64,000 nucleotides of DNA from Peribacillus sp. ACCC06369 (GTDB lineage: Bacteria; Bacillota; Bacilli; Bacillales; DSM-1321), in contig NZ_JAUCEN010000002.1 of the NCBI RefSeq assembly GCF_030348945.1, forward strand, positions 2,542,001 to 2,606,000, written 5' to 3'. Of the stretch, positions 1 to 64,000 are shown in pieces. Numbering within the stretch: position 1 is the stretch's first letter; each line of letters starts with the position of its first letter. The translations under genes and the position numbers were made by a program. Under the pieces are notes generated by a model. It was not told the DNA's origin and did not search any database. It was given only the letters and a program-made list of their open reading frames with translations.

Positions 1-2
1 TG

Positions 3-536
3 GATATGACGGGTGGACTAACTTATTCTCAGTTAAAAGCGGGAGCAAAGCCTAGACTGATATCAAAAGTGAATGGAACCACACCACCAGCAACACAAGT
101 CGAATCCGATGTCATTGTAAAAGATACGCCTGCAAAGGACAGCGGCAATCAGACTATCAAGTCCATTCAAAGGACATTAAATAGCCGTTATAATGCAAAA
201 ATAGATGTTGATGGTTATTATGGTCCTAATACTAAAAAAGCGCTGATCAAGGGTTTTCAAACCGAATTGAATAAACAATATGGTGCAAAGATTAATGTGG
301 ATGGAATATGGGGACCCCAAACAAAAGCGGCTTCACCTAATGTTAGGGAAGGTGCGAAAGGGAATATCACCTATATCCTACAAGCAGCACTTTATATGGA
401 AGGACATAATCCGCATGGCATAGATGGTATCTTTGGAAGCGGAACGGAAATAGCGGTCAAGGCATTTCAAAGGGCCACGGGAATACCTGCAGACGGGATC
501 GCCGGTGAAAATACCTTTGCAAAATTATTTGGATGA
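3..536 (+). CDS. Phage-type cell-wall lysin, C-terminal peptidoglycan-binding part (5' partial)
   Basis: The reading frame is open to the left edge, so this is the end of a longer gene. What remains carries two PG_binding_1-like repeats (key residues VDGYYGPNTKKAL and then IDGIFGSGTEIAVKAFQ) that bind peptidoglycan. The usual partner of such a tail is an N-acetylmuramoyl-L-alanine amidase or other endolysin domain, which would lie outside the window. The ATG at position 6 has no ribosome binding site and is probably internal. A second, broken lysin tail with a related repeat lies at about 12968-13194, which supports a prophage origin. The catalytic class cannot be determined here. Confidence 0.8.
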   Translation, partial: DMTGGLTYSQLKAGAKPRLISKVNGTTPPATQVESDVIVKDTPAKDSGNQTIKSIQRTLNSRYNAKIDVDGYYGPNTKKALIKGFQTELNKQYGAKINVDGIWGPQTKAASPNVREGAKGNITYILQAALYMEGHNPHGIDGIFGSGTEIAVKAFQRATGIPADGIAGENTFAKLFG

Positions 537-583
537 TATATGAAATGGAATAGAACTATAATGCTTGAAGCAATTACCTTAGC

Positions 584-613
584 AAAAAGCCCTAAAAATG
601 AGGGCTTTTTTTG
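584..613 (+). terminator. Intrinsic terminator of the lysin gene
   Basis: A ten-base stem (AAAAAGCCCT pairing with AGGGCTTTTT) is followed by a run of T, 48 bases after the lysin stop. Confidence 0.8.
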
Positions 614-648
614 TATGAATGAAAAAGGATTTTTATAATAGCAGTTTT

Positions 649-978
649 TTAAAAGTAAATATCCCAATCGTTTAAGAATCGAAGTATAAGAAAAGTAAGA
701 ATACATATCGGGACAAGAAATGTAACCGCATTTACGATATGAAAGTACTTTAATGCGGAATGCTTTATTCCTTTGACTTTAATTACTAAATAGAAGAATG
801 ATAAGGTTGCGATCAATGGGCATAACAAGCCAAGGTCAGTTAAAATCCTTGAAATTGGGTAATTCATAGAACTAAGTCCAATGAGGAATGAAGCAAGGCA
901 GATCACATTGATAACCGACAAAATGGTGGGCATCAACAACACGTTTTTTTTTACTATCTCCTTAAATTTCACCTCCAA
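649..978 (-). CDS. Small integral membrane protein, unknown function
   Basis: About 109 residues with three or four hydrophobic segments separated by short polar turns. The first is near residues 15-33 and the last ends just before the C-terminus. No domain is recognised. The frame opens with TTG at 978; GGAGG-like bases lie inside or just after this codon, so the true start could be a few codons downstream. It runs opposite to both neighbours and stands alone. The even spread of hydrophobic segments argues for a real gene, but expression is not certain. Confidence 0.5.
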   Translation of the reverse strand: MEVKFKEIVKKNVLLMPTILSVINVICLASFLIGLSSMNYPISRILTDLGLLCPLIATLSFFYLVIKVKGIKHSALKYFHIVNAVTFLVPICILTFLILRFLNDWDIYF

Positions 979-1239
979 GATAATCCCATTTTATAATATC
1001 CACTGATCAAGTAGCAAAGCAAGGTGAAGGCTTTGTTAAAAGTAAAGGTTGATTTACTATGTACAAAGAGAAAATATCCAAAATTCTGTCCTCTCACAAA
1101 TGTGAATTGTAATATTTATCGAGTATTTATACTCATTTTTATTCACTTAAAATTGACTGAAATATAATAGTTCTTTTGAATTTCCGTAATATTTAAACAA
1201 TAAAGTTAAAGGATGACATAACTTTATTGGAGGGAAAAA

Positions 1240-2844
1240 ATGAAGAATTTATGGAATAAGGCTATTTTGCCTATCGCTTCTATTAGTTTAGCTTCTGTGA
1301 TGGTCGTAAATACCATTCCGGAAACTCTAGTTCAAGCAAATTCGAATGTTCAATCACAAGTGCAAATGAAAAATCATGTGCTTCCGCTGGGAACACCTAA
1401 TTTACATGAGCAAAGAACTTCAATGAATCCAGCACCAGGAGTTACGTATACCAAAATCAATCGTGGTGAAACATCTTCAAAAGACTTTTTCACAGTGGAT
1501 GTGGCATTTGTAGAAACACATGAACAGGCAAAAAGCTTGTTGGCAAATTTAAAGAAGGATGGTTTCAAAAATGCTCGTATCATTAGAGAACAGAATCGGG
1601 CCATGGATGATCGCGAAAAAGATCCACTTGGATACATAGTTCGCGTCGGCCAATATCAGCTGGAAGCGGACGCAACCGAAATGAGAAAAAGGTTATCGGA
1701 AAAGGGATATACGGGTCTCCGGAATGTGTATACGGGTGAGGACGGAGAGAAAACGACAGGACCATGGGTAGTAAACGTCCTTGAAGTGGATCAGGATCAA
1801 TTTCAAGGGCAATTGGTGCCTGAATTAGCAAATGATGCTGTGACAGGGAAAGAAACATTGACCCAAATGGCTGACAGAAATGATGGCATTGCAGGAGTTA
1901 ATGCCGGTTACTTTGTTGTAGGAGAAAAGGATGGAACACCAGGCGATCTTGCCGGTATATTTGCCAGCAATGGACAGCTTGTCAGTGAAGCGATTAATGG
2001 CCGTTCAGCTCTGATTTTATCTTCTGTTGAAAAGAAGGCAGACATTGCTTCTGTTTCCACTTCAATTCAGGCTACTTCATCTGATGGTGCAGTTAGAGAA
2101 GTGGATGGATTAAACCGGAAGCCAGGATTAATCCGCAATTGTGGCGGTGTTGGAGGGGATACCACTACAGAACGGCCGAAACATGATTTTACTTGTAAGG
2201 ATGAAAGTGAACTTATCCAATATACTTCCGTATTTGGAGAAAAGACAGAATCGGGCAACGGTGTGGAAGTGGTAGTAAATCATGCCGGAAAAGTGGTGGA
2301 AATTCGTAACCATCGTGGGGGAGACATTCCAAGCAGCGGTTCTGTTCTTGCGGGAACGGGGGAAGCAGCAGAGTGGCTTCGTGAGCATGCCCAACAAGGG
2401 ATGAAGATTCAGGTGAAGAGTGAAATCGTTGGTGATGGAAAGCAAATGGAATTAGACCAAACTACCAGCATGATAAATGGAGGTCCTCGATTATTGGAAA
2501 ACGGAAAAATTTCCATTAATGCCGTAGAGGAAGGTTTTCACTGGGAAGAAGATCCTGGGTTTTATTATCGTTTTGGGGAACGTCGTAATCCTAGAACGCT
2601 TGCAGGAATCAAGGAAAATGGCAATCTATTATTTGTCACCATCGATGGACGCGCACCCGGATGGAGTGTGGGGGCTAATTTTGAAGAAAGTGCGAAAATC
2701 ATGAAGTCATTAGGAGCCGTCGATGCCATCAATCTTGATGGCGGCGGATCGACGACCATGACAGTTGGGGATGATCGAGTCACAAGACCATCTGATGCAA
2801 CAGGTGAACGTCCAATTGCCGACGGAATATTGTTAGTAGAATAA
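1240..2844 (+). CDS. Secreted phosphodiester-glycosidase-like (NAGPA domain) protein
   Basis: A 534-residue exported protein with a signal peptide of about 33 residues. A region near residues 80-165 resembles a SPOR-type repeat (two segments of the form FxVxVGQYQxxxxA). From about residue 185 to the end is an NAGPA/DUF2233-like domain. Landmarks are the NAGYF segment, the TTSMINGGPRLL segment and the terminal LDGGGSTTM motif. The family hydrolyses phosphodiester-linked sugars, and in Bacillus relatives it probably acts on wall polymers or exopolysaccharide. Start: TTGGAGGG lies seven bases before the ATG. The gene is monocistronic with its own terminator. Substrate is unknown. Confidence 0.85.
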   Translation: MKNLWNKAILPIASISLASVMVVNTIPETLVQANSNVQSQVQMKNHVLPLGTPNLHEQRTSMNPAPGVTYTKINRGETSSKDFFTVDVAFVETHEQAKSLLANLKKDGFKNARIIREQNRAMDDREKDPLGYIVRVGQYQLEADATEMRKRLSEKGYTGLRNVYTGEDGEKTTGPWVVNVLEVDQDQFQGQLVPELANDAVTGKETLTQMADRNDGIAGVNAGYFVVGEKDGTPGDLAGIFASNGQLVSEAINGRSALILSSVEKKADIASVSTSIQATSSDGAVREVDGLNRKPGLIRNCGGVGGDTTTERPKHDFTCKDESELIQYTSVFGEKTESGNGVEVVVNHAGKVVEIRNHRGGDIPSSGSVLAGTGEAAEWLREHAQQGMKIQVKSEIVGDGKQMELDQTTSMINGGPRLLENGKISINAVEEGFHWEEDPGFYYRFGERRNPRTLAGIKENGNLLFVTIDGRAPGWSVGANFEESAKIMKSLGAVDAINLDGGGSTTMTVGDDRVTRPSDATGERPIADGILLVE

Positions 2845-2960
2845 TGGATTGGTCATGTAGTGAGGTTAACCTTAAATTGATTTTGAAACCAAAGAAAATG
2901 AATGTTTATTTCAATGTTCTTGAAATGTAAAAATATTTAACTCAAGGAACTCATCAATCA

Positions 2961-2997
2961 AAAAAAGCACTTAACCTAAATGGTAAAGTGCTTTTTT
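2961..2997 (+). terminator. Intrinsic terminator after the NAGPA-domain gene
   Basis: Inverted repeat with AAAGCACTT and AAGTGCTTT-type arms around a short loop, followed by six T. Confidence 0.85.
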
Positions 2998-3029
2998 GTA
3001 TCTATTTATTTAATACTTCTTTATTTTGA

Positions 3030-3242
3030 TTAATGATGATTTTTTTTTCTTAAAATCATTTCCTTATTATTAAGTCCAATATTTAGTTCGGCAGGACTGC
3101 TCATCTTTTCTGTGAGAGACGATACAGATATTTCTAATAATTCCGGGATAGGCATGTCTGTATTATCTGAAAAGTTTTTCAGTTTGCTGATTAATTCAGG
3201 AGATAACAATGAGTCTCATGCTAATCTTTCATTTATGTCCAT
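3030..3242 (-). pseudogene. Remnant of a small unknown protein with an in-frame stop
   Basis: Read on the minus strand, the frame begins MDINERLA, meets TGA, and continues for about 60 codons with a natural composition (SPELISKLKNF, then ELLEISVSSLTEKM) to a TAA. The single stop after codon 8 and the lack of a Shine-Dalgarno sequence suggest a dead gene. No family is recognised. It sits among other broken genes. Confidence 0.4.
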
Positions 3243-3305
3243 GATTGTACCCAACATATATTGAATTATTTTATTAGTTTAATTATATAATAGAAATTTA
3301 CTAGA

Positions 3306-3476
3306 GTGAGATTTAATCATCCTAAAGATTTGATGTCAATTGTAGAAGGTATGATGACAATAGGTAACCTTCCTGTTAATATGGTAATATTTCAGATTTT
3401 ATTGCCTGGTGGAAATACAGATGATTTCCCAGGGGAATTTAGAGCATTGGTTAGTTGTAGACGTAGGAAAACTTAA
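3306..3476 (+). pseudogene. Unidentified gene fragment fused to an immunity-gene remnant
   Basis: A 56-codon frame from GTG whose central part (key residues LLPGGNTDDFPGEF) has a protein-like composition but no start signal and no recognised family. Its last codons run into the duplicated immunity-gene sequence in the wrong frame. This marks a recombination joint, not an intact gene. Confidence 0.35.
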
Positions 3477-3555
3477 AAACGAGTGGAGATATTTAATCAT
3501 TCTAAATATTTCACAAGACTTGGATAACCTAGGTGCACCAGTAGACCATTATTAA
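3436..3555 (+). pseudogene. 3' fragment of a second copy of the toxin-immunity gene
   Basis: The last 30 or so codons repeat the C-terminus of the gene at 7133-7369 almost exactly (shared segment begins KLKNEWRYLIILN and ends with the same four residues and TAA). DNA similarity continues past the stop: 3464-3602 resembles 7278-7416. The N-terminal half is missing and is replaced by an unrelated fragment. This is a scar of duplication at a toxin/immunity locus. Confidence 0.7.
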
Positions 3556-3602
3556 AAAAATACAATTAATTAGAGCTTAAGACCAACCTCATTTAAGATA
3601 TT
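3464..3602 (+). repeat. Direct repeat shared with 7278-7416
   Basis: About 140 bases carrying the 3' end of the immunity gene and its downstream tract occur here and again at 7278-7416 in the same orientation. Similarity is near-exact over the coding part and lower after the stop. Recombination between the copies would delete the intervening 3.8 kb. Confidence 0.75.
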
Positions 3603-3728
3603 ACAAACATAGTGCTGATCCGGGTGGTGGACCTCGACAAACGAGATAACTTTATATAATAGTAGAAAATACTAGGCAGTCACAAAGACCTCATAATCTG
3701 GATACAGGTATAGTGTGACTTTAGAGTC

Positions 3729-3962
3729 ATGTTTCGACTCACAGCGTCATTTATTGGTAGACATGCTGCACCGCCTTCAGGATTTGAAAAAGCTTTAAAA
3801 CTTGTATTTGGAGCTGTTGTTGGGATTACTGCTGCTACTTTAATAGTTCAAGACTGGTATAAATTAGGTGATTATTCTGCTTGCCACAAGTGGGGTAAAA
3901 AGAAACCTGAATTTAATAAGGCGTGTAAAGCACTAGGATACTGGCAAAATATCCGAAACTAA
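3729..3962 (+). CDS. Small protein with one membrane segment, possible toxin fragment
   Basis: A 77-residue frame with a hydrophobic stretch near residues 24-42, followed by a basic tail with two cysteines (near 53 and 66). There is no Shine-Dalgarno sequence before the ATG and a stop lies only five codons upstream, so it may be the 3' remnant of a larger gene. It ends 12 bases before a well-started small membrane gene. That arrangement is common for bacteriocin or toxin genes and their immunity genes. Function is unknown. Confidence 0.4.
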   Translation: MFRLTASFIGRHAAPPSGFEKALKLVFGAVVGITAATLIVQDWYKLGDYSACHKWGKKKPEFNKACKALGYWQNIRN

Positions 3963-3974
3963 GGAGGAAACACA

Positions 3975-4190
3975 ATGTTTGACATACCTGACTTTTCGAG
4001 AGTGAAAATGCTGAAATTAACGATACATTCTTTGGTTTTATGCATTTTATTAAGCTTAGTTAGTTTAATTATTAACGATGTTTTTTCAATTATCGTTGAT
4101 GAAAGAACTAATTTAAATTTATTTTTCATTCCAATAATCATGGTTTTTTGGGTTTTGTTAGTAATTAAAAAACCAACATACCAAAAGTAA
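3975..4190 (+). CDS. Small two-helix membrane protein, possible immunity protein
   Basis: A 71-residue protein with two hydrophobic helices (about residues 17-38 and 48-64) and a basic C-terminus. AAGGAGG sits eight bases before the ATG, the best start in this stretch, and a terminator follows directly. It lies downstream of the 77-residue frame. Small two-helix proteins in this position often confer immunity to a membrane-active peptide, but nothing in the sequence proves that here. Confidence 0.55.
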   Translation: MFDIPDFSRVKMLKLTIHSLVLCILLSLVSLIINDVFSIIVDERTNLNLFFIPIIMVFWVLLVIKKPTYQK

Positions 4191-4201
4191 TTTCTGGATA
4201 G

Positions 4202-4236
4202 GAGTCTGGGCACAATGCTCAGGCTTTTTTTTTTCC
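4202..4236 (+). terminator. Intrinsic terminator
   Basis: A nine-base imperfect stem with G-U pairs (AGTCTGGGC against GCTCAGGCT) is followed by nine T, just after the small membrane gene. Confidence 0.75.
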
Positions 4237-4284
4237 CTAATTGTGATGACATAAGTCAGAAAGACATACTGAGTATAAGAAGTA

Positions 4285-4485
4285 TCTTTTGCTTGTTTCT
4301 AAGATACCAAGTCCATTTTGAATTATTCAGTTCATCACTGTTCTCTTCGAATTGTTCATGGCAAATGTGAATGGTTTTTATGATTTCTGGAATTGATCAC
4401 CATATTCGACGAATTTCAGGAAACCCCTAAAGGTAGCAGGAAACTGACGCTTGGTTGATTTTCAGTTCGACTTCTTTGGGCCGGG
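4285..4485 (-). pseudogene. Decayed internal fragment of the island boundary gene
   Basis: About 200 bases align, with many substitutions and small indels, to the middle of the gene at 32723-33784 (roughly 33010-33225) in the same orientation. Shared landmarks include CACTGTT.TCTTCGAATTG and TGATTTTCAGTTCG. Frame is lost. It is the third and oldest-looking copy of this gene in the window. Confidence 0.65.
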
Positions 4486-4619
4486 AGAAAGGGTGGGGAG
4501 ACCTTTTCATGTATATTTTTGTCAAAATATACATAAAGAAACTTATGGTAATTCAGGTACTTATGTATTAGTATTGGTGAAGTGAGTGGTTCTTTATAAC
4601 GAATTCAGGGGGAATAATC

Positions 4620-5762
4620 GTGCGTAATAAAGGTATTTTGTCATTGGTTGCTGTAGGTCTATTTGCTTCATCATTGTCTGTAGTTTCTGTTAAGGCAGAA
4701 GGAAACGAGAACGGATTGGCAAGAAAAGCTATTGAACGTCAGGTGGAAAAACCACTTGAAAAAGGTGTTATTGATTCTAAAACGTTTAATCAACTTGAAA
4801 AAGAAGTATTTGGTTCTCAATCACATTCAGTTAAAGGTTTTAACAAAATGGGTAGAATAAGTAGTTCTTCCAGTAGCGATTATATTTTTGAAACTGAGTA
4901 CAATGACGACTTTGATTCAGCAGATAGTGCATCTTATGAAAAAGGAACAATCGGGCAATTGCTTCCTTTAAATGATGTGGATTTTCATAAAGTAGTTGTT
5001 CCTAGTAGTGGAGTTTTATTAGTGGCAGGATTAACGGACTCATATGTTATTGATCTAGTATTTGCTGCTGTGCAAAAAGATTTTGTTAAAAATAGTAACT
5101 TAGTATATCTAGGTAGTGAATATGATAACGGTGTTGAAGTACAAGCGTATCAAGCTAAAAAAGGCACATACTATGTGGGTGTTATAGACCATGATAACGA
5201 GTACATTGACGATAATACAGAATATGACATTTATGCTACGGCAACAGCATTTGTAGACGATGTTAAACCATCGAAGCCAACTGTTAATAAGGTTGACAAC
5301 AATGACAAAGTAATAACGGGAAAGGCAGAAGCTAGTTCCACGGTTACTGTTAAAAGTGGAAGTAAAGTGTTAGGTTCTGCAAAAGCAACATCTAAAGGAA
5401 CATTCTCTGTTAAAATAGCAGTTCAAAAAGCAGGCACTAAATTGACAATCACAGCTAAAGATAGTGCAGGGAATGTGAGTTCAAGTGCATCGGTAACTGT
5501 AGTAGATGTTGTCGCACCAAGCAAGCCAACAGTAAAGAAAGTAGATGATAATGATAAAGTTGTTACTGGGAAAGCAGAAGCAAATTCAACTGTAACTGTG
5601 AAGGTAGGAAGTAAAACCATCGGTTCAGCAAAAGCAACTTCTAAGGGGAGCTACTCAGTCAAGATTAAAGCACAGAAAAAAGGGACTACACTTTCTATAA
5701 CTGCAAAGGATAAGGCAGGGAATACTAGTTCAAAGGCAACTACTAAAGTTGTAAAACATTAA
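4620..5762 (+). CDS. Secreted protein with PPC-like domain and two bacterial Ig-like repeats
   Basis: 380 residues from a GTG start preceded by GGGGGA. A signal peptide covers about residues 1-26. A region near 90-215 with EYNDDFDSADS and DVDFHKVVVPSSG resembles the bacterial pre-peptidase C-terminal (PPC) fold. Two Ig-like modules of the Big_6 type follow (residues about 216-297 and 298-380), each with VTGKAEA..TVTVK and the ITAKDKAGN ending. No LPXTG or membrane anchor is present, so it is released or wall-associated without covalent anchoring. The Ig modules are close relatives of those in the adhesin at 16437-19829. Likely a surface or matrix-binding protein. Confidence 0.75.
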   Translation: MRNKGILSLVAVGLFASSLSVVSVKAEGNENGLARKAIERQVEKPLEKGVIDSKTFNQLEKEVFGSQSHSVKGFNKMGRISSSSSSDYIFETEYNDDFDSADSASYEKGTIGQLLPLNDVDFHKVVVPSSGVLLVAGLTDSYVIDLVFAAVQKDFVKNSNLVYLGSEYDNGVEVQAYQAKKGTYYVGVIDHDNEYIDDNTEYDIYATATAFVDDVKPSKPTVNKVDNNDKVITGKAEASSTVTVKSGSKVLGSAKATSKGTFSVKIAVQKAGTKLTITAKDSAGNVSSSASVTVVDVVAPSKPTVKKVDDNDKVVTGKAEANSTVTVKVGSKTIGSAKATSKGSYSVKIKAQKKGTTLSITAKDKAGNTSSKATTKVVKH

Positions 5763-5774
5763 GTTCAATTACAG

Positions 5775-5804
5775 AGCCGAGGATTAATTCCTCGGCTTTT
5801 TGTT
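5775..5804 (+). terminator. Intrinsic terminator
   Basis: Perfect eight-base stem AGCCGAGG/CCTCGGCT, seven-base loop, then TTTTGTTT. Confidence 0.9.
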
Positions 5805-5928
5805 TATAAAAGGATTTCTAGCAGATGTTATATCGGTGTTATTTAAAAAATTGAGACGGTTTATGAAAAGAGACCATTCACATCTCTTTCAGTTAGTAAC
5901 GACACTCTTATTAACTTACTCAAAGTAA

Positions 5929-6228
5929 TTGTTACCATGTGTCGTTTCTTTGTTCCTTATTGTTATGTTATGTAGGATATCTTTTGTGAGTGTACTAAGA
6001 GTTGAATATCAAAATAGTAAGGAAAAACAACATCAAGAACAATTGGAAAGAGCAGAAAGTGAATCCGAAGATGATTCAGGAAAAGTAAGCAAACAAGAAA
6101 ATAGCTTTTTTGATGGTGCAATAGGAAAGGTTGAGAAAGCAGAAAAGATAGTTAGTTCTGCAGGTACTATAGTTGGAACAACCCTTGACCTTATAAAAAC
6201 GCTGACGAGTATGGGAAAGTTATTATAA
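5929..6228 (+). CDS. Small membrane-anchored hypothetical protein
   Basis: 99 residues from a TTG start with a weak upstream region. An N-terminal hydrophobic segment (about residues 1-22) is followed by a highly charged stretch (about 28-58, rich in E, Q, K and S) and a hydrophobic C-terminal half with a glycine-threonine run. No family is recognised. It lies just upstream of the secreted toxin gene in the same direction but separated by 185 bases. Confidence 0.45.
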   Translation: MLPCVVSLFLIVMLCRISFVSVLRVEYQNSKEKQHQEQLERAESESEDDSGKVSKQENSFFDGAIGKVEKAEKIVSSAGTIVGTTLDLIKTLTSMGKLL

Positions 6229-6360
6229 AAATAGATTAATTATAATCGTAGCAAAATATACAAAATGATTGGAAATCACAAGTCAATATGATTGGTGATT
6301 TTTTATTGAAATTATTATTTTTTTACTTTTAATGAAAAAAATACATAAATATTATTTTTA

Positions 6361-6369
6361 TGGTATAAT
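6361..6369 (+). promoter_or_regulatory. Extended -10 promoter element of the toxin gene
   Basis: TGGTATAAT matches an extended sigma-A -10 element about 45 bases before the toxin start. No good -35 is visible, as is usual for extended -10 promoters. Confidence 0.55.
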
Positions 6370-6413
6370 TTGTATTTGTTTCCAATTAAAGTTTCATAGG
6401 GAGATGGACAAAA

Positions 6414-7121
6414 GTGTTAAAGATTCGTTTTTTAGTTTCACTATTATTAGTAGGAGTTTTCACGTTTAGTAGTATTAATATTTCTTATGCAGAAGAAACA
6501 GATTGGGATTGGGCGGAGTTTGAGAGATTGAAATTATTAGATACTATTGAATTTTATGGATTAGATATACTTCAAGAAGAATCCGCATTCGAAAATGATA
6601 CAACAAGTGAAGTTATATATAATCCCATGTATGAAGATGGAACAACTTTGGATGTAAAGTTAATGGTTACAACGGATATTATTAACGGTAATATAACATC
6701 TGTTGTTTCAGATGCATCATTAATGACAATGGACATTCTTAAAAAAAAGAAGCCAAAGAACCCAAAAACCAAAAAAAATGCAGTACCATATAAATTGAAT
6801 GGGGGATCAAACAAAGCGAGCTTTATTAATGAGCATGCGTACAATAAGCACAAATATAATTCTAAGGTAAAATCATCAGCTAAGGCTACTCAATATGGAA
6901 AAGATGTTGATGTGAAAAAATTAAGAGAAGATACGATGGCCAACTATGATGATAAGTGGACAACTAAGGACAAAGGCTCTAATCAAGTTCAGGTTCATTA
7001 TGCTAAGAGTTATGATTCTAATATTAGCACTAAGGATACATCAACAAAAAACCATAGGGTTGTAATTAACAAAACTAAATCAAATAGGAGTACTCAATAT
7101 CCCTTATCTTTCAAAAACTAG
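6414..7121 (+). CDS. Secreted toxin, C-terminal domain with an R-S-T-x-x-P signature
   Basis: 235 residues from a GTG start with AGGGAGATGG eight bases upstream. A clear signal peptide ends near residue 26. An acidic N-terminal region (27-105) is joined by a lysine/proline linker (about 108-122) to a C-terminal domain of about 110 residues. That domain carries conserved-looking H and K residues and ends with R225-S226-T227-x-x-P230. From memory this resembles predicted RNase toxin domains of polymorphic toxin systems (Ntox50-like, SAR2788-type proteins). The next gene starts 12 bases later and is the expected immunity protein. The signal peptide implies export to attack neighbours. The catalytic assignment is inference. 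Confidence 0.6.
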   Translation: MLKIRFLVSLLLVGVFTFSSINISYAEETDWDWAEFERLKLLDTIEFYGLDILQEESAFENDTTSEVIYNPMYEDGTTLDVKLMVTTDIINGNITSVVSDASLMTMDILKKKKPKNPKTKKNAVPYKLNGGSNKASFINEHAYNKHKYNSKVKSSAKATQYGKDVDVKKLREDTMANYDDKWTTKDKGSNQVQVHYAKSYDSNISTKDTSTKNHRVVINKTKSNRSTQYPLSFKN

Positions 7122-7132
7122 GAGTGAAGAAA

Positions 7133-7369
7133 ATGAAAATAAAAAAAAGCCAAACATTCGTACAGTTAGATGTTAGGAATTGGGATAATACAGAGTTAGT
7201 AGAAAGGTTATATGAGATTTGCGAAACTAGTAAAGAGTATGAAAATGATGAAGTAGAGGTTCATCAGGTTGTGGACTTAGGGAAACTTAAAAACGAGTGG
7301 AGATATTTAATCATTCTAAATATTTCACAAGACTTGGATAACCTAGGTGCACCAGTAGACCATTATTAA
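7133..7369 (+). CDS. Probable immunity protein for the secreted toxin
   Basis: 78 residues, cytoplasmic, acidic (a DE-rich segment near residues 35-45), with no signal peptide. I chose the ATG at 7133, eight bases after AGGAG; an upstream in-frame GTG at 7124 would sit inside the ribosome binding site. The gene follows the toxin stop by 11 bases, so the two are one operon. A truncated second copy of its 3' end at 3436-3555 shows that this locus has duplicated, which is typical of immunity genes. No named family is recognised. Confidence 0.6.
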   Translation: MKIKKSQTFVQLDVRNWDNTELVERLYEICETSKEYENDEVEVHQVVDLGKLKNEWRYLIILNISQDLDNLGAPVDHY

Positions 7370-7397
7370 AATTTAAAAGAATTAATTATAGCTTGAG

Positions 7398-7430
7398 ACC
7401 ACCAGTCATTTAAGATTGGTGGTTTTCTTC
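7398..7430 (+). terminator. Intrinsic terminator of the toxin-immunity operon
   Basis: ACCACCA...TGGTGGT stem around a 12-base loop, then TTTTCTTCT. It overlaps the 3' end of the broken regulator on the other strand. Confidence 0.7.
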
Positions 7431-7639
7431 TGCTTGAACTAATTCAATTACATCTTCAATATTGCATTCAAGGTATTCACAAATGTTGATCAAAATGGAT
7501 AAAGCAACATTTTCACCCTTGGACATTTTAGCAAGTGTAGCTGGTGATATTTTTAAATCCTTTTTAGATCTGTTTTAGTATTATCTTTTCTGATTAATGT
7601 AATTTCTATTGGCTTGTAACTCGGAAGAAGTCTTAAAAT
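7410..7639 (-). pseudogene. Broken XRE/Cro-type small DNA-binding protein
   Basis: The minus strand encodes a short HTH protein of the YozG-like type: an N-terminal segment (YKPIEITLIRKDNTKTDLK), then after a one-base frameshift near 7565 the recognition part (SPATLAKMSKGENVALSIL) and a C-terminal ECNIEDVIELV. A GGAGAGGTG lies just before the first codons, where ATT is the only available initiator. The frameshift should abolish function. Confidence 0.6.
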
Positions 7640-8030
7640 AACACCTCTCCTTAGACTCCCACTTGATTTTGACAGATTAAACGAAGTGCAGAAGGCGTTT
7701 CACCATTACTATAGGGGAGCCAATTAAACACTTCACAGGCTCTGAAACACTTTAAAATAGGTGGGGAATATTACTTTAGGAAGGCTAGCCTTATATGAGT
7801 TGGAAAGGTTGGGATTGGATAGAAAGTTTTTTTTACATAAGTTAATAAAAAGTATGTTTACTCCAGTGGTGTCGATTAATCAAGGTTATTTAATAAAGAA
7901 CATATTCAACATTAGAGTAAAAATTATGCTTGTATATGGATACAACCTGATATGGGAACATTATGAATCTGTCGTGACCTTACCTTTATTTTGGAGGAAA
8001 ATACTTTTATATATCATAGGAGGGGTTTTC

Positions 8031-8102
8031 ATGGAGAAAATAAACATCGACCAATTTCCTGCCTCTGGAGAACCTTTAGGCGGGATACTCTCCCCTTGGT
8101 AA
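8031..8102 (+). CDS. Possible 23-residue peptide
   Basis: ATG at 8031 is preceded by AGGAGGGG at a six-base spacing, the strongest ribosome binding site in the neighbourhood. The 23-codon frame ends at TAA. The peptide is acidic at the N-terminus and has an LGG near its end followed by five residues ending in tryptophan (ILSPW). No export, modification or receptor gene is adjacent. It could be a secreted signal or leader peptide, or the stump of a lost gene. Confidence 0.35.
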   Translation: MEKINIDQFPASGEPLGGILSPW

Positions 8103-8534
8103 GGATATTCTGTCCATCTTCTATAACTTGTTCTCATAAAGACCACCCCCTATAAATGTTCTCTTTGTTCCTTGTGATTAAGAGTAATGAAATTTGACCA
8201 TTTAACTTTTTGCTCCCTGGTTAGAACAGATGTAGTCGATTTCTTTTTTTCAAATGTGAGGTTAAACACTTAAATTAAGATGTACTAGCTTATAGAAACA
8301 GTTTAACAAAGAGAGATAGAGGTTAAATTTACCACGAGAAATATCAATGCATTCCACTTTCAAAATGAACTTTTTGATTGAGCCATTTTATGCCTTTATA
8401 GCTGATTCCCCCAAACCCAGTGTTTTAGAACATAAATTAACAGGGAGGAGTTTAATTTGAAAAATTCCCAAGTATTTGAAGGTATTCAACTGATCATGTC
8501 CTGAAATAATAAGAAAAAGTGTAGGAGAAACCAA
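8103..8534 (+). other. Intergenic stretch with a possible leader peptide
   Basis: No gene longer than 40 codons is supported. A 15-codon frame (TTG at 8457 to TGA at 8504) follows GGGAGGAG at good spacing and ends 30 bases before the next gene. It might be a translated leader. Confidence 0.3.
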
Positions 8535-9389
8535 ATGAAAAACAAAAAATTTTATCAGGTATTTATCGCTATTTTTATAATTGTCTTAATGGTCGATCAC
8601 TCGGTCTATGCAATTGAATGGGAAGATGAAGAAGTACCTATTAGCTTTAAAATTGAGATGTTACCTTGGGAGATTGTAAACAACATTATTCCTAATAAAA
8701 CAAATTTCACCATTATTGATATTGAAACTGGTTTATCATTTAAGGTACAACGAAGAGCAGGTAGCCATCATGCCGACGTACAGCCACTAACCAAAGAAGA
8801 TACTCAAATCATGAAGAAAATTTATAATAATAAATGGAGTTGGAATAGAAGAGCCATTATTGTATTAATCAATAATCAAATGATTGCTGCATCAATGCAC
8901 GGAATGCCACATGGTGCTGGTGCACTTCAAAATGGTTTTTCAGGTCATTTCTGTGTTCATTTCTCTGGAAGCATTACGCATCGTTTGAAAAACGAAGACC
9001 TTTCTCATAAATTAATGGTATTGAAAGCGGCTGGTAAGCTTGATGATTATATTCAAACGGTAAGTCCCTATGAACTTATACGTATTTTTACCATTGCCAT
9101 TAATCAAGGAAATCAGAAATTATTAGCAATGACCTTATCAAATCCGAGTCATCCTAATCGAGTCAATACACTTGTTAAAGATATTACATATTTTGGAGTA
9201 GTTGACCCTTTAAGACAACCTCCTGAACAACTAAATGGGCTATTTCTCGTGGATGTACCCGTTCAAGTAGCTTTTTATAAGAAGAGAGAAGGTAAAGAAA
9301 TAAAGGTTATGCATTTTATGATCCGAAGGGAGAATTTGACTGATCGTTGGTTCATTGATCAAGATGCGATCTATGAAGACTTAAAATAA
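8535..9389 (+). CDS. Exported protein with an HFCVHF motif, paired with VanW
   Basis: 284 residues with a signal peptide or N-terminal anchor (about residues 1-27). The central part (about 70-155) has a conserved-looking run: HADVQPLT, then KWSWNRRAIIV, ASMHGMPHG and GHFCVHFSGSITH. Histidines around one cysteine recall the catalytic site of L,D-transpeptidase-like (YkuD) enzymes, though the classical SHGC motif is absent. This region is shared by several exported Bacillus wall proteins, to my memory. AGGAG lies eight bases before the ATG. The VanW-family gene starts 43 bases after the stop, so the two probably act together at the cell wall. Confidence 0.65.
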   Translation: MKNKKFYQVFIAIFIIVLMVDHSVYAIEWEDEEVPISFKIEMLPWEIVNNIIPNKTNFTIIDIETGLSFKVQRRAGSHHADVQPLTKEDTQIMKKIYNNKWSWNRRAIIVLINNQMIAASMHGMPHGAGALQNGFSGHFCVHFSGSITHRLKNEDLSHKLMVLKAAGKLDDYIQTVSPYELIRIFTIAINQGNQKLLAMTLSNPSHPNRVNTLVKDITYFGVVDPLRQPPEQLNGLFLVDVPVQVAFYKKREGKEIKVMHFMIRRENLTDRWFIDQDAIYEDLK

Positions 9390-9432
9390 GATTTGTAAAA
9401 ATAAATTCCAATCCAGTATGGGGGTGAATTCT

Positions 9433-10344
9433 ATGCGATTATCATGGATTGCCGGACTTTTACTATTCGTTCAACCAGTGAATATTTCTGAAAGGATATC
9501 GGTAACCCACCAAGGACAAACGATTGCTAGAGTCAACCATGCTGATATTACTATGCCCTTACTAGATGTTCCTATCATGGACGTGGATAAATACAATCAA
9601 TTTGTCGAAAAAATAGACCGACAAGTTTACCAAAAACCTGTAAATGCCACATTAGACAAACAAGGTAATATTCTTCCTGGGCGGGTAGGTTACAAGTTAT
9701 ACCATCAAGCATTTAAAGAGCAATTTTATTCCTTTTTGTACAGTAGTAGAGCCTATAAACTAGAAGTACCTTTGCTTGCTATTCATCCAAAAGTTGATAG
9801 CGAATTACTTGCGGAGATTCGAGAAAAAAAGATAGGTGAATATAGAACTTATTTTAATGTGAACAACAAAAATCGTACAAATAATATCTCGCTTGCTACA
9901 GAAGCCATTAATAATTATGTCGTGTTTCCAGGAGAGGTGTTTTCTTTTAATCAAGCCGTTGGCAAGAGATCAGTAAATAAAGGATATATGCTCGCTCGAG
10001 TTATCGTTAAAGGAGAGTTTTCTGAAGGAATTGGTGGAGGGATATGTCAGGTGTCATCCACCCTGTTTAATGCTATCGACAATGCAGGGTTGCAAACTAT
10101 TCAACGCTATTCCCATACTAGGAGCGTTCCGTATGTTCCATCTGGCCGCGATGCTACAGTAAGTTGGTATGGTCCTGATTTTAGTTTTAAAAACAAGTAC
10201 AATCAACCTATCCTAATCCGAGCTACAACGCAAGGAGGAATGGTAAGTATCAGGGTTTACTCTTCAGATATGGTAAATTATAAGACACGAAAAGTTCCCG
10301 CTGCTTCAAATCAGAAATCAAAAGAACAGATTTACCGTTCGTAA
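9433..10344 (+). CDS. VanW family protein
   Basis: 303 residues. I chose the ATG at 9433, seven bases after GGGGGTGA, over an in-frame ATG at 9418 that overlaps the ribosome binding site. A weak N-terminal hydrophobic segment is followed by a VanW domain (about residues 165-280), recognised by FPGEVFSFNQAVG, GGGICQVSSTLFNA and the SYSH-like RYSHTRSVPYVP run. VanW proteins are wall-associated and occur in some vancomycin-resistance clusters, but their reaction is not established. No van ligase is nearby, so no resistance role is implied. The upstream gene is its likely partner. Confidence 0.85.
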   Translation: MRLSWIAGLLLFVQPVNISERISVTHQGQTIARVNHADITMPLLDVPIMDVDKYNQFVEKIDRQVYQKPVNATLDKQGNILPGRVGYKLYHQAFKEQFYSFLYSSRAYKLEVPLLAIHPKVDSELLAEIREKKIGEYRTYFNVNNKNRTNNISLATEAINNYVVFPGEVFSFNQAVGKRSVNKGYMLARVIVKGEFSEGIGGGICQVSSTLFNAIDNAGLQTIQRYSHTRSVPYVPSGRDATVSWYGPDFSFKNKYNQPILIRATTQGGMVSIRVYSSDMVNYKTRKVPAASNQKSKEQIYRS

Positions 10345-10375
10345 AAGTCACTTTTACGAGCGGATTGTTTTTTTA
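10335..10375 (+). terminator. Intrinsic terminator of the VanW operon
   Basis: CGTAAAAG/CTTTTACG stem overlapping the VanW stop codon, with further pairing outside, followed by a T-rich tract. Confidence 0.8.
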
Positions 10376-10379
10376 TAAA

Positions 10380-10590
10380 ATCACCTACTTTTCTGAAAAA
10401 TTTCATTTTTAATCCAACAATATGGACGGAATACGCAATAGCCCCGCCGTTGTATAATTTCTGAACCTTACCTTGTACCTAATCTTCGGATCAATATAAA
10501 TGAATTTCACCAATAATTAAATCCTGATACTGGCTATAGAATTGTTTCCTGGCTGCAGGAGTGACAAACTCCACCGGCTGGCTTTATCTG
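10380..10590 (-). pseudogene. Decayed coding remnant of unknown type
   Basis: On the minus strand one frame gives natural-looking segments (PVEFVTPAARKQFYSQYQ, then KVQKLYNGGAIAYSVHIVG) interrupted by two stops. No start or ribosome binding site is kept. Family not recognised. Confidence 0.4.
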
Positions 10591-10679
10591 GTTATTACTG
10601 CATCGGTATATTGATAATTAATAACCTTAAGCCAATCATGCGATCGTTTTCCAATTTGTAAGGTAGATTATGTAAATGA

Positions 10680-10714
10680 AAAACCGACACTATACTTTAA
10701 TAGTGACGGCTTTT
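10680..10714 (+). terminator. Terminator-like hairpin
   Basis: CCG-A-CACTAT and ATAGTG-A-CGG arms around a six-base loop, flanked by A and T runs on the two sides. It could act in either direction. No intact gene lies directly upstream. Confidence 0.55.
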
Positions 10715-10850
10715 ATTGTAGCTTTAATATAAAGTTTGATAATTTTAACAATATTTCGGGATTTTAGTGTAGGTTTAATTTTTAATATCACAAGAAATAT
10801 CAAATAAAAGAAATTGATACCTCATATAATTTTTTTAAGGAGTGAGATAA

Positions 10851-11919
10851 ATGAATGAACAGATACAGCTTATGATTGATTGGAGACAAATTAAAAAATC
10901 AATTTTCATTAGATGAACTATCTAATTATATGGGATAGTCCCCTTATTATTGTTCGTTTAAAATTCACCAAGTAACAGGTATAAGTATTAGGCGCTATAT
11001 TCTTCTTAGATGATTGTATTTATCCACGGAAGATTTAGCAAACAACAGGAAGATAATTGACGTCGCCTTTGATTACGATTATTCTACGCAAGAAGCATAT
11101 AGCAGAGCCTTTAAAACTGTTTTTGGTATCAATCCTAGAGAATATCAACTTAACAAGTTGCCTGTCCAGTTCCTTGTTAAGCTCACTATTAATAAAGGCG
11201 GGGAATGGTGTAGAATGAACGTTTCTAGAAAAATTGAGGTTGAACAGTTACAAAATGAGAAGAGTGAATTGTTTGATAAAGATGTACTCAACATATTGAA
11301 TGGTCAAGTTATGTATGAGGAGTTTAAAGATAACAGACTAATGGGAGATTCTGATTACGCTCCATTTAATGAAGCGATGTGTGTAAACGCGACTACTAAA
11401 CAAGTTTTTGATAAAGAATTTATAAACACACGAGCTTCTGGACATCATGAGTCGGTAGAGAATTATATCAAAAAGGTCATTGTTCCATTAGACAATCTTT
11501 TTAATAAAGAGTATAAATGTATCGTTTTATGGTTTGGTGAAGACATGTTTTGTCAAATGAACCTACTTACCATACTTTCCTATCTTGAACAGTCCGGATA
11601 TGAAGGCAAAGTGTTCTTAAATTGCTTCAGAGAGGATGAATTTAAAGTTAATCAAGCTGAACTTAAATTAGGTCATTATTATTCTGTATACGAGGAAGTA
11701 TTGGTCAATCATAATAAACCATCAAATGAACTACTTCCGGTCATGTGTCAGGCAATAGACATATATTTGGATATGCTAAAAGAAGATAATGCAGTAGTAA
11801 AGTATATTTCCAAAAATAAAGATTTAGCAACATCAGAATTAATTAATAGGTTATTTGCTCTGTTCCCAACAGTAGGCTATGGAGATTTACAATATATAGA
11901 GCTTATTAATAAAACTTAA
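10851..11919 (+). pseudogene. Broken AraC-type regulator with C-terminal sensor domain
   Basis: The ATG at 10851 follows AAGGAGTGAG. The first codons (MNEQIQLMIDW) and the rest of an N-terminal AraC HTH domain are recognisable but split by a frameshift near 10890 and stops near 10935 and 11010. From 11014 the frame is open for 301 codons and gives the end of the HTH (FKTVFGINPREYQL). A domain of about 220 residues follows (VLWFGEDMFCQMNLL and a terminal GYGDLQYIELI) that resembles DUF1835-like sensor regions. Without the first HTH helix pair it should not bind DNA. It may once have controlled the next, also broken, gene. Confidence 0.7.
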
Positions 11920-11929
11920 AATTGGAAGT

Positions 11930-12967
<1,038 letters not shown>

Positions 12968-12974
<7 letters not shown>

Positions 12975-13194
12975 ACCTGCGGCGAAACCAACAGCCTCTA
13001 TCGTCAAGTATCCGGGGAAGGTTATCGAAATCGGCTAAAGGTAAGGACGTTGAGCGGATCCAGCGTGCGGTCGGCATTAAGCCTGACGGTATTTACGGAA
13101 AAGGGACGTCGGCAGCGGTCAAGGCGTATCAGAAACGCAAGAAGCTTTCGGCTGACGGTATCGTTGGCGGAAGACTTGGGCGGTGATGTTCTAA
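12968..13194 (+). pseudogene. Broken phage amidase tail with peptidoglycan-binding repeat
   Basis: Reading through two one-base frameshifts (near 13035 and 13170) gives a proline/alanine/lysine linker (KPVAKPAAKPTAS) and a PG_binding_1 repeat (KGKDVERIQRAVGIKPDG, then AVKAYQKRKK and SADGIVG). The stop overlaps the next start as TAATG. Base composition is richer in G+C than the surroundings, as expected of imported phage DNA. The catalytic domain was lost when the upstream Rph-like fragment was joined here. Confidence 0.75.
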
Positions 13195-13550
13195 TGATGA
13201 CTATTATCAAGCGGATTAAATTCCAATACCTCTTTTCCTTCGGACTGCTGATCGTTTTGTCGGCGGCCTTATTTGTGTTTTACGGCGACGAGCAGACGCG
13301 GAATCTTATTATCGGCACGCTAGTTATGAACTTCGGTCAGATTACGGGATCATTCTTTCCGAAGAAACGAAGACATTTAACGGTTAACGAAATAAATGCG
13401 AAGCCTACGAGGAATGAACCCATTCGTAGGCGGATGCGTACATATAATTATAAGACAAAAGGAAAAGGGACGGTGCTTTTATGGGATTTTGGAAACAGGT
13501 CATTAAACCGCGGATTCAAGTCAGCGTATTGGCAGGCGGTCACGTATTAA
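13194..13550 (+). CDS. Small phage membrane protein downstream of the lysin (holin-like position)
   Basis: 118 codons from an ATG that overlaps the broken lysin stop (TAATG). Two hydrophobic segments (about residues 13-30 and 37-55) are followed by a basic KKRRH stretch. The position after an amidase gene fits a holin or lysis-accessory protein. The last 50 or so residues run through a hairpin (CCTACGA...CGTAGG near 13407) and overlap the next gene by 70 bases, so the original stop may have been lost. Confidence 0.5.
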   Translation: MMTIIKRIKFQYLFSFGLLIVLSAALFVFYGDEQTRNLIIGTLVMNFGQITGSFFPKKRRHLTVNEINAKPTRNEPIRRRMRTYNYKTKGKGTVLLWDFGNRSLNRGFKSAYWQAVTY

Positions 13551-13900
13551 CTGATAATGTCGAAGGTAAAGAAAGCGTTAACAGAATGACTATAATGAAG
13601 AGGAGGCAGCCAGGCGAGGTCAAGGTTACAACTGCATTTGGACAAAAACACTTCAAACTTTCACGGATTGAGTGGGAACATGGTGAAAGTCGAAACGTCG
13701 GTAAACCTAAAAGCAGCACGATTTTAAGTACTGCTCTTGTGGGTTCAGTCGGTGTAATCACTGATGTAGCATTCCGAGCAATGAAAAAAGAAACTTCAAA
13801 CGCTTACATTTATTTAATCGATGAAGAAGGCGAGGAGCACAAAATCCTCATTCAGTGTACAAAGGAACAATTTACGCAAATATCGCGCATAGTTTACTAA
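13481..13900 (+). CDS. Small phage-associated protein of unknown function
   Basis: 139 residues with an ATG 13 or so bases after GGAAAAGGGA. The middle part (about residues 40-75) is basic and beta-rich. A hydrophobic segment lies near 82-100 (STALVGSVGVITDVA), and the end has an ISRIVY tail. The composition is protein-like and G+C is higher than in neighbouring AT-rich DNA. It belongs with the phage lysis remnant upstream. No family was recognised. Confidence 0.5.
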   Translation: MGFWKQVIKPRIQVSVLAGGHVLTDNVEGKESVNRMTIMKRRQPGEVKVTTAFGQKHFKLSRIEWEHGESRNVGKPKSSTILSTALVGSVGVITDVAFRAMKKETSNAYIYLIDEEGEEHKILIQCTKEQFTQISRIVY

Positions 13901-14010
13901 CCTCGGCCAATAATGTTCCATACAATGCTTGCGAGCAATAGGATTGCGCTCATATACATTAACTCTTATAGTTTTACGCTTTCCTTCTTCTATCCATTGA
14001 ATTGAAGTAT
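13900..14010 (-). pseudogene. N-terminal fragment of an HNH endonuclease
   Basis: The minus strand encodes TSIQWIEEGKRKTIRVN followed by YERNPIARKHCMEHY. This is the typical lead-in to the first cysteine pair of HNH nucleases (compare VRERNPEVIKLAKERF at 31830 in this window). The cysteines and the HNH core are gone. Confidence 0.5.
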
Positions 14011-14015
14011 AAATA

Positions 14016-14054
14016 TAAAAAGAGAATGCTATTTCATAATGCATTCTCTCTTTA
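14016..14054. terminator. Bidirectional terminator-like hairpin
   Basis: Perfect AGAGAATGC/GCATTCTCT stem with an 11-base loop, flanked by A and T runs. Confidence 0.7.
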
Positions 14055-14107
14055 TGTTAGTAATCCTTTAGGAAACCTTTAAACAGGAATAAGAGCCATT
14101 TTTGTCA

Positions 14108-14453
14108 ATTTAGCGGCACACTTTCGGTCACTAATATTGCCGAGAAAACCTTTGTATCGCTGTTTTCTGTTATATTAGTGGTCACACAATGTTCAAAATA
14201 CACGTATAAAATCCCTCAAACCTTCCTACTAATCTTCTCCACAATCTCCATCAAATCATCCGGCCTGTGAAATTCAATCGGCGAAACGCCTTTATCGAAC
14301 TCTATCGTATCCGATTCTATCATCAATACATACTTCCCATTAATCTTTCCTAAATGGATGTTATCTCCGAAATCGGCTAGTAGTCCTTTGATAGATGTAC
14401 TGCCAAGCTTCATGCGCAGTTCGGCTTCAGGTGTATGCTCGACAATCTGGGCT
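14108..14453 (-). repeat. Left boundary repeat of the island
   Basis: This stretch matches 32585-32955 in the same orientation. It consists of the 3' end of the boundary gene (14216-14453) plus about 100 downstream bases with GGTCAC motifs (14126, 14180, and a variant at 14116). The coding parts differ mostly at silent positions, so the copies came from different lineages or diverged long ago. Confidence 0.75.
14216..14453 (-). pseudogene. 3' fragment of the boundary gene (possibly DUF3900 family)
   Basis: The last 79 codons are the same, except one residue, as the C-terminus of the protein at 32723-33784 (AQIVEHTPEAELRMKLGS to EIVEKISRKV). Upstream of codon 1 the sequence is unrelated, so the gene is truncated at the island edge. 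Differences from the full copy are mainly third-position changes. Confidence 0.8.
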
Positions 14454-14458
14454 AATGG

Positions 14459-14581
14459 ATGTGGAGAAGTGCAATAAGAAAACATAAACCAGAACCAATA
14501 AATATATATATTGCAAGTATTAGAATGAGGAAGTTATTGAAGCAATGGTTAAATAATGAGGAGATTAAATTTAAAAAGTAG
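14459..14581 (+). other. Short open frame at the left island junction
   Basis: A 40-codon frame (starts MWRSAIRKHKPEP, ends EEIKFKK) begins five bases past the end of boundary-gene homology. It has a basic, protein-like composition but no good ribosome binding site. It may be the end of a gene cut at the junction. Confidence 0.3.
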
Positions 14582-14705
14582 TATAACAGCCAAATAAATA
14601 CATCGATAATTGAATTTTCAAATAACTTTATAAACGTAAAAAAACACAAAATATATACTCAAATAAGGGAATTGTAAAGCTATTTGAGATTTCAAACATA
14701 AAAGA

Positions 14706-14738
14706 TGAAAACCCCATTCTATATTAATGGGGTTTTTC
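14706..14738 (+). terminator. Intrinsic terminator
   Basis: AAAACCCCAT/ATGGGGTTTT stem with a nine-base loop and trailing T. The stretch from here to 14948 holds no supported gene apart from a four-codon frame at 14882 behind AAGGAG. Confidence 0.8.
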
Positions 14739-14948
14739 AATGTATAAAATTGCACGCATATAAATTGGAAGGGTCATAAGTTATTATATTATTTTTCAAA
14801 AGGACATAATTAATTTCATTTCATTTCATGTTAGATAACTCAGATTAAGAATAAACTTTAATTAAAAAGAAGGAGAAAAATATGTTAATGGTTTAGTAGT
14901 AATGAACATTGTAAATAGTTATAATTCATTGTAGGGAGGAGGTATATA

Positions 14949-15746
14949 TTGCTAAATTTTTTATTTTGGAATTTACGAAAAAAAAATCTACATAGCCCAT
15001 TAGCACACCTTTGTAGAGAAACTGAAGCTAATATTATTATCGTAAATGAATTTGAGAATTTAGATATTAGTGCCCTACTGCATCAATTAGGTGAAACCTA
15101 TTCTGAAGTAGTAACAGAGCATTCTAGGATTAAGATTTTTCATAACCTAGGCAATGACGTAAGTCGAATTTCAGGTAATACATATTATACAGCTGTTCGG
15201 ATAAAGCGTGAAAACCTTAATCTAAATGTTGCAGGTGTTCATTTGCAAGGTCAATCTTATACAAATGAGAAGGGTAGACTTGCTTTAGCTACAAGGTTAA
15301 GAACAGCAATAGCGGACTTTGAATCCAGTGAAGGACATAATAATACTGTGATACTTGGAGATTTTAATATGAACCCTTTTGAAAGTGGAATGATTTCTGC
15401 AGAGGGTTTCCATGCGATTATGTGTCCTATAACTGCTGTCAATAACGTTGTCAGACAGGTTTATGAAGAGGATAGAATGTTCTTTTATAACCCGATGTGG
15501 CATGTTTATGGTAATATTACGTATGATACATTAGGAACGTATTATTATAACTCTGGTATTGAAAATTATCTATGGCATTGCTTTGACCAGGTTATTTTAA
15601 GACCCAATTTGGTGGGTAAATTTAATATAGATTCATTAAAAATTCTCACTAAATTTAATGAAGAAGAAGACTTATTGTTCAATGGAGTTCCGAATAAAAA
15701 CGTTTTTTCTGACCATCTACCAATATCTTTTACATTAAATGTTTAA
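14949..15746 (+). CDS. Endonuclease/exonuclease/phosphatase (EEP) superfamily protein
   Basis: 265 residues from TTG, eight bases after GGGAGGAGG. The EEP catalytic pattern is complete by eye: N8 in FWNLR, E34 in VNEF, the H98 region, G137-D138-F139-N140 and the terminal S254-D255-H256-x-P258. EEP enzymes are metal-dependent phosphoesterases that include DNA and RNA nucleases. There is no signal peptide, so it acts in the cytoplasm. It heads a two-gene operon with the 131-residue protein starting 12 bases after its stop, ended by a terminator. It lies at the left of a defence-like island, so a defence or toxin role is plausible. Substrate is unknown. Confidence 0.8.
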   Translation: MLNFLFWNLRKKNLHSPLAHLCRETEANIIIVNEFENLDISALLHQLGETYSEVVTEHSRIKIFHNLGNDVSRISGNTYYTAVRIKRENLNLNVAGVHLQGQSYTNEKGRLALATRLRTAIADFESSEGHNNTVILGDFNMNPFESGMISAEGFHAIMCPITAVNNVVRQVYEEDRMFFYNPMWHVYGNITYDTLGTYYYNSGIENYLWHCFDQVILRPNLVGKFNIDSLKILTKFNEEEDLLFNGVPNKNVFSDHLPISFTLNV

Positions 15747-15757
15747 GGAGGACTAAA

Positions 15758-16153
15758 ATGAGTGATAGAGATTTATGGGGAGAACTTGAATTAAGTAGTG
15801 AAAAAGATAGTATATTTGATTTTATGAGAGAGCAAGCTGACCTCCTCAGTAGTAAAACTGGCTATAGACTGGTTGCAGGGATTGAAACAAGTAATATCCA
15901 AACAAATCCAATCGAAGGCTTTACATTAATGACAAATTTTAATATTGTTTGTAATTATTTAGATAATTATAAATACAATCTTTTTACTGTTTTTTCTTCA
16001 CCTGTTTCAGATTATCCTGTTCTTTTTGAATTTAACGGAACTACTCATGGTTATTTAAGTAATAATGAAGAAGAATTTCTATATAATTTGCAACAAATTC
16101 TCTCATCAGAAGAAACAAAAAGAGTAATAAAAAATTTATTCTCGAAGTCTTAA
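15758..16153 (+). CDS. Small cytoplasmic partner of the EEP protein, unknown family
   Basis: 131 residues with AAGGAGG seven bases before ATG. The sequence is acidic and aromatic-rich, with a beta-rich centre (residues about 38-95: GYRLVAGIE, then YNLFTVFSSPVSDYPVLFEF) and a helical C-terminus ending NLFSKS. No membrane segment, zinc motif or known domain is recognised. Tight coupling to the nuclease and a shared terminator suggest a dedicated partner such as an inhibitor, specificity factor or sensor. Confidence 0.6.
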   Translation: MSDRDLWGELELSSEKDSIFDFMREQADLLSSKTGYRLVAGIETSNIQTNPIEGFTLMTNFNIVCNYLDNYKYNLFTVFSSPVSDYPVLFEFNGTTHGYLSNNEEEFLYNLQQILSSEETKRVIKNLFSKS

Positions 16154-16173
16154 ATTCAATTAAAGAAATTTGA

Positions 16174-16204
16174 CAAAGAGCATTAGAAATCTAATGTTCT
16201 TTTG
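16174..16204 (+). terminator. Intrinsic terminator of the EEP operon
   Basis: AGAGCATTAG/CTAATGTTCT stem with a four-base loop, then TTTTG. Confidence 0.85.
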
Positions 16205-16436
16205 TTATGTTAAGTACCTCTTTTTATTTCTATTTTCATTATCCTTTATGTTGTAAAATCGATAAAATTCGATTTTTATCATTTGGGATGATATATAACA
16301 TACTAGAATAATATAAAATTTTTTCCAATTTTCTGTTAATTATGGTAAGATTTATTCTGGAGGTTTTATATATCTTTCTGTTAAACTTTTGTAATATTAT
16401 TATAAAAATAATTTATTGGGGAAAAGGGGATTTATC

Positions 16437-19400
16437 TTGTTTAAAAAATTGAGGATTTTTATAGTTTTAGTATTGTTTTTTTCTTTTACAATGTTAAATA
16501 CTTTGCAGGCATTAGCCTCCTCAGATACAACACCACCAACAGTAAAGAGTATTAAAATTGATAAAACAGCAGTTGAACCAGGAGACAATATAAATATTGA
16601 GGTCGAAGCAGAAGACTTGGAATCAGGAATTTCAAATACCAGAACGAATCGAGTAGTTCAAGTACAAAAACAAAATGGTGATACTTACCAATATGTTTAT
16701 CTAAATTATGATTCTACAACCAAGAAATACACTGGAACATATACCGTCCCTACTAATTCAATAAATGGGGTATGGTATATATCCTGGATTTACTTTGTGG
16801 ATAATGTAGGGAATAAAACAAGTATACGTCCAAGTGAAGGAAGTGGATTTTACCAATCATTTGTTGTTTCTAATGGTAGTAATGATACAACACCACCAAC
16901 AGTAAAGAGTATTAAAATTGATAAAACAGCAGTTGAACCAGGAGACAATATAAATATTGAGGTCGAAGCAGAAGACTTGGAATCAGGAATTTCAAATACC
17001 AGAACGAATCGAGTAGTTCAAGTACAAAAACAAAATGGTGATACTTACCAATATGTTTATCTAAATTATGATTCTACAACCAAGAAATACACTGGAACAT
17101 ATACCGTCCCTACTAATTCAATAAATGGGGTATGGTATATATCCTGGATTTACTTTGTGGATAATGTAGGGAATAAAACAAGTATACGTCCAAGTGAAGG
17201 AAGTGGATTTTACCAATCATTTGTTGTTTCTAATGGTAGTAATGATACAACACCACCAACAGTAAAGAGTATTAAAATTGATAAAACAGCAGTTGAACCA
17301 GGAGACAATATAAATATTGAGGTCGAAGCAGAAGACTTGGAATCAGGAATTTCAAATACCAGAACGAATCGAGTAGTTCAAGTACAAAAACAAAATGGTG
17401 ATACTTACCAATATGTTTATCTAAATTATGATTCTACAACCAAGAAATACACTGGAACATATACCGTCCCTACTAATTCAATAAATGGGGTATGGTATAT
17501 ATCCTGGATTTACTTTGTGGATAATGTAGGGAATAAAACAAGTATACGTCCAAGTGAAGGAAGTGGATTTTACCAATCATTTAGAGTAACCAATGATTTA
17601 ATTCCTCCTAACGTTCCAAGTGTAAATGAAGTATCGGATAAATCAACAAATGTTACTGGTACTGCGGAAGCAGGTTCAACGATAACAGTTATGGCAAGCA
17701 CTAGTGTAATCGGGACAGGGGTAACTAACAGTGATGGAACATTCTCCGTTCCTATTGATGTACAAAAAGCAGGAACAACATTGACAGTCACTGCAAAAGA
17801 TGATGCAGGAAACATAAGCGAAGCAAAAGAAGTTACAGTAAAAGATGTGACAGCTCCCATAGCTCCAACAGTGAATGAAGTAACGGAAAACTCTACAAAT
17901 ATTTCTGGAACAGCGGAAGCAGGTTCAACGATTACCGTTAAGGCAGGAACAGCGGTAATAGGAACAGCGACTGTTGATACCGAAGATAAATATACAGTAA
18001 CGATAGAGAAACAAAAGGCAGGAACGAAGTTATCAGTAACTGCATCAGATGATGCAGGAAACGTAAGTGAAATGAAGGAAGTAACAGTAAAAGATGTAAC
18101 AGCTCCAGTGATTCCGACAGTGAATGAAGTAACGGAAAACTCTACAAATATTTCTGGAACAGCGGAAGCAGGTTCAACGATTACCGTTAAGGCAGGAACA
18201 GAGGTAATAGGAACAGCGATTGTTGATACCGAAGATAAATATACAGTAACGATAGAGAAACAAAAGGCAGGAACGAAGTTATCAGTAACTGCATCAGATG
18301 ATGCAGGAAACGTAAGTGAAATGAAGGAAGTAACAGTAAAAGATGTAACAGCTCCAGTGATTCCGACAGTGAATGAAGTAACGGAAAACTCTACAAATAT
18401 TTCTGGAACAGCGGAAGCAGGTTCAACGATTACCGTTAAGGCAGGAACAGCGGTAATAGGAACAGCGACTGCTGATACCGAAGGCAAATATACAGTAACG
18501 ATAGAGAAACAAAAAGCAGGAACAAAATTAACGGTAACTGCATCAGATGATGCAGGAAACATAAGCGAAGCAAAAGAAGTAACAGTAAAAGATGTGACAG
18601 CTCCCATAGCTCCAACAGTGAATGAAGTAACGGAAAACTCTACAAATATTTCTGGAACAGCGGAAGCAGGTTCTACGATTACAGTAAAAGCAGGAACGAC
18701 GGTATTAGGAACAGCGACTGTTGATACCGAAGATAAATATACAGTAACGATAGAGAAACAAAAAGCAGGAACAAAATTAACGGTAACTGTATCAGATGAT
18801 GCAGGAAACGTAAGTGAAGTGAAGGAAGTAACAGTAAAAGATGTAACAGCTCCAAGCGTTCCAACAGTTAATGTTGTATATGATAATGCTACTGTTATTA
18901 GTGGCAAAGCTGAATCAAATGCAAAAGTTTATGCAATGGTGGGAAGCAAGAAAATTGGCGAAGCAACTGCAAAAAATGGTGCATATACGATTAAGATTGC
19001 AAAACAAAAAGCAGGAACAAGCATTTCTGTTTATGCTACAGATACTTCAGGTAATAAGAGTGGAAGTAAAACAGTTAAAGTTATAGACAAAACTCCACCA
19101 AGCACCCCAACAGTTAATAATGTATATGATAACGCTACTGTTATTAGTGGCAAAGCTGAATCAAATGCAAAAGTTTATGCAATGGTGGGAAGCAAGAAAA
19201 TTGGCGAAGCAACTGCAAAAAATGGTGCATATACGATTAAGATTGCAAAACAAAAAGCAGGAACAAGCATTTCTGTTTATGCTATAGATACTTCAGGTAA
19301 TAAGAGTGGAAGTAAAACAGTTAAAGTTATAGACAAAACTCCACCAAGCACCCCAACAGTTAATAATGTATATGATAACGCTACTGTAATTAGTGGCAAA

Positions 19401-19829
19401 GTTGAAACAAATGCAAAAGTATATGCAATGGTGGGAAGCAAGAAAATCGGAGAAGTAACTGCAAAAAATGGAGCATATACGATTAAGATTGCAAAACAAA
19501 AAGCAGGAACAAGCATTTCTGTTTATGCTACAGATACTTCAGGTAATAAGAGTGGAAGTAAAACAGTTAAAGTTATAGACAAAACTCCACCAAGCACCCC
19601 AACAGTCAATAATATTACAAGTAAGACAGTAACGGTAACTGGTAAAGGCGAAAAAGGAGCATCTATTTATATTTACAATGGAAGTAAGAAGATTGGGCAA
19701 GGAATAGTGGATAGTCGAGGATATTTTAAAGCGAAAATTAAGGCACAAAAGAAGGGTTCGTCATTAAAGGTATATGCCCAAGACAAATCTGGCAACAAGA
19801 GTAAGAGTAAAACGGTAAAGGTGAGCTAG
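16437..19829 (+). CDS. Large secreted repeat adhesin with Ig-like modules
   Basis: I chose TTG at 16437 (AAAAGGGG upstream; protein MFKKLRIF...) over the frame's first TTG at 16416. About 1130 residues. A signal peptide (about 24 residues) is followed by three consecutive 120-residue modules identical in DNA. Nine Ig-like modules of about 80 residues follow: five of the VNEVTENSTNISGTAEAG type, three of the VYDNATVISGKAESNAK type and one divergent end module. No LPXTG, SLH or transmembrane anchor is present. The end modules match those of the secreted protein at 4620. Likely a fibrous surface or biofilm protein whose length varies by recombination. Confidence 0.8.
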   Translation: MFKKLRIFIVLVLFFSFTMLNTLQALASSDTTPPTVKSIKIDKTAVEPGDNINIEVEAEDLESGISNTRTNRVVQVQKQNGDTYQYVYLNYDSTTKKYTGTYTVPTNSINGVWYISWIYFVDNVGNKTSIRPSEGSGFYQSFVVSNGSNDTTPPTVKSIKIDKTAVEPGDNINIEVEAEDLESGISNTRTNRVVQVQKQNGDTYQYVYLNYDSTTKKYTGTYTVPTNSINGVWYISWIYFVDNVGNKTSIRPSEGSGFYQSFVVSNGSNDTTPPTVKSIKIDKTAVEPGDNINIEVEAEDLESGISNTRTNRVVQVQKQNGDTYQYVYLNYDSTTKKYTGTYTVPTNSINGVWYISWIYFVDNVGNKTSIRPSEGSGFYQSFRVTNDLIPPNVPSVNEVSDKSTNVTGTAEAGSTITVMASTSVIGTGVTNSDGTFSVPIDVQKAGTTLTVTAKDDAGNISEAKEVTVKDVTAPIAPTVNEVTENSTNISGTAEAGSTITVKAGTAVIGTATVDTEDKYTVTIEKQKAGTKLSVTASDDAGNVSEMKEVTVKDVTAPVIPTVNEVTENSTNISGTAEAGSTITVKAGTEVIGTAIVDTEDKYTVTIEKQKAGTKLSVTASDDAGNVSEMKEVTVKDVTAPVIPTVNEVTENSTNISGTAEAGSTITVKAGTAVIGTATADTEGKYTVTIEKQKAGTKLTVTASDDAGNISEAKEVTVKDVTAPIAPTVNEVTENSTNISGTAEAGSTITVKAGTTVLGTATVDTEDKYTVTIEKQKAGTKLTVTVSDDAGNVSEVKEVTVKDVTAPSVPTVNVVYDNATVISGKAESNAKVYAMVGSKKIGEATAKNGAYTIKIAKQKAGTSISVYATDTSGNKSGSKTVKVIDKTPPSTPTVNNVYDNATVISGKAESNAKVYAMVGSKKIGEATAKNGAYTIKIAKQKAGTSISVYAIDTSGNKSGSKTVKVIDKTPPSTPTVNNVYDNATVISGKVETNAKVYAMVGSKKIGEVTAKNGAYTIKIAKQKAGTSISVYATDTSGNKSGSKTVKVIDKTPPSTPTVNNITSKTVTVTGKGEKGASIYIYNGSKKIGQGIVDSRGYFKAKIKAQKKGSSLKVYAQDKSGNKSKSKTVKVS
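16523..17580 (+). repeat. Three identical 360-base tandem repeats
   Basis: Units start near 16523, 16883 and 17243. I see no difference between the copies from the shared start to about position 17580, where the third unit changes at its last few codons. Each unit encodes one 120-residue module. Perfect identity means recent expansion or ongoing homogenisation. Confidence 0.95.
17600..19829 (+). repeat. Nine tandem Ig-like coding repeats of about 240-246 bases
   Basis: Modules 2-5 (period 246 bases) are nearly identical to each other. Modules 6-8 (period 240 bases) are nearly identical to each other. Modules 1 and 9 are divergent ends, the usual pattern for internally amplified repeat genes. 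Confidence 0.9.
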
Positions 19830-19872
19830 TATCAAGATAAAATTAGTATTAAAAGGTACCTGTATAGATTTT

Positions 19873-19907
19873 GCGGTAATACTGAGCCAAGTATTACCGC
19901 TTTTTTT
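19873..19907 (+). terminator. Intrinsic terminator of the adhesin gene
   Basis: Perfect GCGGTAATACT/AGTATTACCGC stem, six-base loop and seven T. A close relative with the same GCGGTAA/TTACCGC arms follows the gene ending at 21096. Confidence 0.9.
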
Positions 19908-20264
19908 AAACTATGATTTGTAATAAAAGGGTGGGTAAGACAAAAGAAATTTTTTAAACTCACATTTAGAGTGCGTGAAATCTTGGTAAATAAAAAAGGA
20001 AGGAAGTCCTCATTAATAAGCAAAGTTTGAACCACGATAGAATAATAGTTTTAGTTACCTTGAGAATTTGCTTTTGTATCTATCTCAATTAGTTATTATA
20101 AAAACACCAGAGGAAATTGAAGGTGTCAGACAATCTATAATAAAGTCCAGAAAGTCTTATAATAAGTAATCTTTTTGGGAAATTTTTCTCTTCTCCTCAT
20201 TTATCCAATTATATGATAATATTATCATGGTTCTAATCGACTAGCATACCTGAGGAGGATAGAA

Positions 20265-20480
20265 ATGGCTAATTAAAAATTATAGAGCCTGTATGTACTA
20301 TTTCCCTACTCAATCAACAATACGTAGAAGTTATGTAGAAAAAATTTGGAGGTCTAGCTAAAACTAAAGCAATATAGATAAAAGAGCAGAGTACGACCGA
20401 TTGAGCTTTTGTAGGTAGTAACAAAAGGGAATTTATAAGTGAGCTGATAAAAACTCACTATCAGAGAGTTGGAGGTAAAT
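20265..20480 (+). pseudogene. Decayed small gene behind a strong ribosome binding site
   Basis: GAGGAGGATAG precedes ATG at 20265, but the frame stops after three codons. A shifted frame continues with protein-like segments (EPVCTISLLNQQYVEVM, KKFGGLAKTKAI, SNKREFISELIKTHYQRV) broken by stops. Family not identified. Between 19908 and 20264 I see nothing. Confidence 0.4.
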
Positions 20481-20481
20481 T

Positions 20482-21096
20482 GTGCGATTAATAAAAATAC
20501 TATTTTGGTTATGTCTTATATTTTTTGTTATATCACTTTTTGTTTACACTATTCAGTGTATAATTTCTGCTTGGTGGAATATTCTTCTCATTATTATCAT
20601 CTTATTAACCCTGTGGTGGTATAAAATTAGAAGGAAAAATCAGAAGTCAGTTTGGCAAGGAGTTATAGTAATTATTCTTTCTTTACTTTTACTAGCCTGG
20701 TTTTTAATTCCTTGTATATTTGGACACTTTAAAGATTTGGAAGAGGAACCTGAAACTGATACCGAAATGAACCATCATCAAGTATTGACCAATGATGAGG
20801 AAGATAAAGAGAAAAAACAACAAGCAGAAAAAGAAAAAGAAGAACAGGAAGAAAGAGAAAAAGAACAAGCAGAAAGAGAAAAAGAACAAGCAGAAAGAGA
20901 AAAAGAACAAGAAAAAGAAAAAGAAAAAGAAAAAGAACAACAAGCTTGTTCAAACATTCGAGGTAATATTTCAAGTTCAGGCGATAAGATTTACCATGTG
21001 CCTTCAGGTCAGTTTTATGATAAGACTGAACCTGAAGAAACTTTCTGTACAGAAGCTGAAGCTAGATCTGCTGGATATAGAAAATCAAAACTATAA
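20482..21096 (+). CDS. Membrane protein with charged coiled-coil stalk and sunset-like domain
   Basis: 204 residues from GTG, nine bases after TTGGAGG. Three hydrophobic segments (about residues 5-26, 31-48 and 60-80) lead into an acidic stretch and a long stalk of EREKEQA-type repeats (about 108-153), a likely single helix or coiled coil. The last 48 residues (CSNIRGNISSSGDKIYH, YDKTEPEETFC, EAEARSAGYRKSK) match the small C-terminal domain found on secreted nucleases and other Bacillus proteins, called the sunset domain. The tail should sit outside the membrane. Function is unknown. Confidence 0.65.
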   Translation: MRLIKILFWLCLIFFVISLFVYTIQCIISAWWNILLIIIILLTLWWYKIRRKNQKSVWQGVIVIILSLLLLAWFLIPCIFGHFKDLEEEPETDTEMNHHQVLTNDEEDKEKKQQAEKEKEEQEEREKEQAEREKEQAEREKEQEKEKEKEKEQQACSNIRGNISSSGDKIYHVPSGQFYDKTEPEETFCTEAEARSAGYRKSKL

Positions 21097-21104
21097 ATTA
21101 TTTT

Positions 21105-21141
21105 GCGGTAATACTTACTTTCTAAGTTTACCGCTTTTTTT
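21105..21141 (+). terminator. Intrinsic terminator
   Basis: GCGGTAA/TTACCGC stem with a long loop and seven T, related to the terminator at 19873-19907. Confidence 0.8.
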
Positions 21142-21375
21142 ATCTATTTGATAACTAGGGTGGATAAAAGAGATGTTTTATAAAAAAAATAGTATTCTTC
21201 CCCTTCGATTGTGTTAAAAATGTGTCACGTGTGATTCTTTTGAAAAACATGTCTTGGGGTTATTCTACGTGTGAATTTAGTTCAAGAAGGACAACTAAGT
21301 ATAATTGTGGAATAATATAATATAGGAAGAAAAAAATTATAAACGTTAATTTAATCATGTTTTGTATAAAATTCT

Positions 21376-21489
21376 ATGTCTCGTACAGACCATATCGCTA
21401 AATACAACCAACTTCCTCGCATCGAAGACCAGCTTGGTGACTTGGCTGTTTATGCAGGCTTGAAATCTTTCTATAACTTAAAGAAGTAA
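21376..21489 (+). CDS. 37-residue conserved-looking micro-protein
   Basis: ATG at 21376 to TAA; the peptide begins [19 protein letters not shown] and ends YNLKK. There is no obvious Shine-Dalgarno sequence. A decayed copy with the same upstream 35 bases and the same first codons lies at 28325-28418, so the unit has been duplicated within the island. Protein-like composition and the duplicate support a real small gene. Function is unknown. Confidence 0.45.
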
Positions 21490-21504
21490 TCTTTGAATGC
21501 AAAG

Positions 21505-21550
21505 TTTCGTACAAAACAGTTCTATGCTAGATGGATTATGTAGTACGAAA
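21505..21550. repeat. Inverted repeat TTTCGTAC...GTACGAAA before the recombinase gene
   Basis: Eight-base perfect arms, 30 bases apart, directly upstream of the broken tyrosine recombinase. A further CGTACAA lies at about 21564. Could be a recombinase or regulator site; short enough to be chance. Confidence 0.3.
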
Positions 21551-21579
21551 ACATGAGCTTAGTCGTACAACGTTTTTTT

Positions 21580-22495
21580 ATGTTGGTAAAAGATTTACAA
21601 AAGGAATTTAAATTTGATTTAGAAATTAAGAATTACTCCAAGAGGACGATTGAAACATACAATTATAATATTGACCAATTAATGTATTACTTAGACGAAC
21701 ATTTCAGTTTTAGTGAAATAGAAGAGATTTCAACAATACATATTAAGCGATTTGTACAGTAGCAATTACATTTAGGCAACAAATCGAATTACATAAATAC
21801 CATCATTAAATCTTCTACGTGCGTTCTATAATTATTTGGTGGCTGAAGAATATGTTAGCCACAATATTGTGGAGAAAGTGAAATTCTTGAAAGAAGAGAA
21901 AGTGATTATTAAAACATTTACTGATAAAGAGGTAGCAAATATGATTGCTGCTTATGACTTCAAAACCTATTTAAACGCACGAAACAAGGTAATAATTGCA
22001 ATGTTTATTGATACAGGAATGAGAATGAGCGAGTTAATAAATCTTCGATCTAGCTGGTTTAATGAAACCAATATAAAAGTATTTGGTAAGGGGGCTAAAT
22101 GGAGATACGTACCAGTAAGCCTAATGCTAAAGAAATATATGATTAGATATGAGAGGTTGAAAGAAGGATATTTCAAAAATAAGAAACAAGAATATGATAA
22201 TTACTTTTTATCACGAAGTGGAAGGCCCTTAACAGGAGTGCAAATCCAAAATATTGTCAGAAATGCTGGTGTGAAGGCGAAGGGAAGAGAAGAGATTCGT
22301 TGTAGTCCTCATACATTAAGACATTTTTCTATTCAGTCAAACCTAAGAAATGGATTGGATTTGTATAGTTGTTCTAGGATAGCTGGTCATGAGAATATAC
22401 AGATTACAAAAAAATATCTAATGGGATTAGAAACAGAAAACATTCTTGAAATGGCTACAAAATCAAGTCCTTTAATGAACATAAAAAATAAATAG
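21580..22495 (+). pseudogene. Broken tyrosine recombinase (XerC/D-like integrase)
   Basis: The N-terminal SAM-like core-binding domain (MLVKDLQKEFKF, YSKRTIETYNYNIDQL) ends at a TAG near 21760. After a frameshift near 21820 the catalytic domain is complete: R in TGMRMSEL, K in GKGAKWRYVP, H-T-L-R-H, GHENIQITKKY with the nucleophile Tyr. Two lesions in the N-terminal part make the full protein unlikely, although the catalytic half (from GTG at 21836) could still be made. It is the only integrase of the island and the best candidate for the enzyme that once mobilised it. Confidence 0.8.
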
Positions 22496-22629
22496 CAAAG
22501 AATAAGTCGGGGTAGTTTTCACCAAAATGACAATGTTGAAATACAAATTATAGATATGTACTACCCCCCCCGCAAACTGAGTAAATTATAAAGAGCGTAT
22601 GGTTTATAACATAAAAGTGGAGGTAAAAA

Positions 22630-23385
22630 ATGGCTATACTTGTTTGTTTCCTTATTGCAGGAGTGTGTTTCTTGCTAGTAGCATTAATAAATAAAGGTGA
22701 AGACAAAATTGAGGATATTCGTCAAAAAAGTGTTAATAAGGTAATTGAGGAAAATAAAATTACGATTTCCAAAAGGTTTGATATGAAGATGGTTTACACT
22801 CTAATACATGATAACAAGAATAAATGTATATGGGTTATCTTATATTCAAAACCAAAAGATATTATTAAACAATTCAATTATCAAGATATTATTCAAGTTG
22901 AATTGAAGGAAGATGATGAAACAGTAGGTGTTACATCAAGAACAAGCCAATTAGGGGGCGCTCTTGTTGGTGGAGCTTTAGCTGGTGGGGTTGGGGCTGT
23001 TATAGGTGGTTTAAGTGGAAAACAAAAACAGAAAAGAGCGGTTAAAAGTATTAAGCTAATTTTAACATTAGATGATTTGGAAAATCCTACCTATTCTATA
23101 GAGATAGAACGTTTCCATAAACCAGTAGATACTAATTCAAGGGAATATGCTAATGCAAATAACATGGCATTTAATTGGTTTAAGCTATTAGAAGTCATAA
23201 TAAAAAAGAGTGAAAAGGAGAATAAAATTGAGCGGGATAATGAACAAGTTATGGATAAGGTGGAAGTGAATATTCCCAATTCCTCAATTGCTGATGAATT
23301 ATCAAAATTAGCTTTATTACTAAAGGAAGGTGTCCTATCAGAGGAAGAATTTAATAACCAGAAAAAAAGGCTATTGTCCAGTTAA
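22630..23385 (+). CDS. Membrane-anchored SHOCT-domain protein
   Basis: 251 residues with GGAGGT seven bases before ATG. An N-terminal hydrophobic helix (about 2-19) anchors it. A beta-rich region (about 45-110) is followed by a glycine-rich stretch (GGALVGGALAGGVGAVIGG, about 109-128) and a second mixed region. The C-terminal 30 residues (IADELSKLALLLKEGVLS, EEEFNNQKKRLL) form a SHOCT motif, a short helical oligomerisation domain. Similar architectures are common in mobile DNA of Firmicutes. The role is unknown. Confidence 0.7.
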   Translation: MAILVCFLIAGVCFLLVALINKGEDKIEDIRQKSVNKVIEENKITISKRFDMKMVYTLIHDNKNKCIWVILYSKPKDIIKQFNYQDIIQVELKEDDETVGVTSRTSQLGGALVGGALAGGVGAVIGGLSGKQKQKRAVKSIKLILTLDDLENPTYSIEIERFHKPVDTNSREYANANNMAFNWFKLLEVIIKKSEKENKIERDNEQVMDKVEVNIPNSSIADELSKLALLLKEGVLSEEEFNNQKKRLLSS

Positions 23386-23459
23386 GTAGACCAACAACCC
23401 TTAGTGACGCATCCTTAGTTGATAAAAGAACAAGTTTATCAAAAATATATTTCTATAAG

Positions 23460-23489
23460 TAAAGCCCTCCAAAAAGTTGGGGGGCTTTA
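23460..23489. terminator. Bidirectional terminator-like hairpin
   Basis: AAAGCCCTCC/GGGGGGCTTT arms around an eight-base loop between two convergent genes. Confidence 0.65.
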
Positions 23490-23505
23490 CGAAAATCATA
23501 CATAA

Positions 23506-24539
23506 TTATAACTCACTTTTCTTATTCTCCTTTTCATTTGCCAATCTATAAAATAATAAAACCTTCTCCCATAATGGAACATAGTCACCGAGAATCTTTA
23601 ACTTTTTTATATGTTGAGTTCCAGTAATTTTATCTTGTCGGTTCTTTGCTAAGTTAATGGAATTTTCACCATATAGGGTTTTAAAATCATGAAACAACGT
23701 TGTTAGTTCATCTTCACTCAAGCCATGTTCATACTTTAATTATCCTTTTTTATTTAACTTATCAATAAACTTTAATATCTGTCTATCAGGTGCTTGTACT
23801 ACGCAGCCATGAGTTTCATATATATATACCGAAATCCATAGTCAATTAAAATCCAATCAAGTTCTTTCTTAAATGCAATAACATCCTTACTTCTAGTTTT
23901 CCAAGATATTTCATCCAATGATACATTGTGCTTTGTTGCTAATTCACGTTTCACCTTAGAGAAATTCGTGATTTCCTCATCTGTTAATTCGCGACTATCG
24001 CCATTAATAAGTTTTCCATACATTGACCTTTTGTAAATAATAATTTTTCCTTCAGCCAATTTCTCAAACACAGATGCTAAATTCCTCTTTAATCGACTTA
24101 GCTCTAGGTTAATGAAGTATTCTAATAGTTCAATATCCTGGTCAATAAAAACTGTATTACTATCTTTGTATTTATTCTTTAATTGCTCAAGGTGTTGCTT
24201 CTTGGTGCTGTCGTTCCAAGAAGCATTTGCTAATTCCCAACCAATTATATTTATCTCAACTAACCATTGACTAATGGACATGTTTTTTAGATTATTTTTG
24301 CAATTATCCAAGATGTACTTTAAAACAAGATTATGTAATTCGTAAGCATAAACCATCTGTCCTTGTCCACAATTATCATAGTTTAATAAGTCCTTACGTT
24401 CTATTAATACATCACGTTTCTCAGCCAACTTATAACCTTTTCTAGGACCTAAATACTCAACGATACTCCATTCAACTTTTGCTGTAGTTTGTTGCCTTTT
24501 TTTCATTATATATTTGTACTTTGCCACCATCTCTGTCAA
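23506..24539 (-). pseudogene. Unknown protein of about 340 residues, broken near its 3' end
   Basis: The minus strand reads 246 codons from TTG at 24539 (the frame is also open upstream without a better start). It stops at 23799, then continues in another frame past one more stop (VQAPDRQILKFIDKLNKK) into the 71-codon frame ending at 23506 (HGLSEDELTTLFHDFKTLYG). Together they look like one helical, charged cytoplasmic protein. No motif I recognise, and no catalytic pattern stands out. The strongly palindromic stretch right before its start makes a replication-related protein worth testing, but that is only a guess. Confidence 0.5.
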
Positions 24540-24597
24540 AAGCTTAGCTTTCGACAGACCTCGCCCAAAGTACCAAAGGCGTTGATTAAGTAAGTAA

Positions 24598-24720
24598 AAT
24601 ACTGTAACCAGCGATGTTTTTTGGCGTACCTTTTTTGCATCGCAACACGGCGAAATAAGTTGTAAAGCGAGAGCTTTGCAACTTTTTTAACGTGCTTGTG
24701 TAAAAAAGGTACACAGTATT
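24598..24720. repeat. Nested palindromic non-coding structure
   Basis: Outer arms AATACTGT (24598) and ACAGTATT (24713), then GTACCTTTTTT (24626) and AAAAAAGGTAC (24702), an inner GCGATG/CATCGC pair (24611 and 24638), and a central terminator-like hairpin (AAAGC-GAGA-GCTTT with longer flanking pairing, 24656-24688) followed by T. The whole could fold as one branched structure of about 120 bases. Confidence 0.6.
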
Positions 24721-25258
24721 ATTGTCTAAATGTTTTCTCATAAACAATTGACGTACTTTCTACTAATAGGAAAACTCTCTATTGTATGAGGTGGATAAGC
24801 ATATCTAACCCTGCACTCCGTGCGTATTTCTTTACGTGTAAATAGTGTTTTTTCTGATATAAAATCATGTCAAAAGACATAGTTTTTACGTATGTTGACC
24901 GTACTGTTTTTTTATGTTTGGATATTTTCTATTGTAGGATAAGAAACCAGAATTGATATTACGAGGTTTTGTTAGTGTTTTATTGATAATATTATTATAT
25001 CACAAAATAGGCATTTTGTAAAAAAATGTCTTAATACCAACCTTTTGATTTGGAGATAGATATTTAAGAAGATTTGAAAGAAGCTATTATGTTTTTAGAA
25101 GGATTATTATCCAATTAGGGTGTCTGATTAGTAATGAAATAAAAATACAAGTAGCGGTAAAATAGTAGATTAATAGTGTTATGGTGGTTTGTTAAATCGG
25201 GTAAAGGGGAGTTTATATTTATGTATTTTGAAAACTTTCTCTAAAACGAACAAAAAAA
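24721..25258 (+). other. AT-rich stretch without a supported gene
   Basis: No frame with start signals. It contains the left copy (25006-25021) of a 16-base sequence that recurs inverted at 28499-28514, plus several A/T-rich runs. Confidence 0.5.
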
Positions 25259-25287
25259 TTGATAGACGAATAGACCTATGATAAAAT
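25259..25287 (+). promoter_or_regulatory. Sigma-A promoter of the helicase-nuclease gene
   Basis: TTGATA, 17-base spacer, TAAAAT. The start codon is almost 200 bases downstream, leaving a long untranslated leader that may be regulatory. Confidence 0.6.
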
Positions 25288-25481
25288 AAAACCAAAGGTC
25301 GAAAAATGTAAAAGTATAGGGTATTTTCTGCATTTTGGAAATAAATAGATTTTGGGGATTCTTAGTGAAAAAATGGCGTTTTTCCTAAGAGTTCTATCCG
25401 CTTTAAAACTTAACTTAGTAAAGGATAACATAAATATCTTATGAAAATCAATAAGAAAAGGAAATTGAGAGGAATGATTTT

Positions 25482-28025
25482 ATGGGTTTTTTTGATAGGA
25501 AGATGAAGGAATATTCGGCAAAACCAAAAGAAATAATAACTAATCCTATAGAAATTTTTAATAAATCTCTTATACAACAGCCTGGATATGATTTTTTGAG
25601 AGGAAATCAAACTGAGTTTTTAAACCTCTGGGATAGTAGGAGGAAAGATACAGATATAGTTGGTTTAATGGATACTGGTTCTGGTAAGACTTTAACGGGT
25701 TTATTAATGTTATACTCCAAGCTTAAAGAAGGGGTTGGACCTGCAGTTTATTTGTGTCCTGATAATCAATTAGTAGAGCAAGTATATCAACAAGCATCCT
25801 TGTATGGTATACCAGTATGTAAATTTGAGCTAACAGAAAGTTATCAACAATTCCCTTTAGAATATGAGAATGGTGAAGCTATCTTGATAGCGAATTTTGA
25901 TAAACTTTTTAATGGTAGGTCTGTTTTTGGAGTAATTGGAAATGATAGAGAAATAAAAGAAATTGGTGCATTGTTAATAGATGATGCTCATGAGTGTGTA
26001 AAAAAAGCTAGGCAAAAGGCATCTATAAAAATACATAAAAAGGAAAATGAACAATTGTTTGCTAATTTAGGTAATTTGTTCATTAAAGACCTCGAAATTC
26101 AAGGAAGAGCAGCATTAAGCGGTATTATAAAGGGTGAATCTAGTGTTATTAAACAAATTCCTTATTGGGATTGGCAAAATAAATTATCGAGTGTAACTAA
26201 ATTGCTAGAGGATAATAATAATATTAGGAATAGTGATATATTTTTCAATTCAAACCTAATTTTAGATGAATTAGATAATTGTGAGTGCTATATAAGTGGT
26301 ACTACTATTGAGATAACACCAATAATGATTCCCTATTATAAAATTCCAGCATTTAATAAAGCTCAACACCGCTTTATTTTATCTGCCACTTTAAATAATG
26401 GATTTTCTTTAATAAGTGATTTAGGAATTGATGAAAATGCTGTTAAAAATCCAATAAATGTAAATACAATCAGCTTAGGTGAACGCTTAATCCTCGCTCC
26501 TAAGAGATATAATAAGGAAATTACAGACTTAGAAATACGTCAGTTATGTTTTGAATATGCAAAAGACATAAATGTTGTTGTTATTGTTCCTAATAGTAAA
26601 AAAAGCGAAATTTGGACTAATATGGGGGCAGATTTGTTAAACAGTGACAACGTTGTCGAGGAAATAAACAAATTGAAGAGTGAAAAAATAGGTAGAGTTT
26701 GTGTTGTACAGAATAGATATGATGGAATGGATTTATTGGACGATGCTTGTAGATTATTGGTCATCGATGGTATGCCTACAAAGGAATCTTTAAAAGAAAA
26801 AATTGAAATGCAGTACAGAGAAAACTCAATGCTAGTTAATATGAAAAGAGCGCAGACTATTGAACAAGGGTTAGGAAGAGGGGTGCGTTCAGGAACTGAC
26901 CATTGTGTTACTATATTAATGGGAGATGATTTATTATCCTTTATTGGAAAAAACGCTAATAAACCATTATTTAGCCCAGTGATTCAAACCCAATTGGAAT
27001 TTGGGGTTAATTTAGTTGCTAGAGAGGAAGTATTAGATAAAGATATTGCAATTGGTTACATGAAAGAAGCAATTAAAGAGTGCCTTGAAGCCAATGATGG
27101 TTGGAGGACTTTTCATAAGCAACTAGTTAACTCTGCGGAAAATGAATTTAGCATTGTTAACTTTGATAACCTCATAGATTTGTCAGTGCTAGAAAATACA
27201 CTTTTTGAAGCAAAACGAAAAGAAGACTTACCTAATATTGATAAAATTATGAGGGGAATATTGACTTTAGTTGCTAAAAGTAACGATGAGGGATGGTATT
27301 TTCAACTCTATGCACAATTAATACATTCTTTGGATTCTACTAGAGCCAGTGATTTACAAATAATAGCTAAAGAATTAAATACTAGTTTGCTTAGACCTCT
27401 CAATTTTGTTAGAAGTAAAAAAGTTAAAAATTATGGTAGTCAGATACCAAACTTTAAAAATAAAGTAGCTGAATTTGATAGAGGAACAGATTTGGTTATT
27501 TATGTGAATAACATCCTTTCAACATTAGAATACTCTCCTGATATATTATATAAGGACTTTGAAACATCAGTTAAAAAAATAGGAGAGTTCTTAGGTTTTG
27601 TATCTACATGTCCAGATAAAGAATTTAATGATGGACCAGATAATTTCTGGAGAACTGAGAACTTTGATTTTGTTATAGAATGTAAAAACAACAGTTTAAA
27701 TAACATTAGTAGAGATGAAGCTAACCAAATGACTGCTTCAATAAGATGGTATAAAGCAGTATATACTGAAAGTGATAGAATGGTAGGAGTAATTCTTCAT
27801 AAAAGTAATATAGTTGCTCAGGATGCTCATATTAATAATGAATTTTCAGTGATTGATTTAGAAAAATTAGGTTTATTAAAGAGTAACTTGCGCAAATTCA
27901 GTATGGAACTATCGCACAAATCACCTAATTCTTGGACAGAAAGTGAGTTAGAAGAAAAACTAAGAAAGTATTCTCTTACTGACAAGACTTTTAGAGAGAA
28001 GTATATAAGAAATATAAGAGGATAA
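25482..28025 (+). CDS. SF2 helicase fused to a PD-(D/E)XK nuclease, candidate defence protein
   Basis: 847 residues; GAGAGGAATG precedes ATG. Helicase motifs: Walker A D64-TGSGKT, motif II D167-D-A-H170, motif III S301-A-T, and motif VI Q462-GLGRGVR469. The spacing and the GRxxR ending resemble the XPD/DinG-like branch of SF2. A helical region (about 510-680) joins a C-terminal nuclease-like domain: E694, G718-P-D720 and I732-E-C-K735, with Q749 after it, which is a PD-(D/E)XK pattern. The gene stands alone with its own promoter and terminator inside a defence-like island. Single proteins joining a helicase and a nuclease are a recurring theme in restriction of phage DNA, so that role is the best inference. 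I cannot assign it to a named system. Confidence 0.75.
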   Translation: MGFFDRKMKEYSAKPKEIITNPIEIFNKSLIQQPGYDFLRGNQTEFLNLWDSRRKDTDIVGLMDTGSGKTLTGLLMLYSKLKEGVGPAVYLCPDNQLVEQVYQQASLYGIPVCKFELTESYQQFPLEYENGEAILIANFDKLFNGRSVFGVIGNDREIKEIGALLIDDAHECVKKARQKASIKIHKKENEQLFANLGNLFIKDLEIQGRAALSGIIKGESSVIKQIPYWDWQNKLSSVTKLLEDNNNIRNSDIFFNSNLILDELDNCECYISGTTIEITPIMIPYYKIPAFNKAQHRFILSATLNNGFSLISDLGIDENAVKNPINVNTISLGERLILAPKRYNKEITDLEIRQLCFEYAKDINVVVIVPNSKKSEIWTNMGADLLNSDNVVEEINKLKSEKIGRVCVVQNRYDGMDLLDDACRLLVIDGMPTKESLKEKIEMQYRENSMLVNMKRAQTIEQGLGRGVRSGTDHCVTILMGDDLLSFIGKNANKPLFSPVIQTQLEFGVNLVAREEVLDKDIAIGYMKEAIKECLEANDGWRTFHKQLVNSAENEFSIVNFDNLIDLSVLENTLFEAKRKEDLPNIDKIMRGILTLVAKSNDEGWYFQLYAQLIHSLDSTRASDLQIIAKELNTSLLRPLNFVRSKKVKNYGSQIPNFKNKVAEFDRGTDLVIYVNNILSTLEYSPDILYKDFETSVKKIGEFLGFVSTCPDKEFNDGPDNFWRTENFDFVIECKNNSLNNISRDEANQMTASIRWYKAVYTESDRMVGVILHKSNIVAQDAHINNEFSVIDLEKLGLLKSNLRKFSMELSHKSPNSWTESELEEKLRKYSLTDKTFREKYIRNIRG

Positions 28026-28099
28026 GCCATTATTATTATGTAGTGATAGTTAAGGGGTCTGAATACTAAATTAGTCCTCTATCTATGGTTAGTAAAATT

Positions 28100-28136
28100 T
28101 AAAAAGACATTTGAACAGTGTGTCTTTTTCTTTTAT
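28100..28136 (+). terminator. Intrinsic terminator of the helicase-nuclease gene
   Basis: AAAAAGACA/TGTCTTTTT stem with an 11-base loop, then a T-rich tract. Confidence 0.8.
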
Positions 28137-28324
28137 GGATGTTAACAATAAGCGTTGCTACTATGCTCTTAACAACTGAAGCAGAGTTTGTTATAATAAA
28201 CCTAGTTCATACATAAAGTGGGTAAAGTGAACCAACTGTTATTGAACTATGAGTACAATCACATATAAATAGGATGAAACGAGTTAATAAACGTTGATTT
28301 AGTCACTTTATTATAAGATAGTCC

Positions 28325-28418
28325 ATGTCCCGTACAGACCGTATCACTTAATACACCCACATGTTCTCAGCAATGAGGACTTGGCGATTTAGGATTTTCG
28401 ATTTACCTGAAATCTTAT
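28325..28418 (+). pseudogene. Decayed copy of the 37-residue micro-protein gene
   Basis: Starts MSRTDRIT like the intact copy at 21376, then hits TAA and loses frame. Similarity extends into the upstream 35 bases (AAACGTT.ATTTA.TCA). A terminator follows at 28428. Confidence 0.5.
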
Positions 28419-28427
28419 AATGTGTTT

Positions 28428-28457
28428 GCACCATTCAATCTAGAATGGTGCTTTTTA
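28428..28457 (+). terminator. Intrinsic terminator
   Basis: Perfect GCACCATTC/GAATGGTGC stem, six-base loop, five T. Confidence 0.85.
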
Positions 28458-28589
28458 TGTTTGCCTTAGTTCTTGCGATTAAATATAATCTTTTTGTGTT
28501 ACAAAATGCCTATTATTTTTTATGGATAATTGTTACTATTTTAACTTATGGGAAATCATTTAATATCCAGTTTTAATGGAGGTATTAGT

Positions 28590-29840
28590 ATGGCAACTGC
28601 CAATCAAAGACAGTTAGAAATTCAATTTCATAAGGATATGTTAAATATTTATGAGAACGCAAGAAAGATTGGTTATAATGCTTCAAGGTTTAAGCAAATG
28701 GTTGCTAATCAAGGTGGACTAAATGTTGCTAAGAAGTTCATTAATAGCAACAGTCCTTCTGATGGATTTACAAGCTTATTGCTATTGGGGAGATTAGATT
28801 TAACAGTGGAAGCATTAGTTCTTGAGGAAGCATATCAATCACTTTTTAGTGAAGAAGAAAGACAGGTTGTATTAGATAGATTAAAAGAATATGGATTTGA
28901 AATTGAAAATGAAATAGTAGAAGAGAGTATGGTTACTACTTCTACAGCAACTGTGCTTGCTATTAGACTGCTACCAATGTCAGAAACTGACCCAGAGTTT
29001 GCAGAGCAAACTATAGAAAATTTACAAGAATGGTTTGTAAGTGAATTACCTTTTAGAAAGTATAATTTTAAAAAAGGAATGAATGCAGACCCTGGAACTC
29101 TAGTTTTATTTCAATATAAAGGGCATGTTATTGCTTCTGCTATTCTTGAAGAAAAGATAATGTATACAGAAGATAATGAAGGGGAATACAGAGGAGCATA
29201 TTATTTTACTCCTTCATCTATAGCTATTTTTAGCCCTATTACTTCCGAGGAAATGAAGAATATTTGGACTCAATTTAAAGGGTTTAATCAGTCTCTACAA
29301 AAATTAGATATTAAACAATATGAATTATTGTATCAACTTTTATTAAGGAAAAATATTAGATATGTACTTGATGGGGAAGTAGATGAGGAATCTTTTCAAA
29401 AACAAATTGAGAATATAAATACGGATGGTTCAGAGAAAGTAGTGGATGAACCTAAAGAAATAATAAAAGGGACACATATAATCACTCCAATAACTAAGTG
29501 GAAAAGGAATCCTATCGTTTCTAAGAAGGCTATAGTATTAGCTGAAAATAAGTGTGAATATGATAACTTGCATTTATTTTTTAAATCGGCTACAACAGGT
29601 GAAAATTATGTTGAAGCACATCATTTAATTCCTATGGAGTTCCAAGACCAATTTGAGAATAGCTTGGATGTTGAAGCGAATATTATATCGTTATGTCCTC
29701 TTTGTCATAAAACAGTCCATCATGCCACAATGGAAGAAATAGAGCCAATAATCCGAGAATTATATTTAATAAGACAAAATAGGTTAAATAAATGCAATAT
29801 TGGCTTGGAGTTTGAAAAGTTAATGGGAATGTACAACTAA
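28590..29840 (+). CDS. HNH endonuclease with N-terminal helical domain
   Basis: 416 residues from ATG at 28590, eight bases after GGAGGT; an upstream in-frame ATG at 28548 lacks a binding site. The first 100 residues (QFHKDMLNIYENARKIGYN, then RLDLTVEALVLEEAYQSLF) match a domain I know from the start of several HNH proteins and other restriction-like proteins. A middle region of about 190 residues is unassigned. The C-terminal HNH core runs from NKCEYD (near 318) through EAHHLIP to LCPLCHKTVHH (near 376). One of the usual first-pair cysteines is replaced (CEYD). Probably cuts foreign DNA. The next gene is a second, unrelated HNH enzyme. Confidence 0.75.
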   Translation: MATANQRQLEIQFHKDMLNIYENARKIGYNASRFKQMVANQGGLNVAKKFINSNSPSDGFTSLLLLGRLDLTVEALVLEEAYQSLFSEEERQVVLDRLKEYGFEIENEIVEESMVTTSTATVLAIRLLPMSETDPEFAEQTIENLQEWFVSELPFRKYNFKKGMNADPGTLVLFQYKGHVIASAILEEKIMYTEDNEGEYRGAYYFTPSSIAIFSPITSEEMKNIWTQFKGFNQSLQKLDIKQYELLYQLLLRKNIRYVLDGEVDEESFQKQIENINTDGSEKVVDEPKEIIKGTHIITPITKWKRNPIVSKKAIVLAENKCEYDNLHLFFKSATTGENYVEAHHLIPMEFQDQFENSLDVEANIISLCPLCHKTVHHATMEEIEPIIRELYLIRQNRLNKCNIGLEFEKLMGMYN

Positions 29841-29966
29841 TCATTTGGTTAATTAAATTAAACTGCGTTCTTTATTTAAGACCACATTAAAAAAGTCTTT
29901 ATAACTAATTAAACTTGATTTGCAGTTTATATAGAAACGGACTTTGTTAACGGGAGGAGCGTAAAC

Positions 29967-30502
29967 ATGAAGGGGTATATTGGAGTTACTTCTAGGGAGT
30001 GGTTTAAGTATTTATCCAATAAAAATAATGTAGGTGAAGTTAATTTTTGGCGTAAAAACACTAACCATTTTAATGTATTAACAACGGAGGAGCCGTACTT
30101 TTTCATAGTGAAAAATGAAAATGGTGTTAAAGGTGAAAGAGCCGTATTAGGTAAGGCAACATATGAAAGATTTGAAGTTTTAACAGTTAATGAAGCATGG
30201 GATAGGTACGGGCAAGGTAACGGTGATGTAGAGAAAGAAAGTTTTGTTACAAGAATGAATAGTATGTTTGAAACTGATATGGATAACGGTGAAATAGGAT
30301 GTATTATTTTATCCGATTTTCAAGTATTCGATAACCCCGTATATTTAAGTGAAATTGGTATTGAGTTTAAAAATAGCGTTGTATCGGGTAAGTCTAAAGG
30401 TATAACAGATAAAGAAATTGGTTTAATTTTAGAGCACGGATTTAACACTATGGAAACAGTTATGCGTAAACTGAACGAAGTAGTGGATTTGAGTCAATAT
30501 TT
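29967..30502 (+). pseudogene. HNH restriction-type gene, N-terminal EVE/SRA-like part, cut by IS
   Basis: 178 codons after GGGAGGAG. The domain (FWRK, then EEPYFFIVK, GKATYERFEVLTVNEAW, YGQGN) resembles PUA-superfold EVE/ASCH modules that read modified bases at the front of McrA-like HNH enzymes. The frame runs seven residues further only because it enters the IS end. The C-terminal HNH half continues at 31728. Before insertion the gene would have encoded a protein of about 300 residues, probably a modification-dependent nuclease. Confidence 0.65.
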
Positions 30503-30523
30503 TGGACACTAAAAAGTTAAATC

Positions 30524-31339
30524 TTAAGCTGTATTCCTAATTCGATCTTCAATGGCTTGTGGGGTTTGATAACCCAAGCTGCTGTGAATTCTTTTTCGGT
30601 TATACCAACCTTCAATAAATTGGAACATCGCTAATTTAGCTGTTTGATAGTCTAGATATTGTACGTGGTTGACTTCTTCCTTCTTTAATAGGGCATGAAA
30701 GGATTCAATACAGGCATTATCGTACGGGCAACCTTTCTGACTAAAGGATTGCTTAATATGATGGTTTTGGATATGTTGAGTAAACTCACTGCTTGTATAT
30801 TGTGAGCCAAGATCGGTATGAAGAACTAAGCCCTCCGAGGGCTTTTGTGATAGGTGTGCGTTATTGAAAGCTTTTATGACCAGTTCTGTCGTCATTGAAC
30901 GAGAAAATGAATACCCTACTATTTTCTTAGAATGAAGGTCTAATACCGAAGCTAAATAACACCATCCGTCTTTTAACGTATGGATATACGTAATATCTGC
31001 TACCCATTTCTCATTAATGGTCTGAGTAGTGAAGTCTCGTTTTAACAAATTATCCAATTGAATAACCTTTTCTTTAGATGGATAGGGACGGTATTTTTTC
31101 TTAGTAATAGAACGAATTCTCGCCTTGCTCATTAAGCGTTGAACACGCTTTAGACTTAGGGAAAACCCTTTGGTTAATAAGCTTTCATGAATCTTTGGAG
31201 CCCCATATCGTCCCTTGCTTTCCAGGTAAATGAGATGAATTTCCTTCGTGATTTCTTGGTTTTCCTGTTCGCGATTTGATACGACTATTTGAAGGGACTG
31301 ATAATGGCTGCTTCTTGGGATTTCTAGTATTTCACACAT
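30524..31339 (-). CDS. IS3-family transposase OrfB (DDE integrase core)
   Basis: The 271-codon frame from ATG holds HTH_21-like sequence and the rve integrase core. The catalytic D is in WVADITYI, the second D in HTDLGSQY and the E in ACIESFHALLKKE; a YNRKRIHSSLGYQTP tail follows. The frame is also open upstream to the orfA frameshift site, so the active product is an OrfAB fusion made by -1 slippage. All catalytic residues are present, so the IS may still be mobile. Confidence 0.9.
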   Translation of the reverse strand: MCEILEIPRSSHYQSLQIVVSNREQENQEITKEIHLIYLESKGRYGAPKIHESLLTKGFSLSLKRVQRLMSKARIRSITKKKYRPYPSKEKVIQLDNLLKRDFTTQTINEKWVADITYIHTLKDGWCYLASVLDLHSKKIVGYSFSRSMTTELVIKAFNNAHLSQKPSEGLVLHTDLGSQYTSSEFTQHIQNHHIKQSFSQKGCPYDNACIESFHALLKKEEVNHVQYLDYQTAKLAMFQFIEGWYNRKRIHSSLGYQTPQAIEDRIRNTA

Positions 31340-31398
31340 CTTCTGTACGGGATATTGTTTCTTGTGTTCCTCAATAAATTCGGTAAGATCTGTTTCGG

Positions 31399-31683
31399 TT
31401 ACTTTTTCGCGAATATGGCCATAGCCTTTTTTAAGATTTCAACTTCTTGCTTTAACCGAAGGTTTTCCTTTTGAATGGCGGCTAATTCCTTTGGAGTCAT
31501 GGACTCTTCCCCTAAACCGATTGGAGTAAATTCTTTAACCCATTTATAAATGGTAACTTCTGATACGCCATATTCGCCGCTTAATTCTTTGACCGAATTA
31601 CCCGAGTGATAAAGATCTACAATAGTCTTCTTGAATTCATTATTGTATTTTTTACCTGTATTCTTACGTTCCAAGACGGACAC
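31399..31683 (-). CDS. IS3-family OrfA, HTH DNA-binding protein
   Basis: 94 residues from GTG behind GAGAGGAT. It has an HTH_Tnp_1 domain (FKKTIVDLYHSGNSVKELS, VSEVTIYKWVKEF) and a leucine-zipper-like end (ENLRLKQEVEILKKAM). The heptamer A AAA AAG (31426-31432 on the minus strand) lies in the zero frame at LKKA and is the likely -1 slip site that joins OrfA to OrfB. Confidence 0.9.
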   Translation of the reverse strand: MSVLERKNTGKKYNNEFKKTIVDLYHSGNSVKELSGEYGVSEVTIYKWVKEFTPIGLGEESMTPKELAAIQKENLRLKQEVEILKKAMAIFAKK

Positions 31684-31727
31684 ATCCTCTCAAAAATCAT
31701 TGTAAGGACTTAACTAAAATGTGTCCA

Positions 31728-32396
<669 letters not shown>

Positions 32397-32418
32397 ACAA
32401 ACTTAATTATACAGAATA

Positions 32419-32454
32419 AATAAACGGGCTTGCGTAATTGCTTGCCCGTTTATG
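32419..32454 (+). terminator. Terminator-like hairpin
   Basis: TAAACGGGC/GCCCGTTTA stem with a pairing-rich loop, at the right end of the island cargo. Confidence 0.65.
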
Positions 32455-32584
32455 CGTTAAATCAAAAATAGTTTATATATAGGTAAAGAAGTTTTTTTAT
32501 TTTTTAGGAACTTCCTTTTAGTGGATTAAAATGAATAGAAACCTTAATCACAAACTTTAAGACCGTTTTTAGAAAATTGATTAC

Positions 32585-32955
32585 GGGAGCGGTCACATTT
32601 TTGGTCACTAATATAGTCATAAATGCTGTAATGATACGTGTTTTGAGGTCATACTAGCGGTCACTAATGCGGTCACTAAGCCAGTTAAAAGTGTCTTAAT
32701 GATGCTATTTTTTCTTCAATTCTCAAACCTTCCTACTAATCTTCTCCACAATCTCCATCAAATCATCAGGCCTATGAAATTCAATCGGCGAAACACCTTT
32801 ATCGAACTCTATTGTATCGGATTCAATCATTAATACATACTTCCCGTTAATCTTTCCTAAATGGATACTGTCGCCAAAATCGGCTAGCAATCCTTTGATA
32901 GATGTACTGCCAAGCTTCATTCGCAGTTCGGCTTCAGGTGTATGTTCGACAATCT
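32585..32955 (-). repeat. Right boundary repeat with GGTCAC motifs
   Basis: Homologous to 14108-14453. GGTCAC occurs at 32591, 32603, 32659 and 32671 (plus GGTCAT at 32647). Two of these copies align with the motif copies of the left boundary, with similar spacing. The tract ends at the stop codon of the boundary gene. Confidence 0.75.
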
Positions 32956-33784
32956 GGGCTGTGGCTTCGACGACTTGGTGGGTCTCAAGACGTTCCTGGA
33001 TTTCCCGCTTATCGCTTGTTTCCCAGATTTCGAGGTCCTGTTCGAATTTGTGCAGTTCGTCACTGTTTTCTTCGAATTGAGCGGATACATGTTCATGGAC
33101 CATATGGATGACCTGGTTTTTCATGATTTCCGGCATCGATTCGCCATATTCAACAAATTTCAAAAAGTCCTCAAAGTAGCGAGCATGTGAAGCCTGGTGG
33201 ATTTTCAGTTCGGCTTCTTCGACCATTCCTTCTTCGGGCATGTAGGGATATTGAATGGATTTCATATTTTTGGTGGTGATGGCCATTTCAACGTGTCTGA
33301 TCAGGGTCCGTTCATCCGAAATGGATGCAACCTTTGGCTCGAAATCACATTTTAATAAGAAAACGAATGGTTCATCGAGATATTTCGATAATTTAGCCGA
33401 TGCGATTATGAAGACACCACCGCGGACGGCACTAGTATCAATATATGACCGCGTGAATTGTTCATTTTCCTCTTGGAATTCTTCTTTCGTTTTAGCATAT
33501 CGAACACGGTCAAATACATTGTAATTAGGGTTGGAATCAAGTGCATGTCCTTCTTCGACAATAAAAGAACCGATTTTCGTCGGTATTTGTTCAGTTTTTG
33601 GATGACGGTCCACTTTTCGTTTGGAAATCTTCATCAATTCCCCATCCAAAAAATCCTTTAGAGGACTTTCTTCGTATTCCTGGGTATCAAGAGTTTGAAA
33701 ATGTTTAAAACGCTTATCAGCCTGATCGCCTTTTCCATCGACTTGGATTAAATAAAAAGACAGATAGGTAATCGTAAAATCCAT
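32723..33784 (-). CDS. Conserved Bacillus protein (possibly DUF3900 family), island boundary gene
   Basis: 353 residues. I chose ATG at 33784, preceded by AGAAGGTGA, over TTG at 33802. A cytoplasmic, charged protein with no membrane segment. Notable parts are an N-terminal DFTITYLSFYLIQVDGKGD, a central FVFLLKCDFEPKVASI and a C-terminal GLLADFGDSIHLGKINGKYVL region. From memory it resembles proteins labelled DUF3900 in Bacillus; the molecular role is not known to me. Its 3' end is duplicated at 14216-14453 and a decayed internal piece is at 4285-4485, so its 3' end is an insertion hotspot. Confidence 0.65.
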   Translation of the reverse strand: MDFTITYLSFYLIQVDGKGDQADKRFKHFQTLDTQEYEESPLKDFLDGELMKISKRKVDRHPKTEQIPTKIGSFIVEEGHALDSNPNYNVFDRVRYAKTKEEFQEENEQFTRSYIDTSAVRGGVFIIASAKLSKYLDEPFVFLLKCDFEPKVASISDERTLIRHVEMAITTKNMKSIQYPYMPEEGMVEEAELKIHQASHARYFEDFLKFVEYGESMPEIMKNQVIHMVHEHVSAQFEENSDELHKFEQDLEIWETSDKREIQERLETHQVVEATAQIVEHTPEAELRMKLGSTSIKGLLADFGDSIHLGKINGKYVLMIESDTIEFDKGVSPIEFHRPDDLMEIVEKISRKV

Positions 33785-34330
33785 GAATGTCACCTTCTTC
33801 AATTATTAAGCATGATTCCCGTACTTTTTTTAAGACTTAATAAGTATAGAGATGTACTTTGATTCCGTCAAACTATTGGTGCGTGAATGATCAGAATAAT
33901 ATTGATGTATTATTTCATAATAATACATATGGAAAAATGAATGTTAAATCCATCTAGGATAAATAATGTTAAAACTCAATAAGACCAAAATACAGGATTA
34001 CAGGGAACACTCCAGCATTTTGCTATTGATAATATTAAGATAATGAACGTTCGATTTAAAAAACAGCATGAACTACAAAGGTTACTACTGAATGTATTGA
34101 TAATGAAGGATAATTCTGTTTAATGCTAATTCTTACATTCTGTAGAGGAATCAAAAACAGAATTTTACAATAATAATCCATTGACGATGGAAGTGTTAAT
34201 ACGTATAATTTGAAAGTCAGATAATTCAGGCTTTGTAGGAATTTGTCGAAATTTCTCCGATATAAATAGCAAGTTAATTTATTCGTCTGCAATTTTCAGA
34301 ATAGTTTTTAAAATTTATGGAGGAGATAGC
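33785..34330 (+). other. Intergenic region without a recognised element
   Basis: About 540 AT-rich bases between divergent genes. It must hold the promoters of both. No clear promoter, riboswitch or frame is seen. Confidence 0.5.
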
Positions 34331-35737
34331 ATGAGTATTTTTAGAAAGAAGTCCATTGAGGACTTATTGATAAACGCAAGTTCCAGCGGTAAGGGATTGA
34401 AAAGGGAACTAGGCGCTTGGGATTTAACGATGCTTGGAATTGGAGCGATCATTGGTACAGGCATTTTTGTATTAACAGGTACTGGTGCAGTAAATGCTGG
34501 TCCTGCACTTTCATTATCTTTCGTTATTGCAGGTCTTGCCTGTTTATTCGCTGCACTCGCATATGCGGAATTTGCAGCATCCGTACCGGTTTCCGGTTCG
34601 ACTTATACGTATGCTTATGCAACTCTAGGTGAATTTGCCGCTTGGATAATCGGCTGGGATTTAATCCTTGAATACTTATTGGCCGTTAGTGCCGTATCGG
34701 CAGGCTGGTCAGGCTATTTCCAATCATTTTTAAGTGGATTCGGGATTAACTTTCCAGAGAAATTTACGGCAGCACCGGGTTCGGTTGATGGTGTCACGAC
34801 TTATATGAATTTGCCAGCCTTTTTGATAGTAATGGCGATTACTTTATTGATCTCCAGAGGCACGAAACAAACGACTAGGATTAATAACATAATGGTCGTC
34901 ATAAAAGTGTTGGTAGTCTTGCTGTTCATCGTTTCTTCTATTTATTATGTAAAACCGGAAAACTGGCAGCCATTCATGCCATTTGGAATCGATGGGGTAT
35001 TTTCAACTGCCGCATTAATGTTCTTTGCCTTCATCGGCTTTGATGCGGTTGCTTCTGCTGCTGAAGAAACAAGAAATCCAGGAAAGAATTTACCACGTGG
35101 AATACTCGGTTCTCTTGTCATTTGTGTTGTGCTATACATGGTCGTGAGTTTAATAATGACAGGTGTGGTACCGTATGCACAATTCAGCACGGCTCTCGAT
35201 CACCCGATTTCTTTGGTCTTGCAAAGCGCAGGACAAAATTGGGTTGCAGGGATCATTGATCTAGGTGCGTTCCTCGGTATGACAACGGTGATTTTGGTGA
35301 TGTTATATGGCCAAACCCGGATCATGTTTGCGATGTCACGTGATGGGCTGATGCCTAAATCCTTATCAAGACTTCATAAGAAATATAAAACACCATATGC
35401 TGCTTCATGGATGTTTGGTTTGATAGCGGCCTTACTGGGAGCATTCATACCGCTTGGTGAATTGGCAGAGTTGGTCAACATTGGAACATTGACTGCGTTT
35501 ACGATGATTTCCGTAGCGGTCATCGTTTTACGGAAAACAAGACCGGATATGAAACGTGCTTTTTATTGTCCGGCTGTACCGCTCGTTCCGGGCTTAGCAA
35601 TCGTTTTTTGCGTATTCTTGATGATTCAATTGGGAAGTCATACATGGATAAGGTTCTTGATTTGGATGGCTATCGGAGTCGTCATTTACTTCACTTATTC
35701 CCGTAAACATTCCAACCTTAACCAGCAGGAAAAATAA
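34331..35737 (+). CDS. APC-family amino acid permease (cationic amino acid transporter type)
   Basis: 468 residues; GGAGGAGA lies seven bases before ATG. About twelve transmembrane segments. The first carries the APC substrate motif GIGAIIGTGIFVLTGT (about residues 36-51), followed by SVPVSGSTYTYAY and the FFAFIGFDAVASAAEE signature (about 231-248). The length and these motifs fit the YfnA-like CAT branch, which imports amino acids by proton symport. Monocistronic. Its terminator has been disrupted by a miniature element at 35768-35941. Exact substrate unknown. Confidence 0.85.
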   Translation: MSIFRKKSIEDLLINASSSGKGLKRELGAWDLTMLGIGAIIGTGIFVLTGTGAVNAGPALSLSFVIAGLACLFAALAYAEFAASVPVSGSTYTYAYATLGEFAAWIIGWDLILEYLLAVSAVSAGWSGYFQSFLSGFGINFPEKFTAAPGSVDGVTTYMNLPAFLIVMAITLLISRGTKQTTRINNIMVVIKVLVVLLFIVSSIYYVKPENWQPFMPFGIDGVFSTAALMFFAFIGFDAVASAAEETRNPGKNLPRGILGSLVICVVLYMVVSLIMTGVVPYAQFSTALDHPISLVLQSAGQNWVAGIIDLGAFLGMTTVILVMLYGQTRIMFAMSRDGLMPKSLSRLHKKYKTPYAASWMFGLIAALLGAFIPLGELAELVNIGTLTAFTMISVAVIVLRKTRPDMKRAFYCPAVPLVPGLAIVFCVFLMIQLGSHTWIRFLIWMAIGVVIYFTYSRKHSNLNQQEK

Positions 35738-35747
35738 TCATTGAAAA

Positions 35748-35961
35748 AGAAACTCTCTGTAGTGTCTCAGTTAGACGACAAAAGGAGGTTCGGAATGCTC
35801 TCACCCCGAACCATGATTTTAAATGAAAACTTGATTATCCTTCATGTTTTTTTACTTGTTTATACGGATGAAATCAACTGAACCTTTTTTAAAGAAAAAA
35901 TTGTAGGTAAACTGGCTCTTCTCTAATTTGTCTACAGTCTGAGACACTCTCTGGAGTGTTT
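35748..35961 (+). mobile_element. Miniature inverted-repeat element inserted in a terminator (copy 2)
   Basis: The element proper is 35768-35941 (174 bases). Its ends are related inverted repeats: CAGTTAGACGACAAA on the left, and CAGACTGTAGACAAA reading in from the right. It is flanked by two 20-base copies of the permease terminator hairpin (35748-35767 and 35942-35961, 17 of 20 identical); the right copy keeps the T tract. No coding capacity. Confidence 0.75.
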
Positions 35962-36100
35962 TTTTTGTTTTGGTCCATATAGTTCATAAGTCTTGTGTGA
36001 TATTAGCTTGTTAGAGGGGAAATTATCAAATTAGTTAAAGATTAACAGGCTTTATGTCGAAATAGTATATATGGGTAGAAAAATTGGAGGGTAATTCATC

Positions 36101-37399
36101 ATGAAAAGTTTATGGCGAAATAAACAAAAGATAGATTCAATAGACTATTTGCAATTTAAGGAACAAGTCGGTATCAATATAAGGGAGTATCCGAGCGTAT
36201 TGACACAAGTGGAGATGATTCATTTGACGATCGGGGATTTATGCATCACTCGTTCTTTACAAGAAGAAGTGAAAGAACATCTGACCCAAATTGTTGAAAA
36301 TTTTTATAAAAATCTAGAGAATGAATCCTCTTTATTGAAAATCATTTCGGCCAATAGTTCTATCGATAGGTTGAAAAAGACACTGCATCGTCATATGTTC
36401 GAAATGTTTAGCGGTACCATTGATGATGTTTACATTAAACAGCGCTATGTTATCGCACAGGTACATGTGCGAATTGGACTGCAGCCAAAATGGTATATGA
36501 GTGCTTTTCAAGATTTACTGCAATCAATAATCATTCATGTGATGGCCAATATAAAGAATATAGAGCAATATCAGGATAACATTCTGGCAGTCACTAAAAT
36601 TATTAATTTAGAGCAGCAAATAGTTTTAGAGGCATATGAACTTGAAAATGAGAAGATTCGTCAACAAAACCTTGAAGAAAAAGAGACGATTAAACTACAG
36701 GTCAATCAAAATGCCGAAGAATTGGCAGCAATCAGTGAAGAGACAAGTTCAGCAACGCAATTAATGGCAAATAAGGTAGTCGAAATCCATAATTTCACTC
36801 AAAAGGGGTCAGAGATTGCGATACATGCAGAGGGGAAATCGAATGAAGGTGTTGAACTGTTACAAGGGTTAGAGAAAAGGTTGGTAAAAACACAGGATCA
36901 AATGACGATCATCTCAAAAGATATGGAACAGCTATCCAATACATCAAAGGAAATTGAACGAATTGTCACGATTATCACTTCTATTGCCGAACAAACGAAT
37001 TTGTTGGCATTGAACGCAGCGATTGAAGCGGCAAGAGCGGGTGATAATGGCAAGGGATTTGCGGTTGTTGCAGGTGAAGTAAGGAAGCTTTCGGAAAATA
37101 CCAAGCAATCAGTTTCGGAAGTAGTGAAACTGGTTAGTGGCATTGCTCATTTTACCAATGTAATGAATACTTCAATTTCCATGGTTAGCGGGGAGATTAC
37201 TAAAGGCACGAAGCAAGGGAAAGAAACGGGCAAATTTTTTACCGATATAGCAAAGGCCATGCTTTCAGTAAAAGAGCAAAATATTAAAATCACCAAGGAA
37301 ATGACAGAACTGAATGATATTTTCGATGAAATTAATGAAGTGTTCAATCAAGTTGCCGTTTCATCGGATCAATTGACCCAAATGACGATGAACTTGTAG
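36101..37399 (+). CDS. hemAT: HemAT, globin-coupled aerotaxis transducer
   Basis: 432 residues; GGAGGG nine bases before ATG. Residues about 10-180 form a sensor globin with proximal histidine H122 ([14 protein letters not shown]). It is followed by a linker and a methyl-accepting signalling domain (about 200-432) with the hairpin tip [18 protein letters not shown]. There are no transmembrane segments, so it is soluble as in B. subtilis HemAT. It binds O2 through heme and signals to CheA/CheW to steer swimming. Monocistronic; no chemotaxis genes are adjacent. Confidence 0.92.
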
Positions 37400-37693
37400 T
37401 GTAGTTCAAGGATTTGTTTGCAGAACGGGCTTAAAGGAGATTATTTGATTTTTTGTATTTTAATAATGAACTCGATAGAATATATTAATAAAAAAAACTC
37501 AAAGCGGTTTATAAAATTTGGTTCAACATTCAATTCCAAGGGATGCCGTTAACCGGCCGTTTAATAAATCTCTTGAAATAAAATAGAATTAATGTTATAT
37601 TAATAAAGCGATGAGCTAATTTGTGTAAGTCGAAGAACAAGCTTTTAGCTAAACGTCGGGATGTGGCCTGACGGTTCTGCGCCTCAAACGCAT
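37400..37693 (+). other. Intergenic region, no gene seen
   Basis: Between the convergent HemAT and TatA genes. Nothing but the shared terminator at its right end is supported. Confidence 0.5.
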
Positions 37694-37726
37694 CAAAGAC
37701 GCCTGCTGCGTGCAGGCGTCTTTTTC
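37694..37726. terminator. Intrinsic terminator between convergent genes
   Basis: AAAGACGCCTG/CAGGCGTCTTT stem with a six-to-eight-base loop and T on both sides; serves TatA on the minus strand. Confidence 0.85.
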
Positions 37727-37732
37727 ATTTTT

Positions 37733-37939
37733 TCATTTTATCGATTCTTTCCTTGCAGCTTGTACGTCTTCCTTGAATTCCTCTTGTATTTCTTCCGTTA
37801 TTCCCTTGGTTGCATCCTTAAACTCTCTAAGCGAGGTGCCGACGGCCCGTCCGATTTGAGGAAGCTTATTCGGTCCAAAAACAACTAAAGCTAAAAGAAG
37901 GATTAAAATTAAGCCGGGAAAACCAATATTTGAAAGCAT
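37733..37939 (-). CDS. tatA: Sec-independent protein translocase TatA
   Basis: 68 residues: a single N-terminal membrane helix (about 5-20), the conserved FGPNKLPQIGRAVG hinge and amphipathic helix, and a charged tail. This is the complete TatA/E pattern. TatA forms the pore through which TatC passes folded proteins with twin-arginine signals. No tatC is adjacent. Confidence 0.93.
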   Translation of the reverse strand: MLSNIGFPGLILILLLALVVFGPNKLPQIGRAVGTSLREFKDATKGITEEIQEEFKEDVQAARKESIK

Positions 37940-38237
37940 AACTAGTCACTCCAATCAAATCTGTTAGTTAATATTATAGACTCCTGACAAGTATTTGCAA
38001 AGGTTATTTAGTATTTATTGTCAGGTTCAACATCCGAAACTAGGCATCCGTAAGATAAACACTTGCTATTCTGTCCTAATTTTATCTTGCACAATATTTC
38101 TAAAAATATATCTTACCTACCTTAGGAAACCCAATAAAGGGGGGAGTAAGTACATTTCGCTTTGGTTCTGCCGTAACTAATTTCGCTCCACATATCGTGT
38201 AACATAATAATTTTTTGGTTCCTTGGGATTATTAAAC

Positions 38238-38269
38238 TTGCAAGATTGATGATATTTAGGTATTATAAT
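38238..38269 (+). promoter_or_regulatory. Promoter of the candidate structured RNA
   Basis: TTGCAA, 17 bases, TATTAT (with an overlapping TATAAT three bases later). Confidence 0.4.
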
Positions 38270-38275
38270 TATACA

Positions 38276-38466
38276 AGCTGCGTTGTTCGTAATGATAATT
38301 AAGTTTTAACCTTTAAGCTGTAATAGGGAGTTTTACATCGAAACAGGAATGTTATGCCTCGTCACTGACTTGGACAACAGGATTGTTTCTGCAAACACCC
38401 ACTTTGAGGAGTGGTGGTTTAAAACTTTCTTACTTGAATACGGCAATGGCGGCTTACCTTTTTTAA
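38276..38466 (+). ncRNA. Candidate structured RNA of about 190 nt (6S-like layout)
   Basis: No reading frame fits, yet the stretch is bracketed by a promoter and a T run. TAAGCTG (38314) can close with CGGCTTA (38450). Inside are a CACC.ACT/AGTGGTG hairpin (about 38396-38418) and smaller stems around a large open centre. The length and long-rod-with-bubble shape would fit a 6S RNA, but I cannot confirm the family; another ncRNA is equally possible. A second terminator follows at 38472. Confidence 0.4.
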
Positions 38467-38471
38467 ATTAG

Positions 38472-38502
38472 AAACCAGTTCCTTAACGGAACTGGTTTTT
38501 TG
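38472..38502 (+). terminator. Strong intrinsic terminator
   Basis: AACCAGTTCC/GGAACTGGTT perfect stem, five-base loop, T run. No protein gene lies upstream on this strand for 1 kb, so it must end a non-coding transcript. Confidence 0.85.
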
Positions 38503-38721
38503 TTGTCTATACGTATGTCCAGATACGTTATAGCTAGTTGTATTTAAGGATATTTCAGAAAACATATATCCCTTGTATTGTCTTGGATCATTTTAAAGCT
38601 TTAATTTATTATGAAAGTTTTTATTGAAATATCAGATAATTAGCCATTATAATAATAATTAGATAACTAAGTTCACTATTTGTATAAAAGATGAGTGTAT
38701 CGATGTTTTTTTTAAGTATTA

Positions 38722-38735
38722 CGTAAGCGCTGTCA
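38722..38735 (+). promoter_or_regulatory. cre-like CcpA site before the MFS gene
   Basis: CGTAAGCGCTGTCA fits the cre consensus at 12 of 14 positions and lies 44 bases before the start codon, a position that would give catabolite repression. Confidence 0.45.
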
Positions 38736-38778
38736 TTTTGAGAGATTTATTGTAGTCACCTGGAGAGGAGAAAATTTT

Positions 38779-40146
38779 ATGGCAAGAATTAATACGACTG
38801 AGGTAATTAGCAACAGTAAGTTCAACCGCTTTCATTTTGGATTGCTGGCATGGTGTTTTATCATTATCCTTTTTGACGGCTATGACCTTGTCGTTTACGG
38901 AACGGTCGTCCCGCTATTGACAGAGGAGTGGAACCTTACTTCCGTGGAAGCTGGGGCTATGGGCAGCTACGGTCTATTTGGAATGTTGTTCGGGGCCATT
39001 TTCTTTGGTACATTAGCAGATCGGATTGGCAGAAAAAACGTAATAGCGATTACACTGATTTTATTTAGTTTGTTTACGCTTTTATGTGGATTTGCGAATA
39101 CGCCTACAATGTTTTCGACTTTTAGGTTTTTAGCGGGATTAGGTCTTGGGGGCATTATGCCGAACGTCATTGCCTTATTGACGGATTATGCACCGAAAAG
39201 GATGCGGAGCATGGTCGTTTCGATTGTTTTGTGCGGTTATTCATTCGGAGGGATGCTTGCACCGATACTGGGTATCCTGGTTATGCCGACATTAGGTTGG
39301 GAATCAATATTCTGGTTTGCAGGAATACCATTGTTATTTTTACCCTTCATGATGAAACGTTTACCAGAGGCTTCGACGCATCTGATCAGAGTTAACAGAA
39401 AAGAGGAGTTAATCAGGATATTATCCAGGGTCAGTCCGGAGAGTGAATTCGACATCAAGGACGAAATTGTAGATGTGAAAAAAACGGATACCAATATGCC
39501 GATTGTTGGATTGTTTAAGGATTCCCGTGCCCTGAGCACGTTGATGTTCTGGATCGCCTTTTTCATGTGCCTATTGATGGTATATGGATTGAATACATGG
39601 CTTCCAAAGCTAATGATCGAGGCAGGGTATGCGCTGAATTCAAGCTTAGGTTTCTTGATCGTTCTTCAAGGGGGAGCTATCATAGGCACGCTTATCATCG
39701 CTAAACTTTGTGATCGTTATGGATCCAAGAAAATGCTTGTGCCGATGTATGCGCTTGGGGCAGTCAGTTTGACTCTATTGGGAATGGGTGGAAGTTCCTT
39801 CGTGATTTACACATTGGTAGCGATTGCAGGAGCCTGTACCATTGGTGCCCAAAACCTAGTACAAGCCTATGTTTCCCAGTACTATCCACCAAATATTAGA
39901 TCGACTGCACTAGGAGTGGCATCTGGAATCGGAAGGATCGGCGGTATGCTTGGACCCATTCTTGGCGGATTCTTATTATCCATCTCGCTACCCATCCAAT
40001 TGAATTTCATTGCCTTCGCCATTCCGGGTCTCATTGCCGCGGTAGCTTTATCATTCGTTCCAGTGAAAATAGCTTATTACAAAAATGATCATAAGGAACA
40101 AACTGAAGAAATGGCGGTAGAGTCCAATAAAATGAATATCATGTAA
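38779..40146 (+). CDS. MFS transporter, aromatic acid:H+ symporter (AAHS) family
   Basis: 455 residues; GAGAGGAG upstream of ATG. Twelve predicted membrane helices. TM1 has the AAHS signature DGYDLVVYG (about residues 34-42); the 2-3 loop has ADRIGRKN. The central loop and the second half (LCDRYGSKK, then GGMLGPILGG) fit the family. Members import benzoate, protocatechuate, vanillate and similar acids by proton symport. No aromatic catabolic gene is nearby, so the substrate is open. A cre-like site in front suggests carbon catabolite repression. Confidence 0.8.
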   Translation: MARINTTEVISNSKFNRFHFGLLAWCFIIILFDGYDLVVYGTVVPLLTEEWNLTSVEAGAMGSYGLFGMLFGAIFFGTLADRIGRKNVIAITLILFSLFTLLCGFANTPTMFSTFRFLAGLGLGGIMPNVIALLTDYAPKRMRSMVVSIVLCGYSFGGMLAPILGILVMPTLGWESIFWFAGIPLLFLPFMMKRLPEASTHLIRVNRKEELIRILSRVSPESEFDIKDEIVDVKKTDTNMPIVGLFKDSRALSTLMFWIAFFMCLLMVYGLNTWLPKLMIEAGYALNSSLGFLIVLQGGAIIGTLIIAKLCDRYGSKKMLVPMYALGAVSLTLLGMGGSSFVIYTLVAIAGACTIGAQNLVQAYVSQYYPPNIRSTALGVASGIGRIGGMLGPILGGFLLSISLPIQLNFIAFAIPGLIAAVALSFVPVKIAYYKNDHKEQTEEMAVESNKMNIM

Positions 40147-40453
40147 AATCAAATGCATGAAATGTCAGTGAAGGGATACCTAGCTGTCATTTTATGTATA
40201 ATTACCTTCTATTATCGGAGTCATGGTTCCTATCAAAATTATGCAAATTGACAAGTCTTGGCGTTTGTCCTGCGCTAGAAGAAATCGATTGTAAGGATAT
40301 AAATATGGATAACCCATAAATGTTCATAATTTCGCAATACGATTCACTCCATTATATAAAGAATAAATGTTAGAATAATGGTACGGATAATTAATTCCTC
40401 CTTAAAGTGGAGCGAAATAGAAATTACCTCATCTTTTGAGAGGAGTCATTACT
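40147..40453 (+). other. Intergenic region, no gene seen
   Basis: About 300 bases. Possible short hairpins only; no supported frame. Confidence 0.45.
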
Positions 40454-40642
40454 TTGAAATTTTTAAAACATATTATTTTTTGGTTATGCATTATAGGGAC
40501 ATTATTTTCTATGATTTATTTCTTTGTAGCGGACGTTCCGTTATATATAAAATTAATAGGCGGAGCCATCATCCTTTATCTTGGTTATGATCTAATAACT
40601 GAATCAAAGGAAAGAAAGCGTAAAGAAGCCTTGGAAGCTTGA
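40454..40642 (+). CDS. Small two-helix membrane protein
   Basis: 62 residues from TTG at 40454, eight bases after GAGAGGAG; the longer frame from 40436 would start inside the binding site. Two hydrophobic helices (about residues 7-25 and 31-47) and a basic, acidic-ended tail (KERKRKEALEA). No family recognised. Followed by a terminator that was split by a miniature element. Confidence 0.6.
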   Translation: MKFLKHIIFWLCIIGTLFSMIYFFVADVPLYIKLIGGAIILYLGYDLITESKERKRKEALEA

Positions 40643-40658
40643 TCCTATCTTAGGTAAA

Positions 40659-40681
40659 AGCCCTCTTTTGATAAGAGGGCT
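40659..40681 (+). terminator. Terminator hairpin, left duplicate without T tract
   Basis: AGCCCTCTT/AAGAGGGCT stem. The identical 23 bases recur at 41118-41140, where the T tract remains. The left copy lost its T tract to the inserted element. Confidence 0.9.
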
Positions 40682-41117
40682 CAGACTGTAGTCAAACTCG
40701 ATGAAAATCGAGTTTGACTACAGTTTTTTTATGGCTTGTACAATTTGAACGTTGATTGGAACGCAAGGCCTCGCTTTTCGCTGGCGGTCCGGGCACCTCC
40801 TCGGCTTGTGCCCGCAGGAGTCTCGTACCTTCCTCTCTAATCAACTTTTAGATAGAAACCCTACCTGAGGAGTTGAAGGTGTTGCTTTGAATCAGTTGTT
40901 TCGGGTACATCACTTGATGAAAGATGCGTTTTCAGGGCCGCTTTCTCCTACAGTCATTTTAAGCGACGCTTTAAAGATACAGACCTGTCCGAAAAGATTT
41001 TCTATAGACTCTTAATGATAGCTGCTGGTTCGAAAGGAAACACGAGCGTATCAAGGAATCATGTATAAAAAGGATCCTCATCACCTCAAGTTCTGAACCC
41101 CTTTTGTCTACAAACTG
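40682..41117 (+). mobile_element. Miniature inverted-repeat element inserted in a terminator (copy 1)
   Basis: 436 bases with no protein frame. Ends are imperfect inverted repeats: CAGACTGTAGTCAAA on the left, CAGTTTGTAGACAAA reading in from the right. It is flanked by exact 23-base direct copies of the host terminator hairpin. At its left end it brings its own 17-base perfect hairpin (arms 40686-40702 and 40707-40723) with seven T, a new terminator. Its interior (about 40750-40860) contains the CTCCTGCGGG-type sequence known as a dispersed repeat in Bacillus genomes. Confidence 0.85.
40686..40731 (+). terminator. Intrinsic terminator carried by the miniature element
   Basis: Seventeen-base perfect stem, GAAA loop, seven T, immediately inside the left end of the element. 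It can replace the terminator function that insertion broke. Confidence 0.85.
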
Positions 41118-41146
41118 AGCCCTCTTTTGATAAGAGGGCTTTTTGG
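41118..41146 (+). terminator. Terminator hairpin, right duplicate with T tract
   Basis: Same 23-base hairpin as 40659-40681, followed by TTTTTGG. Confidence 0.85.
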
Positions 41147-41213
41147 CGTATCAAAAAGGGTGCAATCCTTAGTTTAATAGTATGACCATCGGAATTCGGA
41201 GGGGGAAAATTGT

Positions 41214-41327
41214 ATGTCCCGAGTGACAGCAAACTTGTCAATAATGGGAAACTGATTACTGTTCACAAGTGTTTTTATAATTGCTTGGATCGTAGACAAG
41301 ATAGGTAGCAAAAAGGTTTCGATTTAG
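41214..41327 (+). pseudogene. Remnant of an MFS transporter
   Basis: GGAGGGGG precedes ATG. The 38-codon frame with one TGA reads MSRVTANLSIMGN, then LLFTSVFIIAWIVDKIGSKK, a membrane helix followed by the D-K-x-G-x-K-K loop typical of MFS proteins. The rest is gone. Confidence 0.45.
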
Positions 41328-41420
41328 AAATGGTAATTCTCAGTGTCATCCATTCACCATTCAAAGCTATACGTACAAATTATTCGATATATTACTCTGG
41401 AATTTCAAAATAATAACAAA

Positions 41421-41457
41421 AGAAAGCGTTGACATCCTCGAAACGACAACTTATTAT
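41421..41457 (+). promoter_or_regulatory. Sigma-A promoter with overlapping cre-like site (arabinoside operon)
   Basis: TTGACA (41429), 17-base spacer, TATTAT (41452). AGAAAGCGTTGACA (41421-41434) matches the cre consensus at 12 of 14 positions and overlaps the -35 box, so CcpA would block RNA polymerase when glucose is present. Confidence 0.55.
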
Positions 41458-41678
41458 TTAATTATACGGATGAATATTAAGAAAATTTGATATTTTCTAA
41501 AATTAGTCCGTATGAATTGCGAATCTATTTATCATTAAGATTATTGGGTCGGAGCAAAAAATTATTATAAACACAATAGGGGGTGGTGTTTTTTCTCTGC
41601 CGGCATGAAAAAATTCCATATCGTAGATAAATACAACTAGATTCAAAGAATAGACGTAAACAAAAAGGAGACTAAAAT

Positions 41679-42662
41679 ATGAATACAATGCAAACTTATA
41701 AGAACCCAATTGTTGAACAAAGAGCAGATCCTTGGGTATATAAGCATTCGGATAACTATTATTATTTTGTTGCATCCGTACCAGAATATGACCGACTTGA
41801 AATCAGGCGATCTAAAACTATTCAAGGAATAGGTAAAGCAGAGGCTATTACTGTCTGGAGAAAAAATGAGACTGGACCGCAAAGCTCACTGATTTGGGCT
41901 CCAGAACTTCATTTTATAAAGGGAAAGTGGTACATCTACTTCGCTGCGGCGAGAACCGATCAACCAGTTAACGGAACGTTCGACCACCGAATGTTTGTAC
42001 TTGAGAATGAAAGTCCTGATCCTTTAAAGGGAGAATGGATACATAAGGGACAAGTTAAGACAGAATGGGAAACTTTTTCTTTAGATGCTACCGCTTTTGA
42101 ACATAATGGTATTTTATATTATGTATGGGCTCAAAGGGATTTGAATATTAAAGGTAATTCCAATATATATATTGCGGAAATGGAAAATCCTTGGACAATT
42201 AAGGGTCCACAGGTAATGCTTTCAAAGCCTGAATTACCTTGGGAGACCATTGGTTTCCATGTTAATGAGGGTCCAGCAATTCTTAAAAGAAATGGAAAGG
42301 TTTTCATTACTTATTCATGCAGTGCAACAGATCATAATTATTGCATGGGTTTACTTACGGCTGAGGAAGATAGTGATTTGTTAAACCCTGCTTCTTGGAC
42401 TAAATCCCCAACTCCCGTTTTTCAAAGTGCACCGGAAAATGGACAATATGGACCAGGTCATAATAGCTTTACAGTTTCAGAGGATGGGAGTGAAGATATT
42501 TTAATTTACCATGCTCGTAATTATACCGAAATTGAAGGGGATCCCTTGTATGATCCAAATCGTCATACACGGGCACAAGTATTTAACTGGAACCAGGATG
42601 GCTCTCCAAACTTTGGGATCCCAGTACCGGATGAGGTGAATAAAAGTAAAAGTAAAAGCTAA
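41679..42662 (+). CDS. Glycoside hydrolase family 43 enzyme, likely alpha-L-arabinofuranosidase
   Basis: 327 residues; AAAAGGAG upstream of ATG. Five-bladed propeller hallmarks of GH43: catalytic base in RADPWV (D17), the transition-state aspartate in FSLDATAFE, and the acid in HVNEGPAIL. WAPELHFI and GPGHNSF are also present. There is no signal peptide, so it acts inside the cell on imported short arabino- or xylo-oligosaccharides. It heads an operon with the LacY-like symporter and is followed by a truncated secreted arabinanase. Confidence 0.85.
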   Translation: MNTMQTYKNPIVEQRADPWVYKHSDNYYYFVASVPEYDRLEIRRSKTIQGIGKAEAITVWRKNETGPQSSLIWAPELHFIKGKWYIYFAAARTDQPVNGTFDHRMFVLENESPDPLKGEWIHKGQVKTEWETFSLDATAFEHNGILYYVWAQRDLNIKGNSNIYIAEMENPWTIKGPQVMLSKPELPWETIGFHVNEGPAILKRNGKVFITYSCSATDHNYCMGLLTAEEDSDLLNPASWTKSPTPVFQSAPENGQYGPGHNSFTVSEDGSEDILIYHARNYTEIEGDPLYDPNRHTRAQVFNWNQDGSPNFGIPVPDEVNKSKSKS

Positions 42663-42687
42663 AGATGAAATATTAAAATTCAGCTTG

Positions 42688-42717
42688 GAATCTTTCTACA
42701 ATGCCGTGGAAAGATTC
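42688..42717 (+). terminator. Hairpin between the GH43 and symporter genes
   Basis: Perfect GAATCTTTC/GAAAGATTC stem with a 12-base loop and no T run. It may limit read-through or protect the upstream mRNA. Confidence 0.5.
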
Positions 42718-42783
42718 GCTTGCATTTTAGTATGGTTAAATTCATTCAAATGCATGTCTTATAATAAGTAAAGGGGACTTTAT

Positions 42784-44034
42784 ATGAATGTTTCTAAAGG
42801 TTTTTGGAATTTTGGAGGACTATTTTATTTTTACTTTATTATTTGGGCAATCGTTCTTGGTTTCCTCCCATTATGGTTAGAAGATGTTGCCGGACTTAAC
42901 CCAAGTGAAACAGGCATTGTTTTTTCATCGATGTCATTAATTGCACTATGTTATCAACCTTTTTTAGGAATCATTTCAGATAAATTGGGATTCAAAAAAA
43001 ACTTATTTTGGGTCGTCGTAATCCTTTTAATGTTCATGGGGCCTTTCTTCAGCTTCCTTTATGCCCCATTACTTAAAGCGAATATAGTTATAGGAGCAAT
43101 TATAGGAAGCGTATACCTTAGTGCAGTATTCAACGGCGGGGTGGGGGTTGTTGAATCCTATATAGAAAGAGTGAGTCGTAATAATGGTTTTGAATATGGC
43201 AGGGTAAGGTTATTCGGATCTATAGCAGGGGCTACGGCCTCATTGATTGGGGGAGTAATGTTTGTAAAAAACCCAAATTCAATTTTTTGGTTTGCATCAG
43301 GTGCTGCGGTTTTTTTAGCTGTCTTATTATTTACGGCTAAAATAGAAGGTCAAGACCATATCAAGTCAGGAGGCTCGAAGGATAAAGGAAATGAAATTAG
43401 TAAAAAAGCTGTTCTTTCGATATTTAAAATAAAGAGCTTCTGGTACCTTTCATTCTTAATAATCGGCACGGCCGCCATATATGATGTGTTCGATCAACAG
43501 TTTCCTAACTATTATGTACAATTCTTTTCTTCTAAAGAATATGGAACGGATATATTTAGTAAGCTAGTCTCCATTCAAGTTGGACTTGAAGCCATATTAA
43601 TGATTTTTGCCCCTGTGATCGTAAATAAAATGGGTGCTAAAAATGGGCTCATTCTTTTCGGTGTATTAACTTTCGTTCGTATTTTTGGAAGTGCAATAGC
43701 TACGGGCCCTGTTCTCTTATCAATATTCAGGTTGATTGCAGCTTTTGAAATGCCCTTACTCTTAGTTTCCATTTTTAAATACATTACAGGAGTATTTGAT
43801 ACTAGACTAAGCGCAACCATTTATTTACTGGCATTTAATTTTGCGAAACAGAGTGCCATTACTATTTTTTCTTCCGTAGCGGGTAGTATGTATTCATTCA
43901 TGGGTTTCCAAAACACATATTATTGCTTAAGTGCAGTTGTTTTACTTGTTACCCTTATTTCTTACTTTACTCTATCAAATGACAAAAAAATTCAAATGGA
44001 AATTAAACCGCCCCTTTATAGTGCTACTAACTAA
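42784..44034 (+). CDS. MFS oligosaccharide:H+ symporter (LacY-like)
   Basis: 416 residues; AAAGGGGA upstream of ATG. Twelve membrane helices. LacY-family landmarks are the N-terminal FWNFGGLFYFYFIIWA, the YGRVRLFGSIAGA segment between helices 4 and 5, and YDVFDQQFPNYYVQFF in helix 7. The family imports disaccharides and oligosaccharides with protons. Position after a cytoplasmic GH43 enzyme suggests arabino-oligosaccharide uptake. Confidence 0.85.
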   Translation: MNVSKGFWNFGGLFYFYFIIWAIVLGFLPLWLEDVAGLNPSETGIVFSSMSLIALCYQPFLGIISDKLGFKKNLFWVVVILLMFMGPFFSFLYAPLLKANIVIGAIIGSVYLSAVFNGGVGVVESYIERVSRNNGFEYGRVRLFGSIAGATASLIGGVMFVKNPNSIFWFASGAAVFLAVLLFTAKIEGQDHIKSGGSKDKGNEISKKAVLSIFKIKSFWYLSFLIIGTAAIYDVFDQQFPNYYVQFFSSKEYGTDIFSKLVSIQVGLEAILMIFAPVIVNKMGAKNGLILFGVLTFVRIFGSAIATGPVLLSIFRLIAAFEMPLLLVSIFKYITGVFDTRLSATIYLLAFNFAKQSAITIFSSVAGSMYSFMGFQNTYYCLSAVVLLVTLISYFTLSNDKKIQMEIKPPLYSATN

Positions 44035-44129
44035 TAAACATGAGTTGTATTCCAATTGGGAACCAGTTAATGAAAAGATTATCATGAATTATGTATGCGT
44101 TTTCAAATATATATTTAAAGGAGGGGATT

Positions 44130-44357
44130 ATGGGAAAGTACAAAACATTTTCAGTTTTGATTTTTACTTTATTCATTACTTTTTCAGCAGGTAACGCTGC
44201 ATCAGCGAGTAATTGGGCATTAATCGGTGATACGCTTATTCATGATCCATCGATAATTAAAGAAGGGAATACCTGGTATACATTTGGGACGGGGTTAGTA
44301 GGTGAGAATGGAATCAGGGTGCGGATTCCCAAGGGTGGCCAACATACTAGCATGTAA
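44130..44357 (+). pseudogene. 5' fragment of a secreted arabinan endo-1,5-arabinosidase
   Basis: AAAGGAGGGG precedes ATG. A signal peptide (about residues 1-27) is followed by WALIGDTLIHDPSIIKEGN and TWYTFGTG, the start of a GH43 arabinanase with its HDPS catalytic base. Homology stops after about 65 codons and the frame ends in unrelated sequence. The remaining 240 or so residues are lost. The adjoining 44390-44564 is a repeat-element remnant, the likely cause of the deletion. Confidence 0.65.
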
Positions 44358-44389
44358 GATTACTCCCCTGATTTTTTACTGTTTTATAC

Positions 44390-44564
44390 GGTACAAGATT
44401 GAAGCATTTGCGACACTCCTGCAAGAAAAACCGGCTAGCAGAGACACCAAGACGCTTGGCAGACAGTCGGCGGAAAGGTAGCGGGCTTCTGAAAGGCTGG
44501 AACGTTTTTTAAAATAAAAAAACTGCAGGCTAACTCGCTTTTCTTTGAGTTTGTCTACAGTCTG
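44390..44564. mobile_element. Remnant of the miniature inverted-repeat element (copy 3)
   Basis: The right end, TTTGTCTACAGTCTG at 44550-44564, matches the ends of copies 1 and 2. The interior (about 44400-44510) is a worn form of the dispersed CTCCTGC.GGAAA Bacillus repeat. The right end abuts a terminator hairpin at 44565. No left end or left hairpin copy is found, so the left part was deleted together with the arabinanase gene. Confidence 0.65.
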
Positions 44565-44593
44565 ATTAAAGGGCCTTAGGCCCTTTAATTTTT
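44565..44593. terminator. Terminator hairpin next to the element remnant
   Basis: ATTAAAGGGCC/GGCCCTTTAAT perfect stem, three-base loop, then T on the plus strand. It lies directly after the ynfA-like stop codon. Confidence 0.8.
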
Positions 44594-44920
44594 TTACTGT
44601 CTAGGTCCCCATATCATGATTGAAACCCCGGCTAGACAGATTACTGATCCAATCCAATCATATAAATCAGGAGTTTTCTTATCAATGCCCCATCCCCATA
44701 AAACCGATAAAACAATGAAAACCCCGCCATATGCAGCATATATACGTCCAAAAGTAGGGAACGTTTGGAAAGTTGCAATGATACCGTATAATACCAACCC
44801 GAAACCTCCGGCTAAACCAATATAAATGGATTTACCCTCCCTTAACCAAAGCCAAATAAGGTAGCCACCACCAATTTCCGCCAGTCCTGCCATAAGGAAT
44901 ATTACTGTAGTAACTAACAT
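44594..44920 (-). CDS. YnfA/UPF0060 family membrane protein
   Basis: 108 residues, the usual family length, from ATG at 44920 (GTGAGGT upstream) rather than GTG at 44935. Four membrane helices with the family landmarks [41 protein letters not shown] and [18 protein letters not shown] small SMR-like protein of uncertain transport role. Monocistronic. Confidence 0.9.
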
Positions 44921-45068
44921 ATATGTATACCTCACTTTCTCGTTGAAATTTTACCATATTTGAAACTGTACATGATCATACTTAACGGTGTACTTAATCT
45001 ATATCTTTTGAAAAAAGTGAAAACCGCATGAACGTTAACTGCAGCATTTTAATTCAAAGGAGGAATTT

Positions 45069-45146
45069 ATGCCAACTTTATCTTTTAACTCTAACTTGGG
45101 TTGCAATACAGATGCAAAGGGTACTATACCTAAAAAGGAAATATAG
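45069..45146 (+). CDS. Possible 25-residue peptide upstream of an EamA transporter
   Basis: AAAGGAGG is five to six bases before ATG, an excellent signal. The 25-codon frame (MPTLSFNSNLGCNTDAKG..., ends PKKEI) stops 24 bases before the transporter start. It may be a leader peptide or a small secreted peptide handled by the transporter; it could also be a decayed stump. Confidence 0.35.
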   Translation: MPTLSFNSNLGCNTDAKGTIPKKEI

Positions 45147-45170
45147 TAATCTAGTTAAGGAGTTGCATCC

Positions 45171-46124
45171 ATGAAATCCCGAACTTTTGCATACATGTTA
45201 GCCATCTTTCATGCAAGTATTGTCGGCCTATCTTTCTTATTCACCAAAATGGCCATTGTGGAATCGAATCCGCTTGATACTTTGGCGTTCCGATTCACCG
45301 TTTCTTTCGTCATCATTTTATTCCTTGTTGCCGTTAAAGTCATTAAAGTGAACTATTCATGGGAGTCGGTTAAAAATCTGGTCCCGCTATCCTTGTTATT
45401 CCCAACTCTTTTCTTTGCCTTTCAAACTTTCGGACTTAAGTATTCACAATCCACAGATGCTGGAATTCTATCTGCAGTCACTCCAATTCTAACATTGATG
45501 ATAGCTGGATATTTCCTGAAGGAGAAAACATCTTTATATCAAAAGCTTTCGATTATCTTGTCTGTAATTGGGGTCATTTTTATTTTCGTGGTGAAAGGGA
45601 GTACGATCAATTTTTCTGACATGCTTGGGATGGTGTTGATCTTGCTATCCTGTATAGCAACCGCATGTTATACAACGATGACCCGTTCACTTGCCAAGGA
45701 TTTTACACCTGGTGAAATGTCCTTTTTCATGATGGGAACAGGCTTTGTCATTTTTAACGTGGCCGCACTTTTCACCCATCTAAAACAAGGAACGATGCCG
45801 GAATTTTTTACACCATGGTCGAGCATGGAATTCATCAGTTCCATTTTGTATCTGGGAATATTGGCTTCATTGGTCACTTCGTTATTATCCAATACGATTT
45901 TATCAAAGATCAAAGCGTCCCAAATGAGCGTATTTGCAAATCTTTCCACAGTTGTCACGATTGCTGCAGGAGCTCTCATTCTTGATGAAAAGATTACGAT
46001 CTACGATATATTGGGGTCGATACTAATCATTTTAGGTGTAATAGGCACGAATTATTTTGGCGGGAAGAAAGAGCATTCGATAAAAGTGAATCTTGAATAT
46101 AAAGGGGAACAAAGTGCGAAATGA
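45171..46124 (+). CDS. DMT-superfamily transporter, two EamA domains
   Basis: 317 residues with ten membrane helices in two EamA repeats (about 8-140 and 150-295). The end-of-repeat signature appears as YSQSTDAGILSAVTPILTLM and IKASQMSVFANLSTVVTI. AAGGAG lies upstream. Such proteins export metabolites such as amino acids or are general drug/metabolite carriers. Substrate unknown. Confidence 0.85.
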   Translation: MKSRTFAYMLAIFHASIVGLSFLFTKMAIVESNPLDTLAFRFTVSFVIILFLVAVKVIKVNYSWESVKNLVPLSLLFPTLFFAFQTFGLKYSQSTDAGILSAVTPILTLMIAGYFLKEKTSLYQKLSIILSVIGVIFIFVVKGSTINFSDMLGMVLILLSCIATACYTTMTRSLAKDFTPGEMSFFMMGTGFVIFNVAALFTHLKQGTMPEFFTPWSSMEFISSILYLGILASLVTSLLSNTILSKIKASQMSVFANLSTVVTIAAGALILDEKITIYDILGSILIILGVIGTNYFGGKKEHSIKVNLEYKGEQSAK

Positions 46125-46126
46125 AT

Positions 46127-46162
46127 AAAAATGGTCCATCCCATTCGGGAAGGACCATTTTT
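46127..46162. terminator. Bidirectional terminator between convergent genes
   Basis: AAAATGGTCC/GGACCATTTT stem with T and A tracts on either side. Confidence 0.85.
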
Positions 46163-47249
46163 ATTTCCACCATTTTGTTTGAGGGAAATCTGTTGTCCCA
46201 ATCATTACTGGCTCGCCTAGTTGAGGTGTGCAGACCTGTACAGCATGATCATTGGCCGCTTTTGTTACCCGTTCTATCGGGTCTGTCCAGTCATGAAAAG
46301 ACAATGTGAAACCTGCCCAATGAATGGGGATCATCAGTTTTCCTTCTACATCGATGTGTGCTTGAACAGTTTCTTCAGGCATCATATGGATGGTTGACCA
46401 ACGCTCATCATATTGGCCGCATTCCATTAAAGTTAAATCAAAAGGACCGTATTTTTTGCCGATTTCTTTAAAATGGCCACCATATCCACTGTCGCCGCTG
46501 AAGAATACCTTTTCTTGTTTGCCATTAATTACCCAAGAACACCAAAGTGTCGTATTGCCATCGTTTAAACTTCTTCCAGAAAAATGCCTTGCAGGCGTAC
46601 AAACAAATTGCAACTCTTTGAATGAAACTTCATCCCACCAATTGTGTTCCTGAATCAGTTCTTTTTTCACGCCCCATCTTTCAAGATGTCCACCGACACC
46701 GAGTGGAACAATGAACTGACCGACCTTATCTTTTAATTTCTTTATTGAGAAATAATCCAAATGATCGTAGTGGTCATGTGAGAGTAAGACGGCATCGATA
46801 GGTGGCAGCAAATCCAAATCGATAGGCAACTCCCCGCTAAAGCGCTTGTTTCCAAACCAAGGAAAGGGAGTGGGGGCTTTTCCAAACATTGGATCCACTA
46901 AAATGGTTTTACCATCCAACTCCAACATGAATGCAGAATGACCAAACCAGGTGATTTTATTGGAATTCTCAGATGATGCAGGTTCTTTTGCTCCTATTAC
47001 AATTGGATGGTCGGGCCTTCTTTTTGGATTGCCTTTTATGTAATCCCTTAAAATGGAACCAGTATGTTTAAGGCTCATCGCTTGACCAGCAGGAATCTGA
47101 TTGTGGAATTTACCCTTGGCAAAATTCTCTTTTGTAGTGAATGCTCTCACTTTTTCTTTGTTTGTCCGCCTCCCTAGCGGAGGATAGAGGTTAAGGAAAA
47201 GTAACAATAATATAAAAAAAGAAATGATGATCTTTATAATTTTCAGCAT
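46161..47249 (-). CDS. Metallo-beta-lactamase-fold hydrolase, NAPE-PLD/UlaG-like
   Basis: 362 residues with an N-terminal membrane helix (about 4-22) that anchors it. The metal-binding set is complete: SHDHYDHLD (about residues 157-165), H in TPARHFSGR, D in SGDSGYGGHF, and H in IPIHWAGF. WFGHSAFMLEL opens the fold. Proteins of this group hydrolyse phospholipid-like substrates in other organisms; the bacterial substrate is unknown. AGGAA-type signal upstream; monocistronic. Confidence 0.85.
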   Translation of the reverse strand: MLKIIKIIISFFILLLLFLNLYPPLGRRTNKEKVRAFTTKENFAKGKFHNQIPAGQAMSLKHTGSILRDYIKGNPKRRPDHPIVIGAKEPASSENSNKITWFGHSAFMLELDGKTILVDPMFGKAPTPFPWFGNKRFSGELPIDLDLLPPIDAVLLSHDHYDHLDYFSIKKLKDKVGQFIVPLGVGGHLERWGVKKELIQEHNWWDEVSFKELQFVCTPARHFSGRSLNDGNTTLWCSWVINGKQEKVFFSGDSGYGGHFKEIGKKYGPFDLTLMECGQYDERWSTIHMMPEETVQAHIDVEGKLMIPIHWAGFTLSFHDWTDPIERVTKAANDHAVQVCTPQLGEPVMIGTTDFPQTKWWK

Positions 47250-47522
47250 GAATATGTTCCTCCCATATTAATCAGACCTTTTCGTTAACTTATCATATCA
47301 CAGAATATATAAGGTTATTTAATGCGATGTCCCACAATGGAAATGATTTGGATTTACCCTTCAGGTCTATAGATGTGAACCGATGATTCATTAACTCTAA
47401 ACTCACTTTGGGAGTCAAGTGAAAACTCATCGACAGTGGTTAAGTTTCACACGCCCTAGGCAGGGAATAGAGGTATATATAATGAATAATATAGAGTACG
47501 GAATAAGAAATGTAGCAGCAGG

Positions 47523-48296
47523 ATGAAGGGTAGGGTGATAAGTCGATTGTTAATGTTTTTCAGAGTCTTTGTATGGGTAGTATTTTTTGCTTTATTGGCA
47601 TATGTCATTCTTTCTTGGAAATATAAAGACAAGGTAACTAAAAGGATTGAAGCGATTCGAAAAACCTGGTATGTCATTTTTATACTGGGAGCATTGATTT
47701 ATTGGAATTTCTATCCGATGAGTATATTTAATGAGTGGAAAAATTTTTTGATTATGGCTATCGTATTTATCCTCATTGATATGTTTGTGTTCTTGAGCAT
47801 GTATATATCCAAAATTGGCGATAACGAACTGTCCTATGCAACAAAAGCTGTTGCGGAAAGTGACAAACTTTTAACGGATAATAGGGAAAAGGTCAAGAAT
47901 ATGTTTCATCTCCTAAAGAAAGAAGGGATTCCTGAGTATTATCAAACGAATAAGGAATACTTGGCTTATTTGAGCATTCTCCTTCAAGCTTATGCAGCAA
48001 AGGAAGGGATGGACGTGAAAATTCTTCCTTTCAAAACGGAACAGGACAAGCAATTGGTGATAAATGGGCATCCGAACTTGAATGGCAGTACCATTCGTGC
48101 TACATTGGAAAGAGAAGATACGTATTATAATGATGAAGAGAAAATGGCTCTGCAGCCTGTAAGCATTTTGATGGAACCCTATATCCTTGACGTGAAATCA
48201 GAAAGCTTCGTTTCAGAAGTCGATTGTTTATTAATAGCCTTATTAATCATGATGTTCGATATGGTCATAAAACATAACCAAGGTGGTGAAGGATAA
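47523..48296 (+). CDS. spoIISA: SpoIISA-type membrane toxin
   Basis: 257 residues by the longest frame; alignment with the start of B. subtilis SpoIISA suggests initiation may be up to ten codons later (MFFRVFVW). Three membrane helices (about 11-30, 48-64 and 73-94) include AIRKTWYVIFILGALIYW and a helix-3 IDMFVFLSMY. A cytosolic domain of about 150 residues follows. The toxin damages the membrane in growing or sporulating cells unless bound by SpoIISB. The antitoxin gene starts on the next base after the stop. Confidence 0.88.
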   Translation: MKGRVISRLLMFFRVFVWVVFFALLAYVILSWKYKDKVTKRIEAIRKTWYVIFILGALIYWNFYPMSIFNEWKNFLIMAIVFILIDMFVFLSMYISKIGDNELSYATKAVAESDKLLTDNREKVKNMFHLLKKEGIPEYYQTNKEYLAYLSILLQAYAAKEGMDVKILPFKTEQDKQLVINGHPNLNGSTIRATLEREDTYYNDEEKMALQPVSILMEPYILDVKSESFVSEVDCLLIALLIMMFDMVIKHNQGGEG

Positions 48297-48476
48297 ATGA
48301 GCATTTATGATAAAGCTGGCAGCGAAGTGTCAGTTACCGTAATCAAACCACAGGTGAAAATACCCAATGTAGGATTAAGTCCCCATACTAAAAAGGTGAT
48401 GAAACAGAACGAACGCATTATCCTGAAACAAAAAGAAAAAGCTGATCGCTTCAGCCGGTTAAAAAATGTTTTATAA
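48297..48476 (+). CDS. spoIISB: SpoIISB-type antitoxin
   Basis: 59 residues; ATG follows the toxin TAA directly with GGTGAAGG in the end of spoIISA as binding site, so translation is coupled. A basic, mostly disordered peptide with the characteristic SPHTKKVMKQNERI segment that in B. subtilis (SPHTARIFKENERL) wraps around the SpoIISA cytosolic domain. Too short for usual gene finders. Confidence 0.85.
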   Translation: MSIYDKAGSEVSVTVIKPQVKIPNVGLSPHTKKVMKQNERIILKQKEKADRFSRLKNVL

Positions 48477-48572
48477 GAAACGGGGCAGAGGTTTTTCCTT
48501 TGCCTGATGATATTTAATGGAAAACCCGCATATACTATTCAAAATTAAAGAATAGGAAGGGTCTTTCAGAAT

Positions 48573-48710
48573 ATGAACAAAAAACCCGAGAGAGTTAACA
48601 TCCCGGCCCCCTCCGCTTCACCATCCGAGAAACGGATACATAAGGGAAATGCTGATCTGCTCAAGCTTTTGCAAAGGTTGAAAGCTAAACGTTGGATTTT
48701 TTTAAGGTGA
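48573..48710 (+). CDS. spoIISC: SpoIISC-like third component
   Basis: 45 residues, the same length as B. subtilis SpoIISC to my memory, from ATG with GGAAGGG about 11 bases upstream. It is basic, with SPSEKRIHKGNADLL, which parallels the SPHT...ENERL antitoxin motif. It lies 96 bases after spoIISB and a weak GGCA...TGCC hairpin separates them. A terminator follows. In B. subtilis the third gene acts as a second antitoxin; the same is inferred here. Confidence 0.6.
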   Translation: MNKKPERVNIPAPSASPSEKRIHKGNADLLKLLQRLKAKRWIFLR

Positions 48711-48715
48711 AAGAA

Positions 48716-48746
48716 AGCCAGTCTCTAAGGAGAACTGGTTTTTTTT
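48716..48746 (+). terminator. Intrinsic terminator of the spoIIS locus
   Basis: CCAGT/ACTGG stem with further imperfect pairing, then eight T. Confidence 0.8.
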
Positions 48747-48760
48747 GAATTTTCCGAAAA

Positions 48761-49720
48761 TCACAGCGGGTGGTAGTATTGAATATTCTTACGACCAGAT
48801 TCTTTAGCCTTATACATCGTACGATCCGCTTTTGTCAAAAGTGACTCCATTTTCGTACCATTATGAGGATAAAAGCTTATCCCTATGCTAGCCGATACAA
48901 AATGATCATTTCCATTAATTTGAATGGGCATGGTGGATAAATGGTTCAATAATAATTCAGCGCTTTGCTGTGTGCTTTTCATAAAATCCTCACAATGGGA
49001 TGGATGTAATAATACAATGAATTCATCTCCACCGATTCTAGCCACATGACTGTCACCAGGTACGGTTTGCAAAAGACATCCAGCTGCCTGTTTAATAACC
49101 TCGTCACCAGCATCATGACCAAAGGAATCATTGAAAGATTTAAAGTGGTCAAGATCGATGTAAAGAATGGCCATTTCATCGTTTTGTTTATTCTTTTGAT
49201 AATCAAAATAATTATAAATGAAGTGCCTATTATAAAGACCTGTCAAAGGATCCCTGATAATTCCATTTTCAAGAATGATGGTTTGACTAATCAAAGCTGC
49301 CAAAGACTTAATGAGTATCAGATCATACTCTTTAAAATCATAGGGTTTAATGTCGAATGCACATAATGTACCAATGATTTCACCCTCATTAATAAGGGGG
49401 GCCCCCATAAAACAACCGTTTCCAATAAACTTCGTCGCAGGGTGTCCACTAGTCAAATCATGTTCCTTTAAATTCGGGATAACAAGTGGTTCCAAGCCAT
49501 TCTCAACAACTAATTTGCAATAAACCATATTATAAGGAATGATGTCACCTTCACAAATTAACTTTGCATTTCTATTGAAGGATTTGATTATAAAACTCTG
49601 TATGGGATTCAATATCGAAAGGAAGAATGTATTCACACCAATGCTTTGAGCTAATAGTGTTAATACTTCTTTAGCGATTGAGTCCAAATTTTTAAAATAA
49701 TTGATATCTTGTTGAATCAT
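48761..49720 (-). CDS. Diguanylate cyclase with GAF sensor domain
   Basis: 319 residues, cytoplasmic. Residues about 10-150 form a GAF domain (FMGAPLINEGEIIGTLCAFD). Residues about 155-317 form a GGDEF domain with RDPLTGLYNR, YIDLDHFKSFND, and the active-site A-R-I-GGDEF (230-234), then a KADRTMYKAKESGRN-type end. All active-site residues are present; no RxxD product-inhibition site precedes GGDEF. It should make c-di-GMP in response to a small-molecule or redox cue. GAGG lies just upstream of the ATG. Confidence 0.9.
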   Translation of the reverse strand: MIQQDINYFKNLDSIAKEVLTLLAQSIGVNTFFLSILNPIQSFIIKSFNRNAKLICEGDIIPYNMVYCKLVVENGLEPLVIPNLKEHDLTSGHPATKFIGNGCFMGAPLINEGEIIGTLCAFDIKPYDFKEYDLILIKSLAALISQTIILENGIIRDPLTGLYNRHFIYNYFDYQKNKQNDEMAILYIDLDHFKSFNDSFGHDAGDEVIKQAAGCLLQTVPGDSHVARIGGDEFIVLLHPSHCEDFMKSTQQSAELLLNHLSTMPIQINGNDHFVSASIGISFYPHNGTKMESLLTKADRTMYKAKESGRKNIQYYHPL

Positions 49721-50331
49721 TTTAAGGCTCCTCTTTTATCTACAGTCTTTTTAGGTTTCCGGATGTTATTTCTCATATTGAACTAGAAAGACACGAAAGC
49801 GGAATCTGAATACCGTGACAGTCGTCCGGATTTCCACTAAACTCAATTAAGAGGTGGGATTCGTTTTATTGGATATTGTAATCGAGAAGTAGCCGATCGT
49901 GTAATGGGCTGTTTCTATTTTTCTTGGTTCAGTACGAATGTCAGTCAGTTAAAAATTGCCCTTTACCTTAATATCGGTTTTTTTTAATATCATTAAATTT
50001 TCATGCGCCTGTTGACCAAATAGCTAAATCGTGGATTGTTTTCTGAATGCGGGATAGACTTCACTTTCTTAAAGTCGATAATCAGTCTATCTAATATCTA
50101 TTATACTGTACGTGAAATGGTAAGAGTACCTTAAACGTACATACTTGGATTGGAATTAACCCGAGCGCGTCCGGAGGTCATACAGCTTGGCATTTCTGCT
50201 TTTTATCATGATTAACGAAACACATGAATTATATAGATAAAACGAATGTATCTCGCTCATTTAAAACAATGTTTTGGAGAGGATAATAGGTAAGAATTAG
50301 TACATAACGGATAATTCAAAAGGGGATCATT
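49721..50331 (+). other. Long intergenic region, nothing firm
   Basis: About 600 bases between divergent genes. TCTACAGTCTTTTTAGG near 49740 resembles the end of the miniature element and may be a worn end. No gene, riboswitch or clear promoter. Confidence 0.45.
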
Positions 50332-52902
50332 ATGGGAAAATTAGAAAGTATATATCCTATTGCTATAGAGAATACAAAGGAAAAAATAATCCAGGATATG
50401 GATTTTTATTTCGAGAATCAAGAGTCAATGCCTTCATATGCAACATATTTATCTGACAGGATGTCTTTTATTGAGCAAATTTGGATTAATGTTTGGTTAA
50501 ATAAAGCATCAAACGATGTGCCGAGAAAGGAAAAAAAGGTGTTTCTTAGCGAAAGGGGATTTGTTACGGAAGGCTCAGATCATAAGCTGATCAATAGCAT
50601 GTTCCGGAATGAATTAAAGAAGTATCGCCCATTTGATGCCTTGTCGTGGATTAAAAAATCCTTTGCTGAAAATCCAGATGATTGGGAGAAGAGATATAAA
50701 AATGCGAGGGAAAACTTCTTTAAACGACAAGATGAACAGCGGATAGCTAAGCAGCGTTGGAAGATACGCGTAAGGCTACAAGAAGAGGCCAATACATTTT
50801 TTGAAAAAAACTCACTTCTTTTATATTTACATGTCAGGTATCATATTGCCGGAATTTTGGCAGCGGATCTTAATAATAAACCTAAATTCCAATATGTCGA
50901 TCCATACTTGCTTGAAGAACAATTGGTTGAAGAAGGTGGATTTCAACCTAACGAATACCTAATGGTCACCGACTTTTTGGAAGAGCTGACAGGGGATATT
51001 CACACGTTACTCGATTGGGGAAAAAACCATTATGAATATGAAAATTATTTTTACCGGTATGAAAGGTTAGTTTCGGATTTCATTATGAAATTAGCACCTA
51101 AAAAATACTTGAACCATTTACCTGTAGCACTGCATCATGATTTTTTGGAGTCATATGGTGAGAGACTGACGGTTGAAGCCCTTCAAGGTATACTACGGGA
51201 TGAATTGACTGATTTGTCTCAGGCCTGTTTTGATGAACTTCAGGAAGAATACCTTTCTGATTTAATGAACCTCGAAGGAATACCTTTTGATGAAACATTG
51301 CATGAAGAAATATTTGAAAAGGACGAGGCGAACAGAGAAAGAAGAAAAGCTGAAGTATTGGCAGAGGAAGCAAAAAAGCGGGCTGAAGAGCAAAGGATGA
51401 TTGATGACATCATAGGTAAGGCCTATACTCCATCATTAGGGAAAAAGGTTAGGTATGTTTTGCATATCGGAGAGACTAATACCGGGAAGACTCATAGGGC
51501 TCTACAAAAAATGAAGGAAGCAGAGAGCGGTTTGTATCTAGCTCCCCTAAGACTGCTGGCCCTCGAAGTGTTTGATAAATTAAATGCGGATGGTGTTCCT
51601 TGCTCATTAAAAACCGGTGAAGAAGAAAAGGCAGTTGCGGGTGCCAATCATGTCTCGAGCACCGTTGAAATGTTTCATGAAAAGGACTACCATGAAGTAA
51701 TCGTTATAGATGAAGCCCAAATGATAGCCGATAAAGATCGAGGCTTTTCGTGGTTTCGGGCAATCACGCAAGCAAATGCGAGAGAGGTCCATATCATCGG
51801 AAGCAAGAATATCAAAATGATGCTTCTGAACCTTTTGAATGAGGCAGATTTAGAACTCCACGAATACAGACGGGAAATACCGCTTGAGGTAGAACAAAAG
51901 GAATTTGGATTGAAGTATACCAAAAAAGGAGATGCCCTAATTTGTTTTTCGAGAAGGCAGGTACTGGAAACCGCGTCCCGTCTAAAAGAGAGTGGACATA
52001 ATGTCAGCATGATATACGGCAGTATGCCTCCAGAAAATAGAAAACGGCAAATAGAGTTATTCAATCGCGGTGAAACATCAGTTGTCGTTGCCACAGATGC
52101 GATTGGGATGGGATTGAACTTGCCAATCCGCCGTATCGTCTTTCTTGAAAATGAAAAATTCGACGGGACACGAAGAAGAAGATTGACTTCTCAAGAAATC
52201 AAACAGATCGCAGGGCGGGCGGGTAGAAAAGGTATTTACGACACTGGCAAGGTAGCATTTACAGCAGAGATTAGAATCATGAATAAGTTGCTGGAACAAG
52301 TGGATGAACCCGTTCAAACCTTCACCATTGCCCCAACCTCTGCTGTATTTGAACGTTTTCAAAAATATTACCGGAACATGGGAACATTTTTCGAAATGTG
52401 GGAAAGGTTCGAGCCCCCTAAAGGCACGAAAAAGGCATCTCTATCGGAAGAAAGGGAGCTTTACGAGCTGATACGGGATACTGAAATCGAAGCGCGTTTT
52501 TCCTTAATGGATTTATATGGTTTCCTGCATATTCCTTTTTCAGCCAAGGAACCAAGTCTGATCAGGCAGTGGCTGGAAACGGTCGAAGCGATTGCCGAGG
52601 GCAGTGATCTTCCTGAACCGATCATCAAGACTAGAAACCTGGAGGAATTGGAGCTTTCTTATAAAGCGATAGGGCTTCATTTATTATTCTTGTATCGGAT
52701 GGGCAAGAGGACTGAAGCTGTTTATTGGGAGCGTATCCGTGAAGAAATCAGTGATGGCGTCCATGATCAGTTAAAAGATGAAATGTTGAATTATCAAAAA
52801 AAATGCAAGCGCTGTGGAAAAAGGTTGCCGAATGACTCACGTTTTAATATATGTGATGCATGTTACCATAGAGGGCCTAGGAAGTCGCACAGGTTCAAGT
52901 AA
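50332..52902 (+). CDS. Suv3-like SF2 RNA helicase with C-terminal zinc ribbon
   Basis: 856 residues; AAAGGGGA upstream of ATG. The first 370 or so residues are a helical, charged region without a known name. The helicase core (about 372-640) has Walker A GETNTGKT, APLRLLALE, motif II DEAQ, IGSKN, ATDAIGMGLN and QIAGRAGRKG. The GETNTGKT/APLRLLA pairing is typical of SUV3, the mitochondrial RNA helicase. A Suv3-type C-terminal helical region follows. The last 30 residues hold a CKRCG...CDACY zinc ribbon. Probably an RNA-unwinding enzyme in RNA decay or surveillance. Monocistronic. Confidence 0.85.
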   Translation: MGKLESIYPIAIENTKEKIIQDMDFYFENQESMPSYATYLSDRMSFIEQIWINVWLNKASNDVPRKEKKVFLSERGFVTEGSDHKLINSMFRNELKKYRPFDALSWIKKSFAENPDDWEKRYKNARENFFKRQDEQRIAKQRWKIRVRLQEEANTFFEKNSLLLYLHVRYHIAGILAADLNNKPKFQYVDPYLLEEQLVEEGGFQPNEYLMVTDFLEELTGDIHTLLDWGKNHYEYENYFYRYERLVSDFIMKLAPKKYLNHLPVALHHDFLESYGERLTVEALQGILRDELTDLSQACFDELQEEYLSDLMNLEGIPFDETLHEEIFEKDEANRERRKAEVLAEEAKKRAEEQRMIDDIIGKAYTPSLGKKVRYVLHIGETNTGKTHRALQKMKEAESGLYLAPLRLLALEVFDKLNADGVPCSLKTGEEEKAVAGANHVSSTVEMFHEKDYHEVIVIDEAQMIADKDRGFSWFRAITQANAREVHIIGSKNIKMMLLNLLNEADLELHEYRREIPLEVEQKEFGLKYTKKGDALICFSRRQVLETASRLKESGHNVSMIYGSMPPENRKRQIELFNRGETSVVVATDAIGMGLNLPIRRIVFLENEKFDGTRRRRLTSQEIKQIAGRAGRKGIYDTGKVAFTAEIRIMNKLLEQVDEPVQTFTIAPTSAVFERFQKYYRNMGTFFEMWERFEPPKGTKKASLSEERELYELIRDTEIEARFSLMDLYGFLHIPFSAKEPSLIRQWLETVEAIAEGSDLPEPIIKTRNLEELELSYKAIGLHLLFLYRMGKRTEAVYWERIREEISDGVHDQLKDEMLNYQKKCKRCGKRLPNDSRFNICDACYHRGPRKSHRFK

Positions 52903-52924
52903 CGAATTCTTTCTGATGTTAAAT

Positions 52925-52963
52925 ACCCAAATAACGTACACCTTTGGTGTACGTTATTTGGGT
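52925..52963. terminator. Long perfect hairpin between convergent genes
   Basis: Eighteen-base perfect stem (ACCCAAATAACG... with its complement), three-base loop, no clear T run. It probably ends or insulates both transcripts. Confidence 0.65.
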
Positions 52964-52986
52964 TAAAAGTGGTTGTATATATTCAC

Positions 52987-53202
52987 TTAGTCATTTCGTT
53001 TCGATTTAGCAATAAGTGCTGCTTGCCGCTTCATTCGTTTATTAGCTTGTTTATCATGCACCACTAAGATGGCATGAATTAAACCGGGAACATAGAAAAA
53101 TAGTGTGAGGATTAAGTTAAGCACTGCCTGAATAGGTTTACCCACTAATAATACGGCTAAGGGAGGGAAAAGAATCGCGATTAAATATAGAATAATGAAC
53201 AC
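52987..53202 (-). CDS. YqaE/Pmp3 family small membrane protein
   Basis: 71 residues with two membrane helices: ILFPPLAVLLVGK and LNLILTLFFYVPGLIHAILVV. This is the UPF0057/Pmp3 pattern, followed by a basic tail. Family members are linked to membrane potential and salt or cold stress. Monocistronic. Confidence 0.88.
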   Translation of the reverse strand: MFIILYLIAILFPPLAVLLVGKPIQAVLNLILTLFFYVPGLIHAILVVHDKQANKRMKRQAALIAKSKRND

Positions 53203-53496
53203 TCTCCATTTAAAAATTTCATCTGACCATTTCCTTTTTGATCATTCATGATATTCATTTAGATGATCCTTATATTCAAACACTAATACTTGCGTTGGTA
53301 TCGCCTTGATAAATATATGCTTTAAGTCCCGATTCATACCCAAGCGAGCAGCATTCTGTCTAAAGGGTATATTTTTCATCCGATTATAGCAGGAGTGGGA
53401 TGGCTAAGAATTAGAAATTATCGTTTTGGCCGGTAGTGGGCAAAATAACGCCGTTTTTTATGTTAGAATAATCAGAAAACCAAAAGTGAAAGCGGG

Positions 53497-54174
53497 ATGT
53501 TTATGAGAAAAAAGATAGGCTGTTTGCATGCACACTACACAAATATAGAATACATAGAAAAAGCATTCTCGAAATTTGATATAGAATGGCTTCATTTTGT
53601 AGATCCAGGAATGATGCACCGGGTGGCAACGGATGAAAAGTTTAAGTATTCGGATGCTCAAAAAACGGTTAAAGAAAAAGTTGAATGGATTGCCAATTGT
53701 AAAGTGGATGCCATCCTGATAACCTGTACGAACTACATCGCCTTTTTAAACGAAGAACAACTATCCTTACCCATGCCTATCATTAAAATCGATGAACCGT
53801 ATTTTGAGCAGATTTGCCAATTGCAGCAGCCGCAAGTCATATTATTCACGAACCCTGCTACAGTTAAAGGAACAGTCAAACGTTTAAATGCCCATTCTGA
53901 AAAATATGGGGGTGTGGATTTTGAAGTTATCATCATCGACAATACCTTTGAATACATTATGCAGGGATTGGGTGAGAAATATAGCCAGGAAATCGTGAAG
54001 TTCCTGCATGACTTTAATAACGAAAATAAACTGCTGTCGGTTGCTCAACTATCAATGGTTGACGCAGCCAAGAGATATGAGTTTCAGACAGGAAGATCAA
54101 TTTTAAATCCATTGCAAGCATTAGTGGATTCAATGATCGATCAACTAAAACTAAGTTCATTGAACGGTATTTGA
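53497..54174 (+). CDS. Asp/Glu racemase-like protein
   Basis: 225 residues (or 223 from ATG at 53503). The N-terminal half has IGCLHAHYTNIEYI and a central AILITCTNYIAF with a cysteine in the position of the first catalytic Cys of aspartate/glutamate racemases. The second half has VILFTNPATVKGTVKR and VAQLSMVDAA, where the second catalytic cysteine would be expected but is not seen. So the fold may be kept while racemisation is doubtful. Monocistronic with a downstream terminator. Confidence 0.6.
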   Translation: MFMRKKIGCLHAHYTNIEYIEKAFSKFDIEWLHFVDPGMMHRVATDEKFKYSDAQKTVKEKVEWIANCKVDAILITCTNYIAFLNEEQLSLPMPIIKIDEPYFEQICQLQQPQVILFTNPATVKGTVKRLNAHSEKYGGVDFEVIIIDNTFEYIMQGLGEKYSQEIVKFLHDFNNENKLLSVAQLSMVDAAKRYEFQTGRSILNPLQALVDSMIDQLKLSSLNGI

Positions 54175-54248
54175 ATCAGAAGGTTCCTGGTGCTTCATGA
54201 ACGGCATGAACTTTATATTCAATAATATATATAAAATGAAAGAAGAAT

Positions 54249-54283
54249 TCCCTGTAGTTAATCTCCATGCAGGGATTTTTTTA
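54249..54283 (+). terminator. Intrinsic terminator
   Basis: CCCTG/CAGGG stem plus flanking pairs, 15-base loop, seven T. It also overlaps the 3' end of the convergent gene. Confidence 0.7.
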
Positions 54284-54595
54284 TTTTTCCTTAGTGCGGA
54301 TTTGTTCACGGATGGTTTCAAGTTCTTCAAGGGATAGATCTGTCAGGGAATTTTTTATTTCTTCTTCGACCCTTTTTCGATCTAGCTCCCTATATTGGCT
54401 CCACCAATCCCGCAACCCTTCTGTGTTTTCAAGAAGATATTCTATATCAATTTCTTCTTGCTCATCATCTGATAAATATCTCATGACCGCACCTAATAAT
54501 CGATTGAGTTTGACTATTTCACTTTCCTTATCAGGTGAAGCAAGAGTATCTTTCTCTTCTGAATCATTTTTAGCTGGAACGTTCCGAGGTGTCAT
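54281..54595 (-). CDS. Small acidic hypothetical protein
   Basis: 104 residues with AGGAGGA six bases before ATG. A polar, probably disordered N-terminus (about 1-25) leads to helical, strongly acidic segments (EIVKLNRLLGAVMRYLSDDE, WWSQYRELDRKRVEEEI). No membrane segment or domain known to me. Monocistronic. Confidence 0.7.
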   Translation of the reverse strand: MTPRNVPAKNDSEEKDTLASPDKESEIVKLNRLLGAVMRYLSDDEQEEIDIEYLLENTEGLRDWWSQYRELDRKRVEEEIKNSLTDLSLEELETIREQIRTKEK

Positions 54596-54913
54596 GGTAT
54601 CCTCCTGTTTTTAATAGTAGTGTGCCTAAAAAGGGCGGATTTCAATATAAGATTTTGGTATATTAAAAAATTTCATTTTTTAATACTTTTGTAAGTGAGG
54701 ACATCAATATGATTAATTATAATTCCAACATATACCTCGTTAGAATATATGTGTATATCGTCACCTTTTAAAAGATTAAAAAAAGAATGGGTAAGTAGAG
54801 GTTAAGCCTGATGGGGGAAAAAGTCTGTAAAAGTGACCTGACAAGGGACGGACTTTAGGGAATGAATGGAAGGACCAGTGCATAAATTTAAATGAAGGGA
54901 GTGGAGAAATGAA
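54596..54913 (+). other. Promoter region of the DUF948 pair
   Basis: About 320 bases without a gene. TGGGTAAG near 54789 with TTTTAA upstream is reminiscent of a sigma-B promoter but the spacing is poor. Confidence 0.35.
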
Positions 54914-55300
54914 ATGTTCATGAAATTAAGTGTGGCCAGTGTCTCCGGAGCTGTCGTGTATTTGATATATAATGTCAACCAGACGCTGCGTAAAGGAATG
55001 GGGACGCTCGAAGAAACAAATAAGACACTGGAAGAGGTTAGAAACGCAGTACATGGATTGACGCAGGAGTCCAAACAATTGATCCACTCTGCGAATCAAG
55101 TTACAGCAGATGTAAAAGGGAAGATGGAAAATGTCGATCCTTTGCTAGAATCCGCCCAAGATGTTGGGGAAATGATTCATAATGTGACCAATTCCATGAA
55201 AGAAGCCAGCTTGGATGGCCGCAAAAAAAATGATTTATCCACTCCGACAGCTCCTTCAACTCAAACTGAAGCTGAGGGCATACAAATCAAAATCAAATAG
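54914..55300 (+). CDS. DUF948-domain protein, first of a tandem pair
   Basis: 128 residues. A short N-terminal hydrophobic stretch (about 4-20) then a helical DUF948 region (NQTLRKGMGTLEETNKTLEE, then TADVKGKMENVDPLLESAQD) and a polar tail. Compared with its neighbour the N-terminal helix is short, but GGAGAAATGAA upstream supports this start. DUF948 proteins (YtxG-type) are membrane-tethered and belong to general-stress operons in B. subtilis. It shares about half its residues with the next gene, so the pair arose by duplication. Confidence 0.75.
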   Translation: MFMKLSVASVSGAVVYLIYNVNQTLRKGMGTLEETNKTLEEVRNAVHGLTQESKQLIHSANQVTADVKGKMENVDPLLESAQDVGEMIHNVTNSMKEASLDGRKKNDLSTPTAPSTQTEAEGIQIKIK

Positions 55301-55397
55301 TGCTATTGGTCATCTTTAAAAAAACATGCACCCCGGGATCCACTAACATATTTGGATTAATCGTTTCTACTTTTAAATTTAGAGGGGGAGCTTTGAC

Positions 55398-55763
55398 ATG
55401 ATTATTCAATATAGTGTGGCTGCAATCGCTTTAGCCTTCATTTGGTTGGTCGTTTTTTTGATCAGTACACTGCAAAAGGGAATGGCCACTATAGGAGAAG
55501 CCAATCAAACATTGGTTGAAGTGAGAAGTGCCATCCACGATTTATCCGGAGAATCGAAACAACTGTTGCAAACCGCAAATGAAATCACCGACGATGTAAA
55601 AACTAAAATGAAAACGGTTGAACCTTTATTGGATTCTGCTCAGGATGTTGGTGAAGCGATACATTCAGTTACAGACTCTGTTAAAAAAGCCACTAACGGC
55701 TTCCGGACAGAGTTTACCCCGAAAAAAATCAATGCTATCAAACCCAAAAGCCAATTTAGATAA
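55398..55763 (+). CDS. DUF948-domain protein, second of a tandem pair
   Basis: 121 residues; GAGGGGGAG lies before ATG. A full N-terminal membrane helix (about 4-26) is followed by the same DUF948 pattern as the preceding gene (LQKGMATIGEANQTLVEV, TDDVKTKMKTVEPLLDSAQD). A basic tail ends the protein. Gap to the first copy is 97 bases; a shared terminator follows. Confidence 0.78.
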   Translation: MIIQYSVAAIALAFIWLVVFLISTLQKGMATIGEANQTLVEVRSAIHDLSGESKQLLQTANEITDDVKTKMKTVEPLLDSAQDVGEAIHSVTDSVKKATNGFRTEFTPKKINAIKPKSQFR

Positions 55764-55782
55764 AAAGAACATAAAAAAAGTG

Positions 55783-55815
55783 AAAGACACTACCGGGATT
55801 GGGAGTGTCTTTTTT
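55783..55815 (+). terminator. Intrinsic terminator of the DUF948 pair
   Basis: AAGACACT/AGTGTCTT stem, 12-base loop, six T. Confidence 0.85.
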
Positions 55816-55967
55816 GATGGTATGTATAATAATAGCCGCATTCTTAGCTTATTTGGATATCGCCCGTGAATATTATATCTATTAGACCCATCTCTCTCAT
55901 ACAGATTCCTTAACACCCTGTATGAGAATATGGAACAAATATTAATTTTTGGATTCAGAACAAGTTA

Positions 55968-56159
55968 TTATTTTTCAGACCTGTCACCTGCAGGTTGGCC
56001 TGAAGGTTTTGATTCATTGGAATGTTTGACGCCTTTACTTACATATGGTTTTGCGCTTTTTTTCTTGTTGGCACCCGTTTTCCAACGATTCCAGCCCTTC
56101 TTGCCCGTACCTGTGCCCGTACCTTTACCCGTTCCACTCTTAGCCTTAGCTTTACTCAT
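55968..56159 (-). CDS. Small lysine/glycine-rich basic protein
   Basis: 63 residues; GGAGTGA precedes ATG. Low complexity: an N-terminal GTGKGTGTGTGKK run, then NRWKTGANKKK and a polar tail. Such small basic proteins in Bacillus are often spore or nucleic-acid-associated, but no family is recognised. Confidence 0.5.
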   Translation of the reverse strand: MSKAKAKSGTGKGTGTGTGKKGWNRWKTGANKKKSAKPYVSKGVKHSNESKPSGQPAGDRSEK

Positions 56160-56421
56160 GAAATCACTCCATTACTATTGTATGGTTAGTATAAACCATT
56201 TTACTTGATTATTACCCAAGTATGTTGAAATATACAGGAACCAAGCTGATATGTACAGGGAAAGGCTCAAAATTTTTAATCCAAATCATTACAAACCAAC
56301 AACAGCAAGGGATTTGCTGGATGGAACTTGTATATAATTGGTTTGCTGTGTTTCCTCAAAATAAAAATGAAAGTGAAATAAGGTAACTTGGTGCATCAGG
56401 GGGATGAACATGGTCCTTGCT

Positions 56422-57753
56422 TCACTTTATCGATATGGATCTCGATTTCGTCAGTAAAATGCTTATCCCAATTTTTTTGCAAATGGTCAAGTAGTGCATG
56501 AAAGTCAATAATACAGCGCCCGTATTCATTCCTAAAATGATGCCTCCCATATTAAGAGACGCTTGAGACCCAAGGATATACATCATTAAAAATGCAACGA
56601 TATGGGACCAAACTGTATGGATGAAGGCATCTTTCACTAAGCCCAGGCCGATGAGGTAGGCTTGCATTGGAATGACAAAAAAGTGAAAAAGGAAATAAGG
56701 GCATAATAATTTTAAATAGTATGCGGCAGATGTTGAAGAAAAAAAGAGGGAGGTCAAAGATTCCGCAAAGAAATAAATGAAGATTACGGCTGGAACTCCA
56801 TACAATACGGTAAAAGACATCGATTTTTGCAATAAAACCCTCAATTTTTCCTTATCCTGTTTCTTGTAAGCATTCGAAACATTCGGAATGAGCATGATCA
56901 TTAAGGAATGCGCGATAAAGGCCGGAAAGAAGCCGATTGTCATCGCAACCCCAGTGAGCATCCCAAAATGCTCTGTTGCCACGACAGCACCGAATCCTGC
57001 CGAGAGAAGGGCCGTATGGATCAAAAAGGGTTGAATGGCATTTGTTATGGCATGAAAGATCCTTAACCCCATGGTGGGCAGCGAAACAGCCAATAATTTT
57101 TGCCGTGCATGTTTACCGGTGGTTCGCGAGTTCGTACCGCGTTTCATGATTCGCATTTGAAGAATCAAAAGGTTGATCAAGTATAGAAAAACGAGGAACT
57201 CACTGCCAATTAAAACAAAAAAGGCCATCAAAAGTGACTTTTCCTGGTTAAAATGAAATAAGTTAAAGATGAGGAAAAGCAAACCAAATTGAATGATATC
57301 TTTCAAAAAGTTTGAAAAAGCAATCTTCCCCATTTGCTGTACACCCATGAAATAACCTCTTGCAATCGATGAAAATGCAACGATTGGGATTAGTGTGATG
57401 AGCAGCCATTTAATATAGGGATGATATTTGTCCATTATGGAGGAGAAGGAAAGTATGAAAGGCATGACCACACACATGACCAACACGACGACAGCAGCCA
57501 TTTTAAGTGCATGAACGATAAGATTATAATGCATGGTCTGTTTATTTTCTGCGACGAATTTTGAAATGGAAATATGTAATTCAAGGCTGGCAATCACATA
57601 TATTAAAAAGAAAATAGGCAATATGGACATATAAAGCCCCATGCCCTCTTCCTGTAATTCCCTGGCTAGGATCATGTTCACTAAAAATTCGATACATTCA
57701 CCAAAAAACGCTGCGACAATCAAAATGAGCGTTCCCTTATAAAAAGACTTCAT
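56422..57753 (-). CDS. SpoVB-like oligosaccharide flippase (MOP superfamily)
   Basis: 443 residues from ATG at 57753 (AGGAG nine bases upstream; the TTG at 57762 overlaps it). Twelve to fourteen membrane helices. The Polysacc_synt domain starts KGTLILIVAAFFGECIEF and has LARELQEEGMGLYMSILPI. A second-half GFGAVVATEHFGMLTGVAMT is also typical. The family flips lipid-linked precursors across the membrane, for example in spore cortex formation. No glycosyltransferases are nearby, so it may serve sporulation. Confidence 0.82.
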   Translation of the reverse strand: MKSFYKGTLILIVAAFFGECIEFLVNMILARELQEEGMGLYMSILPIFFLIYVIASLELHISISKFVAENKQTMHYNLIVHALKMAAVVVLVMCVVMPFILSFSSIMDKYHPYIKWLLITLIPIVAFSSIARGYFMGVQQMGKIAFSNFLKDIIQFGLLFLIFNLFHFNQEKSLLMAFFVLIGSEFLVFLYLINLLILQMRIMKRGTNSRTTGKHARQKLLAVSLPTMGLRIFHAITNAIQPFLIHTALLSAGFGAVVATEHFGMLTGVAMTIGFFPAFIAHSLMIMLIPNVSNAYKKQDKEKLRVLLQKSMSFTVLYGVPAVIFIYFFAESLTSLFFSSTSAAYYLKLLCPYFLFHFFVIPMQAYLIGLGLVKDAFIHTVWSHIVAFLMMYILGSQASLNMGGIILGMNTGAVLLTFMHYLTICKKIGISILLTKSRSISIK

Positions 57754-58152
57754 GTTGGCCAACTCCTAACAAGGTGTTTGTATAAAGATATGAGACATGC
57801 CATGGAATATTCATAAGGAAGTCCATATTGAGGGGATACATCATGCAGATATGGCTATGGATATACTGATTATGGAAGATGAAAAATTAAATCAAACAAG
57901 GATGGGAAATTGGATGAAATCAATTGGTTGAATGAAATTTCTTGTGGAGATCATCATCAAAAGACATCATTCATGTCAAGGTTTGTATTCATTTCTTGAT
58001 TTTAGGTTATTGCACTGGTAAAAAGATAAGTCAGGTTCCCTTTGGGCAATTGTGTCAGATGAATCATGATCATGAAACATTAGCTGCTGCTTTGATTTTC
58101 ACTTTGTAATTCATGCTTTATTTTGCTATCCTTTAGCAGAGGGGTGATCAAT
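57754..58152 (+). other. Intergenic region with a possible small remnant
   Basis: A frame of about 39 codons (near 57815-57931, containing IHHADMAMDILIMEDEK) has protein-like composition but no clear start. Otherwise nothing is seen. Confidence 0.3.
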
Positions 58153-58419
58153 ATGAAATTCACATCTATTAGTCAATCAAATATAGATGAATTGTGCATT
58201 GCGTTTGAAAGTTGTCTTACGAAACATGACATTACATTTAAGTATGTAGATTTGACCGAAGAGAACGGAATCATATCGTTTATTTTTTGTAATGACCCGG
58301 AAAATGCGAGATCGGTCGAATTGGAAAGTGAACGCTTCATCGGATTGGATACTGATTACATAGCCAAGGAAATTTTAGAGCCAATCCTGCCTAGATTAAA
58401 AGAATATGCACAAACATAA
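58153..58419 (+). CDS. Small cytoplasmic hypothetical protein
   Basis: 88 residues from ATG at 58153, nine bases after GAGGGGTG; the longer frame from TTG at 58123 has no signal. The protein is acidic, alternating strands and helices (NIDELCIAFESCLTKHDITF, then FIFCNDPENARSVELESERF). No family recognised. Ends in a terminator. Confidence 0.65.
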   Translation: MKFTSISQSNIDELCIAFESCLTKHDITFKYVDLTEENGIISFIFCNDPENARSVELESERFIGLDTDYIAKEILEPILPRLKEYAQT

Positions 58420-58446
58420 AATCATCGATTAAGATGATTTTATTTT
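58418..58446 (+). terminator. Intrinsic terminator
   Basis: AAAATCATC/GATGATTTT stem, six-base loop, then TATTTTG. Confidence 0.8.
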
Positions 58447-58686
58447 GTGATGCTTGTTAAATGTCATAAGATTCATTCTATAGCTTAATTCGAGCTGAAT
58501 TATCCAGGCGTTAAAACTGAAATGTAACTTCCTATTATATGCTTTTTATCATGGACAGAGAGTAAATATTTCTTTGATCAGAAAGTGTATATTTTAGGGG
58601 ATCTAAAAAAGCTGGAAGGGAAAAAGAAGAATTTATAAAGCGGTTTACCAATGGATAGGTATGCAGGAAATGGTGTTTAAATAAAA

Positions 58687-58724
58687 GAAAAACCCTAGGT
58701 GTGAAAACATCCAGGGTTTTTCTT
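58687..58724 (-). terminator. Terminator downstream of the permease gene
   Basis: GAAAAACCCT...AGGGTTTTTC stem with an inner GGTGT/CATCC pair, T/A tracts on both sides. No plus-strand gene needs it, so it likely serves the minus-strand permease. Confidence 0.65.
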
Positions 58725-58795
58725 CTTTGAAAAGCAATCTTTATGGATTGTAAAGATCGCTTTTCACTACTTACTCTACTCCGCAGCGTTCAGGA

Positions 58796-60232
58796 TCAAA
58801 TGACCATTTTTTTACCGGCAGTTAATTCAACTTCCTGCATTGGAGATTCGACTTTCTTGTTTTTCTTCACTCTAAAGTGATAAACCGCATAACATCCAAT
58901 GAAGAATGTCCCCCCGCAATAAAGGGCCATTCGCTGCTCAGGAACAAAAGCTAGACTGATCATGACGATGCAGTTTGCTATCAAGGCAAGAATGGGGATG
59001 AATGGATATAGCGGTACTTTGAATTTCAAGTTTTCCACCTGTCCACCTTTGCGGATATATGATCTTCTGAAAGCAAGAAGACAAGCCGCGATGGCAATCC
59101 AGCCAATTTGTGCTCCTAATCCTGCAAGGGAGAGAAGAAAGACAAACACTGTTTTGGCGGCTACTACACTTGAAAGTAAAGACAAACCAGCTATTGCAAG
59201 GGTGATAAGCAAGGCATTAAGCGGAATTCCTCGCTTATTTACCATACCGAGCTTTGGACTTGCCATGCCTTCCTTAGAAAGCGAGTAAAGCATACGTGTT
59301 GCCGCATAAAGGCCGGAGTTTGCAACGGACAAAAGCGCTATTAGAATGATGAAGTTCATAATGTCAGCCGCATAAGGAACTCCGATACTATCCAGTACAA
59401 CAACGAATGGACTTTCAACGATTCCTGCCTGTTCCCTTGGAATCAACGCTGAAAGAACAGAGACAGAGAGAACGAAGAAGAAAAGGGTACGCCAAACGGT
59501 TTGTTTGATCGATTTAGGTATGACCTTTTCCGGGTTTTCACTTTCACCAGCGGCAATTCCGATTAGCTCTGTGCCCTGGAAGGAAAAGTTCACTGTAATC
59601 ATTGTGATAAGCAAGGCCGATATTCCATTCGGGAAGAGGCCCTCACTGAAAAAGTTGGAGAAAAATGGTGCTTCTTGTCCACCTTTCATATCAATAAGAC
59701 CAAACATGGCAGCACCGCCAACTCCGATAAACAGGATTATGGCCAATACTTTTATGCTTGAAAAAACAAACTCAGATTCGCCAAATGCCTTTGCTGATAA
59801 TGCGTTCAGTAAAAATATGAGTAAAGCAAAGATTGCACACCACATCCAAACAGGTGATTCAGGGAACCATCTTTGCATAAGCTGTCCAGCTGCCAAAAAC
59901 TCCAAGGCAACCGTAACAGCCCAACCTAACCAGTAAAGCCATCCTATGGCAAAGCCGGTTCCAGGACCGATGAATTTAGTCGCATATGTCTGAAACGAAC
60001 CGGAAACAGGCATGGCAACCGATAGCTCCCCGAGACAAAGCATCGTTAAATACATGATAAAACCGCCGACTATGTAAGAGAGGATAGCCCCGATGGCCCC
60101 AGCTTCATGAATGGTGTAGCCTGAACCAATGAAAAAGCCTGTACCAATACATCCCCCTATTGAAATCATAAATAAATGTCTTGCTTTCATGCTCCGTTTT
60201 AATTCATTTGGTTGATTTTCTATTGTCTTCAT
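58796..60232 (-). CDS. Amino acid permease, arginine/ornithine (RocE/RocC) type
   Basis: 478 residues, twelve membrane helices. APC signatures: HLFMISIGGCIGTGFFIGSG (about residues 19-38), MPVSGSFQTYATKFIGPG, and NFSFQGTELIGIAAGESENP (about 223-242). This AAT-branch pattern matches RocE, RocC and lysine/arginine permeases. It lies 370 bases downstream of arginase on the same strand, so import of arginine or ornithine for catabolism is likely. A cre-like site lies 25 bases before the start. Confidence 0.82.
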   Translation of the reverse strand: MKTIENQPNELKRSMKARHLFMISIGGCIGTGFFIGSGYTIHEAGAIGAILSYIVGGFIMYLTMLCLGELSVAMPVSGSFQTYATKFIGPGTGFAIGWLYWLGWAVTVALEFLAAGQLMQRWFPESPVWMWCAIFALLIFLLNALSAKAFGESEFVFSSIKVLAIILFIGVGGAAMFGLIDMKGGQEAPFFSNFFSEGLFPNGISALLITMITVNFSFQGTELIGIAAGESENPEKVIPKSIKQTVWRTLFFFVLSVSVLSALIPREQAGIVESPFVVVLDSIGVPYAADIMNFIILIALLSVANSGLYAATRMLYSLSKEGMASPKLGMVNKRGIPLNALLITLAIAGLSLLSSVVAAKTVFVFLLSLAGLGAQIGWIAIAACLLAFRRSYIRKGGQVENLKFKVPLYPFIPILALIANCIVMISLAFVPEQRMALYCGGTFFIGCYAVYHFRVKKNKKVESPMQEVELTAGKKMVI

Positions 60233-60256
60233 TGAAAAACTCCTTTACCTGATGGG

Positions 60257-60270
60257 TGCAAACGGTTTCA
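60257..60270 (-). promoter_or_regulatory. cre-like CcpA site before the permease
   Basis: On the minus strand TGAAACCGTTTGCA matches the cre consensus at 13 of 14 positions, 25 bases upstream of the start codon. Confidence 0.5.
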
Positions 60271-60386
60271 TTTATGTCTGGACGTTATTAGGGAATTTGT
60301 GTATTTTACTCACAAATGTAAAAGATTTGATTTGAATCTTAGATGTTGTTGAATTCCCTAGAATAAGAGATTATTTCTGCATTTAG

Positions 60387-60554
60387 AGATATATAGGTTC
60401 CAATGCAGAATTAATTTCAGGTAGCGCCGCTTATAAAGAAAAGGAAGCCAAGCGTCAGGAAACTAGGGATGAATGGATTCATGTGGACCATCCTTCAATG
60501 GGTATAAAGCACCCTGTTGAAGTAGGGGCTATTTCCACTGGGCCATCTATTTAA
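60387..60554 (+). pseudogene. Unidentified C-terminal gene fragment between rocF and the permease
   Basis: A 55-codon plus-strand frame without a start. Its composition is protein-like (KEKEAKRQETRDEWIHVD, then VEVGAISTGPSI). It probably is what is left of a gene that once separated the two roc-type genes. Family not recognised. Confidence 0.3.
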
Positions 60555-60605
60555 CGAAATCTCTCATAATTTCTTACAATACCAGTTTTCTAAAAAGATG
60601 TACAA

Positions 60606-61559
60606 CTATTTAACATCAACCAGTAAATCAGCAGTATTAAATTGGTCTTCCGCTCCATAAAGTAATTTTTCACCAAGCAATGAGCCCATTAATGCGACAG
60701 CAACTTCAGCCGTTTTATTATGCTCGTCCAATATTGGGTTTATCTCTACAAACTCAGCAGATGTAATGATATTAGCTTCGGCTAGCATTTCCATGGCAAG
60801 ATGGCTTTCACGGTAACTAATACCTCCCATTACAGGTGTTCCAACCCCAGGTGCGTCATCTGGATCAAGACCATCAAGATCAAGTGATAAATGTACAAGA
60901 TCCGTACGTTCTTTCAGATAAGCAATCGATTCTTCCATCACTCTTGTCATACCCATTCTATCAATCTCATGCATTGTAAAAACTTTGATCCCTTTTTCCC
61001 TGATTAACTCTTTCTCACCTTGGTCTAAGGAACGGGCACCAATAATGACAACATTCTCTGGTTTGATTTTTGGAGAATATCCGCCAATGTTAGTCAGTGC
61101 AGGGTGGCCAAGGCCCAAACTAACTGCTAGGGACATACCATGTATATTTCCTGATGGGGAAGTTTCGGCTGTGTTTAAATCGCCATGTGCATCATACCAG
61201 ATTACCCCTAAGTTATCAGAATGCTTCGCTAAACCAGCTAATGTGCCGATTGCTATGCTGTGATCTCCCCCTAATACTAAAGGAAACCGATTTGATTGGA
61301 TGACTTCATCCACTTTTTGACTCAATTTTTCATTACCTTCTGCTACATCCTGCAGATTCTTTAAATTTGTGTCGCTATCACTTTGTGCTCTTTCTTGTAT
61401 TTCTACTTTAATATCACCTTCATCACGGACAGTATAGCCAATGTTTTCAAGTCTTTCACTCAATCCTGCATATCTGATGGCACTAGGCCCCATATCCACT
61501 CCTCTTCTAGTTTGACCAAGGTCCATTGGAACACCGATAATTGAAATTTCCTTCTTCAT
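60606..61559 (-). CDS. rocF: Arginase
   Basis: 317 residues from ATG at 61559, seven bases after GGAGGAATT; the longer frame from 61619 is not supported. Complete ureohydrolase motifs bind the two Mn ions: LVLGGDHSIAIG, WYDAHGDLN and LSLDLDGLDPDDAPGVGTP. The GGISYRESH run and the SAEFVEINP strand are also typical. It hydrolyses arginine to ornithine and urea, the first step of the Roc pathway. The C-terminus is somewhat longer than the usual 296-300 residues. No sigma-54 -24/-12 element, expected for RocR control, was found upstream; a cre-like site is present. Confidence 0.93.
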   Translation of the reverse strand: MKKEISIIGVPMDLGQTRRGVDMGPSAIRYAGLSERLENIGYTVRDEGDIKVEIQERAQSDSDTNLKNLQDVAEGNEKLSQKVDEVIQSNRFPLVLGGDHSIAIGTLAGLAKHSDNLGVIWYDAHGDLNTAETSPSGNIHGMSLAVSLGLGHPALTNIGGYSPKIKPENVVIIGARSLDQGEKELIREKGIKVFTMHEIDRMGMTRVMEESIAYLKERTDLVHLSLDLDGLDPDDAPGVGTPVMGGISYRESHLAMEMLAEANIITSAEFVEINPILDEHNKTAEVAVALMGSLLGEKLLYGAEDQFNTADLLVDVK

Positions 61560-61801
61560 GTATAATTCCTCCTTCGATTTTTCTTCCCTAGTATAAGGGT
61601 AAAAGGATAGATGACTCAACTCGACATTTTTTTGAATATTTATACGATTGGGAAAAGGGAAAAGTCTTAGGTTAAAATTCCCATTATTGATGATTTATGA
61701 ATATAGAGTATTACCCTGTAGGGTATATGGGAAATTAAGAAAACTGCGATAAATGCTTATAAAACCTGGAATTGTAGAGATTTTTATCCCAGGAATGGAA
61801 G

Positions 61802-61815
61802 TGATAGCGCTACCA
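61802..61815 (+). promoter_or_regulatory. cre-like site upstream of arginase
   Basis: TGATAGCGCTACCA matches the cre consensus at 13 of 14 positions, about 240 bases before the arginase start. It lies in a 640-base gene-free stretch (61560-62199) where no other element was recognised. Confidence 0.4.
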
Positions 61816-62199
61816 ATCAAAAATTTTCGCCAAGGATGATTCAGTAGGTATTAAATATAATTTACTAGATACATTTATTCAGGAAATGGGGCAGTTTCTT
61901 ATATAAAACATGGAAGGATTTTTAATTTTTATATAAAAAAATTTTTTTCTGACCAGAAAACGGAGTGCTGTTCGCCAAACTGAGGTTACACGAGAAGCGA
62001 AACATTATCACATTTAGCCCAACATGTCGGCAAATTCAATGTATTTTGGTCATTTCCAGTATGGTTTTTGTCTGGTGGGCAATAGCATGAAAAAAAGACG
62101 ATTGGAATATCAAAGATATTTGCGACAAAAAAATAGGATAGTTTGGTAGAGAAAAAAGCCATATTGAAACTTAGGGGGGGGTTCCAGAAAGAAAAAAAG

Positions 62200-62240
62200 G
62201 TAAAGAGCGGCAGGTTATGAATGTTGCTCTTTATCTTTTT
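62200..62240. terminator. Bidirectional terminator-like hairpin
   Basis: TAAAGAGC/GCTCTTTA arms with a long loop and T-rich tracts on both strands; ends the minus-strand gene 62260-62991. Confidence 0.7.
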
Positions 62241-62259
62241 TTAAAACAATCTGAAGGTT

Positions 62260-62991
62260 TTAAAATGATTTACTCCATTCCTCATCTTCGAGAAGCACAC
62301 CATTGTTGCTGATATATTCTACAATTATATTTCCATTTTTAAGCACCCTATCTTTTTTTAGGGAAGTGATAATTTCAGTAAATCGGTCTTCATCTGCATC
62401 CTGTTTTTTACGTGAAAGGGTAATCCGAATGGTTGGGGCAACTTCGTAATCTTTATAGCTAGCTGCTTTATTTGGATCAATCTTTAATTCTTTCCCGATC
62501 CTCTCATCAAAAACCAAGAGTAATTGATTCGAATCGCCTATTTCTTCTTGAATCTCTTCCCAATCATCACTTTCAGCAATATCTCCCATATCCTTGGATA
62601 TCAATACGTCCCCCAGTTCATTTTCTATATAAGGCCTTATTTCTTTTTCAGCATCATTTTGCCATTTATCAGATATGAATGTGTCCTCCATTTCCCCTGT
62701 TTCCTCATTAAAGAAAACTAAAAATTGAGTACCATATTTTTTATGTTTCACTTTAGCTGCATAGTCAAAATAGCCCCAGTTACCCATATTATCGTGTAGG
62801 ACATCATATATTTCCGTTCCATCTTCAAAGTTTTTCTCTAAGTATCGTTCAGCTTGATGTTTAACCTTCTTTTCTTCATCCAGATCTGCTTTCATGCTCT
62901 GTGTGAATGAAAACACAAGTATCACGACACCGGTCAAGATAATTAAAAAAACACCAAGTAAAGTCAGTAAAATCTTTTTTGTTTTGCTCAA
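62260..62991 (-). CDS. Membrane-anchored hypothetical protein
   Basis: 243 residues from TTG, six bases after AGGAGGGTG. A single N-terminal membrane helix (about residues 7-29) is followed by an acidic extracellular region with a KHQAERYLEKNFEDGTEI start and FLVFFNEETGEMEDTFIS strand. It looks like a small secreted-type sensor or chaperone domain tethered to the membrane, but no family is recognised. Monocistronic. Confidence 0.65.
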   Translation of the reverse strand: MSKTKKILLTLLGVFLIILTGVVILVFSFTQSMKADLDEEKKVKHQAERYLEKNFEDGTEIYDVLHDNMGNWGYFDYAAKVKHKKYGTQFLVFFNEETGEMEDTFISDKWQNDAEKEIRPYIENELGDVLISKDMGDIAESDDWEEIQEEIGDSNQLLLVFDERIGKELKIDPNKAASYKDYEVAPTIRITLSRKKQDADEDRFTEIITSLKKDRVLKNGNIIVEYISNNGVLLEDEEWSKSF

Positions 62992-63206
62992 GGAACACCC
63001 TCCTGTTATCTCTGCTTTCTTTCAATATTTCCCATATTTATTCTAACATTTGCCTAGCTTATTTAACTATTGAAATTTAGAAATCTGGCTTTAATCTAAG
63101 TAGCGAACCTTATCCAGCTGCGAAATCAAAATGACCTGCCCTCTACAATATCGGGATACTTTGTTACAATAATTAAATGGATAGTACCCTAAAGGGAGAG
63201 ATTTAC

Positions 63207-64000
63207 TTGGAAACCTTTCAAAGAGAAATCAATCATAATCGAGAAGAATTCAGAAAGATGAGGTGGAAACAGCATCGTTTAAAAGTTACAGGGTTATTCG
63301 ATGTCGCTTTTTCGAAAAGAGAGAATGTTGATAAAGTGGCGATTGTTGGTGCAGGCAATTGCGATGATTTAGATATTGAGTATCTGGCAACTAAATGCAA
63401 CTCCATATATTTATTTGATATTGATATGGAAAGCATGGAAAAGGGTACCGAGAATTTGCCTGAACGGACTCGGGAAAAAATACAACTTGTTGAAATCGAT
63501 GTAACAGGCCTCGATAAAATGGGTTTTGATCACCACCTATCTTCCATGCTGAAGCGTGGTGAAAAGGCAGAGGGAATCATTCAGTATATAAAGGATACAG
63601 AGAATCGGTTAAGTCAGATTTCTGACAGTATTTTTGCTGATTATCATAAGGGTTTTGATATCGTGGCAACCTCCGCCATTTATACCCAACTTTTTTATAA
63701 TTGGGCCAAGGAACTGCTTTCTGATTATGGTAAACAATATCAGAATAAAGACGCAGAAGAGATAAAGAATGGATTTTTAGATCTTAGGGATGAGATAGTA
63801 TGTACGTTGAATCACTCTATATCTAAATGTATCAAGCAAAATGGATTCTATATTACATGGACTGATATCTTAAAAATGGAACCCGAGTATATGGATACCA
63901 TTAATGAAGGGCTGAATGCCATCTTTGCCTTAGCTTCAAATGTGGGTTATGGGGCAGCATTGATTGGGATAAAAACTTTTATTGAAGAAGTGGATAAAAG
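63207..64000 (+). CDS. SAM-dependent-methyltransferase-like protein (3' end outside window)
   Basis: TTG at 63207 follows AAGGGAGAG. The open frame runs off the right edge after 264 codons. A Rossmann-type glycine motif (VAIVGAGNCDDLDIEYL, about residues 44-60) is followed by IYLFDIDMESMEKG, with D in the position that binds the ribose of SAM. KIQLVEIDVTGLD comes next. That is a class I methyltransferase layout. Later parts are helical with no specific family seen. Substrate unknown. Confidence 0.65.
   Translation, partial: METFQREINHNREEFRKMRWKQHRLKVTGLFDVAFSKRENVDKVAIVGAGNCDDLDIEYLATKCNSIYLFDIDMESMEKGTENLPERTREKIQLVEIDVTGLDKMGFDHHLSSMLKRGEKAEGIIQYIKDTENRLSQISDSIFADYHKGFDIVATSAIYTQLFYNWAKELLSDYGKQYQNKDAEEIKNGFLDLRDEIVCTLNHSISKCIKQNGFYITWTDILKMEPEYMDTINEGLNAIFALASNVGYGAALIGIKTFIEEVDK

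Follow-up and report, generated by a model that had tools for sequence, protein, structure and literature searches.

The 436-bp element in the window, the whole stretch of 64,000 nucleotides of Peribacillus sp. ACCC06369 analyzed here, is most probably the remnant of an IS1182-family insertion sequence (IS) which inserted into the terminator of a 68-aa open reading frame (ORF) and belongs to a clade that would duplicate its hairpin targets by strand transfer at the feet of the hairpin. We place the probability of this reading at roughly 85%. At the level of sequence comparison, the hairpin repeat, its exact centring, its variable length, the single hairpin in empty sites, the repeated hits on the same terminators and the distribution in the transposase clade are established. 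The reading explains twin hairpins that flank IS remnants and offers annotators a rule for locating element ends.

The two exact copies of the 23-bp hairpin AGCCCTCTTTTGATAAGAGGGCT enclose 436 bp with no ORF of at least 60 aa (Table 1). The left copy starts 16 bases past the end of the 68-aa ORF and abuts the first base of the element directly, whereas the right copy is followed by TTTT. The ends of the element, CAGACTGTAGTCAAA and TTTGTCTACAAACTG, are inverted repeats matching at 12/15 positions. Coordinates and ORF list agree with the initial annotation, which had described a non-coding element with inverted-repeat ends between exact hairpins, only the right one of which keeps the T tract. 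At the left end of the element, arms at 40685-40702 and 40707-40724 pair perfectly over 18 bp and are followed by a T run. This hairpin is the sole terminator-like call in a consensus scan of positions 40400-41400, the host hairpin being left uncalled because its T tail is below the length set by the rule. Since shuffled sequence of the same interval yields a mean of 1.0 terminator-like site, the scan by itself is no evidence. An Rfam search of the window returned only BsrF sRNA (37608-37720) and 6S RNA (38272-38459), both outside the element.

Table 1. Features of the inserted element and its host site (positions in the window)
Positions	Strand	Feature	Basis
40436..40642	+	Upstream host ORF, 68 aa, TTG start; its terminator is the target	ORF list; query of ORF plus hairpin matches 21 other genomes of the genus
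40659..40681	+	Left hairpin copy, 23-bp target duplication, without T tract	Hairpin is single in empty sites
40682..41117	+	436-bp non-coding element, decayed derivative of the 1744-bp IS1182-family IS	Piecewise matches to the IS
40682..40696	+	Left terminal inverted repeat CAGACTGTAGTCAAA; full-length copies have CAGACTGTAGACAAA	Comparison of ends
40683..40726	+	Element-borne terminator-like hairpin, then T run	Left-end fold of -31.0 kcal/mol; terminator scan
40956..41056	+	Transposase-gene remnants (IS 603-673, 764-792), no ORF of at least 60 aa	Match to the IS
41056..41092	-	Inverted piece of IS leader and transposase start region (IS 294-258)	Match to the IS
41103..41117	+	Right terminal inverted repeat TTTGTCTACAAACTG; identical end in full-length copies	Comparison of ends
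41118..41140	+	Right hairpin copy with T tract	Exact repeat of the left copy
41141..41144	+	Original T tract of the host terminator, remaining 3' of the right copy only	T tract abuts the single hairpin in empty sites

The parent of the element is present in the same genome. A search of the 5.6-Mb genome with the window element recovered at least 16 full-length copies of a 1744-bp IS, a lower bound because the best 40 of 113 candidates were scored; a full-length relative with a transposase and the same ends, which had been proposed as a check, therefore exists. The 16 copies share their terminal ends, with 15-bp imperfect inverted repeats, and are flanked by exact hairpin repeats of 20-30 bp in 14 cases, by a pair with one mismatch in one case and by two different hairpins in another. 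Given the 14 exact repeats, the hairpin pair of the window is not a product of chance. The full-length IS codes for a 452-aa transposase, which scores 460.2 bits against the NCBIfam IS1182 model NF033551 (cut-off 270) and thus belongs to that family, and which matches PF13751, PF05598 and PF01609 over their cut-offs, i.e. predicted DDE domains. Its nearest named relatives among the best 80 of 254 loci are from Peribacillus (96% identity), and alignment against solved structures gave no match at E<=0.001.

The repeats were analyzed at 97 loci, comprising the 16 full-length copies, 80 loci from one-genome-per-species assemblies (best 80 of 254) and the window. Exact direct repeats of 20-35 bp, all distinct, abut both IS ends at 71 of these loci, a count which is biased toward recent insertions, and in 71/71 the best dyad lies at the exact centre of the repeat (offset 0). 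Among the remaining 26 loci, 24 have a hairpin of at least 7 bp at one or both ends; as a control, such a hairpin occurs in 114 of 5000 random 30-mers of the window. Two loci (L139, L142) have no recognizable IS end. With 17 further repeats from wider family and plasmid searches, the set grows to 88 distinct repeats of 19-42 bp. Over the outer eight positions of these, 95.5% pair in register, versus 24-32% at shifts of 1-5 in one direction. For each of pairs 2-8, pairing is more frequent than in any of 2000 shuffles. The outermost pair is an exception, since nearly all repeats start with A and finish with T. A cruder control discriminates less well than the register test: the lowest pairing fraction seen was reached by 1723 of 200000 random windows.

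The letters at the cut are also non-random and symmetric, with AAA outside the repeat and A(A/G)(A/G)C inside it on both sides. A possible stem continues for at least 5 pairs beyond the repeat in 10/71 sites (maximum 13), and the mean number of pairs outside the repeat is 2.7 versus 1.9 in shuffles. By these observations, the cut falls where an A/T tract meets the stem, near, and not always at, the limit of pairing. Several loci depart from the simple pattern. Different hairpins lie on either side of one IS in 5/97 loci (L046, L086, L123, L134 and L146), which suggests recombination between copies, with rearrangement breakpoints at terminators. Three loci (L073, L079, L091) have exact hairpin repeats and no detectable left terminal repeat of the IS, perhaps because the left hairpin was lost through slippage. 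At L226, the arms of the flanking hairpins are identical, and the loop of one is the reverse complement of that of the other (left GGGAAGATTCCC, right GGGAATCTTCCC), as though one hairpin were inverted; simple copying does not predict this, and the locus speaks against the best model.

Orthologous sites without the element hold one hairpin. A query composed of the host ORF and its hairpin found the window site in 22 of 36 genomes of the genus, including the own genome, and the loci were compared by eye. Of the 21 other genomes, 14 have a single hairpin with the T tract immediately after it, and two (G030 and G006) share the insertion of the own genome. Reverse-orientation remnants between two hairpin-like sequences are found in G001, G024 and G029, a forward left IS end sits in a diverged hairpin in G014, and G012 aligned too poorly at the gene end to judge. 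To the right of the window hairpin, matching sequence continues only in G030 and G006, which share the insertion, so that the empty form of the window site is known from its left side and two-sided collinearity rests on two full-length sites, L187 and L196. Of the non-self loci fetched for these sites, 9 of 12 at L187 and 12 of 28 at L196 were compared by eye. At L187, four loci are empty, three are filled (two forward, one reverse), one is ambiguous and one unalignable; the empty loci have one hairpin each, and their right flanks align collinearly with the DNA beyond the IS. At L196, nine loci are empty with a single hairpin and a collinear far flank, two carry forward insertions and one a reverse insertion. 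The single hairpin in empty sites indicates that the hairpin pair arises with the insertion, and the filled loci indicate that the same terminators were struck repeatedly and in both orientations. At a third full-length site, most matches in relatives end before the hairpin. These comparisons, with the counts of 14/16 and 71/97, bear out the proposal of the initial annotation that the element inserted into a terminator and duplicated the whole hairpin, and the objection that relatives might carry paired hairpins without the element is not upheld. At an orthologous terminator (L291), a short GAGTTTGT stretch occupies the position of the T tract after the hairpin and may represent a remnant or the footprint of an excision.

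Most of the target sites resemble gene ends. A predicted gene has its 3' end directed at the hairpin and within 120 bp of it at 61/71 sites (simple ORF calls, counted without a random control), on the left only in 22, on the right only in 18 and on both sides in 21. Reconstructed sites pass a simple terminator rule in 59/71 (forward) and 65/71 (reverse) cases. After insertion, a T-rich tail is kept by the left copy in 1/71 and by the right copy, in reverse reading, in 21/71. By the same kind of simple rule, a terminator-like hairpin is borne by the element itself at the left end in 46/71 and at the right end in 44/71. Element-borne terminators were not found to be universal; the window element has one at its left end only. 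The earlier suggestion that the element brings its own left-end terminator thus stands for the window, where a hairpin with a T run is predicted, and does not extend to the elements in general. In the window, the left-end hairpin and T run would probably take over termination of the host gene; that the host gene continues to terminate, and that terminators are a harmless landing site, is plausible.

Several other explanations of the repeats were weighed against strand transfer at the hairpin feet. The transposase could read sequence, that is, two inverted motifs (AAA followed across the cut by ARRC) with flexible spacing, the hairpin being a by-product of the motif at terminator edges. The symmetric, non-random logo of the cut site fits this reading, as do the 10 sites with stem overrun, where the letters seem to assist placement of the cut; however, inward pairing persists where the letters are freer (at positions 5-8, 93-99% of the 88 repeats are paired versus 26-29% after shuffling), and two binding positions held rigidly along linear DNA would not readily give repeats that range over 19-42 bp, so that we regard this reading as unlikely. 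Slightly less likely is that transcription guides the landing, through paused or terminating RNA polymerase or an RNA hairpin, and that the DNA hairpin merely marks the event. The frequency with which sites pass the terminator rule agrees with such guidance, but no orientation bias relative to flanking genes was found (22 left only versus 18 right only), and an RNA-guided event would not be expected to place both cuts at zero offset from the dyad in the DNA. Random insertion, with selection keeping only the insertions in terminators, would enrich survivors at these probably harmless places, yet selection on location leaves the symmetric cuts about the dyad in 71/71 sites unexplained, and we consider it very improbable. 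Least credible of all is an origin of the paired hairpins without transposition, by tandem duplication or from pre-existing twin terminators. Twin terminators are known in bacteria, but the hairpin is single in the empty sites described above (at the window site in 14 of the 21 other genomes, and at L187 and L196), and the 71 distinct exact pairs meet the IS ends to the base.

A further alternative concerns the short form itself, which the initial annotation had taken for a miniature element. The window element is composed of IS pieces 1-140, 151-194, 603-673, 764-792, 294-258 (inverted) and 1718-1744; it codes for no transposase and retains only DNA fragments of the gene. Judged by this make-up, it is a derivative of the IS1182 family and not an autonomous member. 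At the same site, G030 has a 392-bp form of matching make-up and G006 has the same insertion down to a 90-bp remnant, in both cases with both hairpins present. The 436-bp form could be an active miniature inverted-repeat transposable element (MITE) mobilized in trans by the full-length IS: it is short, non-coding, bounded by terminal inverted repeats and flanked by a target duplication, it retains both ends and both target repeats, its rearranged form is common to the own genome and G030, and other short derivatives of the IS (313, 350 and 536 bp) are present in the own genome. Against this, multiple dispersed copies of one short form, typical of MITEs, were not found; among 36 genomes of the genus (E<=1e-60, at most 18 candidates per genome scored) the 436-bp form is confined to one orthologous site, in the own genome and G030. 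Moreover, its interior is pieced together from fragments of the IS, and in G006 only 90 bp of this insertion are left. An active MITE is therefore unlikely. The best reading of the single site among the matches listed and of the patchwork interior is a shared fossil rather than a multi-copy miniature element: judging from its internal deletions and rearrangement, the window copy is a decayed example of its IS. The IS may have decayed in place or may have arrived already shortened.

Strand transfer at the hairpin feet, which we prefer for the duplication, can be set out as a mechanism. DDE transposases join the 3' ends of an IS to two target phosphates, the spacing of which equals the length of the repeat, and the target repeats of DDE elements are normally short and of fixed length. 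In the mechanism proposed here, a dyad target would be attacked on both strands, in each case where the hairpin has its 5' foot, and the transposase would link the two 3' IS ends to these positions. Both flanks would then be left with a single-stranded hairpin overhang, and filling-in of the overhangs by repair synthesis would give one hairpin on either side of the IS, with the gene-side hairpin stripped of its T tract upon insertion. The location of the nicks and the gap repair are inferred, and so is the state of the target, which would be either a cruciform that has been extruded or a hairpin formed on single-stranded DNA. Attack at the feet would make the length of the repeat track the hairpin (19-42 bp), with no fixed stagger. 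Since the repeat is centred on the hairpin at any length, both attacked positions would be set by the hairpin, and since the two 5' feet of a cruciform adjoin at the junction, a single protein geometry could fit all lengths. The dyad-centred repeats of 19-42 bp make structure-directed strand transfer directly testable. With less assurance, we lean slightly toward a broader picture, in which this DDE clade would target a four-way junction, the length of the duplication would be set by DNA secondary structure, the choice between 5' feet and 3' feet would have switched along the transposase tree, and the elements would farm host terminators. The mechanism suggests a route by which such elements occupy numerous gene ends.

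Hairpin duplication is largely confined to one clade of transposases. Searches with NF033551 (E<=1e-60) gave hits in 61 of 299 genomes of the phylum and 74 of 199 genomes of the order, and the best 30 loci from each search, three of them in common, yielded 57 loci. Of these, 18 have hairpin repeats (three of them, L209, L233 and L240, being duplicates of sites in the count above), 25 are of a long type without them and 14 were not classed owing to a broken frame, a contig end, no repeat or a partial repeat; the latter are unlabelled or off the tree. Hairpin repeats of at least 11 bp were found in none of the 25 long-type elements (at least 515 aa). The tree, a quick IQ-TREE run for which the program warned of long branches meeting, contains 79 transposases, including 24 of the 80 one-genome-per-species loci (L089 was dropped for a stop). 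In this tree, 36 of 37 labelled duplicators fall in one 47-row clade (SH-aLRT 99), together with 10 unlabelled rows and one row labelled as lacking repeats, a label that stands for long length and absent hairpin repeat; the latter row, L205, lies near a contig end. The remaining duplicator, L222, branches just outside the clade, and the labels require a minimum of three changes. A full-length locus inside the duplicator clade, L241, which is one of the 14 unclassed loci, has no repeat that we could find. A plasmid element with the label ISSep1 groups with the long-type transposases.

The repeat lengths listed for the IS1182 family are very variable, so that single cases of hairpin duplication may well be on record; our literature search, the coverage of which is thin for subscription journals, returned no recognizable report of duplication of a whole hairpin. 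It is well supported that the kind of target, hairpins in the IS1182 family, is already known, and that regular duplication of the hairpin is distinct and marks a transposase clade. According to the accessible text of Furi et al. 2016 (PMC4923244), IS1272/TnSha1 insert at hairpins, among them terminators, deleting part of the hairpin and generating no target duplication. As described in the accessible parts of PMC4923244 and PMC5678879, they resemble the present clade in transposase family (IS1182), in hairpin or terminator targets often just 3' of genes, in little primary sequence specificity and in insertion in both orientations. By contrast, IS1272, compared here by description only in those parts, removes all or part of the hairpin and leaves no target repeat, whereas this clade duplicates the hairpin; of the IS1272-type features, our loci thus share the hairpin target and, having exact double hairpins, not the removal of the hairpin without a target repeat. 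The accessible part of Wan et al. 2017 (PMC5678879) attributes the observed mode of IS1272 to an attack on the 3' feet in which the hairpin is lost. Pathway b of the same paper (Fig 13 legend, Discussion) corresponds to the 5'-feet model proposed here and is drawn as an alternative, with no example in the portions accessible to us; the loci described above would supply many natural examples of this whole-stem-loop pathway. That text also refers to a review which describes some IS1182 members as targeting palindromes, detailed data being absent. According to the accessible portion of PMC12056078, target duplication does not always accompany the action of IS1182-related transposases, and these may recognize a DNA structure. 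ISPse1 of Paracoccus, as tabulated in the available part of PMC3281130, belongs to the IS1182 family and has inverted repeats of 16/16; the table value of 4, which we take as the length of its target repeat, contrasts with the hairpin-length repeats here. The accessible text of PMC4438569 and PMC6450365 contains nothing on hairpin duplication.

Among the matches listed (60 of 2009 plasmid records), the closest element-named relative is ISEfa7, with 55.6% transposase identity. It shares the IS1182 family, a similar transposase length and the left end CAGACTGTAGACAAAGTC; it differs, as judged from a single copy, in having no repeat of at least 11 bp, no recognized right end and no left-end hairpin. 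Five short-type plasmid copies include two with exact hairpin repeats, two with unlike hairpins and one, the ISEfa7 copy L332, with no hairpin at its left end. This left end is intact, and L332 is a single counter-example, from a distant relative, to the expectation that copies are always flanked by hairpins, which otherwise agrees with the exact repeats at 71/97 loci and with the hairpins at 24 of the other 26.

The leader of the IS contains a GC-rich block, tagged by GGCACTCGCTTTCCGCGGGCGG, which is found at about 40748-40848 in the window element. The tag has 53 matches in the genome (at most two mismatches) versus 0 for a reversed control, and many of them lie outside the 16 full-length copies. 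In IS kin of about 1558 bp, the leader is about 90 bp long versus about 275-285 bp in the 1744-bp IS. The block may be a separate repeat riding within the IS.
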